Source: Candidatus Saccharimonadota bacterium (GTDB lineage: Bacteria > Patescibacteriota > Saccharimonadia > Saccharimonadales > Saccharimonadaceae). Taken from it: a stretch of 64,000 bases of DNA. The DNA lies in assembly GCA_017404335.1 (NCBI GenBank), contig JAFRCN010000002.1:1-64000 (forward strand), given 5' to 3'. The notes below the pieces were generated by a model. The model made no database searches. It was not told the DNA's origin and saw only the letters and a program-made list of their open reading frames with translations. Both the position numbers and the translations under genes were made by a program. Positions 1 through 64,000 of the stretch are shown here, piece by piece. The stretch's first letter is position 1; each line of letters starts with the position of its first letter.

Positions 1-48
1 CCATATAATCTATTAACGAAGAATGCGATTAGTGGTCCTTGGAAGCAT

Positions 49-92
49 TAAAAAACCGCACTTAATTTCAACTTTGTGAAATCAAATGCGGT
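49..92 (-). terminator. Intrinsic terminator of the tRNA cluster
   Basis: Read on the minus strand, a stem-loop with CCGCA/TGCGG at its base and an inner ATTTCA/TGAAAT helix is followed by a run of six or more T. It lies just downstream of the tRNA-Tyr 3' end, so it ends the tRNA-Thr/tRNA-Tyr transcript. Positions 1-48 show no gene that I can recognise. Confidence 0.7.
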
Positions 93-108
93 ATCTTAAG
101 GGCTAAAT

Positions 109-194
109 TGGTGCTGGAGGTAGGACTCGAACCTACGAAGCTCGAAGCGCGAGAGATTTACAGTCTCTTGTCATTGCCACTAGACGACTCCAGC
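109..194 (-). tRNA. trnY: tRNA-Tyr (anticodon GTA)
   Basis: Full cloverleaf on the minus strand: acceptor GCTGGAG/CTCCAGC, D arm, anticodon stem AGAGA/TCTCT with loop CTGTAAA, a long type II variable arm, T arm GTAGG-TTCGAGT-CCTAC, discriminator A and encoded CCA (109-111). The G34 anticodon makes it a natural queuosine substrate, which fits queA, tgt and queH at the other end of the window. Confidence 0.97.
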
Positions 195-207
195 AATTTG
201 GTTCTTA

Positions 208-283
208 TGGAGCCGTGAGCCGGGTTTGAACCGGCGACCTTCGCCTTACCATGGCGACGCTCTGCCAACTGAGCTATCACGGC
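208..283 (-). tRNA. trnT: tRNA-Thr (anticodon GGT)
   Basis: Minus-strand cloverleaf: acceptor GCCGTGA/TCACGGC, D arm GCTCAGTTGGCAGAGC, anticodon stem TCGCC/GGCGA with loop ATGGTAA (anticodon GGT), T arm GCCGG-TTCAAAC-CCGGC and encoded CCA (208-210). It lies 13 bp upstream of tRNA-Tyr on the same strand, so the two are probably co-transcribed. Confidence 0.97.
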
Positions 284-390
284 ATATTGCTATATGCCAA
301 ACTTTTTTGGAATCGTTTAGTTCAATTTTTTAAGGTGGAATCTCTTATATCTCTACGACCTTTAGCCCAGTTTTTCAATAGGGGTGAGTG

Positions 391-435
391 TCTGTCCTTA
401 CCATGGATGCGCTCTACCAACTGAGCTATCGCGGC
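391..435 (-). pseudogene. Truncated tRNA-Thr (GGT), 5' half only
   Basis: The minus strand repeats the 5' half of the intact tRNA-Thr at 208-283: GCCGCGA acceptor strand, D arm GCTCAGTTGGTAGAGC and an anticodon loop ATGGTAA. The anticodon stem keeps only three of five pairs. There is no T arm, no 3' acceptor strand and no CCA; the following bases (about 300-390) have no tRNA character. An extended -10 (458-463) still lies upstream, so the fragment is probably transcribed as the leader of the tRNA cluster. Confidence 0.8.
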
Positions 436-457
436 AAGAGAAAAATGATCTATATGT

Positions 458-466
458 ATTGTAGCA
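458..466 (-). promoter_or_regulatory. Extended -10 of the tRNA cluster
   Basis: The minus strand reads TGC-TACAAT, an extended -10, about 22 bases before the tRNA-Thr remnant. No good -35 is visible at 17 bp spacing (TTCATT). It would drive remnant, tRNA-Thr and tRNA-Tyr as one transcript. Confidence 0.5.
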
Positions 467-533
467 TATTTTTCTTAAAAAATGAATATAATGGAGAAAA
501 TTGTGCCAAATTCTGGCTGAAACTGGTGCTAGC

Positions 534-562
534 TTGACTTTTTAGCGTAAGTGTGATATAAT
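534..562 (+). promoter_or_regulatory. Sigma70-type promoter
   Basis: TTGACT (534-539), a 17-bp spacer and TATAAT (557-562) preceded by TGA, so also an extended -10. It lies 26 bases before the AAGGAG ribosome site of the following gene. Confidence 0.8.
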
Positions 563-588
563 GAAAGTATCTAGTACTTTAAAAGGAG

Positions 589-1287
589 ATGGTCGGTTTG
601 TTTATTAACGTTCTGTATGATTTTTGGCTAAGCAAGATCGAGGTACTCGGAATCAAAGATGCCATTTCGGAGATTCAGATGAAACTTGAGCAGGAAGGGG
701 TTTCGGAAGACTTGAAGTTTCGATTGTTTGGAAAAACAGCCTTCTTTTCGGGAGACAAAGCATTTTCTGCCAACAGGCTTCTTGAGTCGGCAAGGTCATT
801 TTCGGTGAATGGAGATAACGACGTGGTCGATGCGAGCGACTTGGCAAGGATTATTCGGGAAGAGCCTTTCTTGAGTAAAAATGCCTTGACGCTTATGTTC
901 ACAACTCGTCAGATCGCTACGCCTCTGAGTAGCGATGCGGAGTGTCGCTATCGATTTTCTGATGATCGGATTTGCATTTTCAGTATGGCTCCGTACTACG
1001 AAGATCGTTTAGCATCGAATGATGAGTATCGCGTGATTAAGCTTGCGATCTGGAAGGAACTTGGCTTACTTCTTGGCGCAATGAGCCATCGGCGTAAGAA
1101 AATTATTTGGAACAACGGCACAATGGCTTGCACGAGTGAGCTCTGCGCGCTGAATCGGACAAATTCCATGATTCAGAAAATGGTGCTAGCGGAAATGTTA
1201 GATTCTGCGCATGTGGTTTATTGTCCATACTGCTTGGGTAATATCAAGCGTTTCTACCATCTACCGGCCAACATGACCCAGCCTTAG
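589..1287 (+). CDS. Archaemetzincin-like protein, zinc-binding histidines lost
   Basis: About 232 residues. The C-terminal half follows the archaemetzincin layout (HExxHxxGxxH, two cysteines, then CxxC): KELGLLLG at 156-163, H167, C181, C186 and CPYC at 212-215. Two of the three catalytic-site histidines are missing (W155-K156-E157 replaces the first H-E, L160 the second), so peptidase activity is unlikely; the CxxC zinc knuckle may still fold. The AAGGAG ribosome site abuts the ATG at 589, so the real start may be TTG at 598. The gene has its own promoter and terminator. The family assignment rests on motif order only, and another metal-free scaffold protein is possible. Confidence 0.5.
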   Translation: MVGLFINVLYDFWLSKIEVLGIKDAISEIQMKLEQEGVSEDLKFRLFGKTAFFSGDKAFSANRLLESARSFSVNGDNDVVDASDLARIIREEPFLSKNALTLMFTTRQIATPLSSDAECRYRFSDDRICIFSMAPYYEDRLASNDEYRVIKLAIWKELGLLLGAMSHRRKKIIWNNGTMACTSELCALNRTNSMIQKMVLAEMLDSAHVVYCPYCLGNIKRFYHLPANMTQP

Positions 1288-1300
1288 GGCTGGGTTTTTC
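1276..1300 (+). terminator. Intrinsic terminator overlapping a stop codon
   Basis: ACCCAGCC-TTAG-GGCTGGGT followed by TTTTTC. The stop codon TAG of the upstream gene lies in the loop, so the terminator is partly coding. Confidence 0.9.
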
Positions 1301-1340
1301 TTTTTATTCTTCCATGTTATAATAAGAAAAAGGAGGATTT

Positions 1341-2102
1341 ATGTTTAATTTGAAGGGAAAAATAGCTGTAGTTTCAGGAGCGTCTTCCGGACTTGGGCAA
1401 CAGATGGCTTTAGCTTTAGCTCGACAAGGAGCTAGTCTTGCGATTCTGGCGCGAAGGAAAGAACGGTTAGATGAGTTTAAACCGAAACTAATCGAAGCAG
1501 GGGCGAAAGAGGTTCTGGCGATTAAATGCGATGTAACTTCTACGGAAGATATTAATTCGGCGGCGAAGGAAGTCGAAAAGAAGTTTAAGAGGGTTGACAT
1601 ATTATTAAACTGCGCTGGGTCGTCGAAAGATAAGGGAGTCTTAGAAATGGAGGACGACGAATGGGATTTTACCATTGCGACGGACCAGACTAGCGTATTC
1701 AAGATGACACGGGCGTTTGCGCGGATTATGAAGAAAAATCATTACGGTAGGATTATCAATATCGCATCGATGTATGGGCTGGTTGGAAATACTGAGATTC
1801 ACACTGTTGCTTATCATACTTCGAAGGGCGCGGTGGTAAATTTTACGCGCGCAGTGGCGGCGGAATTGGCGCTAGACGGGATTACTTGTAACGCAATTTG
1901 TCCGGGGTATTTTGAAACGGAGCTGACGAAAGCAGTGCTAGATACGCCGAGATTCCAGGAGTTTGCAAAATCGCATGTGCCGATGCAAAGGTATGGAAAA
2001 CCGGGCGAATTGGACGCTGCGGTAGTGTTTCTAGCTTCGGAAGAGGCTTCGTATGTGACAGGGTTAATTATGCCAGTAGACGGCGGGTATACGGCCATAT
2101 AA
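1341..2102 (+). CDS. Short-chain dehydrogenase/reductase (FabG-like)
   Basis: 253 residues, the usual SDR length. A Rossmann fold starts with GASSGLGQ (13-20), the NAG-type motif is NCAG (90-93), and the catalytic set is S143, Y158 and K162 (YHTSK). It ends with the [12 protein letters not shown] segment common to 3-oxoacyl-ACP reductases. It should reduce a keto group or oxidise an alcohol with NAD(P)H in the cytosol; the substrate cannot be told from sequence. A strong AGGAGG ribosome site (1331-1336) sets the start, and TATAAT at 1318-1323 lies just upstream. Rubrerythrin follows 13 bp downstream, so the two probably share a transcript. Confidence 0.9.
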
Positions 2103-2115
2103 GAAAGGAGAAAAA

Positions 2116-2658
2116 ATGAATAAATATCATGGCACCAAGACTGAAGAAAACTTAAAGAAAGCTTTTGCAGGAGAGAGCGAGGCGAGGAATAAATATACCT
2201 ACTTTGCTTCTAAGGCGAAGAAAGATGGGTATGAGCAGATTGCGGCAATTTTTGAGGAGACGGCTGGAAACGAAAAAGAGCATGCGAAAATGTGGTTTAA
2301 GGAGCTTCACGGTGGAGCGGTTCCGGATACAACTGAAAATCTGAAGGCGGCGGCAGACGGAGAAAACTACGAGTGGACAGATATGTATAAAGAGTTCGCT
2401 GAAACGGCTCGCAAAGAAGGGTTTATCGAGCTTGCGGAAAAATTCGAAGGCGTGGCGAAAATCGAAAAAGCGCACGAGGAGAGATACCGAAAATTACTTA
2501 AAAATATTGAAGATAAAAAAGTCTTTTCGAGTGATGGGGAAGCGATTTGGGTGTGTCGGAATTGTGGGCATATCGTGATCGGTCGCGAAGCGCCTGAGAT
2601 TTGCCCCGTTTGTAGCCATCCGCGAGCGTATTTTGAAATTAAGGCGACGAATTATTGA
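2116..2658 (+). CDS. rbr: Rubrerythrin
   Basis: 180 residues. The N-terminal four-helix ferritin-like domain carries the di-iron glutamates (the first in [11 protein letters not shown], another in [12 protein letters not shown], a second set in the [11 protein letters not shown] and [11 protein letters not shown] helices). The C-terminal rubredoxin-like domain has CRNCG and CPVC. Rubrerythrin reduces hydrogen peroxide to water in anaerobes, taking electrons through the rubredoxin iron site. It fits the oxygen-sensitive glycyl-radical reductase encoded at 9.3-12 kb. Its ribosome site is AAGGAG; it sits in a two-gene unit with the SDR. Confidence 0.95.
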
Positions 2659-2703
2659 AAAATTTGTTTAGATTAGATATAATACTATATAATATATAGT
2701 ATT
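2655..2703 (+). promoter_or_regulatory. tRNA-Thr promoter with AT-rich palindrome in the leader
   Basis: TTGAAA (2655-2660), 17-bp spacer, TATAAT (2678-2683). The -35 overlaps the rubrerythrin stop. Between -10 and the tRNA lies a 23-base near-perfect inverted repeat of only A, T, one C and one G (2681-2703, ATACTATATA/TATATAGTAT). It could be a 5' leader hairpin for tRNA processing or a protein-binding site. Confidence 0.65.
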
Positions 2704-2709
2704 ATATAT

Positions 2710-2785
2710 GCCGACTTAGCTCAGTTGGTAGAGTAACGGTTTTGTAAACCGTAGGTCGTCGGTTCAAGCCCGACAGTCGGCTCCA
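2710..2785 (+). tRNA. trnT: tRNA-Thr (anticodon TGT)
   Basis: Acceptor GCCGACT/AGTCGGC, D arm, anticodon stem ACGGT/ACCGT with loop TTTGTAA (anticodon TGT), T arm and encoded CCA (2783-2785). Its 3' 13 bases plus the following terminator are repeated 82 bp downstream. Confidence 0.97.
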
Positions 2786-2906
2786 TGAGAGAAAACAAGA
2801 GAGAACACAAAGTGTTCTCGATTTGTTTTCCGAATGGAGCAGGATGTACCCCGTACAGTCGGCTCCATGAGAGAAAACAAGAGAGAACACAAAGTGTTCT
2901 CGATTT
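2773..2906 (+). repeat. 52-bp direct repeat of tRNA-Thr 3' end and its terminator
   Basis: Positions 2773-2824 and 2855-2906 are identical. Each copy holds the tRNA 3' end (ACAGTCGGCTCCA), a spacer and the intrinsic terminator GAGAACAC-AAA-GTGTTCTC with downstream T. The 30 bp between them (2825-2854) contain no gene. A duplicated tRNA 3' end is the usual mark left by site-specific integration into a tRNA gene. With only 30 bp between copies it may instead be a simple tandem duplication. Confidence 0.9.
2801..2825 (+). terminator. Terminator of tRNA-Thr (first of two copies)
   Basis: GAGAACAC-AAA-GTGTTCTC, then GATTTG. The second copy (2883-2908) is followed by a better T run, GATTTTTG, so the distal copy is the stronger terminator. 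Confidence 0.75.
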
Positions 2907-2951
2907 TTGAATAGAATAGAAATTAGTCAAGTTTCGTGTTATAATTTTTTT

Positions 2952-4085
2952 ATGGAGATAATTTTAGGTGTAATGGGGGGAATTGTAATAATTCTTTTGG
3001 TAATTAATTTGATTCTGACGCTCAAGAAAAAACCGTCTAGCGAAAAGTCGGCTGATTTTCGGGAAATGGAAGAGAGACTAATTCGGGTAGAAGGGGAAGT
3101 TTCAAAAATTAACCCGGCGATTGACCGGAATTTTCGCGAGAACCGTAAAGAGATCGCGGATAATCTAGAAAGATTACAAAATGGCAATGAGAGGAAACTC
3201 GAAGAAATGCGTGAGACGGTCGACGAAAAATTGAAAGCTTCGGTCGAGAAAAGGTTTAACGAAAGCTTTAAATCGATTTCGAACCAATTGACGCAAGTTT
3301 ACCAAGGTTTAGGGGAGATGAAGAATCTAGCGACTGGAGTCGGAGATCTAAAGAAGGTAATGGAAGGGGTAAAGACGCGCGGAATCTACGGCGAGGTACA
3401 ACTCGGCGCGATTATTGAAGATACATTGAATAAAGCCCAGTACGAAGAGAACATTGTTACGAAAACTGGTTCAAATGACCGAGTTGAGTTCGCGGTCAAA
3501 ATGCCGGGGAAAGAATCGGATGTATATCTTCCAATTGATTCAAAATTTCCGGTCGAGAATTATTCGAGGTTAATTTCGGCGTACGACAATGGTGACAAGA
3601 ATGACATTTCCACCTATCAAAAAGCCTTAAGTGCGGACGTTAAAGAGCAGGCGAAAAAGATTTCGACGAAGTATATTGACCCGCCAAAAACGACGGACTT
3701 TGGGATTATGTTCGTACCGACGGAATCCTTATATGCGGAAATTATTCGAATATCGGGGCTGTCGGACGAAATTCGTCAAAAATATAACATTACGATTGCT
3801 TCGCCATCTACTCTGCCAGTGATGTTGTCGGGACTTTTGATGGGCTTTAGGACCGTAGCCATTGAAAAGCGCTCGGCGGAAGTTTGGCAAACACTCGGGG
3901 CGGTCAAAACGCAATTTTCAAAGTTTTCAGATTTACTTGAGGGTGTTCAGAAAAAACTCCAAGAATCAGCGAATAAAATTGAGTCAGCGAAGACAACTTC
4001 GAGGCAGATTGAGAGAAAGTTAAAGAATGTCGAGGAATTGCCGGAAAGTGATTCGGTTAAGCTAATTGGTGAAATTGATAACTAG
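2952..4085 (+). CDS. rmuC: RmuC family protein
   Basis: 377 residues. One N-terminal membrane helix (about 3-25), a long coiled coil (about 30-150), then the RmuC core with KTRGIYGEVQLG, DSKFPVENYSR and the PSTLPVMLSGLLMGF segment. RmuC proteins are predicted PD-(D/E)XK-type nucleases that limit recombination at inverted repeats, a point of interest beside the palindromic elements in this window. I place the start at ATG 2952: TATAAT at 2940-2945 (with TG before it) ends 6 nt upstream and there is no ribosome site, so the mRNA is probably leaderless. A TTG start at 2907 would run through the promoter. Its end overlaps the convergent signal peptidase by 4 bp. Confidence 0.9.
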   Translation: MEIILGVMGGIVIILLVINLILTLKKKPSSEKSADFREMEERLIRVEGEVSKINPAIDRNFRENRKEIADNLERLQNGNERKLEEMRETVDEKLKASVEKRFNESFKSISNQLTQVYQGLGEMKNLATGVGDLKKVMEGVKTRGIYGEVQLGAIIEDTLNKAQYEENIVTKTGSNDRVEFAVKMPGKESDVYLPIDSKFPVENYSRLISAYDNGDKNDISTYQKALSADVKEQAKKISTKYIDPPKTTDFGIMFVPTESLYAEIIRISGLSDEIRQKYNITIASPSTLPVMLSGLLMGFRTVAIEKRSAEVWQTLGAVKTQFSKFSDLLEGVQKKLQESANKIESAKTTSRQIERKLKNVEELPESDSVKLIGEIDN

Positions 4086-4750
4086 AAAGTTCTGATTTTA
4101 TCGAAGGGGAAGAGGCGGAAGACGACTGGGCCGATAATTCGGCAGTATGGAATCGTGCCAAGGCCGTTTCTAGAGTCCCAAGAATTTGAGCCTTCGCGGT
4201 TGTCGCCGGAAACGAATAGCTCACCTTCGGGGACGATAGTGTCGACTTCGCCGGAGGTATGTTCTTTCGGGCCGTCGGTTTCGGATTTCCGCCAGGTTTC
4301 GTCATAAATAAAACCGTCGGGATGTTCTTCATTATAGATGGTCATGATGCCGTCTTTAACTGTCACCCTCTCTCCCGGGAAGGCGATAACACGTTTAATA
4401 ATGTATTGGTCATTGACGTTTGAAGGGACACCACAGGTCATTGGGTTAGTTGCGCCATTCTCTTTATATTTTTTTACGGCTTCTTCGTCTTCATTTAGGA
4501 AGACAATGATTTGTCCGCGTTCGGGAATATATTCCTCACCGAGGAAGTGTGACCAAGACACTGCGGCGCGGTTTACAATAACACGGTCGTTGCCATGAAG
4601 AGTGTTTTCCATACTACCGCCGACGACGTTATACGAGCGATAAATATATGTATTGAGAAAAACCGTCCCCAGAATAATTGCGCCAATAAAAAAGGCTAAG
4701 CTAAGTAAATCTTTAAGCAAAGGATGTTTTTGCGAAAAAGTTGGTTGCAT
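4082..4750 (-). CDS. lepB: Signal peptidase I
   Basis: 222 residues, one N-terminal membrane helix (about 14-35). The catalytic serine is S46 in GGSMENTL and the general-base lysine K119 in YIIKRVIAFPGE; the SGDNREGSNSWDSR box E follows near the C terminus. It removes signal peptides from exported proteins at the outer face of the membrane; likely clients here include the surface proteins of the 24-35 kb region. Its start has a minus-strand TATAAT (4757-4762) 6 nt upstream with TGC before it, so the transcript is probably leaderless. Confidence 0.95.
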   Translation of the reverse strand: MQPTFSQKHPLLKDLLSLAFFIGAIILGTVFLNTYIYRSYNVVGGSMENTLHGNDRVIVNRAAVSWSHFLGEEYIPERGQIIVFLNEDEEAVKKYKENGATNPMTCGVPSNVNDQYIIKRVIAFPGERVTVKDGIMTIYNEEHPDGFIYDETWRKSETDGPKEHTSGEVDTIVPEGELFVSGDNREGSNSWDSRNGLGTIPYCRIIGPVVFRLFPFDKIRTF

Positions 4751-4806
4751 TTTTTCATTATAGCATTTTTAAGCTTATTTTAAAATATTTGCTATAATAT
4801 ATAAAT

Positions 4807-5589
4807 ATGGCGGACTTCGTATTAGTAAGAAAATCTCGAAATATCGCATCCTCGGCGGTGCATTTATTCCTTAATTTACTACTCGGAATCGGGACGGTAA
4901 TGATTACAATTTTATCGGGTAATCCGGCGCTCGGGATTATTTTAGTTTTGACTTCAAAATGGCGCGTATTTGCAGTTCGTGCACGGTATCTTTGGCTAAA
5001 TATCAAGGCCAATTTAGTCGATATTATTGTGGGGCTTTCGGTGGTGATTTTGACTTATCATGCTGGGGCGGCAGTTTTACCTGTCGATTTCGTGCTTGCG
5101 GGCTTTTATGTAATGTGGTTACTTGTAATCAAGTCGAAATCTTCTGAGGTGGCGATAATGGCGCAAGCTTTGATTGCGGTATTTCTTGGAGTGAGTGCGA
5201 CGGTGTTTATGACTACCTCGCTTGATCCGGTAGTTTTAAGCTTAATTTGTTTTATTATAGGTTATTCGGCAAGCCGACACATTTTAGCACAGAGTAGTGA
5301 CAAGGATTTTACTTTGTCGACGCTAGTTTGTGGGTTAGTCTTTGCAGAAGTTTCCCTAATTTCTTCGTTTTGGACTATTATATATACTTTTGGCGCGAGC
5401 GGAATCCGAATACCACAACTTGCGATTATCCTAACGATATTTGCATTCGTTTATATTTATGTACGCCAAGCCGTCGTGAAATATCAAGAAGATTTTCGGT
5501 TTCGACATATTTTGGGGCCGGTACTATTCGGGACGGTTTTAATCGCGATAATATTACTAGGGTTTAGCAATCCGATATTTAATTTGTAA
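4807..5589 (+). CDS. Predicted polytopic membrane protein
   Basis: 260 residues with about seven or eight hydrophobic helices and short loops; a basic loop ARYLWLNIKANL (around 58-69) and a conserved-looking SRHILAQSS turn. I recognise no family. ATG 4807 follows TATAAT (4793-4798) by 8 nt, so it is likely leaderless. It is divergent from signal peptidase and followed 19 bp later by htrA, which suggests a membrane or envelope role, but no function can be assigned. Confidence 0.75.
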   Translation: MADFVLVRKSRNIASSAVHLFLNLLLGIGTVMITILSGNPALGIILVLTSKWRVFAVRARYLWLNIKANLVDIIVGLSVVILTYHAGAAVLPVDFVLAGFYVMWLLVIKSKSSEVAIMAQALIAVFLGVSATVFMTTSLDPVVLSLICFIIGYSASRHILAQSSDKDFTLSTLVCGLVFAEVSLISSFWTIIYTFGASGIRIPQLAIILTIFAFVYIYVRQAVVKYQEDFRFRHILGPVLFGTVLIAIILLGFSNPIFNL

Positions 5590-5608
5590 TTTCTAAAAAG
5601 GAGGTAAA

Positions 5609-6823
5609 ATGAAAGAAATTAAAGAAGCGGAAGTTATTAAAGATGAAGAAAAGAAGGCGCGTCTAGAATTGCCGATAGATTCGGTAGACGTCTCGTCGAG
5701 CAAGCCGAAGGGGGCAAACGGTCTTGCGATTGCGATGTCGGCCCTCGCAGTAGTTTTATCTGGGGTAAGCGGGGTGTTTTCGTATTTAAGTTACGAAAAA
5801 GCTTCGACACCGATTACGTTTCTCGGGTCGGGGTCTGACGGCAACTCGGCGAATTTTGTCGAGGGCTCGATCGCGGATATTGCTTCGAAAGTGTCGAGTA
5901 GTGTGGTTTCGATTATCACGTCGACGAAAGTGCGAAGCTATTTCGGTGGGAGCTACGATTCTTCGGCGGCGGGGACGGGAGTGATTGTCTCGAGTGATGG
6001 ATACGTTTTGACTAATAAGCATGTAATTGAAGGGGCGACGACCATTACAGTCGTGGCGGCTGACGGGACGGCCTATGAGGAGGCTAAGGTTGTCGCGACG
6101 GACCCCTTGAACGATATCGCTTTTGTAAAGATAGATGGGGTTTCCGATTTGACTACGGCGACACTAGGTGATTCGAAGACAATTAACGTTGGTCAGCAGG
6201 TGATTGCGATTGGCAATGCGCTTGGCGAATACCAAAACACTGTGACTTCTGGGATTATTTCCGGGACTGGTCGTTCGGTGACGGCTTCGGACTCGTCTGG
6301 CTATATGTCTGAGACTCTAACTGACATGATCCAGACTGACGCAGCGATTAATTCGGGAAATTCTGGTGGACCTTTAGTAAATGCGGCGGGTGAAGTGATC
6401 GGAATTAATACTGCCACTTCGACAACGGCGGAGAATATGGGCTTCGCAATTCCGATTTCGAGCGTGAAGGGGATGCTTTCGCAGCTAGTTGAATCAGGGA
6501 AGGCGGAGCGAGCTTATGTTGGGGTGTATAGCTTAGACATCACTGCGGCGGTCGCGAAAGCCTACAATCTACCAGTTTCGGAAGGGTCGTATATATATAG
6601 TTCTTCGGCTTATTCGGCGGTGATTTCGGGAAGTCCGGCGGATAAAGCTGGATTAAAAGATAAAGATATTGTGACTGCAATAAATGGGGTCAAAGTCGGT
6701 AAAGCGGGCTCGATTTCTTCGATTGTGGGCGAATATAAGCCGGGCGATACGGTACAATTTACGGTAATTCGTGATGGTAAAGAAACGGCAGTAAATGTTA
6801 CTTTAGGCGCATATTCAAAATAA
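5609..6823 (+). CDS. htrA: HtrA/DegP-like serine protease
   Basis: 404 residues. A charged N-terminal tail is followed by a membrane anchor (about 36-60), a trypsin-like domain with catalytic H138 (TNKHV), D169 (DPLNDIAFVK) and S252 (GNSGGP), and a single C-terminal PDZ domain (about 305-400). Such proteases degrade or refold damaged proteins on the outer side of the membrane. A strong AAAGGAGG ribosome site sets the start. The 3' end overlaps prmC by 26 bp on the other strand, and its terminator lies inside prmC. Confidence 0.95.
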   Translation: MKEIKEAEVIKDEEKKARLELPIDSVDVSSSKPKGANGLAIAMSALAVVLSGVSGVFSYLSYEKASTPITFLGSGSDGNSANFVEGSIADIASKVSSSVVSIITSTKVRSYFGGSYDSSAAGTGVIVSSDGYVLTNKHVIEGATTITVVAADGTAYEEAKVVATDPLNDIAFVKIDGVSDLTTATLGDSKTINVGQQVIAIGNALGEYQNTVTSGIISGTGRSVTASDSSGYMSETLTDMIQTDAAINSGNSGGPLVNAAGEVIGINTATSTTAENMGFAIPISSVKGMLSQLVESGKAERAYVGVYSLDITAAVAKAYNLPVSEGSYIYSSSAYSAVISGSPADKAGLKDKDIVTAINGVKVGKAGSISSIVGEYKPGDTVQFTVIRDGKETAVNVTLGAYSK

Positions 6824-7433
6824 AACCAGTAATGTTTATTAGAAGATAGCCCTTTTTCTCAGCATAAAGGGCTATTTTGTCATGCTGGCAGGGGTCGGCT
6901 TCGAGGAGAAGGCGCGGGATTTTGAGAGCGGAGGCCTCGTCGATTAGTTCTTTGATGAGGGCGAGACCGCCGTCTTCAGCGAAGAGAGCGATTTCGGGTT
7001 CTTTTTTGAGAGAGTTGAGATCGAGCCAATCCCAAGTTTTATCGACATACGGGAGATTTGCGACAACTAAATCCGGTTTTAGCCGCTTAAGCTTGACATT
7101 TTTAATTAGGTGTGATATAATAAGAGATATAGGGGCGTTTTGCGCGCTCGCATTTTTTTTCGCAACTTTAAGGGCTTTTTCAGAGATGTCAGAGGCATAG
7201 ACGGTGGCTTCAGGAAGTTCTTTTTTAATGGTGATAGCAATACAGCCGGAGCCAGTACCGACGTCGAGAATGACTGGATTTTTGGGAAGTTCGCGACTAG
7301 GCGCTTTTATTCCGGGAAGAAAAGGCTTACTGGCAAGAGTTAAAACCGCGTCGATTAGCTGCTCGGTTTCGGGCCTTGGTATTAATACATCCGGTGTAAT
7401 AATAAAATCACGACCGTAAAAATTCACGTTCAT
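6798..7433 (-). CDS. prmC: PrmC, release-factor glutamine methyltransferase
   Basis: 211 residues, short for PrmC (about 280) because the N-terminal helical domain that grips the release factor is nearly gone. The SAM-binding motif is [12 protein letters not shown]. The glutamine-binding NPPY motif reads NLPY (VVANLPYVD), a variant whose effect is unknown. The substrate would be the GGQ glutamine of RF1, encoded just upstream; the two genes overlap by 26 bp and form an operon. An excellent promoter on the opposite strand and the htrA terminator both lie inside this coding region. Confidence 0.88.
6846..6879 (+). terminator. htrA terminator inside prmC
   Basis: ATAGCCCTTT and AAAGGGCTAT form a perfect 10-bp stem with a 10-base loop, followed by TTTTG. 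It ends htrA transcription while coding for the C-terminal part of PrmC on the other strand. Confidence 0.75.
7093..7121 (+). promoter_or_regulatory. Consensus promoter antisense to prmC
   Basis: TTGACA (7093-7098), exactly 17 bp, then TATAAT (7116-7121) preceded by TGTGA. This is a better match to the consensus than almost any other promoter here, yet it faces into the antisense strand of prmC and then prfA. No convincing plus-strand gene follows. Confidence 0.6.
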
Positions 7434-8448
7434 GTTTAGCTAACTCATGAATAATATCATCAATATCCCCGTCCATGACGGCAGGGATATTGGAGCGGGA
7501 GTAGTGGATGCGGTGGTCGGTGACACGGTCTTGAGGGAAATTATAAGTACGGATTTTTTCGGAACGATCGCCGGTGCCGATGAGGGACTTTCTTGCTTCA
7601 GAAGCGGACTTCTTTTCTTCTTCCTTTTTCTTTTCGAGAAGTCGCGAGCGGAGGATGTTCATCGCTTTGATACGGTTTTGCTGTTGGGAGCGTTCGTCTT
7701 GCATCGCGACGACGAGGCCGGTCGGGAGATGGGTGATACGGACGGCGGAGTCGGTCGTGTTGACACCTTGACCACCGTGCCCGCCGGAACGGTAGATATC
7801 AATACGCAAATCTTCGGGATTAATTTCGAGATCTTCCTCGGCGGCTTCCGGGAGAACAGCAACGGTTGCGGTCGAAGTATGGATACGACCCTGTGACTCG
7901 GTAACGGGAACGCGCTGGACGCGGTGGACGCCACCTTCGAATTTAAGTTGACCGTAGGCGTTGTCGCCGGAGATTTTGAAGATTACTTCTTTCATGCCGC
8001 CGGCTTCGTTTTCGTTTTGTGAGATTAGTTCGGCTTTTAGTTCGTGGTTTTCGGCGTATTTAAGATACATACGGTACAACTCACCGGCAAAGAGTGAGGC
8101 TTCGTCGCCACCAGCGCCGGCGCGGATTTCGAGAATTGCCGGTTTATCGTCGGCGGGGTCGCGGGGAATGAGGAGTTCCTCGAGCTTAGCTTTCGAGGCT
8201 TCGATTTCGGACTTAAGGGTTCTTACGTCCTCTTTTGCGATTTCGCCGAGCTCGGGGTCGTTTATTAAACCTTCCGCTTCGGCAAGACTTTTAGTGTAAG
8301 TTTCGATTTTCGTGTTTAAATCCAATATTTCGTGTAACAAAACGGCGCGCTTGCTTTTTGTGGCGAAGTCGGGACTACTGTAGGCGTCTGGCTTTGCCAA
8401 AAAGGCTTCGATCTCGGCTAATTCGTTTTTAAGATTTTCTAAATTCAT
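7408..8448 (-). CDS. prfA: Peptide chain release factor 1
   Basis: 346 residues from ATG 8448. The stop-codon recognition tripeptide PVT ([11 protein letters not shown]) marks RF1, which reads UAA and UAG, and the peptidyl-transferase motif is GGQ in [11 protein letters not shown] chose 8448 because a minus-strand TATAAT (8455-8460, preceded by TGC) ends 6 nt upstream and no ribosome site is present; an earlier ATG at 8466 would lie in the promoter. First gene of the prfA-prmC pair. Its promoter is shared back to back with tRNA-Val. Confidence 0.95.
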
Positions 8449-8463
8449 GGTATAATTATAGCA
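8449..8463. promoter_or_regulatory. Bidirectional -10 between prfA and tRNA-Val
   Basis: TATAATTATA (8451-8460) contains TATAAT on both strands, each preceded by an extended -10 TG (TGG on plus, TGC on minus). The plus side starts tRNA-Val, the minus side a leaderless prfA mRNA. The two -10 hexamers overlap by two bases, so RNA polymerase can open only one direction at a time. Confidence 0.7.
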
Positions 8464-8472
8464 CAATAATGC

Positions 8473-8549
8473 GGGATTTTAGCTCAGCTGGCTAGAGCGC
8501 ACGATTCACATTCGTGAGGTCACAGGTTCAAGCCCTGTAAATCCCACCA
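8473..8549 (+). tRNA. trnV: tRNA-Val (anticodon CAC)
   Basis: Acceptor GGGATTT/AAATCCC, D arm GCTCAGCTGGCTAGAGC, anticodon stem CACGA/TCGTG with loop TTCACAT (anticodon CAC), T arm ACAGG-TTCAAGC-CCTGT, discriminator A and encoded CCA (8547-8549). Confidence 0.97.
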
Positions 8550-8558
8550 ATTTTATCA

Positions 8559-8587
8559 TTGACAAATTTAGTAAAATCTGATACAAT
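8559..8587 (+). promoter_or_regulatory. Sigma70-type promoter
   Basis: TTGACA (8559-8564), 17-bp spacer, TACAAT (8582-8587). It drives the secreted protein at 8655. Confidence 0.75.
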
Positions 8588-8654
8588 ATAAATATAATGA
8601 CTTTTCGTCATTACGCTGTTTAATTTTGGAACCAAATTAGAAGGAGGGGTTCTA

Positions 8655-9134
8655 ATGAAGCCTTGGCGCTTAGTGGTTTGTTTGGTACTGATTCTCGCCT
8701 TTTCGATTGGTTTTACTCTGCCGGCGGCGCAGGCTGCCAAGAGGACAAAGGCAAAGACAGAATACTCCGTCGTAATCGACCGACTGGCTGGATTGACTTA
8801 TGTTTTCTCGAGAAAGACGAATTCGACAAATTGGGATCTTGTCGGGGCGCAGATCTGCAGTGTTGGGAATCCTTTTGCGGAAACTCCGAAAGGGACGTTT
8901 GTCGTGACGAGGAAGAAGAAGACTTCCACATTCGCTGGGAAGAAATACAAGTACGTAACTTTTACGAATTGCCCGAAGGTGGTTATTATGACTGAACCGA
9001 AGCGAAACAAAAAAGACCAGTTTTATCAGCCACTAGGCGAGCCTTGCACGATGGGTGAAGTCTGGTTGGCCCAGAAATGGGCGAAGTGGCTTTACAACAA
9101 AATTCCCATTGGTACCAAAATCTATATTTTTTAG
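8655..9134 (+). CDS. Secreted L,D-transpeptidase-like protein, catalytic site lost
   Basis: 159 residues with a clear signal peptide (hydrophobic 7-23, cleavage near AQAA). The rest follows the YkuD fold: a strand pair near 38-52, CSVGNPFAETPKGTF (68-82, the usual CSTG..TPTGTF segment) and the C-terminal WLYNKIPIGTKIYIF. Where active enzymes have SHGC, this one has T132-M133-G134-E135, so both the catalytic cysteine and its histidine neighbour are gone. It is probably a wall-binding or regulatory relative rather than an enzyme. AAGGAGG sets the start; it is a single-gene unit with its own promoter and terminator. Confidence 0.6.
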   Translation: MKPWRLVVCLVLILAFSIGFTLPAAQAAKRTKAKTEYSVVIDRLAGLTYVFSRKTNSTNWDLVGAQICSVGNPFAETPKGTFVVTRKKKTSTFAGKKYKYVTFTNCPKVVIMTEPKRNKKDQFYQPLGEPCTMGEVWLAQKWAKWLYNKIPIGTKIYIF

Positions 9135-9155
9135 CCCCGCACGGGGCTTTTTTCT
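9133..9155 (+). terminator. Intrinsic terminator
   Basis: AGCCCCG-CA-CGGGGCT followed by TTTTTC, starting at the stop codon of the secreted protein gene. Confidence 0.9.
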
Positions 9156-9181
9156 TTTTTCATGAATTTAGCATAAAAGTC

Positions 9182-9211
9182 TTGTAAAATCCATATTTAG
9201 TGTGTTATACT
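9182..9211 (+). promoter_or_regulatory. nrdD promoter
   Basis: TTGTAA (9182-9187), 18-bp spacer, TATACT (9206-9211) with an extended TGT. About 70 bases of leader follow, including a small CTATAT/ATATAG stem (9223-9241), before the AGGAGG ribosome site at 9271. Confidence 0.6.
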
Positions 9212-9283
9212 AGATATTAAGCGCTATATGTGGGGGATATAGTAAAGAATAAATTTGAACTGTCATTTGAAGGAGGTATCAAA

Positions 9284-11461
9284 ATGTTCAAAAGAATTGT
9301 AAAACGGGATGGAAAGATTGTAAAATTTGATCCCGAGAAGATTACAGAAGCTATTGCAAAGGCTGGGCTCGCGACGGAGGAATTTAAACACGACCGTGCG
9401 AAGGCTCTCGCGGATAAAGTGCTTGAAAGAGCCGAGAAAGAAATTAAAGCTCGGACGCCGAATGTCGAGCAGATTCAGGATATTGTCGAAGAAGTGTTAA
9501 TGGAATCGTCGTTTAAACGGACGGCGCGGGAATATATTCGCTATCGTCAGGAGCGCTCGAGAAGGCGTGAGGCGAAGTCGGATCTGATGATGATTTACCG
9601 GACGATTTCCCATGCGGATGCGAGCGAGGACTCGGACGTCAAGCGGTCGAACGCGAATGTTGATGGCAATTCGGCGATGGGCAAGATGCTCCAATTTGGT
9701 GCGGAAGGGTCGAAAGTATTCGCGAAGTCGCTTTTACTTCGGCCGGACATTGCGGCGGCGCACGATAACGGCGACATCCATATTCATGATTTAGACTTTT
9801 ACGCAACAGGGACTTTAACTTGTTGCCAAAGCGACCCGTTTGTTTTATTCGAAAATGGCGGGTTTAATACAGGGCATGGGCACCTTCGGACGCCGAAGTC
9901 GATCGGAAGCTACGCGGCGCTCGCGGCGATCCTGCTCCAGGCGAACCAAAACGAGCAACACGGTGGTCAATCGATTCCGAATTTTGACTACGCGATGGCG
10001 CCAGGCGTAAACAAATCATTTAGAAAGGCTCTCAAGCGAAACCTTGAGAAATACAATAAATTTAGCGGAAAGAAATTAACGTTAGAAGTTAAAGACGATT
10101 ACGTTTTTGGCGACGATAAGAAGCTTGAAAAGGCGAAATGGCCGAAAGAGGTTATCTCGGCGGCGAATGAAGACGTTGAGCGGGAAACCTTACAGGCGAT
10201 GGAAGGCTTTGTACATAATCTTAATACGATGCATTCTCGCGCGGGCGCACAAGTGCCGTTTACTTCGATTAATTTCGGAACCGATACGACGCCGGCGGGG
10301 CGACTGGTGTCGAAATATCTCCTTGTCGCAACGGAAAACGGACTCGGCAAGGGCGAGACGCCGATTTTCCCAATTTCGATTTTCAAGGTTAAGTCAGGCG
10401 TGAACTATGAACCTGATGATCCGAACTATGACTTATTTAAGAAGTCAATGGAGGTTTCGGCGAAGCGACTTTTCCCGAATTTCTGTTTTATTGATGCACC
10501 GTATAATTTGAAATATTATAAAAAGGGCGACTATCGGACGGAAATCGCGACAATGGGTTGCCGAACCAGAGTCTTTGCGAGTGTCTTTCCAGAGAGCGAT
10601 GGCATCGTAACCGGGCGCGGAAATTTGTCCTTTACGACGATTAATATTGTACGCATCGGAATTAAACACGGAATTTGTCTAGGCGAAAGAAAAGAAGCGG
10701 ACTGGGACGGATTTTATAAAGAGCTTGACGAAAAACTAGATTTAGTGAAAGATGAGCTCCTCGAAAGGTTCGAATTCCAAGCTAGTCAACACGTTCGCAA
10801 CTTCCCGTTCTTGATGGGTCAAGGTAACTGGTTTGGAAGCGAAAAGCTCGGCTGGAACGATACGCTGCGTGATGTAATTAAGCACGGAACGTTGTCGATT
10901 GGCTTTATCGGACTCGCAGAGACTTTAGTCGCGATGACCGGAAAGCATCACGGCGAAGACGAAGAGGCACGAGAGCTAGGGCTCGATATCGTGACTCATA
11001 TGCGTGAAAAATGCGATAGTTATTGTAAAAAATATAAATTAAACTTTTCGCTTCTTGCAACGCCGGCGGAGGGAATCGCGGGGCGATTTACTAAGCTCGA
11101 TAAGAAAGAATTTGGCGTGATTAAGGGTGTAACTGATCGGGACTTTTATACAAACTCGTTCCATGTGCCGGTTTACTATCCGATTTCGGCGTTTGAGAAA
11201 ATCGAGATTGAGGCGCCGTATCATAATCTTTGTAACGCTGGGCATATTACTTATATCGAGCTCGACGGTGATCCGTCGCAAAACATCGCGGCATTTGAGG
11301 CTGTAATCCGGAAAATGCATGATTCTGGTATCGGGTACGGGTCGGTTAACCATCCGGTCGATCGAGACCCAGTCTGTGGATTCTCGGGTGTTATCACTGG
11401 CGAAAGATGCCCACATTGCGGAAGATTGGAAGGAGACGTAAGCTTTGAAAGATTGGCATAA
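9284..11461 (+). CDS. nrdD: Anaerobic ribonucleoside-triphosphate reductase (class III)
   Basis: 725 residues. An N-terminal ATP cone (about 1-90) precedes the reductase barrel, with LTCCQSDPF (an active-site cysteine) and TMGCRTRV (the thiyl-radical cysteine). The C-terminal tail, DPVCGFSG then CPHCGR, holds the glycyl-radical loop and zinc knuckle; I cannot tell by eye which glycine carries the radical, and the tail shows three rather than four cysteines. It makes dNTPs from NTPs, normally with formate as reductant, and is destroyed by oxygen. ATG 9284 is chosen for its AGGAGG site; an upstream in-frame ATG at 9230 lies in the leader. It overlaps nrdG by 17 bp. Confidence 0.95.
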   Translation: MFKRIVKRDGKIVKFDPEKITEAIAKAGLATEEFKHDRAKALADKVLERAEKEIKARTPNVEQIQDIVEEVLMESSFKRTAREYIRYRQERSRRREAKSDLMMIYRTISHADASEDSDVKRSNANVDGNSAMGKMLQFGAEGSKVFAKSLLLRPDIAAAHDNGDIHIHDLDFYATGTLTCCQSDPFVLFENGGFNTGHGHLRTPKSIGSYAALAAILLQANQNEQHGGQSIPNFDYAMAPGVNKSFRKALKRNLEKYNKFSGKKLTLEVKDDYVFGDDKKLEKAKWPKEVISAANEDVERETLQAMEGFVHNLNTMHSRAGAQVPFTSINFGTDTTPAGRLVSKYLLVATENGLGKGETPIFPISIFKVKSGVNYEPDDPNYDLFKKSMEVSAKRLFPNFCFIDAPYNLKYYKKGDYRTEIATMGCRTRVFASVFPESDGIVTGRGNLSFTTINIVRIGIKHGICLGERKEADWDGFYKELDEKLDLVKDELLERFEFQASQHVRNFPFLMGQGNWFGSEKLGWNDTLRDVIKHGTLSIGFIGLAETLVAMTGKHHGEDEEARELGLDIVTHMREKCDSYCKKYKLNFSLLATPAEGIAGRFTKLDKKEFGVIKGVTDRDFYTNSFHVPVYYPISAFEKIEIEAPYHNLCNAGHITYIELDGDPSQNIAAFEAVIRKMHDSGIGYGSVNHPVDRDPVCGFSGVITGERCPHCGRLEGDVSFERLA

Positions 11462-11996
11462 AATATCGTTAGAGAAGCTATCGAAACAGCTCGAAACTCC
11501 GGAGGGCTATATACGGCTCTCCGGGCCACTTGAGCGTGACAACATCGTAAATGGGGACGGCCTTAGAGCTGTCCTCTGGACGCAGGGTTGCCCGAATCAT
11601 TGCCCAGGGTGCCAAAATCCGGAGACTTGGGACTACGAAGCAGGTTTTTTAGTCGAAATCGACGAAATTAAACAACGCCTGTCGGAGTTTAAGGGGCAGA
11701 CTGGGCTAACTTTTTGCGGTGGAGAGCCTTTTGTGCAGGCTAAAGCCTGTAAAGAAATCGCGGATTTCGTACGAAAAGGGCTTGGCTGGAATGTCTGGAG
11801 CTTCTCAGGCTTTACTTATGAAGTTATTAAGGAATATGGTAAAGATCCTTGGGAGCTTTTGAAATCGCTTGACGCGTTAATCGATGGGCCGTTTATTTTA
11901 AAACAAAGGGATTTAAGTTTACGTTTCCGCGGATCGAGCAATCAAAGATTGCTTAAATTAGAATTTGGCACTGGCAAAATTTTAAGTATTGAGTAA
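11445..11996 (+). CDS. nrdG: Anaerobic ribonucleotide reductase activating protein
   Basis: 183 residues, a radical-SAM protein with the CX3CX2C iron-sulfur motif at C49, C53 and C56 (GCPNHCPGCQ) and TFCGGEPF after it. It splits S-adenosylmethionine to put the glycyl radical on NrdD. The start is TTG at 11445, inside the nrdD 3' end, with GGAAGGAG upstream; the overlap implies coupled translation. Confidence 0.95.
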   Translation: MKDWHKISLEKLSKQLETPEGYIRLSGPLERDNIVNGDGLRAVLWTQGCPNHCPGCQNPETWDYEAGFLVEIDEIKQRLSEFKGQTGLTFCGGEPFVQAKACKEIADFVRKGLGWNVWSFSGFTYEVIKEYGKDPWELLKSLDALIDGPFILKQRDLSLRFRGSSNQRLLKLEFGTGKILSIE

Positions 11997-12034
11997 TATT
12001 GAATATCGGTAAATGGTTATGTTATAATCATCTT

Positions 12035-12976
12035 ATGAAAAGAAGAGTGGTGCTAGCGCTGGGAGGAAACGCTTTACAAAAAAATGGCGAGGCGACTGCA
12101 GAAGCGCAAAAAAATGTAGCGATTAAAGTAGGTGAAGCAATTGCCGAGTTCGCTTCGAGGTTTGAAATTATTGTTGCACACGGGAACGGACCACAAGTGG
12201 GAAATATATTACTTCATGAAGAGTCGGCGGCGACCGAAAAAGCACCGGCGATGCCACTTGAAACCGCCGTTGCGATGAGCCAAGGGCAAATTGGCTATTG
12301 GTTGACGCAGGCAATAAACAACGCGTATGCAAAAAAAGGAAAGACAGCTAAAGTTGCCACGGTCGTTTCGCAAGTTGTCGTGGACCGAAGAGATAAGGCT
12401 TTTAAGAACCCAACCAAGCCGATTGGACAATTTTATACCGAAAAAGAGGCAAAGAGATTAGCTAGAGAAAAAGGTTGGACGGTAAAGGAAGATGCGGGAA
12501 GAGGTTGGCGTCGAGTCGTTGCATCGCCGAAGCCGATAGACATAGTTGAAAAGAAAGCGATTTTGGGATTAATAAACGAAGGCGTGATTGTTGTTGCGGC
12601 TGGGGGTGGAGGAATTCCGGTTTATAAAACGAAGATTAGAAAAAAGCTAAAGGGTGTTGACGCAGTAATCGACAAGGATTTTGCGGCGGAAAAATTAGCT
12701 GAAATTGTCAATGCAGATATTTTTGTTTCGGTGACGGCGGTGCCGAATGTTTATCTTAATTACGGTCAACCGGACCAAACCGCACTTGGTGTTATAACAT
12801 CACAAGAATTGTCGAGATTAAAAAAATTTGGTTTCTTTAAAGCTGGATCGATGCTTCCGAAAGTTGAGGCAACGATTGCCTTTTCTAAATACAAAAAAGG
12901 GAATATCGGTATTATTACGGATATTGATAATCTTTATGATGCACTAAGGGGAAAAGCTGGCACAATTGTGCATTAA
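12035..12976 (+). CDS. arcC: Carbamate kinase
   Basis: 313 residues from ATG 12035. N-terminal LALGGNALQ, VAHGNGPQVGN, VVAAGGGGIPV and VDAVIDKDFAAEKLA are the carbamate kinase signatures. It makes ATP from carbamoyl phosphate and ADP, the energy-yielding last step of the agmatine pathway encoded here. TATAAT (12023-12028) ends 6 nt before the start and there is no ribosome site, so it is probably leaderless; an upstream in-frame start at 11999 is rejected. It comes first in the carbamate kinase, PTC, antiporter, AguA order, although PTC seems to have its own promoter. Confidence 0.95.
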   Translation: MKRRVVLALGGNALQKNGEATAEAQKNVAIKVGEAIAEFASRFEIIVAHGNGPQVGNILLHEESAATEKAPAMPLETAVAMSQGQIGYWLTQAINNAYAKKGKTAKVATVVSQVVVDRRDKAFKNPTKPIGQFYTEKEAKRLAREKGWTVKEDAGRGWRRVVASPKPIDIVEKKAILGLINEGVIVVAAGGGGIPVYKTKIRKKLKGVDAVIDKDFAAEKLAEIVNADIFVSVTAVPNVYLNYGQPDQTALGVITSQELSRLKKFGFFKAGSMLPKVEATIAFSKYKKGNIGIITDIDNLYDALRGKAGTIVH

Positions 12977-13027
12977 AAATTTCGCAAAATACTTGTGCTT
13001 AAAATAAGCTTAATATATAATATAATT

Positions 13028-14044
13028 ATGGATAATTACACTTTACGTCATACAAACCCGACACGAAAGGACTTTATCGACACGGCTGATTTCGATCAGT
13101 CGGAAATTGTCGATATCATTAAACTCTCCCGAACGGTACGGGATTATATTAAAAGTGGGCGCACACTAAACTCACTTTATCACAAGACTTTAGCGATGCT
13201 TTTTGAACAAAAATCTACGAGGACACGAGTCTCATTTGAAGTAGCAATGGCTCAACTTGGCGGACATGCGCTTAACCTTGCACCCGGAGCGATTCAGCTC
13301 GGTGCACATGAGACGATTGAGGACACGGCGGTTGTACTTGGCAGAATGTGTGATATGATCATGTCTCGCGTAGATAGACACGAGTCAATTGAAGCTTTGG
13401 CCAAATATGCGAAAGTACCAGTAATTAACGGTATGAGTGATCGAGTTCATCCGACGCAGGGAATTGGTGATATGATTACGGTGTTTGATCATTGGCCGGC
13501 TAGTAAAAAGCCGAATGAGATTAAAATTATCTTTGTTGGTGACGCGACGCAGGTTTGTAATACAATTTGCGAAATATCTACGAAACTTGGGTTTAATTTT
13601 GTACACTATGGTCCGGAAAATCATCGAATTTCGGACGAGTGGCTCGAAAAAGGCAAGAAGAACGCCGAAAGATATGGTGGTTCGGCGATTTGGAGTGAGG
13701 ATCCAGAAGTTTTGAAGGGGGCGGACTTTATCTATACTGATGTTTGGTATGGTCTGTACGATAAAGAAACTCCGAAAGAAGAATATATGAAAGATTTTTA
13801 CCCCAAATATCAAGTCAACGATGAATTGATGCAAGCGACCGAAAATCCAAATTGTAAATTTATGCATTGTTTACCAGCAAATCGTAACGAAGAAGTCACG
13901 GATTCGGTACTAGACGGCCCGAATTCGGTAGCTTGGGATGAAGCGGAGAACCGTCTGACCGCCCAAAGAGGGTTGGTGCTTTATTTCGGTCGAGTGGCGA
14001 AGCAAACGCTCGATTATATTAAACAACAAAAGGAGGGCAAATAA
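13028..14044 (+). CDS. ptcA: Putrescine carbamoyltransferase
   Basis: 338 residues. The carbamoyl-phosphate site is STRTRVSFE and HPTQG; the second-substrate side has HCLPANRNEEVTD. The loop DVWYGLYDKE replaces the DxWxSMG loop of ornithine carbamoyltransferase and matches putrescine carbamoyltransferases, as does the C-terminal AENRLTAQRGL helix. It splits N-carbamoylputrescine into putrescine and carbamoyl phosphate. TATAAT (13016-13021) ends 6 nt before ATG 13028, with TTGTGC 17 bp further up: leaderless. It overlaps the antiporter start by one base (TAATG). Confidence 0.92.
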   Translation: MDNYTLRHTNPTRKDFIDTADFDQSEIVDIIKLSRTVRDYIKSGRTLNSLYHKTLAMLFEQKSTRTRVSFEVAMAQLGGHALNLAPGAIQLGAHETIEDTAVVLGRMCDMIMSRVDRHESIEALAKYAKVPVINGMSDRVHPTQGIGDMITVFDHWPASKKPNEIKIIFVGDATQVCNTICEISTKLGFNFVHYGPENHRISDEWLEKGKKNAERYGGSAIWSEDPEVLKGADFIYTDVWYGLYDKETPKEEYMKDFYPKYQVNDELMQATENPNCKFMHCLPANRNEEVTDSVLDGPNSVAWDEAENRLTAQRGLVLYFGRVAKQTLDYIKQQKEGK

Positions 14045-15516
14045 TGCCACAGAAAAAACGTAAGTTCAGGCTGTTTTCTGCAGTGCTTGCGACAGTCTGT
14101 ATAATCTTGGTGGGAGATGCGGTTGCGCCTACAGCATCGATTGGCAATTCGATGTATGTTTGGTGGGCAATAATGCTAATCGGTTTCTTCGTACCATATG
14201 CGCTAATTAGCGCGGAACTAGGTACACAGTACCCATCCGAAGGCGGGATGTATACCTGGATTAAAAAAGCTTTCGGGAAAAAGTGGGCTTCAAGGGTTGC
14301 CTGGTTTTACTGGGTAAACTATCCTCTGTGGATTGCTTCTCTTGCTGACCTTATTACAACACTATTAATGCAAATGCTCGGCATCGACATGGAGATTTGG
14401 ATGGTGCTTGCGATCCAAGTTTTTTACATCGTTCTAGTGACGGTGCTTGGGATGCTTCGGATTTCGCAATCGGCATGGGTCTCGAATCTCGGGGCAATAA
14501 TCAAGTTCCTGATTCTAGGAGGAATTAGCGTGCTTGGGTTTTACGTGTTCTTTACCCAGGGCACGATGAACCCGATTGAATCCTGGCATGATTTTATTCC
14601 GCTTGCTTCCGCGGATGGAGGAATTGATTGGTCGGGGTTGGCGTTCGTCTCGTTAATTATCTTTAATATGCTCGGGTTTGAGGTTGTCGGTACGTTTGTC
14701 GACGACATGGATAAACCGAAAAGGCAGATTCCGCAAGCAATTATCGTCGGTGGTATTTTGATTGCAATTTTCTACATTTTGCCATCGTTTGCGATTGGTG
14801 TAGGAACATCGTTCTCGGATATTTCGACGGACACGGGTTTACTCGATTCGTATGAAATATTAATGCTTAATGCAGGATTTTCGGCCGCCTTAATTAAAAC
14901 TGTAATTCTAACGGTCGGTTCGGCGTTTATTTTGACATTAATTTCGAATATTTCGTCTTGGAACTTTGGCGTCTACTCAGTTATCGCTTATGCAGCTGAG
15001 GACGGGATGTTCCCGAAAAGTTGGAGAAAGCGCAATAAAGACGGCGTGCCGTACATGGTTGGTATTTGGACCGGCATTGTTGCGGCGGTACTCGCAGTAG
15101 CTGGAATAATCCTTGCTTACTGTTTCCCGGATTGGGAGGCGCTTTCGAATATGTTCTGGGCGTTCTTCGATTTGTCGCTCGTGTGTCTACTACTTTCGTA
15201 CGTGCCGATGTTCGCTGCCTTTATCAAACTACACAAGAAAGGCGAGCAAGTCAAAGGTGGATACTTCCTCAAGGTTGGTCCGGTGTTAAGATGGGTGATG
15301 GGAATTGTACCGATTGTATTACTTCTCGTCTCACTTCTCTTTACCTGGATTCCAGAGTTTTCGCTCGAGGCGATTACCGATAATGCTACTTTAATTGTTT
15401 CATCGGTAATTTGTATTGCGATTGGTGAAATTATGGTATTTCACATGTCGCAGAAAGATAAGGCGAAAAAACTCGCTACGAAGAATCGCAAAGCAGTCGG
15501 AGCAGGACGTCGCTAA
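14044..15516 (+). CDS. aguD: APC-family agmatine/putrescine antiporter
   Basis: 490 residues, about 12 membrane helices of the amino acid-polyamine-organocation family; the first helix region has GDAVAPTASIGNS, and GGMYTWIKKAFGKKW follows helix 2. Its place between putrescine carbamoyltransferase and agmatine deiminase makes agmatine-in, putrescine-out exchange the best guess. The sequence alone cannot exclude another cationic amino acid. It starts on the stop codon of ptcA, so the two are translationally coupled, with AAGGAGG upstream. Confidence 0.85.
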   Translation: MPQKKRKFRLFSAVLATVCIILVGDAVAPTASIGNSMYVWWAIMLIGFFVPYALISAELGTQYPSEGGMYTWIKKAFGKKWASRVAWFYWVNYPLWIASLADLITTLLMQMLGIDMEIWMVLAIQVFYIVLVTVLGMLRISQSAWVSNLGAIIKFLILGGISVLGFYVFFTQGTMNPIESWHDFIPLASADGGIDWSGLAFVSLIIFNMLGFEVVGTFVDDMDKPKRQIPQAIIVGGILIAIFYILPSFAIGVGTSFSDISTDTGLLDSYEILMLNAGFSAALIKTVILTVGSAFILTLISNISSWNFGVYSVIAYAAEDGMFPKSWRKRNKDGVPYMVGIWTGIVAAVLAVAGIILAYCFPDWEALSNMFWAFFDLSLVCLLLSYVPMFAAFIKLHKKGEQVKGGYFLKVGPVLRWVMGIVPIVLLLVSLLFTWIPEFSLEAITDNATLIVSSVICIAIGEIMVFHMSQKDKAKKLATKNRKAVGAGRR

Positions 15517-15533
15517 AAATTAACAACTAAAAC

Positions 15534-15568
15534 TTAATAGGCTTGTCAAATACCGACAAGCCTATTAA
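15534..15568. promoter_or_regulatory. 14-bp perfect inverted repeat before aguA
   Basis: TTAATAGGCTTGTC and GACAAGCCTATTAA pair perfectly around a 7-base loop (AAATACC), 18 bp after the antiporter stop. No T run follows on the plus strand, so it is not a classical terminator. It is followed by TATAAT (15573-15578) and the AAAGGAGG site of aguA. It could be an operator for an agmatine regulator, or an mRNA hairpin that adjusts aguA against the upstream genes. Confidence 0.6.
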
Positions 15569-15593
15569 AATATATAATATAAAGGAGGTTTTC

Positions 15594-16688
15594 ATGAGAT
15601 TAAATTCAACACCGAAGCAAGATGGCTTCTATATGCCTTCAGAACTTGCTCCACATAAATGTACGTATTTGCTTTGGCCAGAAAGACCGGATAACTGGCG
15701 GGGAGGCGCGAAGCCAGCACAGAAGGCTTTTCGTGAGGTAGTCGAGAAGATCGCTAAGCACGAACCGGTTGTACTTGGCGTAAATCAGTCGCAATATTCA
15801 CATGTTCTCGGGATGAACATGAAAAATGTCTCAGTGGTAGAAATTTCTAATAATGATTCATGGATTCGAGACACTGGCGCGACGATGGTAGTAAACGGCG
15901 CTGGCGAAATGCGTGCGGTAGACTGGGGCTTTAATGGTTACGGCGGTCTAGTTAATGGGATCTATTTCCCGTGGGACTTAGACGATATGATTGCGGCTAA
16001 AATGGCGGCGATTGAAAATGTTGATAGATATCGGACGGACGATTTTGTCCTAGAAGGTGGTTCAGTGCATTCGGATGGGGAGGGGACACTTCTTGTAACT
16101 GAAGAAACTTTACTCGATGAAGGGCGAAACCCAGGGAAATCAAAAGAAGAAATTGAGAAGTATCTCTTAGATTACTGCGGAGCCAAGAAAGTACTTTGGA
16201 TTCCTTACGGTATTTATAAAGATGAAGATACAAATGGACATGTTGACAATATTTGCCAATTCGTAGCGCCAGGGAAAGTAGTTTTGGCTTGGGAGGATAA
16301 TCCCGAAGACCCACAACACGAACGCTCGGTAAAAGATTTAGAATACTTGCAGTCCGTAACCGATGCTAAAGGGCGACAACTTGAGATAGTCAAGATTCAT
16401 GTTCCGAATGTCGTGACGATTACGAAGGAAGAATCCGAAGGTGTCGACGTGGTCGAAGGAACCTTCCCGCGCAATGAAGGCGATAGGTTGCCGGCGTCTT
16501 ATATTAATTATTACAACTGTAATGGCGCGATTATTCTTCCGGTCTTTAATGACCCGCACGATGAAGCTGCGGTTGCGACTTTGCAATCTCTCTTTCCGGA
16601 TCGAGTGATTGAGACGGTTTATGCGCGCGAAATCTTGCTTGGTGGTGGGAATATTCATTGCATCACTCAACAGGTGCCAAAAGCTTAA
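15594..16688 (+). CDS. aguA: Agmatine deiminase
   Basis: 364 residues, normal length. WPERPDNWR near the N terminus, NDSWIRDTGAT (acidic substrate-binding residues), TNGHVDNICQF (catalytic histidine) and GGGNIHCITQQ with the nucleophilic cysteine near the C terminus are the family hallmarks. It turns agmatine into N-carbamoylputrescine and ammonia. The start is set by AAAGGAGG; an earlier in-frame ATG at 15543 lies inside the hairpin. With ptcA, arcC and aguD it gives one ATP per agmatine and raises pH through ammonia. Confidence 0.96.
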   Translation: MRLNSTPKQDGFYMPSELAPHKCTYLLWPERPDNWRGGAKPAQKAFREVVEKIAKHEPVVLGVNQSQYSHVLGMNMKNVSVVEISNNDSWIRDTGATMVVNGAGEMRAVDWGFNGYGGLVNGIYFPWDLDDMIAAKMAAIENVDRYRTDDFVLEGGSVHSDGEGTLLVTEETLLDEGRNPGKSKEEIEKYLLDYCGAKKVLWIPYGIYKDEDTNGHVDNICQFVAPGKVVLAWEDNPEDPQHERSVKDLEYLQSVTDAKGRQLEIVKIHVPNVVTITKEESEGVDVVEGTFPRNEGDRLPASYINYYNCNGAIILPVFNDPHDEAAVATLQSLFPDRVIETVYAREILLGGGNIHCITQQVPKA

Positions 16689-16740
16689 TTCTAGCTACCA
16701 TTAGCTTCTATTAGCCCCCGACTGGTGCTATAATAATGAT

Positions 16741-17529
16741 ATGAAAATAGCGATTTTAGGTGCGGGGGCTTTTGGTACGGCTCTCGGAGGAATTTTAGCG
16801 TTTAATGGGTACGATATTGATTATTACGACCCGAAATTAGAACGAGAGAGTTTAAGCGAGGTTTTAGCTGGGGCTTCGTATATCTTACTCGCCGCGCCGT
16901 CTTCGGCGGCGCCGTATTTGTTACCACATTTACCGACTGATACGCCTTTAATTGTGGCGACGAAGGGGATTTTGGGCGATGCTTCGTTTCATGAATTTTC
17001 TGACTATATGGTGTTGTCCGGCCCGGGATTCGCGGATGATATTAAAGCACGGAAAAAGACGATTTTAACGATTACAGACAAAAGGCTCGAAGAATTATTC
17101 CGAGCGGAATATATGAGTTTTGATTATACAGCTGATGCTAAGGGTGTTTTGATGTGCGGGGCGCTAAAAAACGTCTATGCTTTACTCTCGGGGTATCGTG
17201 GATTAAAACCGGGAACGCCGGAGTTTTCGAAATATGTGCGCGAGGCTACTCTCGAAATGAAGGAGTTTTTGAAAGTTAACGGCGCAGACGAGGCGACGGT
17301 AGAATTAGCCTGCGGAAAAGGAGATTTGAAGCTGACTTGTTATCTACCTTCGAGAAATTATGAGTTCGGGAAACTTTTTTCGGAAAATTCTTCGGCAAAG
17401 CCAGAAAAGACGGTTGAAGGTCTCGCGGCACTTCGGCGGATTCTACGCGGAGAAATAAAAGTTCCGGAGAATTTACCGATTTTTACAGAGATAGTAGAAA
17501 AATTTACGGCAATTTCGGACGCGCTTTAA
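16741..17529 (+). CDS. gpsA: Glycerol-3-phosphate dehydrogenase [NAD(P)+], short form
   Basis: 262 residues against about 330 in most bacteria. The Rossmann motif GAGAFGTALG (7-16), ATKGIL, and GALKNVYAL with the catalytic lysine are present; the C-terminal helical domain is trimmed. It makes sn-glycerol-3-phosphate for phospholipids, which fits cdsA and pgsA in the same window. TGC-TATAAT (16729-16734) ends 6 nt before the ATG: leaderless. The helicase gene follows 18 bp downstream with its own AAAGGAGG. Confidence 0.85.
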   Translation: MKIAILGAGAFGTALGGILAFNGYDIDYYDPKLERESLSEVLAGASYILLAAPSSAAPYLLPHLPTDTPLIVATKGILGDASFHEFSDYMVLSGPGFADDIKARKKTILTITDKRLEELFRAEYMSFDYTADAKGVLMCGALKNVYALLSGYRGLKPGTPEFSKYVREATLEMKEFLKVNGADEATVELACGKGDLKLTCYLPSRNYEFGKLFSENSSAKPEKTVEGLAALRRILRGEIKVPENLPIFTEIVEKFTAISDAL

Positions 17530-17547
17530 TTATCAAAAAGGAGGCTT

Positions 17548-20500
17548 ATGAAACTAAATGATAGACAAAAAGAAGCGGTAGAATATCTAGATGGGCCTTT
17601 GCTGGTGCTCGCGGGGCCGGGGACGGGTAAGACTCAGCTTCTTTCAGAAAAAGTCGCGTATATTCTGCGTGAGACCGATACGAACCCGGAAAATATCCTC
17701 TGTATGACTTTTACGGAATCGGGAGCGATGAATATGCGCGAGAGACTAAAGTCGATCGTCGGAAAGGATGGACTAAAGGTGAATATTGGGACATATCATG
17801 CCTTTGGGACGGAAATTTTAGCACAATACAAGAACTACGCAGTCGACTACGACCGGAGGCTCGATTCGCCGATTGACGAGGTCCGGCAGTATAAAATTGT
17901 GAAAGAAATCCGCGATGGACTACCGGCGAAGGATATTTTACATGGAGACAATGTGAAGGATATTATTTCGGTAATTTCGTCGGCGAAGTCGGCGGGGCTG
18001 TCGGCCTCTGATTTAAAAACGGTCGCGGAGCAGAATATCGAAGATGCGGAAGTTTTATCGAAGGCGATTTCGCCTTTACTTGAGGAAATCGTGCCAAGAA
18101 ACTTCGAAGCGTCTTACAAGAATGCATATGAACCCATATATAATATACTGTCTAATTATATTGAAACTAAACCAATTATAAACAAAATTGAACGAAATAT
18201 TAGTATCATAACTAAAGAACTTAAAACCGCAATATCGGAGGCGATAAGTTCGGAAAAGATTAAACCATTATCGAGTTGGAAGGATGCTTTCTTCGAGAAG
18301 AATGCGGGAGGGAAATATCGGCTGAAGGAGCGGGTGGCGAATCGGAAGTTACTTAGCGTAGCAGAAGTGATGCGAAGATATGATGAATATTTAAAGGCAG
18401 AAGGATTGTATGATTTCGACGATATGATTCAGGAGGCGGTAAGAGTTTTAAGAGAGGACGAAGGATTTCGGGCGACGCTTTCGGAGAGATATCAGTTTAT
18501 CATGCTCGACGAATTTCAGGATACGAACCCGTCGCAATTTATGATTATTAAACTCCTAACCGACTATGAAAAGCCGTTAGTAATGGCGGTTGGCGATGAC
18601 GATCAGGCGATTTATGAATTTCAAGGAGCTTTATCGACGAATTTGACGGATTTTCAAGAGCATTACAACGCGAATGTGATTGCTCTGACTGAAAATTATC
18701 GTTCTACGCAAGAGATTCTTGATTTTTCGCGTGAGATTATTCGGCAGGCGCCGGACAGGTTCGCCGATAAGGAGTTGACGGCGCACAAGCCCAATCCGGA
18801 ACCCTCGGAGATTTACCGCTACGAATTTCGGGCGTCGGAGATGGAGTATGCTTTTATTGCAAAGAAAATTGCCGAGCTAGTTTCTAGCGGAGTAAGTCAG
18901 AGCGAAATCGCGGTGATTGCATACAAGAGGAAATACTTTGCGCCACTTTTGCCATATTTGAAGGAACATCCGGAGGTTAAAATCGCTTACGAAAAAAGAG
19001 ATGATTTGTTCGAAGACGACAAAATTCATCAGATTTTGACTCTGGCGGAGTATATTTATGAAGTGGCGAACGAAAAACGGGTCGATACGCCAATTATGGA
19101 GATCTTGGCGTATCCGTTTTTGAAACTCCCGGTTTTAGAAGTGATTAAGACGGTCGAGAAGGCGAGACGAAATAAGCGTTCGGTCTTGATTGAATTATCG
19201 GAGTCGAATAACCCGAAGTTGGTTGAGGTGGCGGAGTTTTTCGGACGGTTAATTGTCCGCTCGACAACCGAACCTTTAACGGTGTTCTTAGAGGAGATTG
19301 TTGCGAAGATCGAAGCAGAGATTTCTGACCCGTACGAAAGATTTAAGTTTTATGAAAATCTTGCCGCACTCAAAGGAAAGGTTTATAAACATTTCGGCGA
19401 GGAAAGAGGGCTTAAACTCGCGGAGCTGATCGAGATGATACGAGACTATCGCGAGGCGGAAATGACCTTGACGGTCAATTCGCCGTATCGCGACGCTGAC
19501 GAGGCGGTCTCGATTCTGACGGCACATAAGGCGAAGGGACTTGAGTTTTCATACGTGTTTATTATTTCTGCTGACCATACGGCGTGGGGAAAAGGCAAAG
19601 GAAATAATAACATGCTGGTCTTGCCGCGAAATCTCGCGCATATTCGCCATACCGGGACGACCGACGGAGAGAAGTTACGAATTCTATATGTCGCTTTGAC
19701 ACGGGCGAAGAATGCCCTCTATATTACGAATTCTTTACGCGATTTTAACGGCAAATCGCCGGAGAGATTGGAATATTTCGAGGAATATGTCGAAAAAGAC
19801 GGGGAGACAGAGCGGGTGGTTTCGCCATTTTTGCCTACTTCCAATGTTCGATTGGAATATAATGCAAGCGCGCCGGAAATTGCCGTAAACTCTCTTAAAA
19901 ATTGGTTTTTACCGTATTTTGTCGAGTCACCGGATTTGTTTTCTCTATATCGGGAGCGAGCGGAAAAGTTTCGGATGTCGGCGACGGCTTTGACATCTTT
20001 TATTGATATAGTTTATGCGGGGCCGGAGGAATTCTTTAAATCGTATATTCTCGGAGCGCCGAGAGGGCCTGAGACGGAATCCTTGGCTTTTGGTGATTTA
20101 ATTCATAAGACTTTTGAAAAAGTGACGAACAGTGGGCTTTCGGATGAGGATGCAACGGCTTATTTCCTCGAAGAGCTCACTAAAAAAGACCTAGAGTCGG
20201 AGACGATTGCGAAACTACGCGAAAAGGGACCGAGCGACTTATCGGTTTCGTTGGCTAAATTCGGAGAAATTTTAAGACAGGGTAAGGCCGAGGTTGACCT
20301 TGGGGTCGAGAAGCTGGTTATTGACGGGGTACCAGTAACGGGGAAAATCGATCATATGATAATCGACGAGGGCGCCAAAACGATCGAAATTTATGATTAC
20401 AAAACCGGCGGTTACCATAAAGAAAAATGGCATTCTCATGCAACGCTGTATAAGTATATGCTCCAGCTCGGGTTTTACAAGTTACTTTTAAATGCTTCGC

Positions 20501-20757
20501 CGACTTATCGAAAATATACCGTTTCGAAGGCACATATTCTCTTCGTTACCCCAGACAAAGACGATGAGGTTTACGATAAGGTTTATGAGTTTAATGCGGA
20601 GGACGAGAAGGAGTTACTAGATTTAATCCGAGTGGTTTATGATTTGATATCTTCTTTGAAGTTTATGGCGGATAAAGAAATATTCGTCGGAAAAGACGAG
20701 ACGCGAGGGCTAAAAGACATCAAGGAATTCATTGAGCTTTTGCTTGCAAAAAAATAG
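17548..20757 (+). CDS. UvrD/PcrA-type helicase with C-terminal RecB-like nuclease
   Basis: 1069 residues. Superfamily 1 motifs in order: Walker A GPGTGKTQ (about 23-30), DEFQDTN, GDDDQAIYEFQGA, ENYRST, LTAHKAKGLEFSYVF and YVALTRAK. The last 240 residues hold a PD-(D/E)XK domain: GDLIHKTFE, GKIDHM and EIYDYKTGG followed by QLGFYKLLL. It is an AddA- or RecB-like helicase-nuclease in one chain, probably for double-strand break repair; no AddB or RecC partner is seen nearby. The stretch around 18120-18240 is richer in A and T than its surroundings and encodes a lysine- and isoleucine-rich insert. Confidence 0.9.
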   Translation: MKLNDRQKEAVEYLDGPLLVLAGPGTGKTQLLSEKVAYILRETDTNPENILCMTFTESGAMNMRERLKSIVGKDGLKVNIGTYHAFGTEILAQYKNYAVDYDRRLDSPIDEVRQYKIVKEIRDGLPAKDILHGDNVKDIISVISSAKSAGLSASDLKTVAEQNIEDAEVLSKAISPLLEEIVPRNFEASYKNAYEPIYNILSNYIETKPIINKIERNISIITKELKTAISEAISSEKIKPLSSWKDAFFEKNAGGKYRLKERVANRKLLSVAEVMRRYDEYLKAEGLYDFDDMIQEAVRVLREDEGFRATLSERYQFIMLDEFQDTNPSQFMIIKLLTDYEKPLVMAVGDDDQAIYEFQGALSTNLTDFQEHYNANVIALTENYRSTQEILDFSREIIRQAPDRFADKELTAHKPNPEPSEIYRYEFRASEMEYAFIAKKIAELVSSGVSQSEIAVIAYKRKYFAPLLPYLKEHPEVKIAYEKRDDLFEDDKIHQILTLAEYIYEVANEKRVDTPIMEILAYPFLKLPVLEVIKTVEKARRNKRSVLIELSESNNPKLVEVAEFFGRLIVRSTTEPLTVFLEEIVAKIEAEISDPYERFKFYENLAALKGKVYKHFGEERGLKLAELIEMIRDYREAEMTLTVNSPYRDADEAVSILTAHKAKGLEFSYVFIISADHTAWGKGKGNNNMLVLPRNLAHIRHTGTTDGEKLRILYVALTRAKNALYITNSLRDFNGKSPERLEYFEEYVEKDGETERVVSPFLPTSNVRLEYNASAPEIAVNSLKNWFLPYFVESPDLFSLYRERAEKFRMSATALTSFIDIVYAGPEEFFKSYILGAPRGPETESLAFGDLIHKTFEKVTNSGLSDEDATAYFLEELTKKDLESETIAKLREKGPSDLSVSLAKFGEILRQGKAEVDLGVEKLVIDGVPVTGKIDHMIIDEGAKTIEIYDYKTGGYHKEKWHSHATLYKYMLQLGFYKLLLNASPTYRKYTVSKAHILFVTPDKDDEVYDKVYEFNAEDEKELLDLIRVVYDLISSLKFMADKEIFVGKDETRGLKDIKEFIELLLAKK

Positions 20758-20772
20758 GTTTTTATGTAAAAT
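20744..20772 (+). promoter_or_regulatory. Sigma70-type promoter
   Basis: TTGCAA (20744-20749), 17-bp spacer, TAAAAT (20767-20772). The -35 lies inside the 3' end of the helicase gene. It serves the small zinc-finger gene at 20828. Confidence 0.55.
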
Positions 20773-20827
20773 ACTCGTGTAGTTTGGCACTTGCTAGACT
20801 TAGAACTTTTTAAAGGGGGTGAAATGA

Positions 20828-21034
20828 GTGCATATTACTTGCAGGACGTGTGGTAAGGTTATCATGGGCGATAGCTCTGAGATCAACCGTAAACTCGAAG
20901 AGCACATGGAACGTGAACATCGCCAAGGCTATCGCCGTCAGGACAGTTGGCGAAAGTGTAGCTGGTGCCGGGGGACTGGCAAAGACACTTCGGGTATCCC
21001 TTGCCTCAACTGCCACGGTAGCGGTATCGTCTGA
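20828..21034 (+). CDS. Small double zinc-knuckle protein
   Basis: 68 residues. Two zinc sites: C5-x2-C8 paired with an H-x4-H helix (HMEREH), like a C2H2 finger, and a DnaJ-type knuckle CSWCRGTG then CLNCHGSG. The start is GTG at 20828, nine bases after AAGGGGG; an ATG four bases earlier is in another frame and reaches a stop after 10 codons. I do not recognise the family; a nucleic-acid or protein-binding role is likely. It forms its own unit, with a promoter and a terminator. Confidence 0.75.
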   Translation: MHITCRTCGKVIMGDSSEINRKLEEHMEREHRQGYRRQDSWRKCSWCRGTGKDTSGIPCLNCHGSGIV

Positions 21035-21045
21035 TTCTCATTTCC

Positions 21046-21081
21046 CTTGGCAAGGCTCACAAAGTCTTGCCATTTTTTTAT
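21046..21081 (+). terminator. Intrinsic terminator
   Basis: TTGGCAAGGCT-CACA-AAGTCTTGCCA, an imperfect stem, followed by seven T. Confidence 0.85.
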
Positions 21082-21105
21082 AGATGTGGTAAAATGTAAG
21101 GAATC

Positions 21106-21315
21106 ATGGCAAAGAAGAATAATACTAAAAGAAAGTTAGTTGGGCTCGTTTCGGAAGAATCGGGGGTCCGCGCTTATTATACGAAGAAAAATACGATGAA
21201 TACTCCGGATAAGCTATCGCTTAAAAAATATGATCCGGTACTTCGTAAACATGTTCTATTCGTAGAAACTAAGAAAAACTTAGGTCGAAACGAAGTCAAA
21301 GAAAAGAAACGCTAA
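21106..21315 (+). CDS. rpmG: Ribosomal protein bL33
   Basis: 69 residues, slightly long for L33 (about 50-55). The core [39 protein letters not shown] is diagnostic. It is the cysteine-free form and binds no zinc. The C-terminal tail is an added basic stretch. TAAAAT lies about 12 bases upstream of the ATG and no clear ribosome site is present beyond AAGGAA. Confidence 0.92.
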
Positions 21316-21343
21316 AAAATAACCCTTAGGGGTTATTTTTTTG
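21314..21343. terminator. Bidirectional terminator of rpmG and the GH57 gene
   Basis: AATAACCC-TTAG-GGGTTATT flanked by an A run on the left and a T run on the right, so it can work on both strands. The stop codon of the convergent GH57 gene (21326-21328) lies in its loop. Confidence 0.85.
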
Positions 21344-22531
21344 ACTTAAACGATACTCTATGTCTCTTAGAACGTTTTCGAAATACATGAAGGATTCGTA
21401 AGGGGAGGCGTAAGCAGAAAAGTAGGCATGAACGTCGCCGTCATTCCAATACTTTGTACACATTGAATAGGGATGGTCTGAAGTTGTCATGTAGCGCCAA
21501 TCATTAATTAACGCCTCGTCATTAGTTGCGAGGATTTTGTCGCGGAGACTAAATAGGTCATTCATGGCTGAAGATTGCATCGAATTTGAAAGCCAAGCCG
21601 AAAGGTCGCGCTCGGTGTCGGCCCAGGTCACAGTCTCGGGCATTGAGATTTCGTCGACTGGTTCGGACAAGGCACAGGCTTCGGAGGCGGTGACAAATTT
21701 GTTTTCGTATTCGCCGAGCCACTCGGGAATCAAGGCGTTCATAAAATCAAAAATTCCCGTATCCTGCCATTGATGTTCGCCGAAGGTTTCAAAATCCATG
21801 AATAAATTAACGAGGTTACCACGGAGACAATCCATATTAAGCCAATTCTTGTATTTAGGAACAGTCAAAGGCCATTCACTCCAATTACGGTTACTAAATC
21901 TAAAGGCGATATCGTCGGAAAGACGATAGTTTTTAAGAAGTAGTTTTAGATTCCTACATCCGGTCGGGCGATAGACGTGGTTCGGGCTACGCCAGCCGAG
22001 GATTTTATCCCAGCCCTCGGCCAGGATACCTTTGTAGCCGGCTTCATCTGCCCATTTAGCTAGACTATCGTTATAGGCGAACTCGGTATTGCGGAAGACC
22101 TTCGGGGTAACGCCAAAAACCGAGCGGATTTTGTCGGCATGTTTTTTGACCTGCGCCTCAAACTCGTCGCGATTGTAGAAAAAAGCAAGGGAATGATAAT
22201 AGGTTTCGCCGACGATTTCAGCTTGACCGCGAGAGACCATGCGCTTAATCTGAGCGATAAACTCGGGGCCCCATTTTTCGGCTTGATCAAGCCAAGTGCC
22301 CGTGATAGAAAATGAAACTTTAAAATTCGGATTTTTTAGCATATTGTTTTCGAGCAGATTTAACATCGGTCGATAGCTTTTGTCGGCAACTTTGCGAAAA
22401 ATCCGCTCATTAGACTGACGACCATGATAATCGTCGTAAAAATAGTTAGAATTATTTGAGACATCAAAAATGGAATACTCGCGATAGCGGACGGGCTGGT
22501 GGATGTGTAAGTATAGACAAATCGCTCTCAT
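21326..22531 (-). CDS. Glycoside hydrolase family 57 (alpha-amylase-like)
   Basis: 401 residues. The N-terminal LYLHIHQPVRY, the FRNTEFAYND segment with the catalytic nucleophile glutamate and FMDFETFGEHQW with the acid/base aspartate are GH57 hallmarks. GH57 enzymes cut or rearrange alpha-1,4-glucans. No signal peptide is present, so the substrate is intracellular glycogen-like glucan. It starts one base after the stop of the GT4 gene upstream, so the two form an operon. Confidence 0.9.
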   Translation of the reverse strand: MRAICLYLHIHQPVRYREYSIFDVSNNSNYFYDDYHGRQSNERIFRKVADKSYRPMLNLLENNMLKNPNFKVSFSITGTWLDQAEKWGPEFIAQIKRMVSRGQAEIVGETYYHSLAFFYNRDEFEAQVKKHADKIRSVFGVTPKVFRNTEFAYNDSLAKWADEAGYKGILAEGWDKILGWRSPNHVYRPTGCRNLKLLLKNYRLSDDIAFRFSNRNWSEWPLTVPKYKNWLNMDCLRGNLVNLFMDFETFGEHQWQDTGIFDFMNALIPEWLGEYENKFVTASEACALSEPVDEISMPETVTWADTERDLSAWLSNSMQSSAMNDLFSLRDKILATNDEALINDWRYMTTSDHPYSMCTKYWNDGDVHAYFSAYASPYESFMYFENVLRDIEYRLSQKNNP

Positions 22532-22532
22532 T

Positions 22533-23756
22533 TTATATCCTCTTATGCTTTGCTTTATTATATATCTTCAGACATTTTTTGGCAACTTTCTCCCAGGAAA
22601 TTCTAGTATATTCGTTTTTGGCATTTTCTCGCAGAGTTTCGCGAAGAGGTCGACTTTCGGCGACGGCAAGGATTTCGTCGGCGAGTTTTTTCTCGTCCCA
22701 GAAGTCATATTTTAGTGCCGACCAAATCACTTCCGAAACGCCGGATTGCTTGGTCAGAATTAGGACATCACCATGATGTGCGGCTTCGAGAGCGGTAAGA
22801 CCGAAGGGCTCGGAAATAGAACTCATTACAAAAATATCGGAAATCGAATAAATGTCGCGGAGTTTTTTGCCACGAATAAAGCCGGTAAAGATGACGTTCT
22901 TCGAAATTCCAAGATTAGCGGCGAGATTAATTAGCTCGTTTCGCTCTTCGCCGTCGCCAGCAAACACAAACATTAACTTCGGATTCTTAGAAACTGCCAT
23001 GGCAGCTGCGCGCATTAAATTATGTAAGCCTTTTTGGACCGTAAACCTTCCGACCGTAGAAACAATCGTCCAGCCGGACTTCTTTAGATTCCTAACAAAA
23101 CCATAAGCATTCTCGTCATAAACATAATCAGCGCTATAATAATCTTCGTCAAGTGAATTGTAGACGACATCAATTTTTGAAAGCGGAATATGATATTTTT
23201 CGTGGATAATCCGCTTAGTCGCTTCAGATACCGCTATAATTCGGTCGGCCATCATTAAGCCTTCAAATTCGATTTCGTGAATCAAAGGGTTCCCGGAATG
23301 CATGCCGGCACGGTCGAACTCAGTAGCATGGACGTGGGCGATAAGCGGTAAGCCGAATTCCTTTTTCGCTAAGATTCCCGCTTCGTAAGTCAGCCAATCA
23401 TGCGCGTGGACCAAATCGGGCTTATAATCCATGAGATACTTTTCGACGAATTCACAATAGGACTTTTGGACGTCACGGATGGAAACTAGTTTTTCTTTAT
23501 CGATTGTTGGGATGATTTTTTCAAGAAGTTTTAGAGATTCATAAGCTCCGCCACCATAGCGATAAATTGGGTCAAGATGGGTTGCAGATAGAACGTGCAT
23601 GAAGTTTATCTCAGGGTGCTCGGCTTCGTAGGGAACTACAAAATCAATTTCGGCGCCCTCGTTCGCTAAAGCACGAGCCATATTCAAACAAGCGACACCG
23701 AGCCCACCACTGTTATGTGGGGGAAGTTCCCAACCTAGCATGAGTATTTTCATCAT
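22533..23756 (-). CDS. GT4 glycosyltransferase, glycogen-synthase-like
   Basis: 407 residues, GT-B fold. N-terminal LGWELPPHNSGGLGVACLNM binds the acceptor; HAHDWLTYEAG, VGRFTVQKGLHNLM and SISEPFGLTALEAA with the E-x7-E motif are present. Pairing with GH57 suggests synthesis of an alpha-1,4-glucan from a nucleotide sugar; the PPHNSGGLG start resembles bacterial glycogen synthases of this clade. Either of two adjacent ATG codons (23756, 23753) can be the start. Confidence 0.85.
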   Translation of the reverse strand: MMKILMLGWELPPHNSGGLGVACLNMARALANEGAEIDFVVPYEAEHPEINFMHVLSATHLDPIYRYGGGAYESLKLLEKIIPTIDKEKLVSIRDVQKSYCEFVEKYLMDYKPDLVHAHDWLTYEAGILAKKEFGLPLIAHVHATEFDRAGMHSGNPLIHEIEFEGLMMADRIIAVSEATKRIIHEKYHIPLSKIDVVYNSLDEDYYSADYVYDENAYGFVRNLKKSGWTIVSTVGRFTVQKGLHNLMRAAAMAVSKNPKLMFVFAGDGEERNELINLAANLGISKNVIFTGFIRGKKLRDIYSISDIFVMSSISEPFGLTALEAAHHGDVLILTKQSGVSEVIWSALKYDFWDEKKLADEILAVAESRPLRETLRENAKNEYTRISWEKVAKKCLKIYNKAKHKRI

Positions 23757-23845
23757 ATTTCATTTTACCATAAACTCAATATAATTAAAACTTTTTTGGT
23801 TTATTTTTTAGTTAAAATATGCTAAAATTATTTATGCGTAGTTTT

Positions 23846-23921
23846 AGGGGTGTAGCTCAGTTGGTAGAGCAACGGTCTCCAAAACCGTGTGTCGCGAGTT
23901 CAAGTCTTGCCACCCCTGCCA
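23846..23921 (+). tRNA. trnW: tRNA-Trp (anticodon CCA)
   Basis: Acceptor AGGGGTG/CACCCCT, anticodon stem ACGGT/ACCGT with loop CTCCAAA (anticodon CCA), discriminator G and encoded CCA (23919-23921). A single UGG-reading tRNA and normal use of TGA as stop agree with the standard code. Confidence 0.97.
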
Positions 23922-23941
23922 CAAAATATAACGGATTATCT

Positions 23942-24943
23942 ATGGCGAAAAAACGCAGATATCGTTGGTTTAGAATAATAGGTTTTGTTTTATTTTTTAT
24001 GTTTGGCTTGGTGAATTTAGGGATGTTTTTGGTGGTAATGATTCTTGAGGATGAGAGGTATATTGCCAGTTTGAAACCCGAGATTGTTGATGAACAGGCG
24101 CCGACAATTGTTCTAAATGGCGCTTCCGAGACCAAAGTTTTAGTTAATTCGAAATACGAAGAGCCGGGTGCGGAAGTTTTTGATAACCGGAGTGAACCGG
24201 AGCTGAAAATTGAGGGTGAAGTTAATACTTCAATAACGGGCGATTATGTTATTAAGTATTCCGCGATAGATGAAGTTGGCAACGAGGCTGAAGCGACCAG
24301 GAAAGTTAGCGTAATTGAACCCTACAGAATAATTTACCTAACTTTTGACGACGGTCCGGGACAATATACGGCGGAACTTTTGGATATTTTAAAAAAATAT
24401 AATATACACGCTACTTTTTTCGTGACTGGAGCTGGCTCGGATGAATTATTGAAACGCGAATACGAAGAAGGGCATGCGATTGGTCTTCATACTTTCTCGC
24501 ACAATTACAGCTATATATATACCAGTTCGGATGCTTTTTGGGCTGACCTTATTCGAGTGCAAGAGCGAGTCGAGGCGGCTACTGGATATAAATCGTTCTT
24601 GATGCGTTTTCCGGGTGGGAGCTCAAATACGGTTAGCCGGCGCTATGACGGAAGGTCCCGGATTATGACGACATTAACTAGAGAAGCGGGAGAGAGAGGA
24701 TTTACCTATTTTGATTGGAATATCACTTCGGGTGACGCGGGGGAGACTACTTCGACGGATGTGATTGTCGAGAATGTTATTTATCAATTGAAGGAAGGTA
24801 GTTCGATTGTTCTACAACACGATATAAAAGGGTTTTCAGTAGCTGCGGTTGAGAGAATCATCCAGTATGGCTTAGAAAATGGCTATACTTTTATGAAACT
24901 CGACGCGACTTCGCCGACTGCACACCATCCTGTGAATAATTAA
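23942..24943 (+). CDS. Membrane-anchored polysaccharide deacetylase
   Basis: 333 residues. One N-terminal membrane helix (about 9-32), an immunoglobulin-like DUF5011-type domain (about 55-125, with EEPGAEVFDN), then a NodB domain: TFDDGPGQYT (metal-binding aspartates), HTFSH (metal histidines) and RFPGGSSN. It should remove acetyl groups from peptidoglycan or another surface glycan outside the cell. The start is ATG 23942, 20 bp after tRNA-Trp; a longer frame would run through the tRNA. Confidence 0.92.
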   Translation: MAKKRRYRWFRIIGFVLFFMFGLVNLGMFLVVMILEDERYIASLKPEIVDEQAPTIVLNGASETKVLVNSKYEEPGAEVFDNRSEPELKIEGEVNTSITGDYVIKYSAIDEVGNEAEATRKVSVIEPYRIIYLTFDDGPGQYTAELLDILKKYNIHATFFVTGAGSDELLKREYEEGHAIGLHTFSHNYSYIYTSSDAFWADLIRVQERVEAATGYKSFLMRFPGGSSNTVSRRYDGRSRIMTTLTREAGERGFTYFDWNITSGDAGETTSTDVIVENVIYQLKEGSSIVLQHDIKGFSVAAVERIIQYGLENGYTFMKLDATSPTAHHPVNN

Positions 24944-24981
24944 TTTTGGTTTTTTAGAATCTGTGTTATAATAATGTTATT

Positions 24982-25470
24982 ATGGAAGGTAAAAAAACTA
25001 AGCCGAGAGCTTTACTTGTATTCGGGGCGCCGTGTAGCGGTAAGACGACGTTTTCCGAAAAATTTGCGGAAAAGTTTCGACTGACCTTTTTTGACTTGGA
25101 AAAAATAAAGGTCGCGAATAATTTTTCGAGAAAAAATATATTAACTATCTTGGAACTAATAGCGAAAACGAGACAAAATTTAGTACTAGAAGGTGGTCTC
25201 GATACCGAAAAACAGCGCGAGGAGATTGTTAAAATCCTTCGTTTAGCTGGATACGAGCCTTCGTTAGTTTGGATACAGACCGACCTTTCGACGATCCGAG
25301 CTAGGCTCAAGGCTAAGCATAAGAGCGTAAGTGAAGCTAAAGAGCTCTACGACAAAGCAACTTCAGCTATGGAGGCACCGAGCGAAATTGAGTTTCCGAT
25401 TATTCTTTCTGGTAAACATACTTTCGAGACGCAGTCTAGGCACGTGATTTCGGCTCTTGCGGAACTATAG
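24982..25470 (+). CDS. P-loop kinase of the zeta-toxin/AAA_33 type
   Basis: 162 residues. Walker A GAPCSGKTTFSEKFA, a base-binding DLEKI segment, and a lid region with RARLKAKHK. Such kinases phosphorylate small metabolites or nucleotides; no antitoxin gene lies beside it, so a toxin role is not supported. TATAAT (24967-24972) ends 9 nt before the ATG, with no ribosome site. The metallopeptidase gene follows after 4 bp. Confidence 0.75.
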   Translation: MEGKKTKPRALLVFGAPCSGKTTFSEKFAEKFRLTFFDLEKIKVANNFSRKNILTILELIAKTRQNLVLEGGLDTEKQREEIVKILRLAGYEPSLVWIQTDLSTIRARLKAKHKSVSEAKELYDKATSAMEAPSEIEFPIILSGKHTFETQSRHVISALAEL

Positions 25471-25474
25471 CTTA

Positions 25475-26020
25475 ATGGTGATTTCTGATTCTGAATTTGG
25501 TGAAGTTTTGGTGCGTAAAAACGCACTCTGTCGGAATATTAAATTTTCGATTTCGACTTCTGGTCGACTGCAGATGTCGGTACCGAAGTATACTTCGGAA
25601 TTCTTGGCGAAAAGGTTTTTAAATACTAACCGAGAGATGATTCGAGAAAAACTGCCAGTTAAAGACCCAGAAGGGCAAAGAGCTAGGGATTATCAGAAAA
25701 AAATACTCATGAAGAAAGCGCGGTTGGAATTGCCGTATAGGTTAGAATATTTCGCTAAATTATATGGGTATGAATATAGTAAATGTCGGCTTTCGCACGC
25801 GAATACGAGATGGGGGAGTTGCTCGTCGAATCGGACAATTTCTTTAAATATTGGGCTAATGAAAGTCCCACAGGCTTTAAGAGATTACGTAATTATTCAT
25901 GAGCTCGCACACTTAAACCACATGGACCATTCGAAGGCGTTTTGGTATGAAGTCGGACTTCATGATAAGAATTATAAAATACATGAAAAAAAGTTAAAAC
26001 AATTTTCACCTGGACTATAA
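25475..26020 (+). CDS. YgjP-like metallopeptidase (DUF45, SprT-related)
   Basis: 181 residues from ATG 25475. The HELAHLNHMDHSKAFW segment holds the HExxH zinc site with a third ligand H-x-x-x-F-W. RWGSCSSNRTISLNIGLM before it is the usual conserved block. It is a cytosolic predicted zinc peptidase of unknown target. A TTG at 25457 would extend it into the kinase gene; the ATG is preferred. Confidence 0.88.
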   Translation: MVISDSEFGEVLVRKNALCRNIKFSISTSGRLQMSVPKYTSEFLAKRFLNTNREMIREKLPVKDPEGQRARDYQKKILMKKARLELPYRLEYFAKLYGYEYSKCRLSHANTRWGSCSSNRTISLNIGLMKVPQALRDYVIIHELAHLNHMDHSKAFWYEVGLHDKNYKIHEKKLKQFSPGL

Positions 26021-26095
26021 TTATCTCAAAAAACTATTTATGTTTTTTAAAACCATTTAAAACTTTTATGCTATAATGTATTTAAGGAGGAGAGT

Positions 26096-26584
26096 GTGGA
26101 AATCAAGAAACGACTTGATTTTAGGATTGTGATGGCCAGTTTGTATATTTTTGCTTTTTTGGTTTATCTTTTGGTTGGGTTTATGCCAGCAGAAGCGGCT
26201 AATTATGAAATTTCGGGCAAGCTTTTAATTCCAAATGCTAAAATATATTCCGACGTTACGACGCTCTCGCTTGAGAATAATGAATTAAAAACACCCGATA
26301 CGATTGTGGGAAGTTTTTCGCGCGCCGAAAACAAAACTCTATTAATTGGTCATTCTTCGACCGCCTTTTTAAATTTGCACCTAGCAAAGATCGGTGATAG
26401 AGTGTATTATAACAAATCCATATATTATATACACAATAAGTATACACTTGATAAGGCTAAAGTTGACATGGGCGATATTCTAAGGAGAGCCGAGAAAGAT
26501 ACTTTGATTTTAATGACTTGCGCAGGGGAATCGATCGGCGAAACCGACGCGACAAAGCGATTAATTATTGAGGCATCAATCTAA
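26096..26584 (+). CDS. Sortase
   Basis: 162 residues. Signal-anchor helix (about 10-30), then the sortase barrel with H86 (LIGHSST), C142 (LMTCAGE) and R155 (ATKRLIIEA), a complete catalytic triad. It joins surface proteins to peptidoglycan. The short length and missing pre-domain resemble class D/E or CPR sortases. GTG start at 26096 with AAGGAGGAGA upstream. I saw no LPXTG-type substrate in this window. Its end overlaps the GH97 gene by 20 bp. Confidence 0.92.
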   Translation: MEIKKRLDFRIVMASLYIFAFLVYLLVGFMPAEAANYEISGKLLIPNAKIYSDVTTLSLENNELKTPDTIVGSFSRAENKTLLIGHSSTAFLNLHLAKIGDRVYYNKSIYYIHNKYTLDKAKVDMGDILRRAEKDTLILMTCAGESIGETDATKRLIIEASI

Positions 26585-28535
26585 TTGCAAAACCGCCACC
26601 GGGGGCAAGATAGAGATCGAGGGAATCATTTCGTGTGACGTGGCGACGTTCGAGTCGGATGCCAAATTGGTTGTCGCGGTAATGGGCATCTTCGGAGTCA
26701 GTATATAATTCAGCGATATAGCTCCCGTCGTTTAGAAAATCCAAGCCGATATGAATTCGCCTTGCGTCTTCGTTTGTTACTCCGCCGAGATACCAATCGT
26801 TAGAATATCGGTCTTTTCGAGCAACGATATAATATTCGCCGATTTCGCCAGCGAGAGGCAAAGTTTTTTCGAAGCTAGTCGGAACATCTCGAATAAACTT
26901 ATAAACGTTCGGAAAACGCTCTTCGTAAATAAAAGGACGGTCGGCCGCCATCGCCATACCAGAATAAATCGTGATGAAATAAGCCAGCTGACGCGCGAGC
27001 GTAGTCGACATTCGCTTGACGCTATTGCTTAAATCTAAAATTCCGTTTGTATAATCCATTCCGCCGGCTAGTAGGCGCGTATATGGCAAAAAACAAGCAT
27101 GTGAAGGACTAAGCGCACCGCCTTCGTATTCTTGACCGCGGGCGCCTTCGCGCGAGAGGAGATTCGGAAAAGTTCTTTCAATACCGGTACCTTTAATAGG
27201 TTCGTGAATGTCGAGCATGATTCTTTTCTTGGCAGCGAGCTCGACGGTTTTTTGATAATGATTAACGCCAAGTTGGGAATGATGGTATTCGCGACGACCG
27301 TTAATCGTCATCATACTACCAGCATAACCGGTTTTAACATAATGGATTCCATTCGCCGCGTAAATATTATAGGCCTCTTCAAGTTGATTTTCGTAATTAT
27401 CGATAAAACCGACGGTTTCGTGATGCCCGACAAGTTCGACGTTGTGGAGTTTAGCGTAGCGAGCGACCTCCTCGAGGTCGAAGTCGGGAGTCGAGGTAGT
27501 AAACTTATTATTAACACCATTTTCGAGCCAATCGCCTTCCCAACCGTCGTTCCAACCTTCGATTAGAAGTCCAGAGATGCCGAGACGGACGGCGGAGTCG
27601 ATATATTGTTTCGCGTGCTCAGTCGTCGCACCGTGGCGCTCACCAGGAGCCCAGGTCCATTCGCCGACAAACATCGCCCACCAGATTCCAATAAACTTTA
27701 AGGTCTTTACCCAACTAAAATCGCCCCGTGGTGGATCGTTAAGGCAAAGCATATTGCGATTAGTGGTTAACTCAATCGCGGAATCCGCAATCATAATTAA
27801 ACGCCAAGGAGTCTGGAAGGGAAGCGAGACGTGGGCACGAGTGCCGTCAGAGAGAGGAGTGATGTCGGACTTTAGGATTCTTTTTTCGTTTAGCTTTAGC
27901 GTCATTGAGCCATAGTTGTAAAGCGCGGCTTCGTGGATAGAAAGGTAATTTCCGGCGGGGGTGCGTAAGGTCAGGGGTGTATGAACAGAATGAACTAATT
28001 CGTGGAGGTAGGATTTTTCGTAATTATATTCATATCTATCCGGCTGGTAGGCAGGTATTTTCCAGGCTACTGTATTTAAGTCCAAATTAAATTCAGTGAG
28101 TTCGTCCTGAACCGTGATACGGCTAAATTTAGGCTGAGCTGGAATTTCATAACGAAAAGCGACACCGTTATCAAAAACGCGGAAGCGCATAGTCATAATG
28201 CGGTTCGGTTCGGCAGTCTCGGAAATATAAAATGTAGTTTCCGTATAATTATTTCTAATAAAACGGTCTTCACCCCATGGGAGTTCGAAGGTTTCGTCTA
28301 TTTTTTTGGTTTGTTCACGAATTAACTTTGCTTTTTTACCAAAAGGAGTTTCGCCGTAAATCGAAAAGCCGAGTTTCGAAGGTTTTATGATGATTTTTTC
28401 GTCACGTAAAACGGAGTAGGATAGTTCACCCGATTTCATCGCAAAACGACATTTGACCCGACCGTTTGGAGAAGAAACGGTTTTGTCAATTTCGTCTTTA
28501 CCGAACCAGCCAAACAGTTTTGCCCACTTGAACAT
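26565..28535 (-). CDS. Glycoside hydrolase family 97 (inverting alpha-glucosidase type)
   Basis: 656 residues. N-terminal beta-sandwich (about 1-260), a (beta/alpha)8 barrel with KFIGIWWAMFVGEWTW, HGATTEHAKQYIDSA and LIEGWNDGWEGDW, then GHHETVGFIDNYE and VKTGYAG, and a C-terminal beta domain. The HHET glutamate is typical of the inverting, calcium-dependent GH97 enzymes that release glucose from alpha-glucans. It has no signal peptide, which is unusual for GH97 and implies an intracellular oligoglucan substrate. TGA-TATAAT (minus, 28542-28547) ends 6 nt before the ATG: leaderless. Confidence 0.92.
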   Translation of the reverse strand: MFKWAKLFGWFGKDEIDKTVSSPNGRVKCRFAMKSGELSYSVLRDEKIIIKPSKLGFSIYGETPFGKKAKLIREQTKKIDETFELPWGEDRFIRNNYTETTFYISETAEPNRIMTMRFRVFDNGVAFRYEIPAQPKFSRITVQDELTEFNLDLNTVAWKIPAYQPDRYEYNYEKSYLHELVHSVHTPLTLRTPAGNYLSIHEAALYNYGSMTLKLNEKRILKSDITPLSDGTRAHVSLPFQTPWRLIMIADSAIELTTNRNMLCLNDPPRGDFSWVKTLKFIGIWWAMFVGEWTWAPGERHGATTEHAKQYIDSAVRLGISGLLIEGWNDGWEGDWLENGVNNKFTTSTPDFDLEEVARYAKLHNVELVGHHETVGFIDNYENQLEEAYNIYAANGIHYVKTGYAGSMMTINGRREYHHSQLGVNHYQKTVELAAKKRIMLDIHEPIKGTGIERTFPNLLSREGARGQEYEGGALSPSHACFLPYTRLLAGGMDYTNGILDLSNSVKRMSTTLARQLAYFITIYSGMAMAADRPFIYEERFPNVYKFIRDVPTSFEKTLPLAGEIGEYYIVARKDRYSNDWYLGGVTNEDARRIHIGLDFLNDGSYIAELYTDSEDAHYRDNQFGIRLERRHVTRNDSLDLYLAPGGGFAIRLMPQ

Positions 28536-28554
28536 AAGGTAATTATATCATATT

Positions 28555-28644
28555 CTCGACGGGTCCTGCCAGCTTCTCCTCCCCCAAAATTTTTGCTTCG
28601 CAAAACATTTTGGGGGTCCCCCTCCGAAGCTGTCACCCGTCGAG
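28555..28644 (+). repeat. Palindromic element, copy A (intergenic)
   Basis: Three nested helices. P1: CTCGACGGGT with ACCCGTCGAG, 10 bp perfect. P2: AGCTTC with GAAGCT. P3: CCCCCAAAAT..TTTTGC-TTC-GCAAAA..ATTTTGGGGG. Between P1 and P2 are CCTGCC on the left and GTC on the right, shared with the other copies. It fills most of the gap between the divergent GH97 and CapA promoters. Confidence 0.92.
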
Positions 28645-28674
28645 GATATTGATTATGTATGTTATAATACTTAT

Positions 28675-30135
28675 ATGAAGAAAGCGGGAATAGGTTTAAT
28701 TATAATGATCGTAGTTGGGGCAGGGGTGTTCTTTGGAGCGCAGTATTTTACGAAAACTGGTTTATTTAAAATTCCTGGGGTGGTATCTTATGATGAAAAT
28801 TTACCGGAAGAGGTGTTTAGTAAATTGCGCGGTATTTTTAATGATGAGATTAAACTTGAATCGGACGTAATAGTGGGGGTAGTGGATTATTTAGAAAAAC
28901 CAGAGCTTTCTGCTGGAGAATTTTTGTATGATATATATGTTCCAGTGACGGATTTTTATAGTACTGAGACCGATATTGAAATTGAGCGTCCTGAAGAGCT
29001 ATTTACGAATTGTTTGGAGTGTCCTTATAAAACTATTAAGATTTCGGATTTAGATTTTTCAAAAAAATTATTGTCCATTAATAATAAATATTACTTGGAT
29101 GAGTTTGATTCGGGCGCAGTGTTTCGGGTGATAAAATTTGAATCGGATAAGTATGAAGAGGAGATCAAGCCTTTGATTGGCGAGACTTTCGTGAAGACTT
29201 TTCCGTCGAAGGATTCGGTTTTGACTTTTGCGCAGACTGGAGTGACAGCGCTATCTCGTGGCATGAATGCAAAAATGCGCCAGGTTGGTAACGGCGCCTA
29301 CTTTGCCGAAAAAATTGCGCCATTTCTTTCCTCGTTTGACTTAACTCACACTTCGAATGAATCCTCTTTTACAGATTTTGCTTCGAGTTCAAATATTTGC
29401 TCAGACAAAAGATTTATCGATACTTTAACGGCGATTGGGCTCGATATTGTCGAGCTCGGCGGGAATCATAATCGCGATTGCGGAATACAAGCGGCGCTGG
29501 ATAGCTTAGAGATGTATCGTGAACGGGGAATTTCGATTGTCGGAGGAGGTGCTTCAGCGACCGAAGCGGCGAAACCTCTACTAATTAACCAGAAAGGCTC
29601 GGGGATTACTTTCTTGGCTTATAATCAGTCTACCGGCGGAGCCACCTATAACGACACTCCGGGCGCGAATCAATACTATGAAGAAAATGCAGTCGCTGAA
29701 ATTACCGCAGCGAAAGAGCGAGGTGATTTTGTCATTGTTGATATTCAATATTACGAATGCAACGCCTATGCTTCGACTTATGAAGATCCGATTTGTGACT
29801 ACCCCCAGAATGTACCGGGCGACGAGATTGGCTTTTTCCGACACCTAATTGATCTCGGGGCGGATTTAGTAGTCGGTGTGAGTGCACACCAACCACAGAC
29901 GTTTGAGTTATATGGAAATGGAGCGATTTACTATGGTCTAGGCAATCTGTTTTTCGACCAAGTTTGGTGGCCAGGGACGACCAGAAGTTTAGTTTTAGGC
30001 CATTATTTCTATAATGGTAAACTATTACAAACTAAGATTACGCCGACGGTTTATGATTCAGCTTTACAAGTTCAAGTTATGGACGAGGAGACGGCAAAAT
30101 GGTTTCTAAATCGACTCGCCGAAGCGAGACCATAG
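28675..30135 (+). CDS. CapA family protein
   Basis: 486 residues. Signal anchor (about 5-25), an N-terminal substrate-binding-like segment, then the CapA metallophosphatase-like domain (about 185-475): ALSRGMNAKM, HTSNESSF, LGLDIVELGGNHNRDCG, GVSAHQPQTFELY and YYGLGNLFFDQ. CapA proteins take part in poly-gamma-glutamate or other surface polymer synthesis; no capB or capC is nearby. TATAAT (28663-28668) ends 6 nt before the ATG: leaderless. Confidence 0.88.
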   Translation: MKKAGIGLIIMIVVGAGVFFGAQYFTKTGLFKIPGVVSYDENLPEEVFSKLRGIFNDEIKLESDVIVGVVDYLEKPELSAGEFLYDIYVPVTDFYSTETDIEIERPEELFTNCLECPYKTIKISDLDFSKKLLSINNKYYLDEFDSGAVFRVIKFESDKYEEEIKPLIGETFVKTFPSKDSVLTFAQTGVTALSRGMNAKMRQVGNGAYFAEKIAPFLSSFDLTHTSNESSFTDFASSSNICSDKRFIDTLTAIGLDIVELGGNHNRDCGIQAALDSLEMYRERGISIVGGGASATEAAKPLLINQKGSGITFLAYNQSTGGATYNDTPGANQYYEENAVAEITAAKERGDFVIVDIQYYECNAYASTYEDPICDYPQNVPGDEIGFFRHLIDLGADLVVGVSAHQPQTFELYGNGAIYYGLGNLFFDQVWWPGTTRSLVLGHYFYNGKLLQTKITPTVYDSALQVQVMDEETAKWFLNRLAEARP

Positions 30136-31025
30136 CTATTTGCTTAATTATTCTGGCTTTCGCAGTCATTTCCGGAGGTATCTTTTTGCTTAATCCTGAT
30201 AATAATGCTAGCGCGCCGAAAATTGCCGTAAAAACAGAGGCAGAAGAGGAGAAGGAGGAGCAACTTCCGGAAATTACGGAAGCCTCGAAGCTCCCGGACG
30301 CAATAGATTTTCAGTCCACAATTGATGACTGGGCTGGGTCAATAGGCGGAAATAAAAGCGTTGTGATTTACGATTTGGAGCGGGGCGAAATATCTGCTGA
30401 ATACAATGCGCTTGAAGATTATAATACGGCTTCATTATATAAACTATTTGTGGCTTACGAAGGATATCGACGGGTTTTTAATGGAACTTGGTCAAGCGAA
30501 GCCTTTGCTGGTTCGACTGGTCGAACTATTCTAGAATGTCTCGACCTAGCCATTAGAGAGTCGAATTCGCCGTGCGCAGAGACACTTTGGAATATGATTG
30601 GGCACACAGAACTAGATAGTATTGTTCGTTCAGACTTTTTGATTACGAATTCGAATATTTCGAGTCTGATTTCGAATGCTTCAGATATCGCCAAAATGAT
30701 GAAGATTTTTTATGAGCATAAAGAAATCGCAGACGAAACGTTGGTCGCGAGGATGATAGATTCGTTTTTGAATCAGCCGATTACGACATACAATTGGCGA
30801 CAGGGCCTTCCAAGCGGTTTTTCGCGTGCCCGAGTTTATAATAAAGTGGGATGGGACTATAATCCAAACGGTGGATATTGGAACATTTATCATGACGCGG
30901 CAATCGTCGAGTTTCCGGAAGAGAATCGACATTTTATTGTCGTCGTAATGACGAATCGCGTACCATTCCAAAAAATCAAAGAACTCGGAACGCTTCTTGA
31001 AGATGTGTTCTACAGTAGGTTCTAA
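30099..31025 (+). CDS. Membrane-anchored class A beta-lactamase-fold protein
   Basis: 308 residues. Signal anchor (about 12-32), acidic linker, then a serine beta-lactamase/DD-peptidase fold: S-L-Y-K (TASLYKLFV) as the SxxK motif, RESNSPCAE in the SDN region and YNKVGWD in place of KTG. It overlaps capA by 37 bp and shares its transcript, so a wall-modifying role is more likely than drug resistance. Confidence 0.82.
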   Translation: MVSKSTRRSETIAICLIILAFAVISGGIFLLNPDNNASAPKIAVKTEAEEEKEEQLPEITEASKLPDAIDFQSTIDDWAGSIGGNKSVVIYDLERGEISAEYNALEDYNTASLYKLFVAYEGYRRVFNGTWSSEAFAGSTGRTILECLDLAIRESNSPCAETLWNMIGHTELDSIVRSDFLITNSNISSLISNASDIAKMMKIFYEHKEIADETLVARMIDSFLNQPITTYNWRQGLPSGFSRARVYNKVGWDYNPNGGYWNIYHDAAIVEFPEENRHFIVVVMTNRVPFQKIKELGTLLEDVFYSRF

Positions 31026-31978
31026 TATGTACTAAAGAATTGTGACCAGTAGGTTTTGTATTCGGATTTTGGATCGAAGACAAAACCAACGGAAAGATTA
31101 GTATAATCGGGATTTAAGATGTTCCTGCGGTGACTATCGGAGCCCATCCAAAGCGCGACGACGGTCGCCGGCGAGACGGCGGCATTGCCGATTGCGAGAT
31201 TTTCGCCGCTAACACCGCCAGATCCAGGCGCCGGGCAGGCAGTAGACCAGCTAGAGCCGTTTGGACGGGTGTGAGCGTAGAGGGTCATGGACTCCTTCGC
31301 GCGAAGGTCAGCCGCTGATTCGCAGGTAACTCCCCAATCGAGCCTTTCTAAATTATTTTTTATACGAACCTTGTTGACTAAAGTCAGAACTTCATACTTC
31401 CATTGATCGGCAGGCGGCTCCATAACTGTAATGGCAATCGAATCCTTCCTCTTGCCATCATAAGTGCCGGCGGTAATCGTAGTGGTGCCGTAGCCTTTTA
31501 TGACAGGATAACGACAGGTTTCGCTATTAAACCCTAGCCAGGTTCTCGCGCTGTCGTAAAAACCGGAAATAACTTCGGGGTTGGAAGTTTGCCAATACAT
31601 TTCACCGAGACCCGAAAGGCCACCGCCGATACAGATGTCTGTATCTGGAGTGGCATAAATTGCGATGTTCTTCTCGTTCCAAAGCTCCCCGGACGGGACA
31701 GCGGAGCTGTCGAATTCGTGGCTCGAAGTCGAGATATAGTCGTCGTTTCCAGTTGCATAAGCTATCTCCTTGGCGTCAGAATCGGAAACAGATTCAAGAA
31801 GCGCCAGTTCACCCATTTCGTCTTCGACGATGTCAGAACGTTCGCCTACGGCACGGAATTCTATTCCGCCATTTAACCAGATAGCGCTTGATATTAACAC
31901 TCCAGCCACCAAAATCGCTGCGGCGTTTATCGATAGAAGGATTGTGGTTTTATTCGCATGCTTTGGTTCTTCATTCAT
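31022..31978 (-). CDS. CAP/SCP-domain secreted protein
   Basis: 318 residues from ATG 31978 (a TTG sits one codon upstream). One N-terminal membrane helix (about 11-34), a middle Ig-like region with two cysteines, and a C-terminal CAP domain: LVNKVRIKNNLERL, SMTLYAHTRPNGSSW, GENLAIGN, WMGSDSHRRNILNP and SVGFVF. CAP proteins are surface or secreted factors of mixed function. It overlaps the upstream membrane protein gene (start inside its stop region), so both come from one transcript, and it meets the beta-lactamase-fold gene tail to tail. Confidence 0.9.
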   Translation of the reverse strand: MNEEPKHANKTTILLSINAAAILVAGVLISSAIWLNGGIEFRAVGERSDIVEDEMGELALLESVSDSDAKEIAYATGNDDYISTSSHEFDSSAVPSGELWNEKNIAIYATPDTDICIGGGLSGLGEMYWQTSNPEVISGFYDSARTWLGFNSETCRYPVIKGYGTTTITAGTYDGKRKDSIAITVMEPPADQWKYEVLTLVNKVRIKNNLERLDWGVTCESAADLRAKESMTLYAHTRPNGSSWSTACPAPGSGGVSGENLAIGNAAVSPATVVALWMGSDSHRRNILNPDYTNLSVGFVFDPKSEYKTYWSQFFSTY

Positions 31979-32915
31979 CAATGTTTCCTTTCATTTCAGG
32001 TTTTTCTCTAGAGAGGAGAGATTGAACGAAACGCATCACTCCATTCAACGCCGGCATCAAGGCTAGGAAAACTAATATCATAATAAAGTTCAAGATAATC
32101 ACTTCAGTAGAAGGGGTCGAACCGCGGAAGAGAGCGGCGAAAATTACTGAGAAGATTATCATATACACCATAGCAATTGAGGAGAGAATTACAATATATG
32201 AAAAAACACGGAGCCAAATCGATGCTAAGTTTAGCATTTTGTAGCGCAGTATCGTATAGTAAACCCCGATAATCGTAGCGGCGAGAGCAAGTGGACCAAG
32301 CCATATTAAACTCCAGTTATCTGTGAGTGGTAAGATTAGATTGGCCACTAAAACGATGCTACTTGAAATACCGAAGCTAAGCATAGTAACTAGGTCACCG
32401 CCACGTTTTCTTTTCGAACTCGTGTTAAGATATTGACGGAGATAAGTTATGACTATCACAGGCACAATTAGACCGAAGAACGCAATGTAGGCAAAATACA
32501 AGGGACCAAGATGCATGGTTACGCTATTGCCGACGTGGCTTAAATTGATATTAGAGTAAAGTGCTGTTGGGTTGAGCATGATAGTACTGGCGATGACGAT
32601 CGCTAATATCAAAAAGAACAGAGTTGCAATTTTCCCGAATCTCTTTTTCCAGGCGGCGTAGCCGAGAAATGCTGTGTCGAGAAAGAGTGCGCTCGCAAAG
32701 GTCCAATTAACATGCCAGTCTATCGTCCCAGCAAGATTTGTGTCCGCGGTTAAAAAAACTGCGATGGACGCCATCCAAATAGTGGCAAAAATTGCCGCTA
32801 TAAAATACCAAGCTGAGCGAATTTTGTCACCTTTTGAGGCTCCAAAAAATACGATTGCTCCTGACAGAAATGTCAAAACTGAGACCGTCGCAAGTAAAAT
32901 TACAATTAGTTGCAT
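31971..32915 (-). CDS. Membrane protein with 7TM sensor-like (HisKA_7TM) region
   Basis: 314 residues, about nine hydrophobic helices. The spacing and motifs (WYFIAAIFATIWMASIA, LGPLYFAYIAFFGLIVP, YYTILRYKMLNLASIWLRV) resemble the N-terminal 7TM sensor of some histidine kinases, but no kinase, HAMP or other output domain follows. It may pass a signal through another protein. A strong AGGAGG and a TGT-TATAAT lie upstream of the ATG. Confidence 0.65.
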   Translation of the reverse strand: MQLIVILLATVSVLTFLSGAIVFFGASKGDKIRSAWYFIAAIFATIWMASIAVFLTADTNLAGTIDWHVNWTFASALFLDTAFLGYAAWKKRFGKIATLFFLILAIVIASTIMLNPTALYSNINLSHVGNSVTMHLGPLYFAYIAFFGLIVPVIVITYLRQYLNTSSKRKRGGDLVTMLSFGISSSIVLVANLILPLTDNWSLIWLGPLALAATIIGVYYTILRYKMLNLASIWLRVFSYIVILSSIAMVYMIIFSVIFAALFRGSTPSTEVIILNFIMILVFLALMPALNGVMRFVQSLLSREKPEMKGNIDE

Positions 32916-33029
32916 AAACCTCCTTTTGCTATATTATAACACAAGTTTTTTAGAATTCTAATTTAAATGCAATAGAAAATCGTTTATTTATTTAAGGTTT
33001 TATTAACCTTTCCATATTATAATAATATT

Positions 33030-33758
33030 ATGGACGGGAAAGTATTTGACCGAATTGAGAAGAAGTATTTAATTACCGCGAAAGATAAACGCGAGCTTTT
33101 GAAGTCGATTAAGCAGAATTTGCGAAAAGACCGTTATTATAAATCGGAAGTTTTGAATTTGTATTTTGATAATGATAACTACGACATGATAATGCAATCG
33201 ATTGACTGGGTGGACTTTAAAGAAAAACTGCGTGCGAGATCGTACGGAGGATATGACCGAGTGTTTCTTGAAATTAAAACGAAGATTTACGGCGAGGACG
33301 ATGAAAATATTGGGTATAAAAGACGCGTAATGATCACACACGAGGATTTTAAAGAATTGGTCGAAGGAAAAATGACGACTTATCAACTGGCGAAAAGGTC
33401 GATTGAGACAGGAAATGATTTGCAGATTGCGAAGGAAGTAGATTATTTAATTTCACAGTTTGATTTAAAACCGAAGATTTTGGTGATGTATGAGCGCGAA
33501 AGCTATAAAGATGAGGCAGGACTGCGGATTACATTCGACGAAGATTTAAAATACCGCACAAATAATTTAAGCTTCGTTAAAGGAAAACGTGATAAAATTT
33601 ATTTTAAGGATAGAAGAAACGTGATTATGGAGATTAAAGCCAACGGTGTAATTCCGCTATGGTTAGTCAACAAAATGTCGGAACTAAAAATTTATCCTGA
33701 ACGTTTTAGTAAAATTGGCAGAATATACGAAAGAATAAGAAAGGAGCAAAATGTTTAA
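33030..33758 (+). CDS. VTC-domain polyphosphate polymerase-like protein
   Basis: 242 residues, all VTC domain: FDRIEKKYLIT at the start, LNLYFDNDNYDMI, KEKLRARSYGG, FLEIKTKIYGE, RRVMITHEDF and IMEIKANGVIP near the end. The basic and glutamate residues that line the tunnel of polyphosphate polymerases are present. TATAAT (33018-33023) ends 6 nt before the ATG: leaderless. It overlaps the DUF4956 gene by 8 bp. Confidence 0.9.
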   Translation: MDGKVFDRIEKKYLITAKDKRELLKSIKQNLRKDRYYKSEVLNLYFDNDNYDMIMQSIDWVDFKEKLRARSYGGYDRVFLEIKTKIYGEDDENIGYKRRVMITHEDFKELVEGKMTTYQLAKRSIETGNDLQIAKEVDYLISQFDLKPKILVMYERESYKDEAGLRITFDEDLKYRTNNLSFVKGKRDKIYFKDRRNVIMEIKANGVIPLWLVNKMSELKIYPERFSKIGRIYERIRKEQNV

Positions 33759-34422
33759 TAGTATATTTGATTCAACAACAACCGGGCTATCAATTACGAC
33801 AGCACTAATCGCGGCCGGAGTGGCGTTAGCGCTAGGTCTAGTGCTCGCGATTACACATATGAAAACGTCGCACACAACGAAAGGATTTTTGACGACACTC
33901 GCGACGTTGCCGCTTCTCGTGATGGCGGTAATGATTATGATAAACGGAAATCTCGGGACGTCGATTGCAATTCTTGGTGCGTTTTCTTTGGTGAGGTTTC
34001 GTTCGATTGAAGGAGATGCTAAGGAACTACTCAGTATTTTCTTTGCGATGATGATTGGGTTGGCCTGCGGGATGGGGCATGTCTTATTTGCAGTCGTGAT
34101 GACGGCGATTGCGGTTCTTGCTATTATATTGTTTTCCTACACGCATTTCTTGGAACCGAATAAGAAGAATCGAGTACTAAAAATCGTGGTACCGGAGGAT
34201 TTGGATTACGAAGAGGTGTTTGACGAGATCCTGAAAAAGTATTGCTCGAAAGCGGAACTCGTACGCATGAAGACGATGAATATGGGGAGTTTGTATAAGC
34301 TGACTTATGATGTGACGATGAAGCATGGCGTGAAAGAGAAAGAATTCTTAGACGAAATTAGGGTAAAGAACTGTAACTTGAAGGTTCTGCTTTCGCACCC
34401 ATGTCTCGAAGAGGAGATTTAA
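33751..34422 (+). CDS. DUF4956 membrane protein
   Basis: 223 residues. Four membrane helices in the first half with the family blocks TKGFLTTLATLPLLVMAVM, GNLGTSIAILGAFSLVRFRS and AKELLSIFFAMMIGLACGMG; a soluble C-terminal domain follows. Function unknown; in many bacteria it is encoded next to VTC proteins, as here. Confidence 0.9.
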   Translation: MFNSIFDSTTTGLSITTALIAAGVALALGLVLAITHMKTSHTTKGFLTTLATLPLLVMAVMIMINGNLGTSIAILGAFSLVRFRSIEGDAKELLSIFFAMMIGLACGMGHVLFAVVMTAIAVLAIILFSYTHFLEPNKKNRVLKIVVPEDLDYEEVFDEILKKYCSKAELVRMKTMNMGSLYKLTYDVTMKHGVKEKEFLDEIRVKNCNLKVLLSHPCLEEEI

Positions 34423-35862
34423 ATGCAGAAAAGTGATAAAGGTTGGATTTTTGGTGGAATTCTGCTCCTGCTTTTACTTATCATGGCGGTGGTTATGAAT
34501 GTAACCTCAGAGCAGACCAACACCCAAAAAATCGTCGGGACGATCGAAACAGATTACGGAGATTTGAAGATTAATTGGGAGAGATACCCGACTTACGATA
34601 TTGGGCTTACGGGTAGTTTAACCATTACTGATTCGGGGACGTATCATATCACTGGGACGCTCGAGGATGGGCTAATTACTGTTAAGGCCAATCATGATAC
34701 GGGAAAAGTGAGATTGATTCTCGATAACGTTTCGATTAAAAATTCGAGCGGGCCGGCGATTGCCTGCTACTCAGCGGATGATTTAGTGATTGAACTGGTT
34801 GGTGAAAACTATTTAGAAGATGGCGCGAAATATAGCGCGGATTTCGACGAAGATGTCGTTGGAGCGATTTATTCAAAAGATGATTTGACGTTTCAGGGTG
34901 AAGGCAGTTTAACCGTAACTGCGAACTTCCAGGACGGAATCGTTGGGAAAGATGATTTAAAATTTAATTCTGGAACGTATTATATTACGGCGGCGGACGA
35001 CGGGATTCGAGGAAAAGATTCGGTTTACATCGTCGATGGTCATTTCGCGATTACTGCTAGGGGCGACGGGATTAAGTCGAGTAATGACACTGACCGCGGT
35101 AAAGGGTTTGTCTTAATCGAATCGGGTGAGATTTCAATTAGTTCGGGCGATGACGGAATTCATGCCGAACAGAGACTCGTAATAAAGGGCGGGAAGGTTA
35201 CGATAGAAGAAAGCTATGAAGGTTTAGAAGCGAGAGTAATTGCGATAAGTGGGGGAGAAATATCGGTGCGGGCATCGGACGATGGGATTAACGCCGGTGG
35301 AGGAGCCGATACTACGACAACGAACCAGAGAATGGGAGCGTTTGACGCGGACGAGAGTGCGATGATTATCATCGATGGTGGAGAGATTTACGTCAACGCG
35401 GCGGGAGACGGGATTGATTCGAACGGATATGTTTACTTTAATGGCGGGAAGGTGATTGTCGATGGGCCGACCAACAATGGAAACGGAGCTTTAGATGCAG
35501 GGATTGGCATTATTATGAATGGCGGGGAAGCAGTCGCAGTTGGCGCGAGTGGGATGGCAGAGTCTTTAGGAGAAAACTCAACTATATATAATATTAGCGT
35601 CTACTTTGCTTCGAACCAAAGTGCGAAAACAAAAATTTCGATTAAAAATAGTGCGGGAGAAATGATTCTTGAACACACTTCGGCGAAGGCTTTTAATCAT
35701 CTCGCTGCTGGGTCGGAAAAGTTTAAAACCGACGAAACCTACACCATATATATTAATGACGAAAAGTATACCGATTTCACAATTTCTAGCACTACAACAA
35801 TGATTGGTAACACAACTCAAAATAGAAATAATAATCAAAATATGATGAATAACAGAAGATAA
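34423..35862 (+). CDS. Surface beta-helix carbohydrate-binding protein (DUF4353/Cthe_2159-like)
   Basis: 479 residues. Signal anchor (about 9-28), then a parallel beta-helix with repeated calcium-type turns: DDGIRGKDS, GDGIKSSND, GDDGIHAEQ, SDDGINAGGG, GDGIDSNG. It ends in an asparagine-rich tail. Relatives bind acidic sugars. It starts on the base after the DUF4956 stop, so VTC, DUF4956 and this gene are one operon. In related clusters a CotH kinase is often present; none is seen here. Confidence 0.88.
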   Translation: MQKSDKGWIFGGILLLLLLIMAVVMNVTSEQTNTQKIVGTIETDYGDLKINWERYPTYDIGLTGSLTITDSGTYHITGTLEDGLITVKANHDTGKVRLILDNVSIKNSSGPAIACYSADDLVIELVGENYLEDGAKYSADFDEDVVGAIYSKDDLTFQGEGSLTVTANFQDGIVGKDDLKFNSGTYYITAADDGIRGKDSVYIVDGHFAITARGDGIKSSNDTDRGKGFVLIESGEISISSGDDGIHAEQRLVIKGGKVTIEESYEGLEARVIAISGGEISVRASDDGINAGGGADTTTTNQRMGAFDADESAMIIIDGGEIYVNAAGDGIDSNGYVYFNGGKVIVDGPTNNGNGALDAGIGIIMNGGEAVAVGASGMAESLGENSTIYNISVYFASNQSAKTKISIKNSAGEMILEHTSAKAFNHLAAGSEKFKTDETYTIYINDEKYTDFTISSTTTMIGNTTQNRNNNQNMMNNRR

Positions 35863-35914
35863 TTTCTCGATTGTATGATTCGTGAAAATATATATGCTAT
35901 AATTTATATATAAT

Positions 35915-38900
35915 ATGTTAGAGATTCGGGGAGTGACGAAGGTTTATGAGACCGCCGGTTTGAAAGCGAAGGCTTTAAAAAAGGTTTCGATTAATTTTCG
36001 ACAGAGTGAATTCGCGGCAATTTTGGGTCCGTCGGGTTCAGGAAAAACGACACTTCTGAATATTATTGGCGGACTAGATCAATACACTTCAGGTGACTTG
36101 ATTATTAACGAAGTTTCAACGAAACAGTTTCGAGATAAAGATTGGGACGCTTACCGAAATCATCGGATTGGATTTGTTTTTCAAAGTTATAATCTTATTC
36201 CGCATCAGACAGTATTGCAAAACGTTAAACTTGCTTTAACTTTGTCGGGGATTTCGAAAAGGGAAGCGACGAGGCGAGCGAAGAACGCCTTAGAAGAAGT
36301 CGGGTTAAAAGAACATATCAATAAAAAGCCGGCGCAACTTTCGGGCGGGCAAATGCAACGCGTCGCGATAGCAAGGGCTTTAGTCAATAATCCGGAAATT
36401 TTACTCGCGGACGAACCAACCGGCGCGCTCGATTCGGAAACATCGGTCCAAATTATGGAGCTTTTGAAAAAGATTGCGAAAGATAAACTTGTGATAATGG
36501 TTACGCATAACCCGGAACTCGCGAAAGAATATGCTACGAGAATTATAAAACTAAAAGACGGAGAGATTACGAGCGATTCGAATAAATACGACGGTAAAAT
36601 TAAGACGAATTTAAACGAAGAAGAAAGCTCCCGTAAAAAGAAGAGGACTAAAATGTCTTTTATTACAGCGCTTGGCTTGTCCTTAAACAATCTTTTGACA
36701 AAAAAATGGCGGACGGTTCTAGTTGCTTTCGCGGGTTCGATTGGAATTATTGGGATTGCTTTAATCTCCGCCGTCTCGACTGGGTTTCAAAATTATATTG
36801 ATAAAATCGAGGAAGATACTTTAGTGTCTTACCCTTTAAGGTTGCAAAAAGAAACGGCCGATTTAACTGGAGTACTTTTAAACTTAACTGGCGAGTCGAC
36901 TAATGAGGTGAAAGAAGATAAAATAGTTGAAAATCAAATTCTAACTTCTACGCTTGGCAGTGTTTCGAATAATGACTTGCCTTCTTTTATCAATTATTAC
37001 AAGTTACACGAAAACGAAATAAAGAACGACGTTCGTTTAATGGAATATGAATATAACGTCGATCCGGTTATTTATACAAAAGATACAACTGGCGCTATTG
37101 CCAAAATGAATCCGAGTAACATGTTTTCTTCATTAATTGGTGAGACTTCACTTCTTCGAAACTATTCGACGATGACTTCAGTTTTTCGGCAATTCGATCC
37201 GGATAATTTACGAAATAATACGGAAATCCTAGCTGGACGCTATCCTGAAAAGTACAATGAATTAGTAGTGATATTAAACAACCGCCATCAAATCTCGGAA
37301 TTATTAACCTATTCGCTGGGATTTCATGATTCCCAGGAACTCAATAAAATTATTTCTAAAATCATGAGTGGAGAAAAAGTTGAAATAAAAAACGAGCCCC
37401 TTGAGCTAGATTACCAAGATTTGCTAAATGTTGATTTAAGGTTGATGCCGGCGACTAAGCTTTACAAATATAATAATAAATATGATGTTTATGAAGATAT
37501 GACGGACGACAAAGAGTACATGAATAAAATCTATGAAGGTGCCGAAAAATTAAAAATCGTTGGCGTAGCAGTGATGAATTCGGACTTAGTTTCTAGTGGT
37601 AGCGGAATTGCCTATCTCCCGACGCTAATTTCGCACATTATCGATGATGCCAGTAAAACCGAAATTGTCAAAAAGCAGTTGGGTAGTCCCGAGGTTGATG
37701 TTTTTTCGAATGTTGAATTTGGTGAAGAAGAGAATAATTTTAATTTTGAATTCTCGGATTTAGTTTCGGTTGACAAGGCGAAGCTGGCGCAGGCCTTCGG
37801 CGTAAAAATAGATCGAAACGCAGTAGTAAATAAAACTAACGAATATATCCAGCAAATTTCGAACGATATCACTGCGGATATTTCGCCGACTAAAAATAAG
37901 TTAATCGAAAGATTCAAGAGTCTAACTGAAAAATTAAAGCTTAGTATTGCTGGACTAGACGGAGGTGGAACGTTTATGAAAGCCGATATCGATTCGATTA
38001 TCGATAATTTTATCAAGAATGAGGATTTTAACGATTTAGAAAAAGATTATCTTATTCCAGCAGAAACCTTTAAGACTGCTTACGTTGGGCTGCTAAAAGG
38101 GTTCCTTTCTGCTTACGTGACAGGATTTGATGCTACAATGCAAGAACAGAGCATTCCTTACGATGTTGAGACGATGCCAATTCCGATAGTCGAGCTAATA
38201 TATGGACCCGTAGTTGAGCAGTATCTACAAGCCCTACCGGTAGATTCGACACTCGAATCTTTTGCAATAGCAATCACGGAAGTGACCATGAAGAAAGAAA
38301 TTCTAACGAAGATTGGAGAATTATCTTCTTTTCTTACTTCGAGCTTTGCGAACGCGTTTAATATTGATCAAAACGCAATAGTCGGCGCATTTAAGTTGAA
38401 CTTCTCGGAAGAGGAACTGTCGCGAGTCGTAACAGCAATGTTTACAAAAAAGAAAACTACGCTAGCGACGAATTTATCGACTCTCGGTTACCAAGATTTA
38501 AATGATCCGACAACGATAGCGTTCTACTTTTGGAGTTTTGACGGGAAAACACACTTTATGGAATTTCTAGATTCATATAATGATTTAATGCGGTCATACA
38601 ATTCAGAGGATAAAGTAATTGAATATACTGACACAACGGGGATACTAATGTCTTCCGTGAAGACAATTGTCGATGCTGTTTCGTATGTTCTGATTGCATT
38701 CGTGTCGATTTCGCTCGTAGTCTCTTCGTTTATGATTGGAATTATTACTTATATTTCGGTTTACGAGCGGACGAAGGAAATCGGAATTCTACGTGCAATC
38801 GGGGCGTCGAAGCGAAATATTGCAAATATTTTTAACGCCGAGACGTTTATCGTCGGGTTACTGGCGGGGTTATTTGGAGTAGTAATATCATATATATTAA

Positions 38901-39082
38901 TAATACCAATTAATATCGTACTGCATCATTTTATCGGTGATGTTCCGCTTTATGCCTCGCTCGATCCGCGAATGGCGGGTATTTTGATTGTTTTAAGTAT
39001 TATATTAACGTTAATTGGCGGGATTATTCCGGCCCGCTCGGCTTCGAAGAAAGACCCGGTCGAAGCGTTGCGAAGCGAATAA
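35915..39082 (+). CDS. ABC transporter, ATPase fused to FtsX/MacB-type permease
   Basis: 1055 residues. N-terminal ATPase (1-230) with Walker A GPSGSGKTT, signature LSGGQMQRVAIARAL and Walker B ILLADEPTGALDSE. A membrane helix (about 260-290) is followed by a large extracellular region of about 600 residues and three C-terminal membrane helices in FtsX style, ending PARSASKKDPVEALRSE. It should move or release a peptide, lipid or envelope factor by mechanotransmission. TGC-TATAAT (35898-35903) lies 11 nt before the ATG. Confidence 0.92.
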   Translation: MLEIRGVTKVYETAGLKAKALKKVSINFRQSEFAAILGPSGSGKTTLLNIIGGLDQYTSGDLIINEVSTKQFRDKDWDAYRNHRIGFVFQSYNLIPHQTVLQNVKLALTLSGISKREATRRAKNALEEVGLKEHINKKPAQLSGGQMQRVAIARALVNNPEILLADEPTGALDSETSVQIMELLKKIAKDKLVIMVTHNPELAKEYATRIIKLKDGEITSDSNKYDGKIKTNLNEEESSRKKKRTKMSFITALGLSLNNLLTKKWRTVLVAFAGSIGIIGIALISAVSTGFQNYIDKIEEDTLVSYPLRLQKETADLTGVLLNLTGESTNEVKEDKIVENQILTSTLGSVSNNDLPSFINYYKLHENEIKNDVRLMEYEYNVDPVIYTKDTTGAIAKMNPSNMFSSLIGETSLLRNYSTMTSVFRQFDPDNLRNNTEILAGRYPEKYNELVVILNNRHQISELLTYSLGFHDSQELNKIISKIMSGEKVEIKNEPLELDYQDLLNVDLRLMPATKLYKYNNKYDVYEDMTDDKEYMNKIYEGAEKLKIVGVAVMNSDLVSSGSGIAYLPTLISHIIDDASKTEIVKKQLGSPEVDVFSNVEFGEEENNFNFEFSDLVSVDKAKLAQAFGVKIDRNAVVNKTNEYIQQISNDITADISPTKNKLIERFKSLTEKLKLSIAGLDGGGTFMKADIDSIIDNFIKNEDFNDLEKDYLIPAETFKTAYVGLLKGFLSAYVTGFDATMQEQSIPYDVETMPIPIVELIYGPVVEQYLQALPVDSTLESFAIAITEVTMKKEILTKIGELSSFLTSSFANAFNIDQNAIVGAFKLNFSEEELSRVVTAMFTKKKTTLATNLSTLGYQDLNDPTTIAFYFWSFDGKTHFMEFLDSYNDLMRSYNSEDKVIEYTDTTGILMSSVKTIVDAVSYVLIAFVSISLVVSSFMIGIITYISVYERTKEIGILRAIGASKRNIANIFNAETFIVGLLAGLFGVVISYILIIPINIVLHHFIGDVPLYASLDPRMAGILIVLSIILTLIGGIIPARSASKKDPVEALRSE

Positions 39083-39105
39083 ATTTGTGATATACTTAAA
39101 GGAGT

Positions 39106-39180
39106 TGGGGATTCGCCAAGTGGTAAGGCAGCGGGTTCTGGTCCCGCCATTCGGGGGTTCGAATCCCTCATCCCCAGCCA
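39106..39180 (+). tRNA. trnQ: tRNA-Gln (anticodon CTG)
   Basis: Acceptor TGGGGAT/ATCCCCA, D arm, anticodon stem GCGGG/CCCGC with loop TTCTGGT (anticodon CTG), T arm with TTCGAAT, discriminator G and encoded CCA (39178-39180). The 12 bases CGAATCCCTCAT of its 3' part recur at 39224-39235. Confidence 0.96.
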
Positions 39181-39258
39181 TGTTCTTACGAATATACAAA
39201 ACGAGACTCGTTCATAAATGAGCGAATCCCTCATTGTCAGTAATTTTGAGAAAAATAT

Positions 39259-40218
39259 ATGAGTGAAAAAAGAATATTTACGAAAGAGAAACTCAAAACC
39301 ATTTCTGCGGAGGAAGTGATTGATAAAATAAAATATGAAAATTATTCACTGCTTGTGACGCTGGGGGCAGAGGATTTGCGAAGGGAGATGGTAAAGGTCG
39401 GGAAAGTTTGCAATATGCTTGTAAACCATCTGATTCGAACGACCGGACCAAAAAATGTACCAAAGAAGCACACCAGAAATGCGCAAAAGAAATTAGTAAA
39501 GCTTTTGTCTAAAGTTGCGCCGGGAAGTTACACCGGGATACCAAGCGATACGAAAAACGGGTTAGTAGTCGGTTTTAATCATCCATCGCTTGGCGAGATT
39601 GGTCGAATTATGATGATGAAGGCAGACATCATGGGAGATAGCTTAACGTGTTTTCCGGTTAATCTACCTTGGTATGAGGCGCTGGCACCAAACTTTGACC
39701 GGATTAAACGCCTTGGTTTTATTATTACCCCAACTATTACTCCGGCGACTTGGAAGAAGATGAATTTAAAGGAAGGCTCGACGCTCTACGAATCAGGCAA
39801 CCGGCTAAGGCACGAATTTCGTGATATCTATACGGATTTATCGCACGAAATTTTGAAAGATGGCGGAGTAATCTTCGTGGCGCCGAGCGCGACTAGACAA
39901 GCGACCGTGTTTAAAAATAAGGATGTTTACAATAAAAAAGAAGAAATTATCCCGACAATGGCGATGCTCGCGAAAAAGTTATATACCGACCCAGAGATGA
40001 AATGCGATTTTATGCCGTTAGCGGTTTTGCCGCCAGAAGGCTATAGGCGCGGGTTAAATATTGGAAAAAGATACAAGCTGATTGGTGGAGAGCTGATGAC
40101 GGCGAAAGAAATTCGCAAAAAATATTTCAAAATCAAAAATCCCGAAAGGTTAGAGGGGTTCGACTACGAGTTCCATAAAAGAATTGCCGAAAAATTACCT
40201 AAAAAGTTTTGGTATTAA
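39259..40218 (+). CDS. PlsC-like acyltransferase
   Basis: 319 residues. The motif NHPSLGE (around 111-117) matches H-x4-(D/E) of glycerolipid acyltransferases, and FVAPSATRQ matches the PEGTR position. Ahead lies a helical N-terminal region of about 95 residues. No membrane helix is clear. It may acylate lysophosphatidate, in line with gpsA, cdsA and pgsA, but the motifs are loose and substrate is open. Confidence 0.6.
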   Translation: MSEKRIFTKEKLKTISAEEVIDKIKYENYSLLVTLGAEDLRREMVKVGKVCNMLVNHLIRTTGPKNVPKKHTRNAQKKLVKLLSKVAPGSYTGIPSDTKNGLVVGFNHPSLGEIGRIMMMKADIMGDSLTCFPVNLPWYEALAPNFDRIKRLGFIITPTITPATWKKMNLKEGSTLYESGNRLRHEFRDIYTDLSHEILKDGGVIFVAPSATRQATVFKNKDVYNKKEEIIPTMAMLAKKLYTDPEMKCDFMPLAVLPPEGYRRGLNIGKRYKLIGGELMTAKEIRKKYFKIKNPERLEGFDYEFHKRIAEKLPKKFWY

Positions 40219-40225
40219 ACTTCTT

Positions 40226-40308
40226 GAACTTTTCTTTCAGCAAAGAAAAGTTCAGCAAAAGAAATCAAAATTAAAAATGAAACGAAAATGAATTCCGTTT
40301 CATTTTTT
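40226..40308 (+). terminator. Double-hairpin module, copy 1
   Basis: Hairpin 1: GAACTTTTCTTT-CAGC-AAAGAAAAGTTC, 12 bp perfect (40226-40253). A linker with AGCAAAAGAAAT follows. Hairpin 2: AAAAATGAAACG/CGTTTCATTTTT (40273-40307) with GAATTC in its loop, then T and TTGATTAT. Hairpin 2 works as an intrinsic terminator. The same order of parts is found at 49095-49171. Confidence 0.85.
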
Positions 40309-40335
40309 GATTATTATGTTAAAATATACATAAGC

Positions 40336-42087
40336 ATGTACAACGAAGACGAAAACAAATTTTTTTATCATCCACTAGAAAACATTGAGGATACCGAAGA
40401 TTTTTATGCGGCGATAAACCGTAAACATTTATTTAAGGCATTGTCGCCAGAACGTCCATACACTTACTGGACGATTGAGTTATACGACCAGAAAAATGGC
40501 ATTAGGGGTGGTGGGGGATTAGGGGTGCTCGCGGCAGATACTAGGCGTGTTGCTGAAGAAATGAATGTCCCCTTCACTTTAATTACGCCATTTTATCCTT
40601 TTGAGCCAAAACAGAGAATTATTGACGGCAAAGCAATAGATGAGCATCTTCCAGTAGACTACCGTAAGTTTGGGTTTAATTATATTGATAAAGTTAGCAT
40701 TAAGTGTTGCGGAAATTTGTGCTATCTTGATGTAATTGAAAAGAAATTCGAAAACACACGGATTCTTTCGATCACGGAGCCGAATTTTGGTGAGCTTTAT
40801 CAAGGTATGAGCGGAGGAGATCACCGGCTCTACCAAGAAGTGTCACTAGGATTTGGAGGATACAAAGCCTTGAAGCTCTTGGGGCTTCGTCCAGCGATTA
40901 TGCAACTAAACGAGGTGGCAACTTTCTTTGCAGCGCTCGCTCGCCTCGACGAGCTCGCATCGAACGGAATGGATTTTTACGAAGCGGTAGTCTACACAAG
41001 AAAGCACACTTTATATACTAACCATACACTAGTCCAGGCGGCCGAAGCGGAATTTGGCTATGACCAATTTGAGAGATTTGTTTTTCCGAATCTAAAGTCG
41101 CTCGCGGTAAAAAAATGGTTGAAAGATAAGTTTATAAACGGCAGGATTAAACTCTCGTCGGTCACAATCGAAATTGCGGAGCTAAGAAGCGGAGTGTCAA
41201 AACTTCATGCGAGAGTTGCGAATTATAAAGATCTAGCGGGAAATAAAGTTAAGTTTAAAGCGATTACGAACGGAATCGATTTATCAACATGGGTTTTGCC
41301 CGAGATTTTGGAGTTTTATAAAAAACATGAAATTTTGGACCGATTTGGATTGCCAACGGATAATTATATCGATAATTTGGATTATTTAACCGCAGAGAAA
41401 ATTCGCGAGTTGAAGAAAATCGGGCGAGGTGTTTTGAATAATATTCTTAAAAGTAGACCCGATCAAAATGGAAGAATTCTTGAATTTGCTGAAAATGATT
41501 TTATCTTTGATTTTAAAAGGAGATTTGTTGATTATAAAAGGCCCGAAATGTCCTTTAAAAACCCAATGAGGCTTCGCGAAATTCTCGAAAAGCGAAGTGC
41601 CCATTATATTCTTGCGGGCCGAGTACATGCTGGCGACGAAACAATGTCGGGGAAATTAAAAAATCTACTTGAGACGGTGCGACGCGACGATTATCTGCGC
41701 GATCATGTGCATTATATCGCTGATTATGACGAAAAGCTGGCCTATGGACTCTCGGTCGGTTCGGATGCGTCGGTAAATATTCCAATTGTGGGGCTTGAGG
41801 CTTGCGGGACGAGCTGGGAAAAAGACGTCGCAAACCTCGATTTTCTAATTTCGACTCACGATGGGGGAGTAGCGGACGGGAACATAGATTATTACCTTAA
41901 CGTATCCGGAGCTAACGAAGAGGAGGAGCTCGAAGCGCTGTATCAGAGAATGGAGCAGGCTTTGGAGATGTCTGCAAATGATTTCGATTTAGAATTTGGC
42001 CTAAAGAGACAACTCGAAACGTTTTTACCGGTAGTTTCGGGCGCAAGAATGCTTCGAGATTATCTTGACTATCTATTTCCGGCGTGA
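40336..42087 (+). CDS. glgP: Alpha-glucan phosphorylase (GT35)
   Basis: 583 residues from ATG 40336. GGGGLGVLAADTRRVAEEM is the N-terminal phosphorylase block; EACGTSWEKDVANLD holds the lysine at the pyridoxal-phosphate position, and STHDGGVADGN follows. It is much shorter than the 800-residue enzymes and resembles the short bacterial/archaeal type. It releases glucose-1-phosphate from alpha-glucan, and together with GH57, GT4 and GH97 makes a storage-glucan cycle. TAAAAT (40320-40325) ends 10 nt before the ATG; an in-frame ATG at 40288 lies inside the terminator and is rejected. Confidence 0.85.
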   Translation: MYNEDENKFFYHPLENIEDTEDFYAAINRKHLFKALSPERPYTYWTIELYDQKNGIRGGGGLGVLAADTRRVAEEMNVPFTLITPFYPFEPKQRIIDGKAIDEHLPVDYRKFGFNYIDKVSIKCCGNLCYLDVIEKKFENTRILSITEPNFGELYQGMSGGDHRLYQEVSLGFGGYKALKLLGLRPAIMQLNEVATFFAALARLDELASNGMDFYEAVVYTRKHTLYTNHTLVQAAEAEFGYDQFERFVFPNLKSLAVKKWLKDKFINGRIKLSSVTIEIAELRSGVSKLHARVANYKDLAGNKVKFKAITNGIDLSTWVLPEILEFYKKHEILDRFGLPTDNYIDNLDYLTAEKIRELKKIGRGVLNNILKSRPDQNGRILEFAENDFIFDFKRRFVDYKRPEMSFKNPMRLREILEKRSAHYILAGRVHAGDETMSGKLKNLLETVRRDDYLRDHVHYIADYDEKLAYGLSVGSDASVNIPIVGLEACGTSWEKDVANLDFLISTHDGGVADGNIDYYLNVSGANEEEELEALYQRMEQALEMSANDFDLEFGLKRQLETFLPVVSGARMLRDYLDYLFPA

Positions 42088-42099
42088 TATACTATTGAC

Positions 42100-42121
42100 A
42101 AGTCTGGTATCAGACTTTTTT
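42100..42121 (+). terminator. Intrinsic terminator before secE
   Basis: AAGTCTG-GTAT-CAGACTT followed by TTTT. It separates glgP from the secE-nusG operon. Confidence 0.85.
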
Positions 42122-42140
42122 GATACATTAAAGGAGCGAG

Positions 42141-42518
42141 ATGGCGAAAATAACTAGAATTAAAGCAAGCGACACCTCGAAAAAAGAGGACGACGAGCCG
42201 ACGATTACACGAAAAAAAGTCGTCGTGAAAGACAAAAAACTGGAAAAAGAAAACCGCAAAGAATTAAAGAAGAAAGAGAAGTCCGAAAAAAAGAAGGCAG
42301 ATGGTAAAAAACCGTTCATTCTTTTTAGACCATTCGTCGCACTGTTTAAATACTTGCGCGACTCCTGGAAGGAACTGCGACAAGTTCGCTGGCCAAACCG
42401 CAAGGCGACCTGGAAAATGGTCATAGCGGTATTATTATATACAGCGCTTTTCGTAGTTTTAATTTCGCTTCTTGATATATTCTTTACTTGGCTATTTAAT
42501 CTAATATTAGGGAACTAG
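42141..42518 (+). CDS. secE: Preprotein translocase subunit SecE, N-terminally extended
   Basis: 125 residues. The C-terminal 60 (FKYLRDSWKELRQVRWPNRKA, then one membrane helix) is the single-helix SecE that clamps SecY. The first 60 or so residues are a highly charged lysine/glutamate tail absent from most SecE. The gene lies just before nusG, as in most bacteria. A ribosome site AAAGGAG sets the start. Confidence 0.93.
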   Translation: MAKITRIKASDTSKKEDDEPTITRKKVVVKDKKLEKENRKELKKKEKSEKKKADGKKPFILFRPFVALFKYLRDSWKELRQVRWPNRKATWKMVIAVLLYTALFVVLISLLDIFFTWLFNLILGN

Positions 42519-42536
42519 AAAGGAGTTTCATTATCT

Positions 42537-43082
42537 ATGGCAGTAAACAGGTATGATGACACAAGAGCTTGGTATGCGATTTCGACATATTCCGGCTACG
42601 AGGATAAGGTTGCTGACTCGATCAACATGAGAACAAACACGGTCGAAATGGCAGACAAAATTTTCGAAGCGATTGTGCCGAAAGAAAAGCAGATTGAAAT
42701 TAAAAACGGAAAGAGGAAAGTCGTTGATCGTAAAATCCTACAAGGCTATGTACTCGTCGATATGAAACTTTCGGATGAAACTTGGTATATTATTAGAAAC
42801 ACGCCAGGCGTGACTGGATTTATTGGAACCGGAACACAACCGACGCCGGTTTCGGAAAAGGAAATCAATAAGATAAAGAAACGAATGGGCGTCGAAGATC
42901 CGAAGTTTTCGGTCAAATATGAGATTGGTGAAGTCGTTTCGATTACCGACGGGCCGTTTAAGGGCTTTGATGGTACGGTTTCGGAAATTGACGCCGCGAA
43001 GGGTAAGCTGAAAGTCATGGTCTCGATGTTTGGGCGCGAAACGCCAGTCGAGCTCGATGCTTTACAAGTTAAGCAATTGTGA
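42537..43082 (+). CDS. nusG: Transcription factor NusG
   Basis: 181 residues. N-terminal NGN domain (WYAISTYSGYEDKVADSI; ILQGYVLVDM; NTPGVTGFIG) and C-terminal KOW domain (IGEVVSITDGPFKGFDGTV). It binds RNA polymerase and couples transcription with translation or termination. The rplK promoter overlaps its 3' end. Confidence 0.97.
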   Translation: MAVNRYDDTRAWYAISTYSGYEDKVADSINMRTNTVEMADKIFEAIVPKEKQIEIKNGKRKVVDRKILQGYVLVDMKLSDETWYIIRNTPGVTGFIGTGTQPTPVSEKEINKIKKRMGVEDPKFSVKYEIGEVVSITDGPFKGFDGTVSEIDAAKGKLKVMVSMFGRETPVELDALQVKQL

Positions 43083-43105
43083 TATAATAGTAGTGTTACG
43101 CACTA
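43061..43105 (+). promoter_or_regulatory. rplK promoter and 5' hairpin
   Basis: TTTACA (43061-43066), 16-bp spacer, TATAAT (43083-43088) with an extended TGA; the nusG stop codon is part of it. The transcript would begin with a small TAGTG-TTACG-CACTA stem (43091-43105). Confidence 0.65.
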
Positions 43106-43123
43106 GAAAGGTATTAAACTAAT

Positions 43124-43549
43124 ATGGCAGAAAAGAAAGTCATTGGGAATTTGAAACTACGCATCCCGGCGGGACGCGCAACAGCGGGACCTCCGGTAGG
43201 TTCGACACTCGGTCAGTGGGGTCTTAATATGATGGACTTCATTAATCCGTTTAATGAAAAGACGAAAGATTTAATGGGAAAGAATGTGATTGTTCATATC
43301 CGTGTTTTCGAAGACCGAACGTTTGATTGGAAGTCTCTTGGGCAACCGGTCGATGATTTAATTCGCGAAGCGATAAAAATCGAAAAGGGTTCGGGTAAGC
43401 CAAATGTCGACAAGGTTGGTAAAATCACAAAAGATCAGCTCCGCGAAATCGCCGAGAAGAAGATGGACCAGCTAAACGCGGTCGATATCGAAGGCGCGAT
43501 TAAAATTGTTGCTGGTACTGCACGCTCGATGGGTGTTACTGTAGAATAA
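43124..43549 (+). CDS. rplK: Ribosomal protein uL11
   Basis: 141 residues. Starts with a short lysine-rich stretch, then LKLRIPAGRATAGPPVGSTL, FINPFNEKTKDL and the C-terminal IKIVAGTARSMGVTVE. It binds the GTPase centre of 23S rRNA. First gene of the rplK-rplA pair. Confidence 0.97.
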   Translation: MAEKKVIGNLKLRIPAGRATAGPPVGSTLGQWGLNMMDFINPFNEKTKDLMGKNVIVHIRVFEDRTFDWKSLGQPVDDLIREAIKIEKGSGKPNVDKVGKITKDQLREIAEKKMDQLNAVDIEGAIKIVAGTARSMGVTVE

Positions 43550-43560
43550 TAAAATTAACT

Positions 43561-43587
43561 GTGGGAGGGATAACCCGCTAAAACCAC
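43561..43587 (+). promoter_or_regulatory. Putative L1-binding leader before rplA
   Basis: GTGG(43561)..CCAC(43587) closes a small structure with an inner GGG-ATAA-CCC stem. A GTGGGAGG...CCAC element just before rplA is common in bacteria, where L1 binds its own mRNA. The assignment is by resemblance only. Confidence 0.5.
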
Positions 43588-43599
43588 GAAAGGATAAAT

Positions 43600-44505
43600 A
43601 TGGCAGAAGAAGAAACTGCAAAGAAAGAAAATTTGGAGGTAGTCGAGGAGACTACAAAAAGTGAGCCGGAGGCTTTTGCGAAATCTGGTAAGAAGTCGAG
43701 AAAGCATATTGAGGAAGTAAAGGCCGAGGAAGAGCGCCAAGCGCGAAAAGAAGAGCGAAAGCTCGCTGAGGCGGAAGTAAAACCGAAGGGGGAAAAGCCG
43801 GTCACGCGCCCGCGGATTGAACGCCGAGGCAGAAAGTATCAGGAAGCGGCTAAATTGGTTGAGAAGGGCAAGGTTTATAATCTGGACGAAGCGATTGCTC
43901 TCGCGATTAAATCTAGCCCGGTTAAGTTCGACGCTTCAATCGAAGCTCATGTTCGCCTCGGCGTCGATCCGCGTCAAGCCGACCAGAACATCCGTACTAC
44001 TTTAGTACTTCCTAACGGCAACGGTAAAACCGTCCGGGTTGCTGTATTCGCGCCAGCTGACGTTTGTAAAAGCGCTAAGGCTGCCGGAGCAGATATCGCT
44101 GAAGATGAGGAATTCTTAAAGCAACTCGAAAAGGGAACGATTGATTTTGATATCCTGATTTCGACGCCGGCTTATATGCCGAAACTCGGTAAGTTTGCGC
44201 GGTTGCTCGGTCCAAAAGGTTTAATGCCGAATCCAAAAGCCGGGACGGTGACGATGGATGTCGAGAAAGCCGTGAAGGAAGCTAAGGCAGGTAAGGTTGA
44301 ATACCGCGTCGATAAGCAAGCGATTGTCCATATCGGACTTGGCAAGGTTTCGTTCGGAGTCGAAAAGCTTCTTCAGAATGCCAATGCGTTTTTCGATTCT
44401 TTGAAGACACAAAAACCAAATTCCCTTAAGGGAACTTACGTTAAATCGGTTTATCTAACTACGACGATGGGGCCTTCGATCGCTGTCGAAAACTTGTACA
44501 ATTAA
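43600..44505 (+). CDS. rplA: Ribosomal protein uL1, N-terminally extended
   Basis: 301 residues against about 230. The L1 domain starts near residue 72 ([18 protein letters not shown]) and has [35 protein letters not shown] and a C-terminal [18 protein letters not shown]. The first 70 residues are a charged glutamate/lysine tail much like the one on SecE two genes upstream. It binds the L1 stalk of 23S rRNA and probably represses its own operon through the leader at 43561. Confidence 0.95.
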
Positions 44506-44531
44506 GTTTAAGCGTGATATAATAAGCTCAT

Positions 44532-45083
44532 ATGGAAACGTATGAGCTTATTTTTACGATTGCGATTGGTCTTTTAGTGTTGTTATTCGGTTTTAGATTA
44601 AAGAGAATTGCATTTTTTGTGATTTGGTTTTTGATTGGATATGTTTTGATGCACGATTATATAATGGGCTTCATTAATAGTTCAGTGCCGGAAATTGCAA
44701 CAAATAGTATCTATCAGCTTCTTCTGCCGATTGGGGGCGGTGTAATTATGGCGCTACTTGGGTTCACGATTGAAAAGCTCTGTGTTTCTGGTATTACTTT
44801 CGCGGCGGTGATGTTGATTACGATTAATTATTTCGGAACGGAACTTTTGACTCTTGGAATCGGGGCGGTCGTTGGTGTTATTCTGGGCGCTTTTGCGGTT
44901 AGGATGATAAAACCGGCGACAATTATCGCAACCTCGGGAATCGGAGCATACGCTTTGACTTTAGCCGTATTTGAGTTATTTAAAGATTTAGATCATCCTA
45001 CTTTCTATTTCCCGATTCTGATTGTCTTGATGGCGATTGGGGTGTTTTTCCAGTTTGGGACTTCAAAGCGCATTCATTATTAG
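44532..45083 (+). CDS. DUF4203/TMEM198-like membrane protein
   Basis: 183 residues with six or seven short hydrophobic helices and glycine-rich GALLGFTIEKL / GIGAVVGVILGAFAV patterns seen in DUF4203 proteins. Function unknown. TGA-TATAAT (44518-44523) ends 8 nt before the ATG: leaderless. It lies between the rplKA and rplJL operons. Confidence 0.65.
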   Translation: METYELIFTIAIGLLVLLFGFRLKRIAFFVIWFLIGYVLMHDYIMGFINSSVPEIATNSIYQLLLPIGGGVIMALLGFTIEKLCVSGITFAAVMLITINYFGTELLTLGIGAVVGVILGAFAVRMIKPATIIATSGIGAYALTLAVFELFKDLDHPTFYFPILIVLMAIGVFFQFGTSKRIHY

Positions 45084-45084
45084 C

Positions 45085-45113
45085 TTGACTTTTGGGGTGG
45101 GTTTTAGTATAAT
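45085..45113 (+). promoter_or_regulatory. rplJ promoter
   Basis: TTGACT (45085-45090), 17-bp spacer, TATAAT (45108-45113). Confidence 0.85.
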
Positions 45114-45119
45114 TAGGGA

Positions 45120-45195
45120 AGTTACCAAAGACAGCGACGGGAGTAGTCCTTAATTATGTCGCCGAGGAATTTCTTAGAATTTATTTGGTGACGCT
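45120..45195 (+). ncRNA. Ribosomal protein L10 leader RNA
   Basis: The leader folds into an outer stem GTTACCAA (45121-45128) with TTGGTGAC (45185-45192) and an inner stem GCGAC (45134-45138) with GTCGC (45158-45162), with purine-rich internal loops. This is the shape of the L10(L12)4-binding leader known upstream of rplJ, through which the L10 complex controls its own synthesis. Position between the rplJ promoter and rplJ supports it. Confidence 0.8.
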
Positions 45196-45243
45196 ATTTA
45201 ACAATTAGCTAACTAAATATTAACTTAACCAAAGGAACTTTTT

Positions 45244-45741
45244 ATGGCAATTTCCAAAGATAAAAAGAACACATTGGTTGCTGATCTAACTGCGCTTCTG
45301 AACGATTCCAAGATGGTCGCCTACGCGAAATACGAAGGTTTGACCGTCGCGGAGCTCCAAGAGCTTAGAAAAATGGCACGCGAAGCGGGCGTTAAAATCA
45401 AAGTCGTAAAGAACCGGCTCGTCCGGGTAGCGATGAAAGAGATTGCGGCTTACAAGGACACGGATACGACCGGTCTAACTGGGCAGCTTCTCTATGCATT
45501 GGGGACTGACGAAGATTTCGACGCAGCGAAGGTCTTGACGAAATTCGCTAAGACGCACGCTAAGATGGAGCTAATCGGTGGATTTAAAGACGACGGGGCT
45601 TCGCTCTCGAAAGAGGAAGTTACGACGCTCGGAAATCTCCCGACCAAGAACGAGCTCATCGCGCAGGTCGTGGATACGCTACTTTCTGGTATCAACGGCA
45701 TTGTCTCTGGCTTGGAAAATCGAGAAGAGAAAAGCAACTAA
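45244..45741 (+). CDS. rplJ: Ribosomal protein uL10
   Basis: 165 residues. SKDKKNTLVADLTALLND at the start, VKIKVVKNRLVRVAM in the RNA-binding domain and a C-terminal helix (LLSGINGIVSGL) that binds L7/L12 dimers. Ribosome site CCAAAGGAAC. Second part of a two-gene operon with rplL. Confidence 0.97.
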   Translation: MAISKDKKNTLVADLTALLNDSKMVAYAKYEGLTVAELQELRKMAREAGVKIKVVKNRLVRVAMKEIAAYKDTDTTGLTGQLLYALGTDEDFDAAKVLTKFAKTHAKMELIGGFKDDGASLSKEEVTTLGNLPTKNELIAQVVDTLLSGINGIVSGLENREEKSN

Positions 45742-45766
45742 TTTAATTTAACCGAAAGGAAATTTT

Positions 45767-46141
45767 ATGGCAACTGATATTAAGAAGTTGGCCGAAGAGC
45801 TCGTCAATATGACTGTGCTTGAGGTTAACGAACTCAAAATTTTACTTAAAGATGAATATGGCATCGAGCCGGCAGCTGCGGTAGTCGCAGTTGCAGGTGG
45901 CGACGCTGGCGCTGGCGCTGACGAAGGCAAGTCGGAATACGACGTCGTCCTCAAAGACGCTGGTGCGCAAAAGATTGCAGTCATTAAGGCTGTGAAAGAA
46001 GCTACCGGACTCGGTCTCGGCGAAGCTAAAGCTATCGTCGATGGCGCTCCGGCAACCGTAAAAGAGAAAGTCGCGAAGGCGGACGCAGAAGCAATGAAGA
46101 AGGCGCTCGAAGAAGCTGGCGCAACTGTCGAGCTCGCTTAA
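45767..46141 (+). CDS. rplL: Ribosomal protein bL12 (L7/L12)
   Basis: 124 residues. N-terminal dimer domain, an alanine/glycine-rich hinge ([14 protein letters not shown]) and the C-terminal factor-binding domain with [20 protein letters not shown] and [17 protein letters not shown]. It recruits translation GTPases. Confidence 0.97.
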
Positions 46142-46167
46142 GACGCTTAAAGTTAGCTGATTGGCAA

Positions 46168-46191
46168 TTATCACCCGAAAGGGTGATTTTT
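46168..46191 (+). terminator. rplJL terminator
   Basis: ATCACCC-GAAA-GGGTGAT followed by TTTTG. The promoter of the next gene begins right after it. Confidence 0.9.
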
Positions 46192-46207
46192 GTTATATAA
46201 TAATTAT

Positions 46208-47371
46208 ATGGAAGAGTTTGATTATTTAGATGAGGGGGAAGTTTATCTTGATTCGGCGTGCCAAAGTTTGCGGCCAAGATGCGTGATTGACGCGGTGAAT
46301 AAATATTACACGGAGCATAATTCCTGCGGGGAACGCGTGAAATATAAATGGGGGGTCGAGACGGACGAGAAGGTTGAGGAAGCTAGGAATTTAGTTTTAA
46401 AATATCTCGACCTAAAACCAAAGAAATACACAGTTTCGTTTACGCTAAATACGACCTACGGGATTAATTTAATTTTGTCGCAGATTCGAGCGGACGCTTT
46501 TTCGAAGATTATGACGAGCGAAATCGAACACAACTCGCCGTTTCTTTCGTCAATTGCTTTTCATGAACGAACCGGGCTACCGCGTGAAGTAATGAAGCGA
46601 AACGAAGACGGCTCGATCAATGTTTTTGATTATGATTTTACCGATGCGGTAGTAGTTATAAACTGCGCGTCGAATTTCGATGGAAGGAAACTGTTAAATA
46701 TCAAGGAGGTCGTCAAAGCCGTACACAAAGCGGGCGGGATTATCATTATCGACGCGGCGCAAGCGATGGCGCATTCGGTAGATATATTACGGGGGGTTGA
46801 GGTCGACGCGATTTGTTTTTCAGCGCATAAGCTATACGCCCCGTCGCTTGGCGTAATCGTTTGGCGAGACGAGCTAGACGCAAAGCTAGTTCGTGGATTT
46901 GTCGGTGGTGGGATGGTCGACGACGTCGACAAAGATTCCTATGTGTTTTCTTCAGAGAATAAAGAGCATCGCTATACACGGTTCGAATCAGGCCTACAAG
47001 CTTGGGGCGAGATTATCGGGCTCGGCGTGGCTTTGAAATGGCTGATGAAGCTCCCGAAAAGCGCTTGGAGAAATTTAGAAAACAATTATACTGAGCTATA
47101 TGAATATTTAAATAGCTCCGCTAAGGTACATTTTGTAAATCATGAAGCGAATCCGACGATGTCGTTTTATGTCGAAAGTTTAGATTCTCACCTGCTCGGC
47201 TCGGCGCTTTCACGGGAGAATGTTATGGCGCGGACTGGGTATTTTTGCGTGCATTATTACCTTGATCATGTTTTAAAGCAGCCGCCGTTAGTCCGTTTCT
47301 CTTTGGGATTACATAATCGTCCCGAAGATATCGACAAAGTCAAAAAAGTTATGGAAAAAATTATCCACTAG
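46208..47371 (+). CDS. SufS-like cysteine desulfurase / class V aminotransferase
   Basis: 387 residues from ATG 46208. PLP lysine in ICFSAHKLYAPSLG, VIDAAQ-type IIIDAAQAMAHSVD, EIEHNSPFLS with the histidine over PLP, and a C-terminal cysteine in ARTGYFCVHYY at the place of the persulfide cysteine (R-x-G-x2-C). It would supply sulfur from cysteine for NrdG, rubrerythrin and tRNA modification; no SufU or IscU lies next to it. TATAAT (46196-46201) ends 6 nt before the ATG: leaderless. Confidence 0.85.
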   Translation: MEEFDYLDEGEVYLDSACQSLRPRCVIDAVNKYYTEHNSCGERVKYKWGVETDEKVEEARNLVLKYLDLKPKKYTVSFTLNTTYGINLILSQIRADAFSKIMTSEIEHNSPFLSSIAFHERTGLPREVMKRNEDGSINVFDYDFTDAVVVINCASNFDGRKLLNIKEVVKAVHKAGGIIIIDAAQAMAHSVDILRGVEVDAICFSAHKLYAPSLGVIVWRDELDAKLVRGFVGGGMVDDVDKDSYVFSSENKEHRYTRFESGLQAWGEIIGLGVALKWLMKLPKSAWRNLENNYTELYEYLNSSAKVHFVNHEANPTMSFYVESLDSHLLGSALSRENVMARTGYFCVHYYLDHVLKQPPLVRFSLGLHNRPEDIDKVKKVMEKIIH

Positions 47372-47389
47372 TGGTAGAATAAATATATT

Positions 47390-48445
47390 ATGGTGTGTAT
47401 AGCTGCGTTTATTATTTTGGCGATTATCGGTGTTTTTGTCGCTTTTATTTCGATATTTAAGCCAAAGGTAGGGAAGGCCTATTTGAAGGCTTTAAAGAAA
47501 TCTTGGGGTTGTTTATGGAAGAAAGTCCGCTTGCAAAAATGCGAAACCGGTTTTAAAGATGACGTCAAAAATGGGTTACTTAGTCGGGTCATAATTAAAC
47601 ATCCAACCTGGGTAAAGCCTTTATCGGTCGTAATTGAAGTTTTATCGGTTGTGATTGTGATGGTTGCAGTTTGGGCAGTCGTCAACTCTCTAAAAGCGAT
47701 TTTAGCGCTTTCTATCTTGGGAACCTGTAACGTTACGAAGGCCGAAGCCTGTACTCTAGGGGCGGAGGTTTGCTCGATTGACGAAAGCGAAACCGACGGG
47801 TTTTTCGAGGGTGTCGGGAGATGGTTTTCGGAATGGGGTGAGATTTTTGAGGCGATTCCGGATAAATTTAAGACCTACAAAGCTGAAGATTTCGATTTTG
47901 GCTATATCCCAGTTGGCGCTGCGGAAGTGGAAGATTTGCCGATCGTGGTAGATATCTTTGACCCGGGGTGCGTGGTCTGTATGAAATCATACCGCAACCA
48001 AAAAGAAGCGGGATACTTCGATGAACGAAACGTCCGTTTAGTACCATTCGCGATTCAGGGGGCGGATGGAGAATTCAAGTTTAAAAATTCGAATTTGATA
48101 GTTCGCTACATGTTTGCGACAGAGAGAATTAAGCCTGGCGCTTCGCTACTGATAATTGATAAGATTTTTACCGAACGAAATAGTGAGGGAATATCTTACC
48201 AGGATAAATTCAATTTCGATTATTCGAGTGACGAGGCGACAAAAAAGATTGAAGGCTGGTTGACGAACTCCGGTATAAAAGAAGATGATTTAAAAAAGAT
48301 CAGGGAATTAATTAATTCCGAAGAAATTAGCGAAATTCTTTCTAAGAATAAAAACATTGTCGAGAAGGAGCTAAAAGTTAAAGGTATTCCGACGATGATT
48401 TATGACGGAAAAAAACATACTGGACTCTGGAAAAATAATATGTAA
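47390..48445 (+). CDS. Membrane-anchored thioredoxin-fold protein
   Basis: 351 residues. Two hydrophobic helices (about 2-24 and 80-102), a cysteine-bearing linker (TCNVTKAEACTLGAEVC), then a DsbA/thioredoxin-like domain with the redox motif CVVC (DPGCVVCMKSY) and a cis-proline loop KGIPTMIYDG near the C terminus. It probably makes or reshuffles disulfides outside the membrane. It starts 18 bp after the desulfurase stop. Confidence 0.75.
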   Translation: MVCIAAFIILAIIGVFVAFISIFKPKVGKAYLKALKKSWGCLWKKVRLQKCETGFKDDVKNGLLSRVIIKHPTWVKPLSVVIEVLSVVIVMVAVWAVVNSLKAILALSILGTCNVTKAEACTLGAEVCSIDESETDGFFEGVGRWFSEWGEIFEAIPDKFKTYKAEDFDFGYIPVGAAEVEDLPIVVDIFDPGCVVCMKSYRNQKEAGYFDERNVRLVPFAIQGADGEFKFKNSNLIVRYMFATERIKPGASLLIIDKIFTERNSEGISYQDKFNFDYSSDEATKKIEGWLTNSGIKEDDLKKIRELINSEEISEILSKNKNIVEKELKVKGIPTMIYDGKKHTGLWKNNM

Positions 48446-48506
48446 TTTTTACAACATTTTGGGCGGGACCGAAGTTTTTGTGGTGGAAAACTTTCCGAAA
48501 AAAGCC

Positions 48507-48551
48507 TTGACTTTATTTTGGTTTAGATATAATATAATATTAATATTATAT
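48507..48551 (+). promoter_or_regulatory. Promoter with AT palindrome
   Basis: TTGACT (48507-48512) and TATAAT (48528-48533 or 48533-48538, spacer 15 or 20). A perfect 20-base palindrome ATATAATATT/AATATTATAT (48532-48551) covers the -10 and the likely start point. Upstream, 48446-48500 holds only a weak AAGTTTT/AAAACTT hairpin. Confidence 0.55.
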
Positions 48552-48569
48552 ATTTAGACAGGATGCGAG

Positions 48570-49091
48570 GTGATGTCTGAAATACCAGATAAACAAATAA
48601 AAAGGTTACGAAGTTTGCTTTCAGAAGCAGAGACTAATTTGTCGGCTGCAAAAGAGTTGTTGATTTCGATTTTAGGAGATGGCGAGTTGGTTTCCGCACC
48701 GCGCGAAACGATTGTTTCGGGGCCGGAAGGCAAAATTATCGAGGGGATTTTCGATGGGCAGATTATGATTGGCCCAGATGGGAAGAATTACCCGGTTCCA
48801 GCAAATTATGCTTCGAAATCGAAATTGGTTGAAGGTGATATTATGAAGCTCACGATTACCGAAGACGGCAAATTCCTATATAAGCAGATTGGGCCAGTCG
48901 AGAGAAAGACGGTGATTGGGACTTTGGTGCACCATGATGATAAATACTTTGTTGAGGTGGCCGGGAAAGAATATCAGATTCTTTACGCTTCGGTGACTTA
49001 TTTCCACTTGAAGAACGGTTCGCAAGTTTCGGTGACGATACCGGCGGATAACGATGATGCTACATGGGCCGCTGTAGAAGCAGCACTATAA
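48570..49091 (+). CDS. Conserved-looking hypothetical protein
   Basis: 173 residues. A short N-terminal coiled coil (about 5-38), then an all-beta region with IVSGPEGKIIEGIFDGQIM, YPVPANYASKSKLVEGDIMKL and TVIGTLVHHDDKYFVEV. The middle looks like a small barrel. I do not recognise the family; the coiled coil plus barrel resembles adaptor or RNA-binding proteins, but that is a guess. GTG 48570 or ATG 48573 can be the start. It has its own promoter and a terminator module. Confidence 0.7.
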   Translation: MMSEIPDKQIKRLRSLLSEAETNLSAAKELLISILGDGELVSAPRETIVSGPEGKIIEGIFDGQIMIGPDGKNYPVPANYASKSKLVEGDIMKLTITEDGKFLYKQIGPVERKTVIGTLVHHDDKYFVEVAGKEYQILYASVTYFHLKNGSQVSVTIPADNDDATWAAVEAAL

Positions 49092-49094
49092 CCT

Positions 49095-49171
49095 TAAACT
49101 TTCTTTAAAAAAGAAAGTTTAGTAAAGAAATGATGAAAAATTTCCGAGAAGTGAATTCCCGGAAATTTTTT
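49095..49171 (+). terminator. Double-hairpin module, copy 2
   Basis: Hairpin 1: TAAACTTTCTTT-AAA-AAAGAAAGTTTA, 12 bp perfect (49095-49121). A linker with AGTAAAGAAAT follows. Hairpin 2: AAAAATTTCCG/CGGAAATTTTT (49136-49170) with GAATTC in the loop, then T and TGATTAT. It ends the hypothetical gene and stands 22 bp before dnaX. Compare 40226-40308. Confidence 0.85.
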
Positions 49172-49192
49172 GATTATGATATAATGTAGATA

Positions 49193-50626
49193 GTGAAAAA
49201 CCTATATAGACGTTATAGACCATTAAGGCTAAGCGAGGTAGTTGGTCAAGATCAAGTTGTTGAACCATTAGGGAGATCCCTCGCCCAAGGGAAGGTGGGG
49301 CATGCTTATCTTTTTGTGGGGCCGAGAGGATGCGGGAAGACGAGTGTCGCTAGAATATTAGCGCATGAGATAAACAGATTTAAATACGAAGTTGAAGATA
49401 ATTATGTAGATATTATTGAAATTGATGGGGCGAGCAACCGCGGGATTGATAATATACGCGAGCTTCGAGAAAAAGTCCTGGTTGCGCCGACGAGCGGGAA
49501 GTATAAAGTATATATCATTGATGAAGTTCACATGCTGACAAAGGAAGCGTTTAATGCGCTTTTAAAGACGCTTGAGGAGCCGCCGGAGCACGTTGTCTTC
49601 ATCATGGCAACGACAGACGCGATAAAAGTCCCGGTGACGATTACTTCGAGAGCGCAAACTTATACTTTTAAGTTAGCAACCTACGAGACGATGTTTAATT
49701 TTCTTAAGTCTGTGGCAGAAAAAGAATCGATTAAAATTACAGATGAAGCTCTTTCGGTAATTACGAAACGGGGCGGAGGTTCATTCCGCGATTCTTTATC
49801 ATTACTCGACCAAATATCTACTTTGTCGGAAAATCAGATTTCTAAAGAAATGGTCGTATCGGCGATGGGGTTACCGGAAGATGAAAAGATTGCGGATCTG
49901 CTCGCTAGTTATTTATCAGGAGATGTTGCAAAGATTACAACACTTTTAAAAGATTTGTTGTCTTCAGGCATCAAACCGGAAACTTTGGCGGAAGAATTAA
50001 TCTCAGAAATACTTGATAATCCGAAACCGGAACTGCTCGATTTACTTTCTAAACTACCCGATGTTAAAGCGCCCTTCCCAGAAGCAAAATTACTCGTGTG
50101 CTTAACAAGTAGAGTGCGGGTGGCCGACAATGTCTTTTCAAGGAACATTTCCAGATTTTCGAGCCCTGAGACGTATATTCCTGACGGACCCGACAGGTTC
50201 GCCCGCGAAGCGGGCGGTTCTGCCGGCGTCCCAGCGTATGACGTCGAAGGCGAGAAAGTCCGTTCCGGAAAAGACATGTCGGACAGGACCCGCACTCAAA
50301 CTGTTCCAGCCAAGGATTTTGACTGGGATGGGTTTTTGGATAGAGTGCAAGAAAAAAATGATGCGGTTTATATGCAACTTAAAAGAGTTACTTACATATT
50401 TAGCGGAGATGCGCTCGAAATCTATCCCGAAAAGCGCATTGCGCGGACGATTTTAATGCGCGATAACAATAAACGGATTTTGATTGACGCAGCGGGTGGT
50501 GTAAAAATTACAATACATGAAGTCGGTGACACCCCGGTAAACGCCGTAAAAGACGAAACGCTCACTAAAATTTCTGATATAATGGGTGGAGAGGTAACAA
50601 ACGATGCAGGAGGTAACCCATTCTAA
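49193..50626 (+). CDS. dnaX: DNA polymerase III subunit gamma/tau
   Basis: 477 residues. Walker A GPRGCGKT (43-50), IDEVHMLTKEAFNALLKTLEEPP, MATTDAIKVPVTITSRA (sensor 1 and SRC-like arginine finger). The four-cysteine zinc module normally found between Walker A and the EIDGASN motif is missing. A poorly conserved linker (about 320-370) contains a palindrome and a motif shared with the mobile-looking elements. At codon 388 lies a likely -1 frameshift site that would give a 389-residue gamma form. GTG start 49193, 7 nt after TGA-TATAAT (49180-49185): leaderless. It overlaps dnaB by 23 bp. Confidence 0.95.
   Translation: MKNLYRRYRPLRLSEVVGQDQVVEPLGRSLAQGKVGHAYLFVGPRGCGKTSVARILAHEINRFKYEVEDNYVDIIEIDGASNRGIDNIRELREKVLVAPTSGKYKVYIIDEVHMLTKEAFNALLKTLEEPPEHVVFIMATTDAIKVPVTITSRAQTYTFKLATYETMFNFLKSVAEKESIKITDEALSVITKRGGGSFRDSLSLLDQISTLSENQISKEMVVSAMGLPEDEKIADLLASYLSGDVAKITTLLKDLLSSGIKPETLAEELISEILDNPKPELLDLLSKLPDVKAPFPEAKLLVCLTSRVRVADNVFSRNISRFSSPETYIPDGPDRFAREAGGSAGVPAYDVEGEKVRSGKDMSDRTRTQTVPAKDFDWDGFLDRVQEKNDAVYMQLKRVTYIFSGDALEIYPEKRIARTILMRDNNKRILIDAAGGVKITIHEVGDTPVNAVKDETLTKISDIMGGEVTNDAGGNPF
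50181..50293 (+). repeat. GC-rich palindrome and element-like motif in the dnaX linker
   Basis: CGCCCGC-GAA-GCGGGCG (50200-50216) sits inside a longer imperfect palindrome (about 50181-50235). At 50282-50293 the minus strand reads GCGGGTCCTGTC, identical over 12 bases to the left arm of the element in cysS (60463-60474). The stretch is GC-rich against its surroundings and encodes a low-complexity linker. It may be a degraded relative of the palindromic element; the full three-helix fold is not present. Confidence 0.5.
50352..50361 (+). promoter_or_regulatory. Putative -1 frameshift site in dnaX
   Basis: Zero-frame codons GAA-AAA-AAT-GAT contain the heptamer A-AAA-AAT (50353-50359). After a -1 slip the next codon is TGA (50359-50361), so the product would stop at 389 residues instead of 477. 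A GGATAGAG stretch about ten bases upstream could act as the ribosome-site-like stimulator. The layout is that of E. coli dnaX (A-AAA-AAG with an early TGA). Confidence 0.55.
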
Positions 50627-51962
50627 AAATGACGGACGAATTCCGCCACAAGACATCGTAGCCGAGAAGTCCTTGCTCGGTGCGATTATGATCTCTGATA
50701 GTGTCATGGCGGAAATTCTGACGATTTTAAGACCGCGGGATTTTTACGAAAAACGACATGAAATAATTTTCGATGCGATGTCGGGACTATACGATCAGCA
50801 CAAGCCGATTGATTTATTGACCTTAACCTCTGAACTGAAATCAAAAAAGATGTTAAAGGATGTCGGCGGGGCGCCTTATCTCGCCGAACTTTCAAGTTTC
50901 GTACCAGCGGCTTCACACGCGAAGGCTTATGCTGACATTATTGAAAAAGCATCGGTTAGGCGAAGGTTAATCAAAGCGGGAACGGATATCGCGAATAAAG
51001 CCTATGAAGACGACGCTGAAGTTGATAGCTTGATTGGTTCGGCGGAAAAAGATTTGTTCGAAGTTTCGGACAAGATTATTAAAAGTGATTATGTCGCGAT
51101 GGATGAGCTCCTCGCGGACGCGTTTGACCGCATTGAGGAATTGCAAAAAAACAAAGGTGCTCTGAGGGGTCTCAAAACTGGTTTTCGTGATTTGGATAAA
51201 AAAACCGCTGGATTCCAGAAGGGCGATTTAATTATCATCGGGGCGCGTCCGGCGATGGGTAAGACAACTTTCGCGCAAAACTTAGCTTATAATATTGCGA
51301 GTATTAATAAAAAAGGTGTTTTGTTCTTTTCGATGGAGATGGCGGCGAATGAGATTGTCGACCGGATGATTTCGGATGTTTCTGGGGTCGACAACTGGAA
51401 AATGCGAACAGGAAATTTATCCGAGGAAGAATTTGCAAAAATCGGCGATGCGCTCGGTGAAATGGATGAAATCCCGATTTATATTGACGATACGAGTTCG
51501 ATGACAATTGTCGAGCTGAGAAATAAGGCGCGCCGGGCGATGCACGACCATGACATCGGAATTGTAATTGTAGATTATTTACAGCTAATCAGTGGTTCGG
51601 ACCGCTACGCAGGAAACCGCGTACAAGAAGTTACAGAGATTTCACGCGGACTTAAAATTTTGGCGAGGGAATTAGAAATTCCGGTAATAGCTCTTGCGCA
51701 GTTGTCGCGTAATGTGACTGGACGAGATGATCCGAGGCCGGTTTTATCGGATTTAAGGGAATCGGGCTCGATTGAGCAGGACGCAGATCTCGTGATGTTT
51801 TTGCACCGACCGGATTATTATAAACAAAACGACGACAATTACGAAGAGACACATATTACCGAGCTACTCGTAGCGAAGCATCGACACGGAGCAATCGGTA
51901 AGATTGAACTCTACTTCCATCCAGAACTCCTACGATTTATGTCGCTCGACAAAGAGCATTAG
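50604..51962 (+). CDS. dnaB: Replicative DNA helicase DnaB
   Basis: 452 residues. N-terminal helical domain (PPQDIVAEKSLLGAIMIS), linker, then the RecA-like domain with Walker A GARPAMGKTTFAQN, VIVDYLQLISG (Walker B), LAQLSRNVTGRDDPRP and LRESGSIEQDADLVMFLHRP. It unwinds DNA at the fork as a hexamer. The start overlaps the dnaX end; GGAGAGG upstream is its ribosome site. Confidence 0.97.
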   Translation: MQEVTHSKNDGRIPPQDIVAEKSLLGAIMISDSVMAEILTILRPRDFYEKRHEIIFDAMSGLYDQHKPIDLLTLTSELKSKKMLKDVGGAPYLAELSSFVPAASHAKAYADIIEKASVRRRLIKAGTDIANKAYEDDAEVDSLIGSAEKDLFEVSDKIIKSDYVAMDELLADAFDRIEELQKNKGALRGLKTGFRDLDKKTAGFQKGDLIIIGARPAMGKTTFAQNLAYNIASINKKGVLFFSMEMAANEIVDRMISDVSGVDNWKMRTGNLSEEEFAKIGDALGEMDEIPIYIDDTSSMTIVELRNKARRAMHDHDIGIVIVDYLQLISGSDRYAGNRVQEVTEISRGLKILARELEIPVIALAQLSRNVTGRDDPRPVLSDLRESGSIEQDADLVMFLHRPDYYKQNDDNYEETHITELLVAKHRHGAIGKIELYFHPELLRFMSLDKEH

Positions 51963-51979
51963 TATGATATAATGAAAAA

Positions 51980-53419
51980 GTGAAGAAAATTATAATTTCT
52001 AAACTTTTTTTATACCGGTATAGGTTTATTATCGGTAACGTTTTACTCGGAGTCGCGTTTATAGCTTTGATGTTCTTACTACCAGCGATTGCGCAGAAGG
52101 GCTTGTCGACGGCCGAAATGAATTCGGCGGTAAATTCGTATTATTTAGGTAGCGATGCCGTATTAAACGGCGATTTGGTTGATTTGCCTTATCGCTTACT
52201 CCAAAAGCTTTCAATTATGATTTTTGGCTTAACTGCTTATACGATTAAGCTCCCAAGTATTATCGTCGGGCTGATTTTCGGGCTACTTCTAATACTATTA
52301 CTTAACCGTTGGTTTAAAAGTAATGTATCACTACTCGCGTCTACTTTAATCGTACTTTCGACGCCGTTTCTGTTCCTCGCTGGGTCGGGAACGCCACTAA
52401 TCATGGTAGCCTTTTGGCCGACGCTACTACTTTGGCTCGGGTCTAAGATCCAGGGTGAAAAACGTCCGAAACCTGGATATTGTTTCGCGTTTGCGCTCGC
52501 ACTTCTTCTTTCGATTTTTACGCCCTATATGCTGTACTTTGCGATTTTTTGCGTTATCTTCGTACTCGTACAGCCGCATCTTCGCTTTGTTGTAAAAAGT
52601 TTACCAAAATTACCTTTTGCAGTTATAAGTTTAATTGTCGTTGCTGGACTAACTTCTTTAATTATAAATATCATTAATCATCCTGATACAATTATGCAAC
52701 TTCTGTTTGCGAAGAACTTTGAAATCGGTCATTTCTTCCAAAACATTCTGGCCGGATTATCGCCGCTTTTCTCTTGGAAAACTTCGCTCGAGGGAGTATT
52801 TTTATCACCCCTGATTAGCTTGCCAACGTTCGCTTTGGCTTTAATCGGGCTTTTTTCGACTACGAAGGGATTCTTTGCTTCACGAAACTCTATCGCTTCA
52901 CTTTTAATCGTTTTTGGACTGATAATTACCGGATTTAAGAGCGAGATGATAATCTTCTTGATTCTACCGCTCTCGATTTTGGTCGCGCACGGGTTGAAGT
53001 ATATGCTAGAAAAATGGTACGGACTCTTTCCAACTAACCCCTATGCGAGGATTTCGGCACTTCTTCCGCTAACGATTCTGTTTTCTATTATGATTATCCC
53101 GAGCTTACTACAATATATATATGGTTACCGTTATAACCCTAACGTCGCTGACGATTTTAGTGATACTTTGACTGTCATTCGCGAAAATTTAACTAACCAG
53201 AATTTATTTGTCGAGGAAAAAGATTATCGCTTTTATAAGATTCTTGAAGCATCGTCCGAAATAAAAGTTTTTGATTCCAATACGGAATGGACTGGCGAAG
53301 TAGCGATTCTAAAAAACATTGAAGAAAAACACGAAAAATACCAACTTTCGCGCATAATTACCTCGCCGAAGGTGGATAATTCTGATATAATATATCTATA
53401 CGTAGAAAAAGGAGAATAG
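51980..53419 (+). CDS. Polytopic membrane protein, GT39-like
   Basis: 479 residues with about ten to twelve membrane helices and a soluble C-terminal tail (about 395-479). The first outer loop carries EMNSAVNSYYLGSDAVLNGDL, as in GT39/ArnT-type lipid-linked glycosyltransferases, though the usual aspartate-glutamate pair is only weakly matched. GTG start at 51980, 6 nt after TGA-TATAAT (51968-51973): leaderless. Probably acts on a surface glycan; low certainty. Confidence 0.6.
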   Translation: MKKIIISKLFLYRYRFIIGNVLLGVAFIALMFLLPAIAQKGLSTAEMNSAVNSYYLGSDAVLNGDLVDLPYRLLQKLSIMIFGLTAYTIKLPSIIVGLIFGLLLILLLNRWFKSNVSLLASTLIVLSTPFLFLAGSGTPLIMVAFWPTLLLWLGSKIQGEKRPKPGYCFAFALALLLSIFTPYMLYFAIFCVIFVLVQPHLRFVVKSLPKLPFAVISLIVVAGLTSLIINIINHPDTIMQLLFAKNFEIGHFFQNILAGLSPLFSWKTSLEGVFLSPLISLPTFALALIGLFSTTKGFFASRNSIASLLIVFGLIITGFKSEMIIFLILPLSILVAHGLKYMLEKWYGLFPTNPYARISALLPLTILFSIMIIPSLLQYIYGYRYNPNVADDFSDTLTVIRENLTNQNLFVEEKDYRFYKILEASSEIKVFDSNTEWTGEVAILKNIEEKHEKYQLSRIITSPKVDNSDIIYLYVEKGE

Positions 53420-53420
53420 C

Positions 53421-53726
53421 ATGGGTCAAACTTTAGACCAAATGAAGTTATTAAATCAGCTTCGTAAAGCTCAAAAAGAGTTGAAGAATGAAATTGTAGA
53501 AGTCGAGGCAGGCGACGGCGCAGTCGTAGTGCAGATTAATGGGGAATTAAAAGTTAAAAAGGTAAAAATTGACCCAGAGAAGGTCGACTTAGACGATATC
53601 CACGAGCTCGAACGTTGGATTGAAAACTGTATGCGAGACGGCTTTGCTAAGGCTCAAGAAATCGCGACGGATAAAATGAAGCCTCTTATGGGCGGGCTAG
53701 GGAATCTCGGTCTCGGCGGAATGTAA
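53421..53726 (+). CDS. YbaB/EbfC family nucleoid-associated protein
   Basis: 101 residues. Starts MGQTLDQMKLLNQLRKAQKEL, with VQINGELKVKKVKIDPEKVD in the middle and a glycine/leucine-rich end (MGGLGNLGLGGM). A DNA-binding dimer that often sits between dnaX and recR, as here. Its ribosome site is AAAGGAG. Confidence 0.93.
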   Translation: MGQTLDQMKLLNQLRKAQKELKNEIVEVEAGDGAVVVQINGELKVKKVKIDPEKVDLDDIHELERWIENCMRDGFAKAQEIATDKMKPLMGGLGNLGLGGM

Positions 53727-53727
53727 A

Positions 53728-54333
53728 ATGCTACCAAAGGCTCTGGAAGATGTAATTGAGGCGCTTGGTCGCTTACCCGGAGTGGGTCCACGGACGGCCG
53801 AGCGCTATGCGTATTATCTTTTTCGGGCGAACGAAAAAATCTCGGAAAACATTGCCGAGACTTTAAGTAGCCTCCATAGTAAAGTAAAATCTTGTCCAGT
53901 CACCTTCGCGCTAATTGACGCCGATGATGACATTTCGCCGTTTTACGCCGACGAGGGGCGCGATAAGACGACCGTCTTAGTCGTAGAGGAGCCTTTAGAT
54001 ATTTACGCTATCGAAGCGACAAAAGCGTTCAAGGGAACGTACCACGTGCTCGGCGGGGCGATTTCGCCTATCGATGGAATTACGCCGGAACAACTACATA
54101 TCGGCGAACTAATTAAGCGCGTTAATACCGATAACGTAAAAGAAGTAATTATTGCAACTAATCCGTCTGTAGAGGGTGAATCAACGGCATTATTACTCGA
54201 AAAGATGTTACACGAGCAAAACCCGAATTTGAAATTAACGAGGCTCGCGAGAGGGCTTCCGCTTGGCGTCGACCTCTCCTATGCTGACCAAATCACTTTA
54301 AGCGCGGCGTTAGAGAATCGAACCAAATTATAA
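53728..54333 (+). CDS. recR: Recombination protein RecR, zinc finger degenerate
   Basis: 201 residues. N-terminal helix-hairpin-helix (LGRLPGVGPRTAERYAYYL) and Toprim domain (VLVVEEPLDIYAIEATKAF; YHVLGGAISPIDGITPEQL). The usual four-cysteine zinc finger is replaced by SCPVTFALIDADDDISPF, with only C56 left. RecR loads RecA at gaps with RecO/RecF. It begins one base after the ybaB stop and overlaps the acyl-CoA ligase gene tail by 6 bp. Confidence 0.93.
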   Translation: MLPKALEDVIEALGRLPGVGPRTAERYAYYLFRANEKISENIAETLSSLHSKVKSCPVTFALIDADDDISPFYADEGRDKTTVLVVEEPLDIYAIEATKAFKGTYHVLGGAISPIDGITPEQLHIGELIKRVNTDNVKEVIIATNPSVEGESTALLLEKMLHEQNPNLKLTRLARGLPLGVDLSYADQITLSAALENRTKL

Positions 54334-56058
54334 TTCTTCTAGGGCCTTAATGTCGATTTTGGCGAGTTTAGTCTTGGGGAGCTCCGGGAGGAAGCGGATT
54401 TCGCGCGGAGTTTCGTATTTTGCTAAATACTTCTTATAGATGGCGTTTAATTCTTTTCTGGTAGAACGCTCCGAGGCGCCTTCTTTTAGTACCGCGAAGA
54501 CGACGATTTTTTCGCCACGAAGCTTGTCTTCGTGACCGACCGCGGCACAGGCCGAAACAGATTCGCACTTTAGGGTGACTTCTTCAATTGTGGCAGGGTA
54601 AATGTTGTAGCCGTTACTGATAATCATGCGTTTCAAGCGGGAGCGGAAGTGGACGACACCGCGACCGTCGATATAGCCAATGTCGCCGGTGCGGAGATAT
54701 TTTTTATTTTTAATCGTGATAAACGCTTTTTCGGTTTCTTTCGGATTATCTAAGTATCCCTTCATGACGGATAATCCGCGCACGAGAATTTCGCCGTCGT
54801 CGCCGAGGTTGGCTTCTTTTTTAGTTTTTAGATCTAAAATAATTACCTCATTATCTGGAAGAGGATAGCCGATGACGTCGGATTCTTCGGCGACCGAACG
54901 CGGAGAGAAAATAAATCCGCCCGAAGCCTCAGTTAGACCGTAGCCGTTTTCGATAATTGCCTTAGAGCCGTGAGCTTTTAGGAAGTCGTTGATTTTTTCT
55001 TTGTTCGCCATACTGATAACATCCCCACCAGAAACTACATACTTAACATTTTTAAGAGCGTCTTTTCTAAACTTTATTTTAGTCAAATAATCGAAAACCG
55101 TCGGCACGCCGACTAGGATGCTAACTTTATATTTCGTGATGTATTTTTTAAACTTTTTGGGATTAAATTGTGGTATTAAGAAAGTGCGAGCGCCGAAATA
55201 AAGTGGCATATGGATGCAACAACCGAAGCCGAAAGCATGAAAATTTGGCAAAAACGCCATGAAAGAAAAGTTGCTTTTAAAGAGTTCCGGGACGAGATAC
55301 TTCGCGCCGAGAGCCTGGGCGTTGAAATTAAGATTAGATAAAATAATACCCTTTGGCTTTCCGGTTGTACCGCCTGAATACATAATAACTGCGTCGTCTT
55401 TGGCGTTGACTCGAGCATGCGGATTGCCGACGAACTTATTAGCTTTGGATAAGAACTTATCCCAAGTTAGAACGAGTTGAGATTTTTTAATATGATTTTT
55501 ACGGCCTTTGGTTAATTTGTAGATTGCACGAACGAGAAAATCCATCGAGCGAGTCGCCGAAACAACCACGACTTTCTCGACATCGGTGTTTTTTAGAATC
55601 GGCTCAGTCCGAGCATAGGCGAGGTCGATACAAAGCATGATTTTAGAGTGCGACTTGATTAAGTAATCCTCGATTTCTTTTTCGGACGACAGAGGATGGA
55701 CCATGTTTGCGACGGCACCAATTTCATTAATCGCGTAGAACATGTAAATCGCTTCGGGAGTGTTCGGCATGCAAACCGTAATCCGGTCGCCTTTTTTGGC
55801 GCCGATAGCTTTAAGTGCGGCGGCGACTTTGTTGGTTTTTTTAATCATTTCTTTGTAGGTAATTTCGGTGTCGAAATATTGGAGGGCAACGTTGTGGGGC
55901 CATTTACACGAGGATTCATACACAACGTCGTAAAGACCGCCGTCGAAATATTCAATATCTTTCGGAAGCTTATCGATATAGCCATATTTTGCACGTTCGA
56001 TTTTCATATCAAGCTTGCGGAGAGAATTTTTGATTTTGCGGTAAATGAATTCTAGCAT
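54328..56058 (-). CDS. Long-chain acyl-CoA synthetase / AMP-dependent ligase
   Basis: 576 residues from ATG 56058. AMP-binding P-loop YSGGTTGKPKGI, ENGYGLTEASGG, RTGDIGYIDGRGVVHF and the catalytic lysine in PKTKLAKIDI. It activates fatty acids as acyl-adenylate and then acyl-CoA, or may act on another acid. With no full fatty-acid synthesis genes seen here, it may use host lipids. A minus-strand TGC-TATAAT (56065-56070) ends 6 nt before the ATG: leaderless; an earlier ATG at 56082 lies beyond the promoter. Confidence 0.9.
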   Translation of the reverse strand: MLEFIYRKIKNSLRKLDMKIERAKYGYIDKLPKDIEYFDGGLYDVVYESSCKWPHNVALQYFDTEITYKEMIKKTNKVAAALKAIGAKKGDRITVCMPNTPEAIYMFYAINEIGAVANMVHPLSSEKEIEDYLIKSHSKIMLCIDLAYARTEPILKNTDVEKVVVVSATRSMDFLVRAIYKLTKGRKNHIKKSQLVLTWDKFLSKANKFVGNPHARVNAKDDAVIMYSGGTTGKPKGIILSNLNFNAQALGAKYLVPELFKSNFSFMAFLPNFHAFGFGCCIHMPLYFGARTFLIPQFNPKKFKKYITKYKVSILVGVPTVFDYLTKIKFRKDALKNVKYVVSGGDVISMANKEKINDFLKAHGSKAIIENGYGLTEASGGFIFSPRSVAEESDVIGYPLPDNEVIILDLKTKKEANLGDDGEILVRGLSVMKGYLDNPKETEKAFITIKNKKYLRTGDIGYIDGRGVVHFRSRLKRMIISNGYNIYPATIEEVTLKCESVSACAAVGHEDKLRGEKIVVFAVLKEGASERSTRKELNAIYKKYLAKYETPREIRFLPELPKTKLAKIDIKALEEL

Positions 56059-56074
56059 GCTATAATTATAGCAT
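56057..56074. promoter_or_regulatory. 18-bp palindromic bidirectional promoter
   Basis: ATGCTATAATTATAGCAT is a perfect palindrome. On each strand it gives TGC-TATAAT, an extended -10. The acyl-CoA ligase starts 6 nt from its -10 on the minus strand (ATG 56058) and cdsA 8 nt from its own on the plus strand (ATG 56075), so two leaderless genes are only 16 bp apart. Confidence 0.75.
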
Positions 56075-56761
56075 ATGGACAAAAATTTTAAGGTGCGGGT
56101 TGCGGTTGGTTTAGGGATGTTCGTCGTAGCCCTTGTGGGCCTTTATACTTTTGATAGCATCCCCTTTAAGATTATCTTTGGGTTCTTTGCCTTGATGTCT
56201 GAGATTGAGCTCCTGAGTTTTTTCAAAAGAAAAGCTGGCGCGTTTAATGTGTTTCTAGCGATTTTAGAAAGTATCTTTTTAATTTGTGGGACGATTTTTG
56301 TCGCAAAAATCGACGTAAACTATTTTTGGTATATTATATTAGGCGTTCCGGGGTACGACATTTTCGCTTATCTTTTCGGCAAGGCTTTCGGTGGAAAGGT
56401 GTTCAAAAAATCACGGCCTTTTCCGTATGTATCGAAAAATAAAACGTGGGAAGGAACGATTCTTGGGCTCGCGATGGCTATTGGAATGGTCGCAATCAAA
56501 ATGGCGGCTAGCGGAAATTTTACGACAGATTTAATGTATCTATTTTGTGGGCCACTCGCGTTGATGGGGGATTTGTTTGAAAGCTTCTTGAAGCGGCAGT
56601 TTAAGGTCAAGGATTCGAATGAAATTTTACGTAAAAATGATTTCTTTAAAAAACTCGAGATGTTGGTCGGCGGGAATGAGGGTCACGGCGGATTTCTCGA
56701 CCGGATTGATTCGACGGTGTTTACCGCTTCGGTTTTGCTACTTGTTTCCAGCCTTTTGTAA
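56075..56761 (+). CDS. cdsA: Phosphatidate cytidylyltransferase
   Basis: 228 residues, about seven membrane helices. The C-terminal signature is present: MGDLFESFLKRQFKVKDSN then GGNEGHGGFLDRIDST. It makes CDP-diacylglycerol from phosphatidate and CTP, the substrate for PgsA encoded by the neighbouring gene on the other strand. Tail overlaps pgsA by 41 bp. Confidence 0.93.
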   Translation: MDKNFKVRVAVGLGMFVVALVGLYTFDSIPFKIIFGFFALMSEIELLSFFKRKAGAFNVFLAILESIFLICGTIFVAKIDVNYFWYIILGVPGYDIFAYLFGKAFGGKVFKKSRPFPYVSKNKTWEGTILGLAMAIGMVAIKMAASGNFTTDLMYLFCGPLALMGDLFESFLKRQFKVKDSNEILRKNDFFKKLEMLVGGNEGHGGFLDRIDSTVFTASVLLLVSSLL

Positions 56762-57266
56762 GATAGTCAAAGCCCGAAGCTATACAAAGAACTAAGGAAG
56801 CATATAGAACGATATTTCCAACAATGTTTAAAGGTTCGAAATTTAAAATCTGATTTAATAGGATAATGATTAAAGCAATCATTTGGAGGGTCGTTTTAAG
56901 CTTACCGTAGAACGAAGCGGGAACGGTTTTGCCAGTTCGCGCAACCATCATGCGCATACCGTCAACCGCGAAATCGCGGACCAGAATAATCGCGAAAAAC
57001 CAAATTGGAATCACGTTTTGGTAAGTTAAGACTAGAAAAGCGAGGCCGGTCAACATTTTGTCCGCCAAGGGATCGAGGAAAGCGCCGAGGTCAGTGACGA
57101 GCTTTTTCTTGCGCGCCCAAGCGCCGTCGATTTTGTCGGTAATCGAGGCAACAACAAAAATGATTAACGCGACGATTTTGGACCAAACGTCGGGGATCAA
57201 GGCGAAAATCATAAACAAAACCGAAAAAATCATTCGTATAATAGTTAATACAGTAGGACCATTCAT
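56721..57266 (-). CDS. pgsA: CDP-diacylglycerol-glycerol-3-phosphate phosphatidyltransferase
   Basis: 181 residues, five or so membrane helices. The CDP-alcohol phosphotransferase motif reads D-G-A-W-A-R-(8)-G-x3-D-x3-D (DGAWARKKKLVTDLGAFLDP). It makes phosphatidylglycerol phosphate. Its start overlaps the yqeG stop by 4 bp (ATGA), so the two are one operon. Confidence 0.93.
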   Translation of the reverse strand: MNGPTVLTIIRMIFSVLFMIFALIPDVWSKIVALIIFVVASITDKIDGAWARKKKLVTDLGAFLDPLADKMLTGLAFLVLTYQNVIPIWFFAIILVRDFAVDGMRMMVARTGKTVPASFYGKLKTTLQMIALIIILLNQILNFEPLNIVGNIVLYASLVLCIASGFDYLTKGWKQVAKPKR

Positions 57267-57694
57267 ACTATTTTTTTCCTATGTTCGACTTTATACGAAC
57301 GGATTTTGGCGAATTTTGCCGCAAGGACGTCAGTCGACCATTTATCACCGAGCATGGCGGTTTCTTCGGGGCGGAATTTGTACTTGTCCATCGCGCCGGT
57401 AAGTTTCGTACTCATCGGCTTTTTCGCCCACCAAACGCAAGGAACGTCAATCGGCTCGCAGAATTTTTGCATCATTTTTTTACGGCCATTGTTACTAATT
57501 ACGACGATTTTAATACCAGCTTTTTTACATTCTTTAATCCATTTTGCTAGTTCTTCGGCAGGTTCTTTTTCGGAATGAAGCCTTAAAGTGTTATCTAGGT
57601 CACATAATAGTAGCTTAATACCTTGTTTTTTCAAAAAATCAGGTTTGACATCTTCAAACCGCTCGAACTTCCTGTCTGCTCGAAAAATACTCAT
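57263..57694 (-). CDS. YqeG-type HAD phosphatase
   Basis: 143 residues. HAD motif I LLCDLDNTLR, motif II VISNNG, and motif III/IV KPMSTK with MLGDKWSTDVLAA. Relatives include YqeG and the phosphatidylglycerophosphate phosphatase PTPMT-like GEP4, so next to pgsA it may remove the phosphate from phosphatidylglycerol phosphate. A minus TGC-TATAAT (57701-57706) ends 6 nt upstream: leaderless. Confidence 0.85.
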   Translation of the reverse strand: MSIFRADRKFERFEDVKPDFLKKQGIKLLLCDLDNTLRLHSEKEPAEELAKWIKECKKAGIKIVVISNNGRKKMMQKFCEPIDVPCVWWAKKPMSTKLTGAMDKYKFRPEETAMLGDKWSTDVLAAKFAKIRSYKVEHRKKIV

Positions 57695-57700
57695 TTAATT

Positions 57701-57718
57701 ATTATAGCATGTTATAAT
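57701..57718. promoter_or_regulatory. Back-to-back extended -10 elements of yqeG and nrnA
   Basis: Minus strand TGC-TATAAT (hexamer 57701-57706) and plus strand TGT-TATAAT (hexamer 57713-57718). The TG dinucleotides of the two sites are adjacent in the 6 bp between the hexamers. Both genes start 6-7 nt from their own -10. Confidence 0.7.
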
Positions 57719-57725
57719 AATATAT

Positions 57726-58718
57726 ATGTACCATAAGTTTTCAGATTTTTTACAAAACAAACAGCGAATTTGTATCATACAAGCAGAAAATCCGGATGGC
57801 GACTCACTCGGGAGTGCGATGGCGTTAGATTATCTACTCAGTGACAAAGAAATAAGCCTATATTGTCCGGTCGATATTCCGAAGTACTTGCGCTATTTTA
57901 AGGATTGGTCGAGGGTGACGAATGAATTTGATTTTAAAGCTGATGGATATATCATTGTCGACACGGCGGCGGAGATATTGCTTTCGAAATTATTAAACGA
58001 CTCGGCAATAAAAAATCGGTTATATACGGCGCCGGTGCTCGTAATCGACCACCATCAAACTCCAGACGATTTAAGCTTCCCGCACGAAAGTATTATTGAA
58101 ATCTGCACAGCAACAACGGAAATTATTTATAAAGTCGCGAAAGAGTTAGAGATGCCGATTTCGGTAGAAGGAGCGGAGGCGATTTTTCAAGGCATTTTGT
58201 CAGACACGCTGGGGCTGACTAGCTCTTCAGTTTCGGACAAGACTTTTGAAATTGCGGCGGAGCTAACTCGACTCGGAGCGTCGATTACCGACCTAGAGGA
58301 ACGGCGACGCGAGTTCATGCGCCGTTCGCCGAGAATTTTGGATTATAAAGCTGACTTAATCAAGAAGATTGAGTATTCGCTCGACGGACAACTCGGGACG
58401 GTCCACATTACCTGGGACGAAATTAAAGAGTTTTCTGACGAATATAACCCGAATGTATTAATTCTTGAAGAGTTGCGGTTGGTCGAGGGAATTAAAGTCG
58501 GTGTGGCGATAAAAACCTATCCCGACGGAAAGGTGACTGGGAAAATCCGCTGTGTGCCAAGCGCGCCGATTGCGGATAAAATCGCGGGGTACTTCGGCGG
58601 GGGAGGGCATCCGTACGCCGCGGGGTTTAGAACTTACGATACGACTTATGAAGAAGTCGTCAGGGATTTAATTAAAATTATTCCAGAGTTAATTAAGGAA
58701 GTGGAGGAAAATGAGTAA
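57726..58718 (+). CDS. nrnA: DHH phosphoesterase (NrnA-like)
   Basis: 330 residues. Motif I NPDGDSLGSAMAL lacks the leading histidine (AENPDGD for HxNPDGD), motif III is VIDHHQTPDD, and the DHHA1 domain ends in GGGGHPYAAGF. Family members degrade nano-RNA or cyclic dinucleotides and pAp. Loss of the first metal ligand may alter activity. It overlaps the next gene by 8 bp. Confidence 0.88.
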   Translation: MYHKFSDFLQNKQRICIIQAENPDGDSLGSAMALDYLLSDKEISLYCPVDIPKYLRYFKDWSRVTNEFDFKADGYIIVDTAAEILLSKLLNDSAIKNRLYTAPVLVIDHHQTPDDLSFPHESIIEICTATTEIIYKVAKELEMPISVEGAEAIFQGILSDTLGLTSSSVSDKTFEIAAELTRLGASITDLEERRREFMRRSPRILDYKADLIKKIEYSLDGQLGTVHITWDEIKEFSDEYNPNVLILEELRLVEGIKVGVAIKTYPDGKVTGKIRCVPSAPIADKIAGYFGGGGHPYAAGFRTYDTTYEEVVRDLIKIIPELIKEVEENE

Positions 58719-59439
58719 ATTAACTTTAGCTAAGACTAATGATATTTTGACAAGCGAAAAACCGAAATATGCCGTGATTATGATTCACGGAATTGCTTCG
58801 AATTCGGCGAGTTACGACAAAGCGATTGATTATTTAACTAAAGAAAAGAAGCTTGAGGATTTAAGGATTATTACGTTTGATTTACTCGGAGCGGGGAAAT
58901 CTTTGACTTCGGATGAACTAAATTACGATTATAAAGATCATCTAACGGCGCTAGAAAACGCGATTTCTGAACTTGAATTAGAGATTCCGATTATTTTAGT
59001 TGGACATTCGATGGGGACTTTTATCGCGACGAGATACGCGTCGAAGCATAAGAAAGATATTAAAAAGCTGATTTTAATTTCACCTCCGATTTATACGAAG
59101 GAAGACTTAGAAAATCCGGCGATGGCGGTCGCGATTGATGCGTTTTCGAAAGCAGTTTCGGCAAGAGACCCGGAGATTAGCAAGACTAAAGCCTTTAATA
59201 ATGAGATAAAATATATTGTATTAAATCCGGATAACTATAAATATTTAGCTGAAGTTGACGTCCCTACGACTTTAGTCTACGGGGAATTAGATAGAATTAT
59301 TGCTTCTTTTAATCTTCCGAAGATTTTGAAGATTAATAAAAATCTCTCGGCTGAAAAAGCGGCGGGCGGGCATGGCGTCACGATTGATAAACTGCCGAAA
59401 CTAAGAAAAATAATCGCGGGAGTTTTAGCGGAGGAATAA
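58711..59439 (+). CDS. Alpha/beta hydrolase
   Basis: 242 residues. MIHGIASNSASY (oxyanion HG), nucleophile S in VGHSMGT, aspartate in YGELDRII and histidine in GGHGVTIDK: a full triad. A lipase, esterase or similar; substrate unknown. It is coupled to nrnA (overlap) and its stop abuts the cysS start. Confidence 0.88.
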   Translation: MSKLTLAKTNDILTSEKPKYAVIMIHGIASNSASYDKAIDYLTKEKKLEDLRIITFDLLGAGKSLTSDELNYDYKDHLTALENAISELELEIPIILVGHSMGTFIATRYASKHKKDIKKLILISPPIYTKEDLENPAMAVAIDAFSKAVSARDPEISKTKAFNNEIKYIVLNPDNYKYLAEVDVPTTLVYGELDRIIASFNLPKILKINKNLSAEKAAGGHGVTIDKLPKLRKIIAGVLAEE

Positions 59440-60843
59440 ATGCTGAAACTATATAATACAGCAAGCCGTAAACTAGAAGCTTTTAAGCCCCTCGGCGAAG
59501 AGGTGAAAATTTATACTTGTGGACCAACGGTTTATAGCGAGCCACATATCGGAAATTACGCGGCGTATACGTATTGGGATTTACTAGTCCGGGCTTTGAA
59601 AGTGAACGGTTTTAAAGTTAAGCGAGTATTGAACTTAACCGACGTGGGTCATTTGGTTTCGGACGGCGACGAGGGGGAGGACAAGCTCGAAAAAGGCGCG
59701 GAACGCGAAGGAAAGACGCCGTTTGAAGTGGCAGATTATTACATTAAGGTTTATTTAGACAATTACGCGAAAATGGAATTTTTGCCGGCGGACGTGGTTG
59801 CGCGAGCGACGTATTATATCGAAGCAGACATGCGAGCGGTAGATTTGATGACTGAGCATGGGTTTACTTATGAAACTACCGACGGGGTATATTTCGATAC
59901 TGCTAAGTTCGCGGATTACGCGAAATTTGCGAGGCTAGATTTAGCGGGGCTACAAGCGGGAGCGAGAGTCGGGTTTTCGAGCGAAAAACGAAATGCTTCG
60001 GATTTTGCGGTTTGGAAGTTTATCCAGCCGGGCGAAAAACATGCAATGCGTTGGGATTATCTCGGGCGGCCGGGCTACCCGGGGTGGCACCTAGAGTGCT
60101 CGACGATCATCCACGAGGTTTTAGGCGAGCCGATTGACATCCATACCGGCGGAGTGGATCATATTCCAGTGCACCACTCGAACGAAATTGCGCAAAGCTA
60201 TGCGGCCTATGGGCACGATTTATCGCGATTTTGGCTACATTGTGATTTTATTACGATTGACGGACAAAAGATTTCTAAGTCGCTCGGGAATACTTATACC
60301 CTCGAGGATTTAGAGAAACGGGGATTTTCGGCGATGGATTATAAAATGTGGCTTCTTTCGGGGCATTACCAAGGGACGAGGAATTTTACATTCGATTCAC
60401 TTGAGGCGGCGAAGAACCGACGGCTGAATTGGCGGAATCGAATCGCGTCATTATTACAATCAGCGGGTCCTGTCGCGCTTTCCTCCCCCAAAATTGACGA
60501 CAATTTTGGGGGTCCCCCTCCAAGCGCACCACCCGCTGATGGTTTTGATAAGATTTTATCCGCGGTAAATAATAATCTCAATTCGGCGGAAGCGTTTGCT
60601 ATAATCGATAATTCCGAATTAGGATTAGACGATTGGCAGAAGATCGACGAGTTATTTGGACTCCGTCTGATTGCCGACTCGCCGGATTTAACGGCTGAGA
60701 TTTCTGGGTTAATACGTGAGCGAGAGGAAGCGAGAGAAAAGAAAGATTTCGCGCGAGCGGATGAAATACGAGACGAGCTAGCTCGACGCGGAGTTACTCT
60801 AAAAGATACTCCAGGCGGGGCGGTTTGGCAATATATTAAATAG
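59440..60843 (+). CDS. cysS: Cysteinyl-tRNA synthetase with palindromic element inside
   Basis: 467 residues. PHIGN stands for HIGH (CGPTVYSEPHIGNY), zinc-site residues include the early cysteine, GWHLECS and HSNEIAQ, and KISKS for KMSKS. Between the catalytic core and the C-terminal anticodon region an in-frame insert of about 27 residues (SAGPVALSSPK to PPADG) is the translation of palindromic element B. The C-terminal REREEAREKKDFARADEIRDEL block is intact. Third gene of the nrnA-hydrolase-cysS run. Confidence 0.95.
   Translation: MLKLYNTASRKLEAFKPLGEEVKIYTCGPTVYSEPHIGNYAAYTYWDLLVRALKVNGFKVKRVLNLTDVGHLVSDGDEGEDKLEKGAEREGKTPFEVADYYIKVYLDNYAKMEFLPADVVARATYYIEADMRAVDLMTEHGFTYETTDGVYFDTAKFADYAKFARLDLAGLQAGARVGFSSEKRNASDFAVWKFIQPGEKHAMRWDYLGRPGYPGWHLECSTIIHEVLGEPIDIHTGGVDHIPVHHSNEIAQSYAAYGHDLSRFWLHCDFITIDGQKISKSLGNTYTLEDLEKRGFSAMDYKMWLLSGHYQGTRNFTFDSLEAAKNRRLNWRNRIASLLQSAGPVALSSPKIDDNFGGPPPSAPPADGFDKILSAVNNNLNSAEAFAIIDNSELGLDDWQKIDELFGLRLIADSPDLTAEISGLIREREEAREKKDFARADEIRDELARRGVTLKDTPGGAVWQYIK
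60459..60540 (+). repeat. Palindromic element, copy B (inside cysS)
   Basis: P1: ATCAGCGGGT with ACCCGCTGAT, 10 bp perfect. P2: GCGCTT with AAGCGC. P3: CCCCCAAAATTG-ACGA-CAATTTTGGGGG. The P3 tip is shorter than in the other copies. Left junction CCTGTC, right junction ACC instead of GTC. It is read through in frame. Confidence 0.92.
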
Positions 60844-60850
60844 GGATAAT

Positions 60851-61351
60851 ATGGCAGACGCAGAGACTGAAGAGTGGGCAAAAAAATCTAAAGAAATCGA
60901 AGCCGAACGAATGAAGGCGATTCGAGATTTAGATGAAAACAAAGCCGATAGAGTAAATTTGGCTTACTTAGATCCTAAAGCGACAAGAGTTAAGGGTTGG
61001 TCAAATGACCCGAATGTAATTCTCGCCAGCGCGGAAAGGATGGGGAATCGGGCGATAGCTCTAGCGGTGGCTGGAGTGATGCTTAGCATTATCGGGCTCG
61101 CAGGTAGTATGGTGGCCTCTAGCTTTAAACTCGGGGCGGCTGGCGGTTTAATTTCAGGCCTACCGAGCGCTATCGGCGGGGTTTGTATGGGGACTGGAGT
61201 TTTAATGGGGCTGATTGCTGTAGGCTCGGAACTATATAACAAACGCAGATTTGGGCGAAAGTTGACTTCGACCTTTTGGTCTGGAATTAGCGCAATAGCG
61301 GTAATTGTAGTCTACTTTTTAGCACAAATGTTGATTTTTAGATTTATATAA
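60851..61351 (+). CDS. Small membrane protein
   Basis: 166 residues. A charged N-terminal helix (about 1-45), then three or four hydrophobic helices with glycine-rich faces (GLAGSMVASSFKLGAAGGL). I recognise no family. It follows cysS by 7 bp with a weak AGGGA ribosome site, so it is probably the last gene of that operon. The following 85 bp hold the queA promoter. Confidence 0.65.
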   Translation: MADAETEEWAKKSKEIEAERMKAIRDLDENKADRVNLAYLDPKATRVKGWSNDPNVILASAERMGNRAIALAVAGVMLSIIGLAGSMVASSFKLGAAGGLISGLPSAIGGVCMGTGVLMGLIAVGSELYNKRRFGRKLTSTFWSGISAIAVIVVYFLAQMLIFRFI

Positions 61352-61436
61352 TAATATATGGTGGTGATTTTGTATTACATTGTCATACATTTTGTTTATG
61401 TGGCTTTTTTTGAGAAAAATGGTATAATATATAGAT

Positions 61437-64000
<2,564 letters not shown>

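Follow-up and report, generated by a model that had tools for sequence, protein, structure and literature searches.

Palindromes that are read as part of protein-coding genes are known mainly from Rickettsia and Wolbachia. The RPE, described as specific to Rickettsia and as measuring 105-146 bp, comprise several families and have no known transposase (PMC2229807). A second group, the CGTC REPs (including RPE-4, RPE-6 and dRS3), has one 8-9 bp stem, a loop of 4-5 nt, a CGTC tag and a CCA-like tail (PMC3733652). Among mobile elements that act on DNA hairpins, replication-linked strand use is known for IS608/ISDra2 (PMC6006769).

The element described here was found in cysS of a member of the Saccharibacteria. 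It resembles the RPE and the protein-coding palindromes of Wolbachia in being short, in occurring both in frame in conserved genes and in intergenic DNA, and in the lack of a known transposase (PMC2229807). Unlike RPE, it resides in Saccharibacteria, has the loops GGGTCCTGY, GGGGNCCC and YCACCC, is oriented by GC skew and has relatives in many phyla. No Rickettsia title is among the matches listed for its pattern in a scan of 84,980 species genomes. We read the element as a dispersed palindromic mobile element of the same kind as the protein-coding palindromes (RPE) but as a different family. With the CGTC REPs it shares a palindromic nature, a distribution over several phyla, an occasional intragenic location and the lack of a dedicated transposase (PMC3733652), whereas it differs in that three helices are stacked with two loops between them and no CGTC tag is fixed. 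The CGTC layout does not fit, as the sequence of the P1 arms is variable, with A or G at position -2, and there are three helices. For Saccharibacteria and Patescibacteria, no description of an element of this kind came up in the literature searched, which included few subscription papers.

The element copy in cysS and its helices

Within cysS, positions 60460-60539 of the window (the whole 64-kb stretch of DNA analysed) constitute an 80-nt foldback, TCAGC-GGGTCCTGTC-GCGCTT-TCCT-CCCCCAAAATTG-ACGA-CAATTTTGGGGG-TCCCCCTCC-AAGCGC-ACC-ACCC-GCTGA. Its predicted folding energy in the form of single-stranded DNA is -27.2 kcal/mol, whereas dinucleotide shuffles give -9.2 +/- 2.0 (z -8.9). The window contains four copies of the short form (in cysS, queA and tgt and at 28556-28646); together with their host genes they are:

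28556..28646, + strand: element copy, intergenic, between divergent genes
59440..60843, + strand: cysS, encoding a cysteinyl-tRNA synthetase of 467 aa; the reading frame continues through the element, which is translated as SAGPVALSSPKIDDNFGGPPPSAPPADG
60460..60539, + strand: copy of the palindromic element in cysS, with P1 arms at 60460-60464 and 60535-60539 and the core GGGTCCTG...CACCC at 60465-60534
61437..62657, + strand: queA, carrying an element in frame
62248..62336, + strand: element copy inside queA, sense
62651..63841, + strand: tgt, carrying an element in frame
63188..63276, - strand: copy of the element in tgt, in antisense orientation

The outer helix, P1, has 9 bp and consists of five variable but paired positions followed by GGGT/ACCC. 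Inward of P1 are an internal loop (CCTGY opposite YC) and then P2 (~7 bp, variable yet paired), and inward of P2 come a pyrimidine loop, a variable P3 and the fixed GGGGNCCC. The preliminary description had proposed compensatory change in all three helices of the cysS copy, and this is confirmed: its P1 arms (TCAGC/GCTGA, where other window copies have TCGAC/GTCGA and TGGAC/GTCCA), P2 and P3 tip are all unlike those of the other window copies, and all are paired. The claim that this copy differs from the others holds for the window; in the genome, its arms recur in the copy at G000:C6:197682 (G000 being this genome) and its P2 is similar to that of two further copies. The P3 tip, AAAATTG-NNNN-CAATTTT, occurs only once in this genome but is present in sister species (L042, L043, L056, L063, L208). 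The proposed location in the protein is borne out by Pfam domain positions: SAGPVALSSPKIDDNFGGPPPSAPPADG occupies approximately residues 341-368 of CysRS, in a linker that follows the catalytic domain tRNA-synt_1e (20-325) and precedes CysS_C (414-463).

Pairing is maintained throughout the family. Among the 123 distinct cores compared, 98-100% have standard pairs at P2 positions 3-5, where as many as four Watson-Crick types occur, and G-T pairs make up only 6/615 at P2 positions 2-6. The P1 arms, which played no part in choosing copies for the pairing statistics, are paired at positions -2 to -4 in 90-96% compared to 43-69% with shuffled partners; past position -5 arm pairing falls to background, such that inverted pairing is limited to -1 to -5. 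Even a mismatch covaries, as the pyrimidine pair adjoining P2 is C-T or T-C in 119 of the 123 cores, where 73 are expected. The helices behave as modules, in that the same core is found with different but paired arms. Identical cores are present at unrelated loci: a 79-nt core in three copies with the arms TCGAC, TGGAC and TCAGC, and a 65-nt core in four copies, each in a different arm context. Further inward, a single P3 block of 50 nt is combined with four P2 helices of different sequence, and as many as 13 contexts share the P2 helix CGGACCT. Paired arms thus change jointly rather than base by base.

Copies, re-used sites and strand orientation

A covariance model derived from seven copies finds 24 short copies in the 686-kb genome, and further copies in 10/23 congeners and one genome of another family. 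With a strict pattern, 23 copies are matched in this genome, whereas the same pattern reversed as a control matches nothing. The palindromic insert is read in frame within conserved protein genes, among them cysS, queA, tgt and priA, and other gene-borne copies are found in nrdR, ftsJ, femAB, a PBP gene and a pseudouridine synthase gene. It had been suggested that three tRNA-related genes within 3 kb carry the element, and the neighbouring genes cysS, queA and tgt do. The accompanying emphasis on their tRNA-related character is not upheld because copies also occur in priA, nrdR, ftsJ and the other genes listed. Local density is high, as was pointed out, but not significantly so (P = 0.13 for at least 3 of 19 copies within 2.81 kb; 20,000 simulations).

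Re-use of sites describes the cluster better. The cysS linker is also occupied by members of the element family in the Saccharibacteria L195 and L217, in L217 in the opposite orientation. Likewise, L176, L216 and L217 have a copy at the tgt site, with constant orientation relative to tgt, and G023, G006 (reverse) and L217 have one at the queA 3' site. Certain protein linkers are therefore used repeatedly, and with these linkers re-hit across species, sometimes in reverse, "hot site" is a better fit than "dense region". Copies at the same tgt site have an identical ACA flank and different arms. The idea that the arms are pre-existing target palindromes is not favoured, since the arms end at 5 bp and differ between copies at this one site. 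The closest relatives are ~20% divergent, and at this distance a fully clean empty site is not demonstrable.

Longer and incomplete forms were also encountered:

50112..50297, - strand: long form inside dnaX, GAGTGC-GGGTCCTGTC-P2(long)-inner palindrome-P2'-GCCACCC-GCACTC
G000:C6:90769-90942, - strand: second long form (L247), GGGTCCTGTCCAAACC...GGTTTGACCACCC
62367..62384, - strand: candidate orphan half-element in queA, GGCAGGACCCGCTCGG, partner arm not found

The dnaX long form is in frame, in the linker ahead of the C-terminal part, and palindromes matching its inner hairpin are present in the infB leader of G018 and in priA of G007. The GGCAGGACCCGCTCGG of queA resembles the orphan half of a reverse-oriented element; tgt of G023 likewise retains GCGGGTCCTG, perhaps as a deletion remnant.

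Several other observations were made in passing. In cysS of G005 (L020), the same linker holds an unrelated palindrome, AAGCATTCGAA...TTCGAATGCTT. Another in-frame insert is seen in queA at 61767-61850, after RGKLHEGD; at this site sister species have a palindrome encoding FEGIRSAAARGRAPAAHGDGPAGRGPRID, and the tgt genes of G018 and G007 contain this palindrome as well. Elsewhere in the window, two perfect 52-bp direct repeats with a spacing of 82 bp adjoin a tRNA gene (2773-2906), and a ribosomal protein L10 leader (RF00557) is predicted at 45107-45253.

Within Saccharibacteria, the orientation of the element tracks GC skew and not gene direction. The motif strand is the G-rich strand in 23/24 short copies of this genome, the tgt copy being the sole exception. 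On both C6 and C4 the GC skew is positive throughout, with genes mostly on the + strand of C6 and mostly on the - strand of C4, and the short copies lie on the G-rich + strand in 12/13 and 6/6 cases, respectively; the five copies on C2, C3 and C5 likewise agree with the local skew. These counts include the copy at 76580, as located by the covariance model. Both long forms on C6 are oriented opposite to the short copies. In named Saccharibacteria records, 51 of 65 copies are on the G-rich strand (p = 4e-6), a figure to be read with local 8-kb skew as a rough proxy for replication direction and with several loci sharing genomes. Where skew and gene direction are in conflict in other Saccharibacteria, skew is followed in 27/29 cases. 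The bias was not found in the non-Saccharibacteria set (20/37).

Distribution and candidate enzymes

The scan of 84,980 species genomes gave at least 115 matching stretches, with ~50 Saccharibacteria stretches among the matches listed. Also among these, the Deltaproteobacteria genome MGSU01, the Omnitrophota genome JACPAY01, the Gemmatimonadetes genome JABDJQ01 and the Krumholzibacteriia genome JAICFA01 each have several matches. The loops of these relatives in other phyla are unchanged, and their P3 is fuller. Of 380 Patescibacteriota genomes sampled, six have the pattern, including one genome of another family with five copies. Some single matches in high-GC genomes are probably due to chance. 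Judged by these matches, the distribution is patchy across unrelated bacterial phyla. The genome analysed here clusters with records of Candidatus Saccharibacteria, many of which are from ruminant guts. A search for carriage by phages or plasmids gave no match; the only viral-contig match (L225) folds differently and is probably a chance hit.

Enzymes that might mobilise the element were sought by gene content. Y1_Tnp is absent from this genome, from all 23 congeners, from G324 and from the element-bearing genomes G417 and G419, and Y1 genes are found in 3/10 element-rich genomes. IS110 is absent from this genome and from all 10 element-rich genomes. The serine recombinase (Resolvase) expected for an IS607-type element is absent from G000, G004 and others and present in 4/10 element-rich genomes. 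Neither of these two is common to element-rich genomes, and both were rejected as movers. A reverse transcriptase, possibly of a DGR, is encoded in some genomes, yet G004 has 12 copies of the element and none of the enzyme. In G007, a reverse transcriptase gene (L046, G007:C3:51587-53347) lies ~1 kb from the only short copy; there is no general association. No autonomous partner element came to light in these surveys. A constant neighbour gene beside the element was likewise rejected, as the neighbours are housekeeping genes only and sites are re-used. At the DNA level, 101 Saccharibacteria copies gave no direct-repeat signal of target-site duplication, and no GT[AG]G foot was found at the hairpin flanks, for which the consensus is TCTnnRC/GYnnATG.

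Alternative readings and a proposed mode of spread

Reading the insert as an ordinary variable loop of CysRS is scarcely credible. The length of the cysS linker does vary across the genus, and several congeners have different inserts at the site. However, the segment is missing from all 22 congeners with cysS spanning the site and from 7 genomes of other families, and the same sequence is present in non-homologous genes and in intergenic DNA; we have rejected a CysRS protein feature on these grounds. Its presence in distant CysRS, named in the preliminary description as the sign of such a feature, was thus not observed. A structured RNA, either a riboregulator or a ribozyme, would attribute the covariation to folding of transcripts. 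Three covarying helices with conserved internal loops are typical of the structured RNAs in Rfam 15, and many copies are in or near transcribed genes. We nevertheless hold this to be very unlikely, as strand use follows replication skew and ignores transcription in nearly all cases of conflict, copies are both sense and antisense inside genes, and G-U accounts for 2.6% of the predicted pairs compared to 10.4% in folds of shuffled sequence. Nor was any Rfam family matched by the element, with the window searched at gathering cut-offs and seven element-bearing loci to E = 1.

The GTAG REPs and REPINs with RAYT share the logic of single-stranded DNA hairpins, the related IS200/IS605 elements have a replication-strand preference, IS608-type transposition using the lagging-strand template (PMC6006769), and REPs can be intragenic (PMC3733652). 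A REP-type repeat moved by RAYT or an IS200/IS605 Y1 transposase is, despite the Y1 genes in some element-rich genomes, highly improbable, given a genus devoid of Y1 genes, flanks devoid of a GTAG foot and an element of 65-90 nt with a three-helix layout as opposed to 20-40 bp; copies in a genome without a HUH protein would also speak against it, and this is largely the situation here. The element is short, repeated, gene-less and bounded by inverted repeats in the manner of a classical MITE moved by a DDE transposase, but the lack of a target-site duplication signal and the different terminal arms on identical cores make this quite unlikely. Purely mutational compensation of a functionless sequence, with one arm serving as template for the other (quasipalindrome correction) and further copies acting as donors for conversion, agrees with the near absence of G-T intermediates and with the P3 block and identical cores that appear as if block-replaced in new surroundings. 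It is unlikely as a full account, since arm copying does not explain the conserved unpaired loops and the covarying pyrimidine mismatch, nor does it explain growth in copy number and spread across phyla.

The insert in cysS is probably a copy of a family of short, non-coding, palindromic mobile elements with a life cycle based on single-stranded DNA at replication forks. Spread as a single-stranded hairpin at forks is favoured by the orientation on the G-rich strand, the rarity of G-U pairs, the lack of target duplication and the missing Y1/RAYT, serine recombinase and IS110. On the premise that G-richness marks the leading strand, as it does in most bacteria, the G-rich strand would be the lagging-strand template, on which the element could fold into its hairpin. 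An enzyme supplied in trans would then recognise the conserved loops and move or copy the hairpin core without target duplication. Copies land in intergenic DNA or in linkers of conserved proteins that tolerate them, where they keep the reading frame in both orientations and are simply translated by the host cell. Pairing would be maintained because the folded DNA is the recognised form, and probably also by rewriting of one arm from its partner at the fork, where the inner part could be rewritten from another copy. Template switching between arms or between copies is our preferred guess for the exchange of paired arms. Against this explanation stand the absence here of Y1 transposase, serine recombinase and IS110, reverse transcriptases that do not track the element, the lack of bias outside Saccharibacteria and the two long forms on the opposite strand of C6.

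One tentative possibility is that the family represents a class of mobile DNA lacking any known transposase that travels as folded single strands at forks, is recognised through its three conserved loops and not its termini, swaps helices as paired blocks, re-uses protein linkers and has been transferred horizontally among many phyla. The mechanism is testable, since the replication-strand signature is clear, a covariance model is at hand and identical cores are numerous. The hosts of the family include Saccharibacteria, which are tiny and streamlined, as well as members of several unrelated phyla, and the family accounts for odd in-frame inserts in essential genes of candidate phyla.
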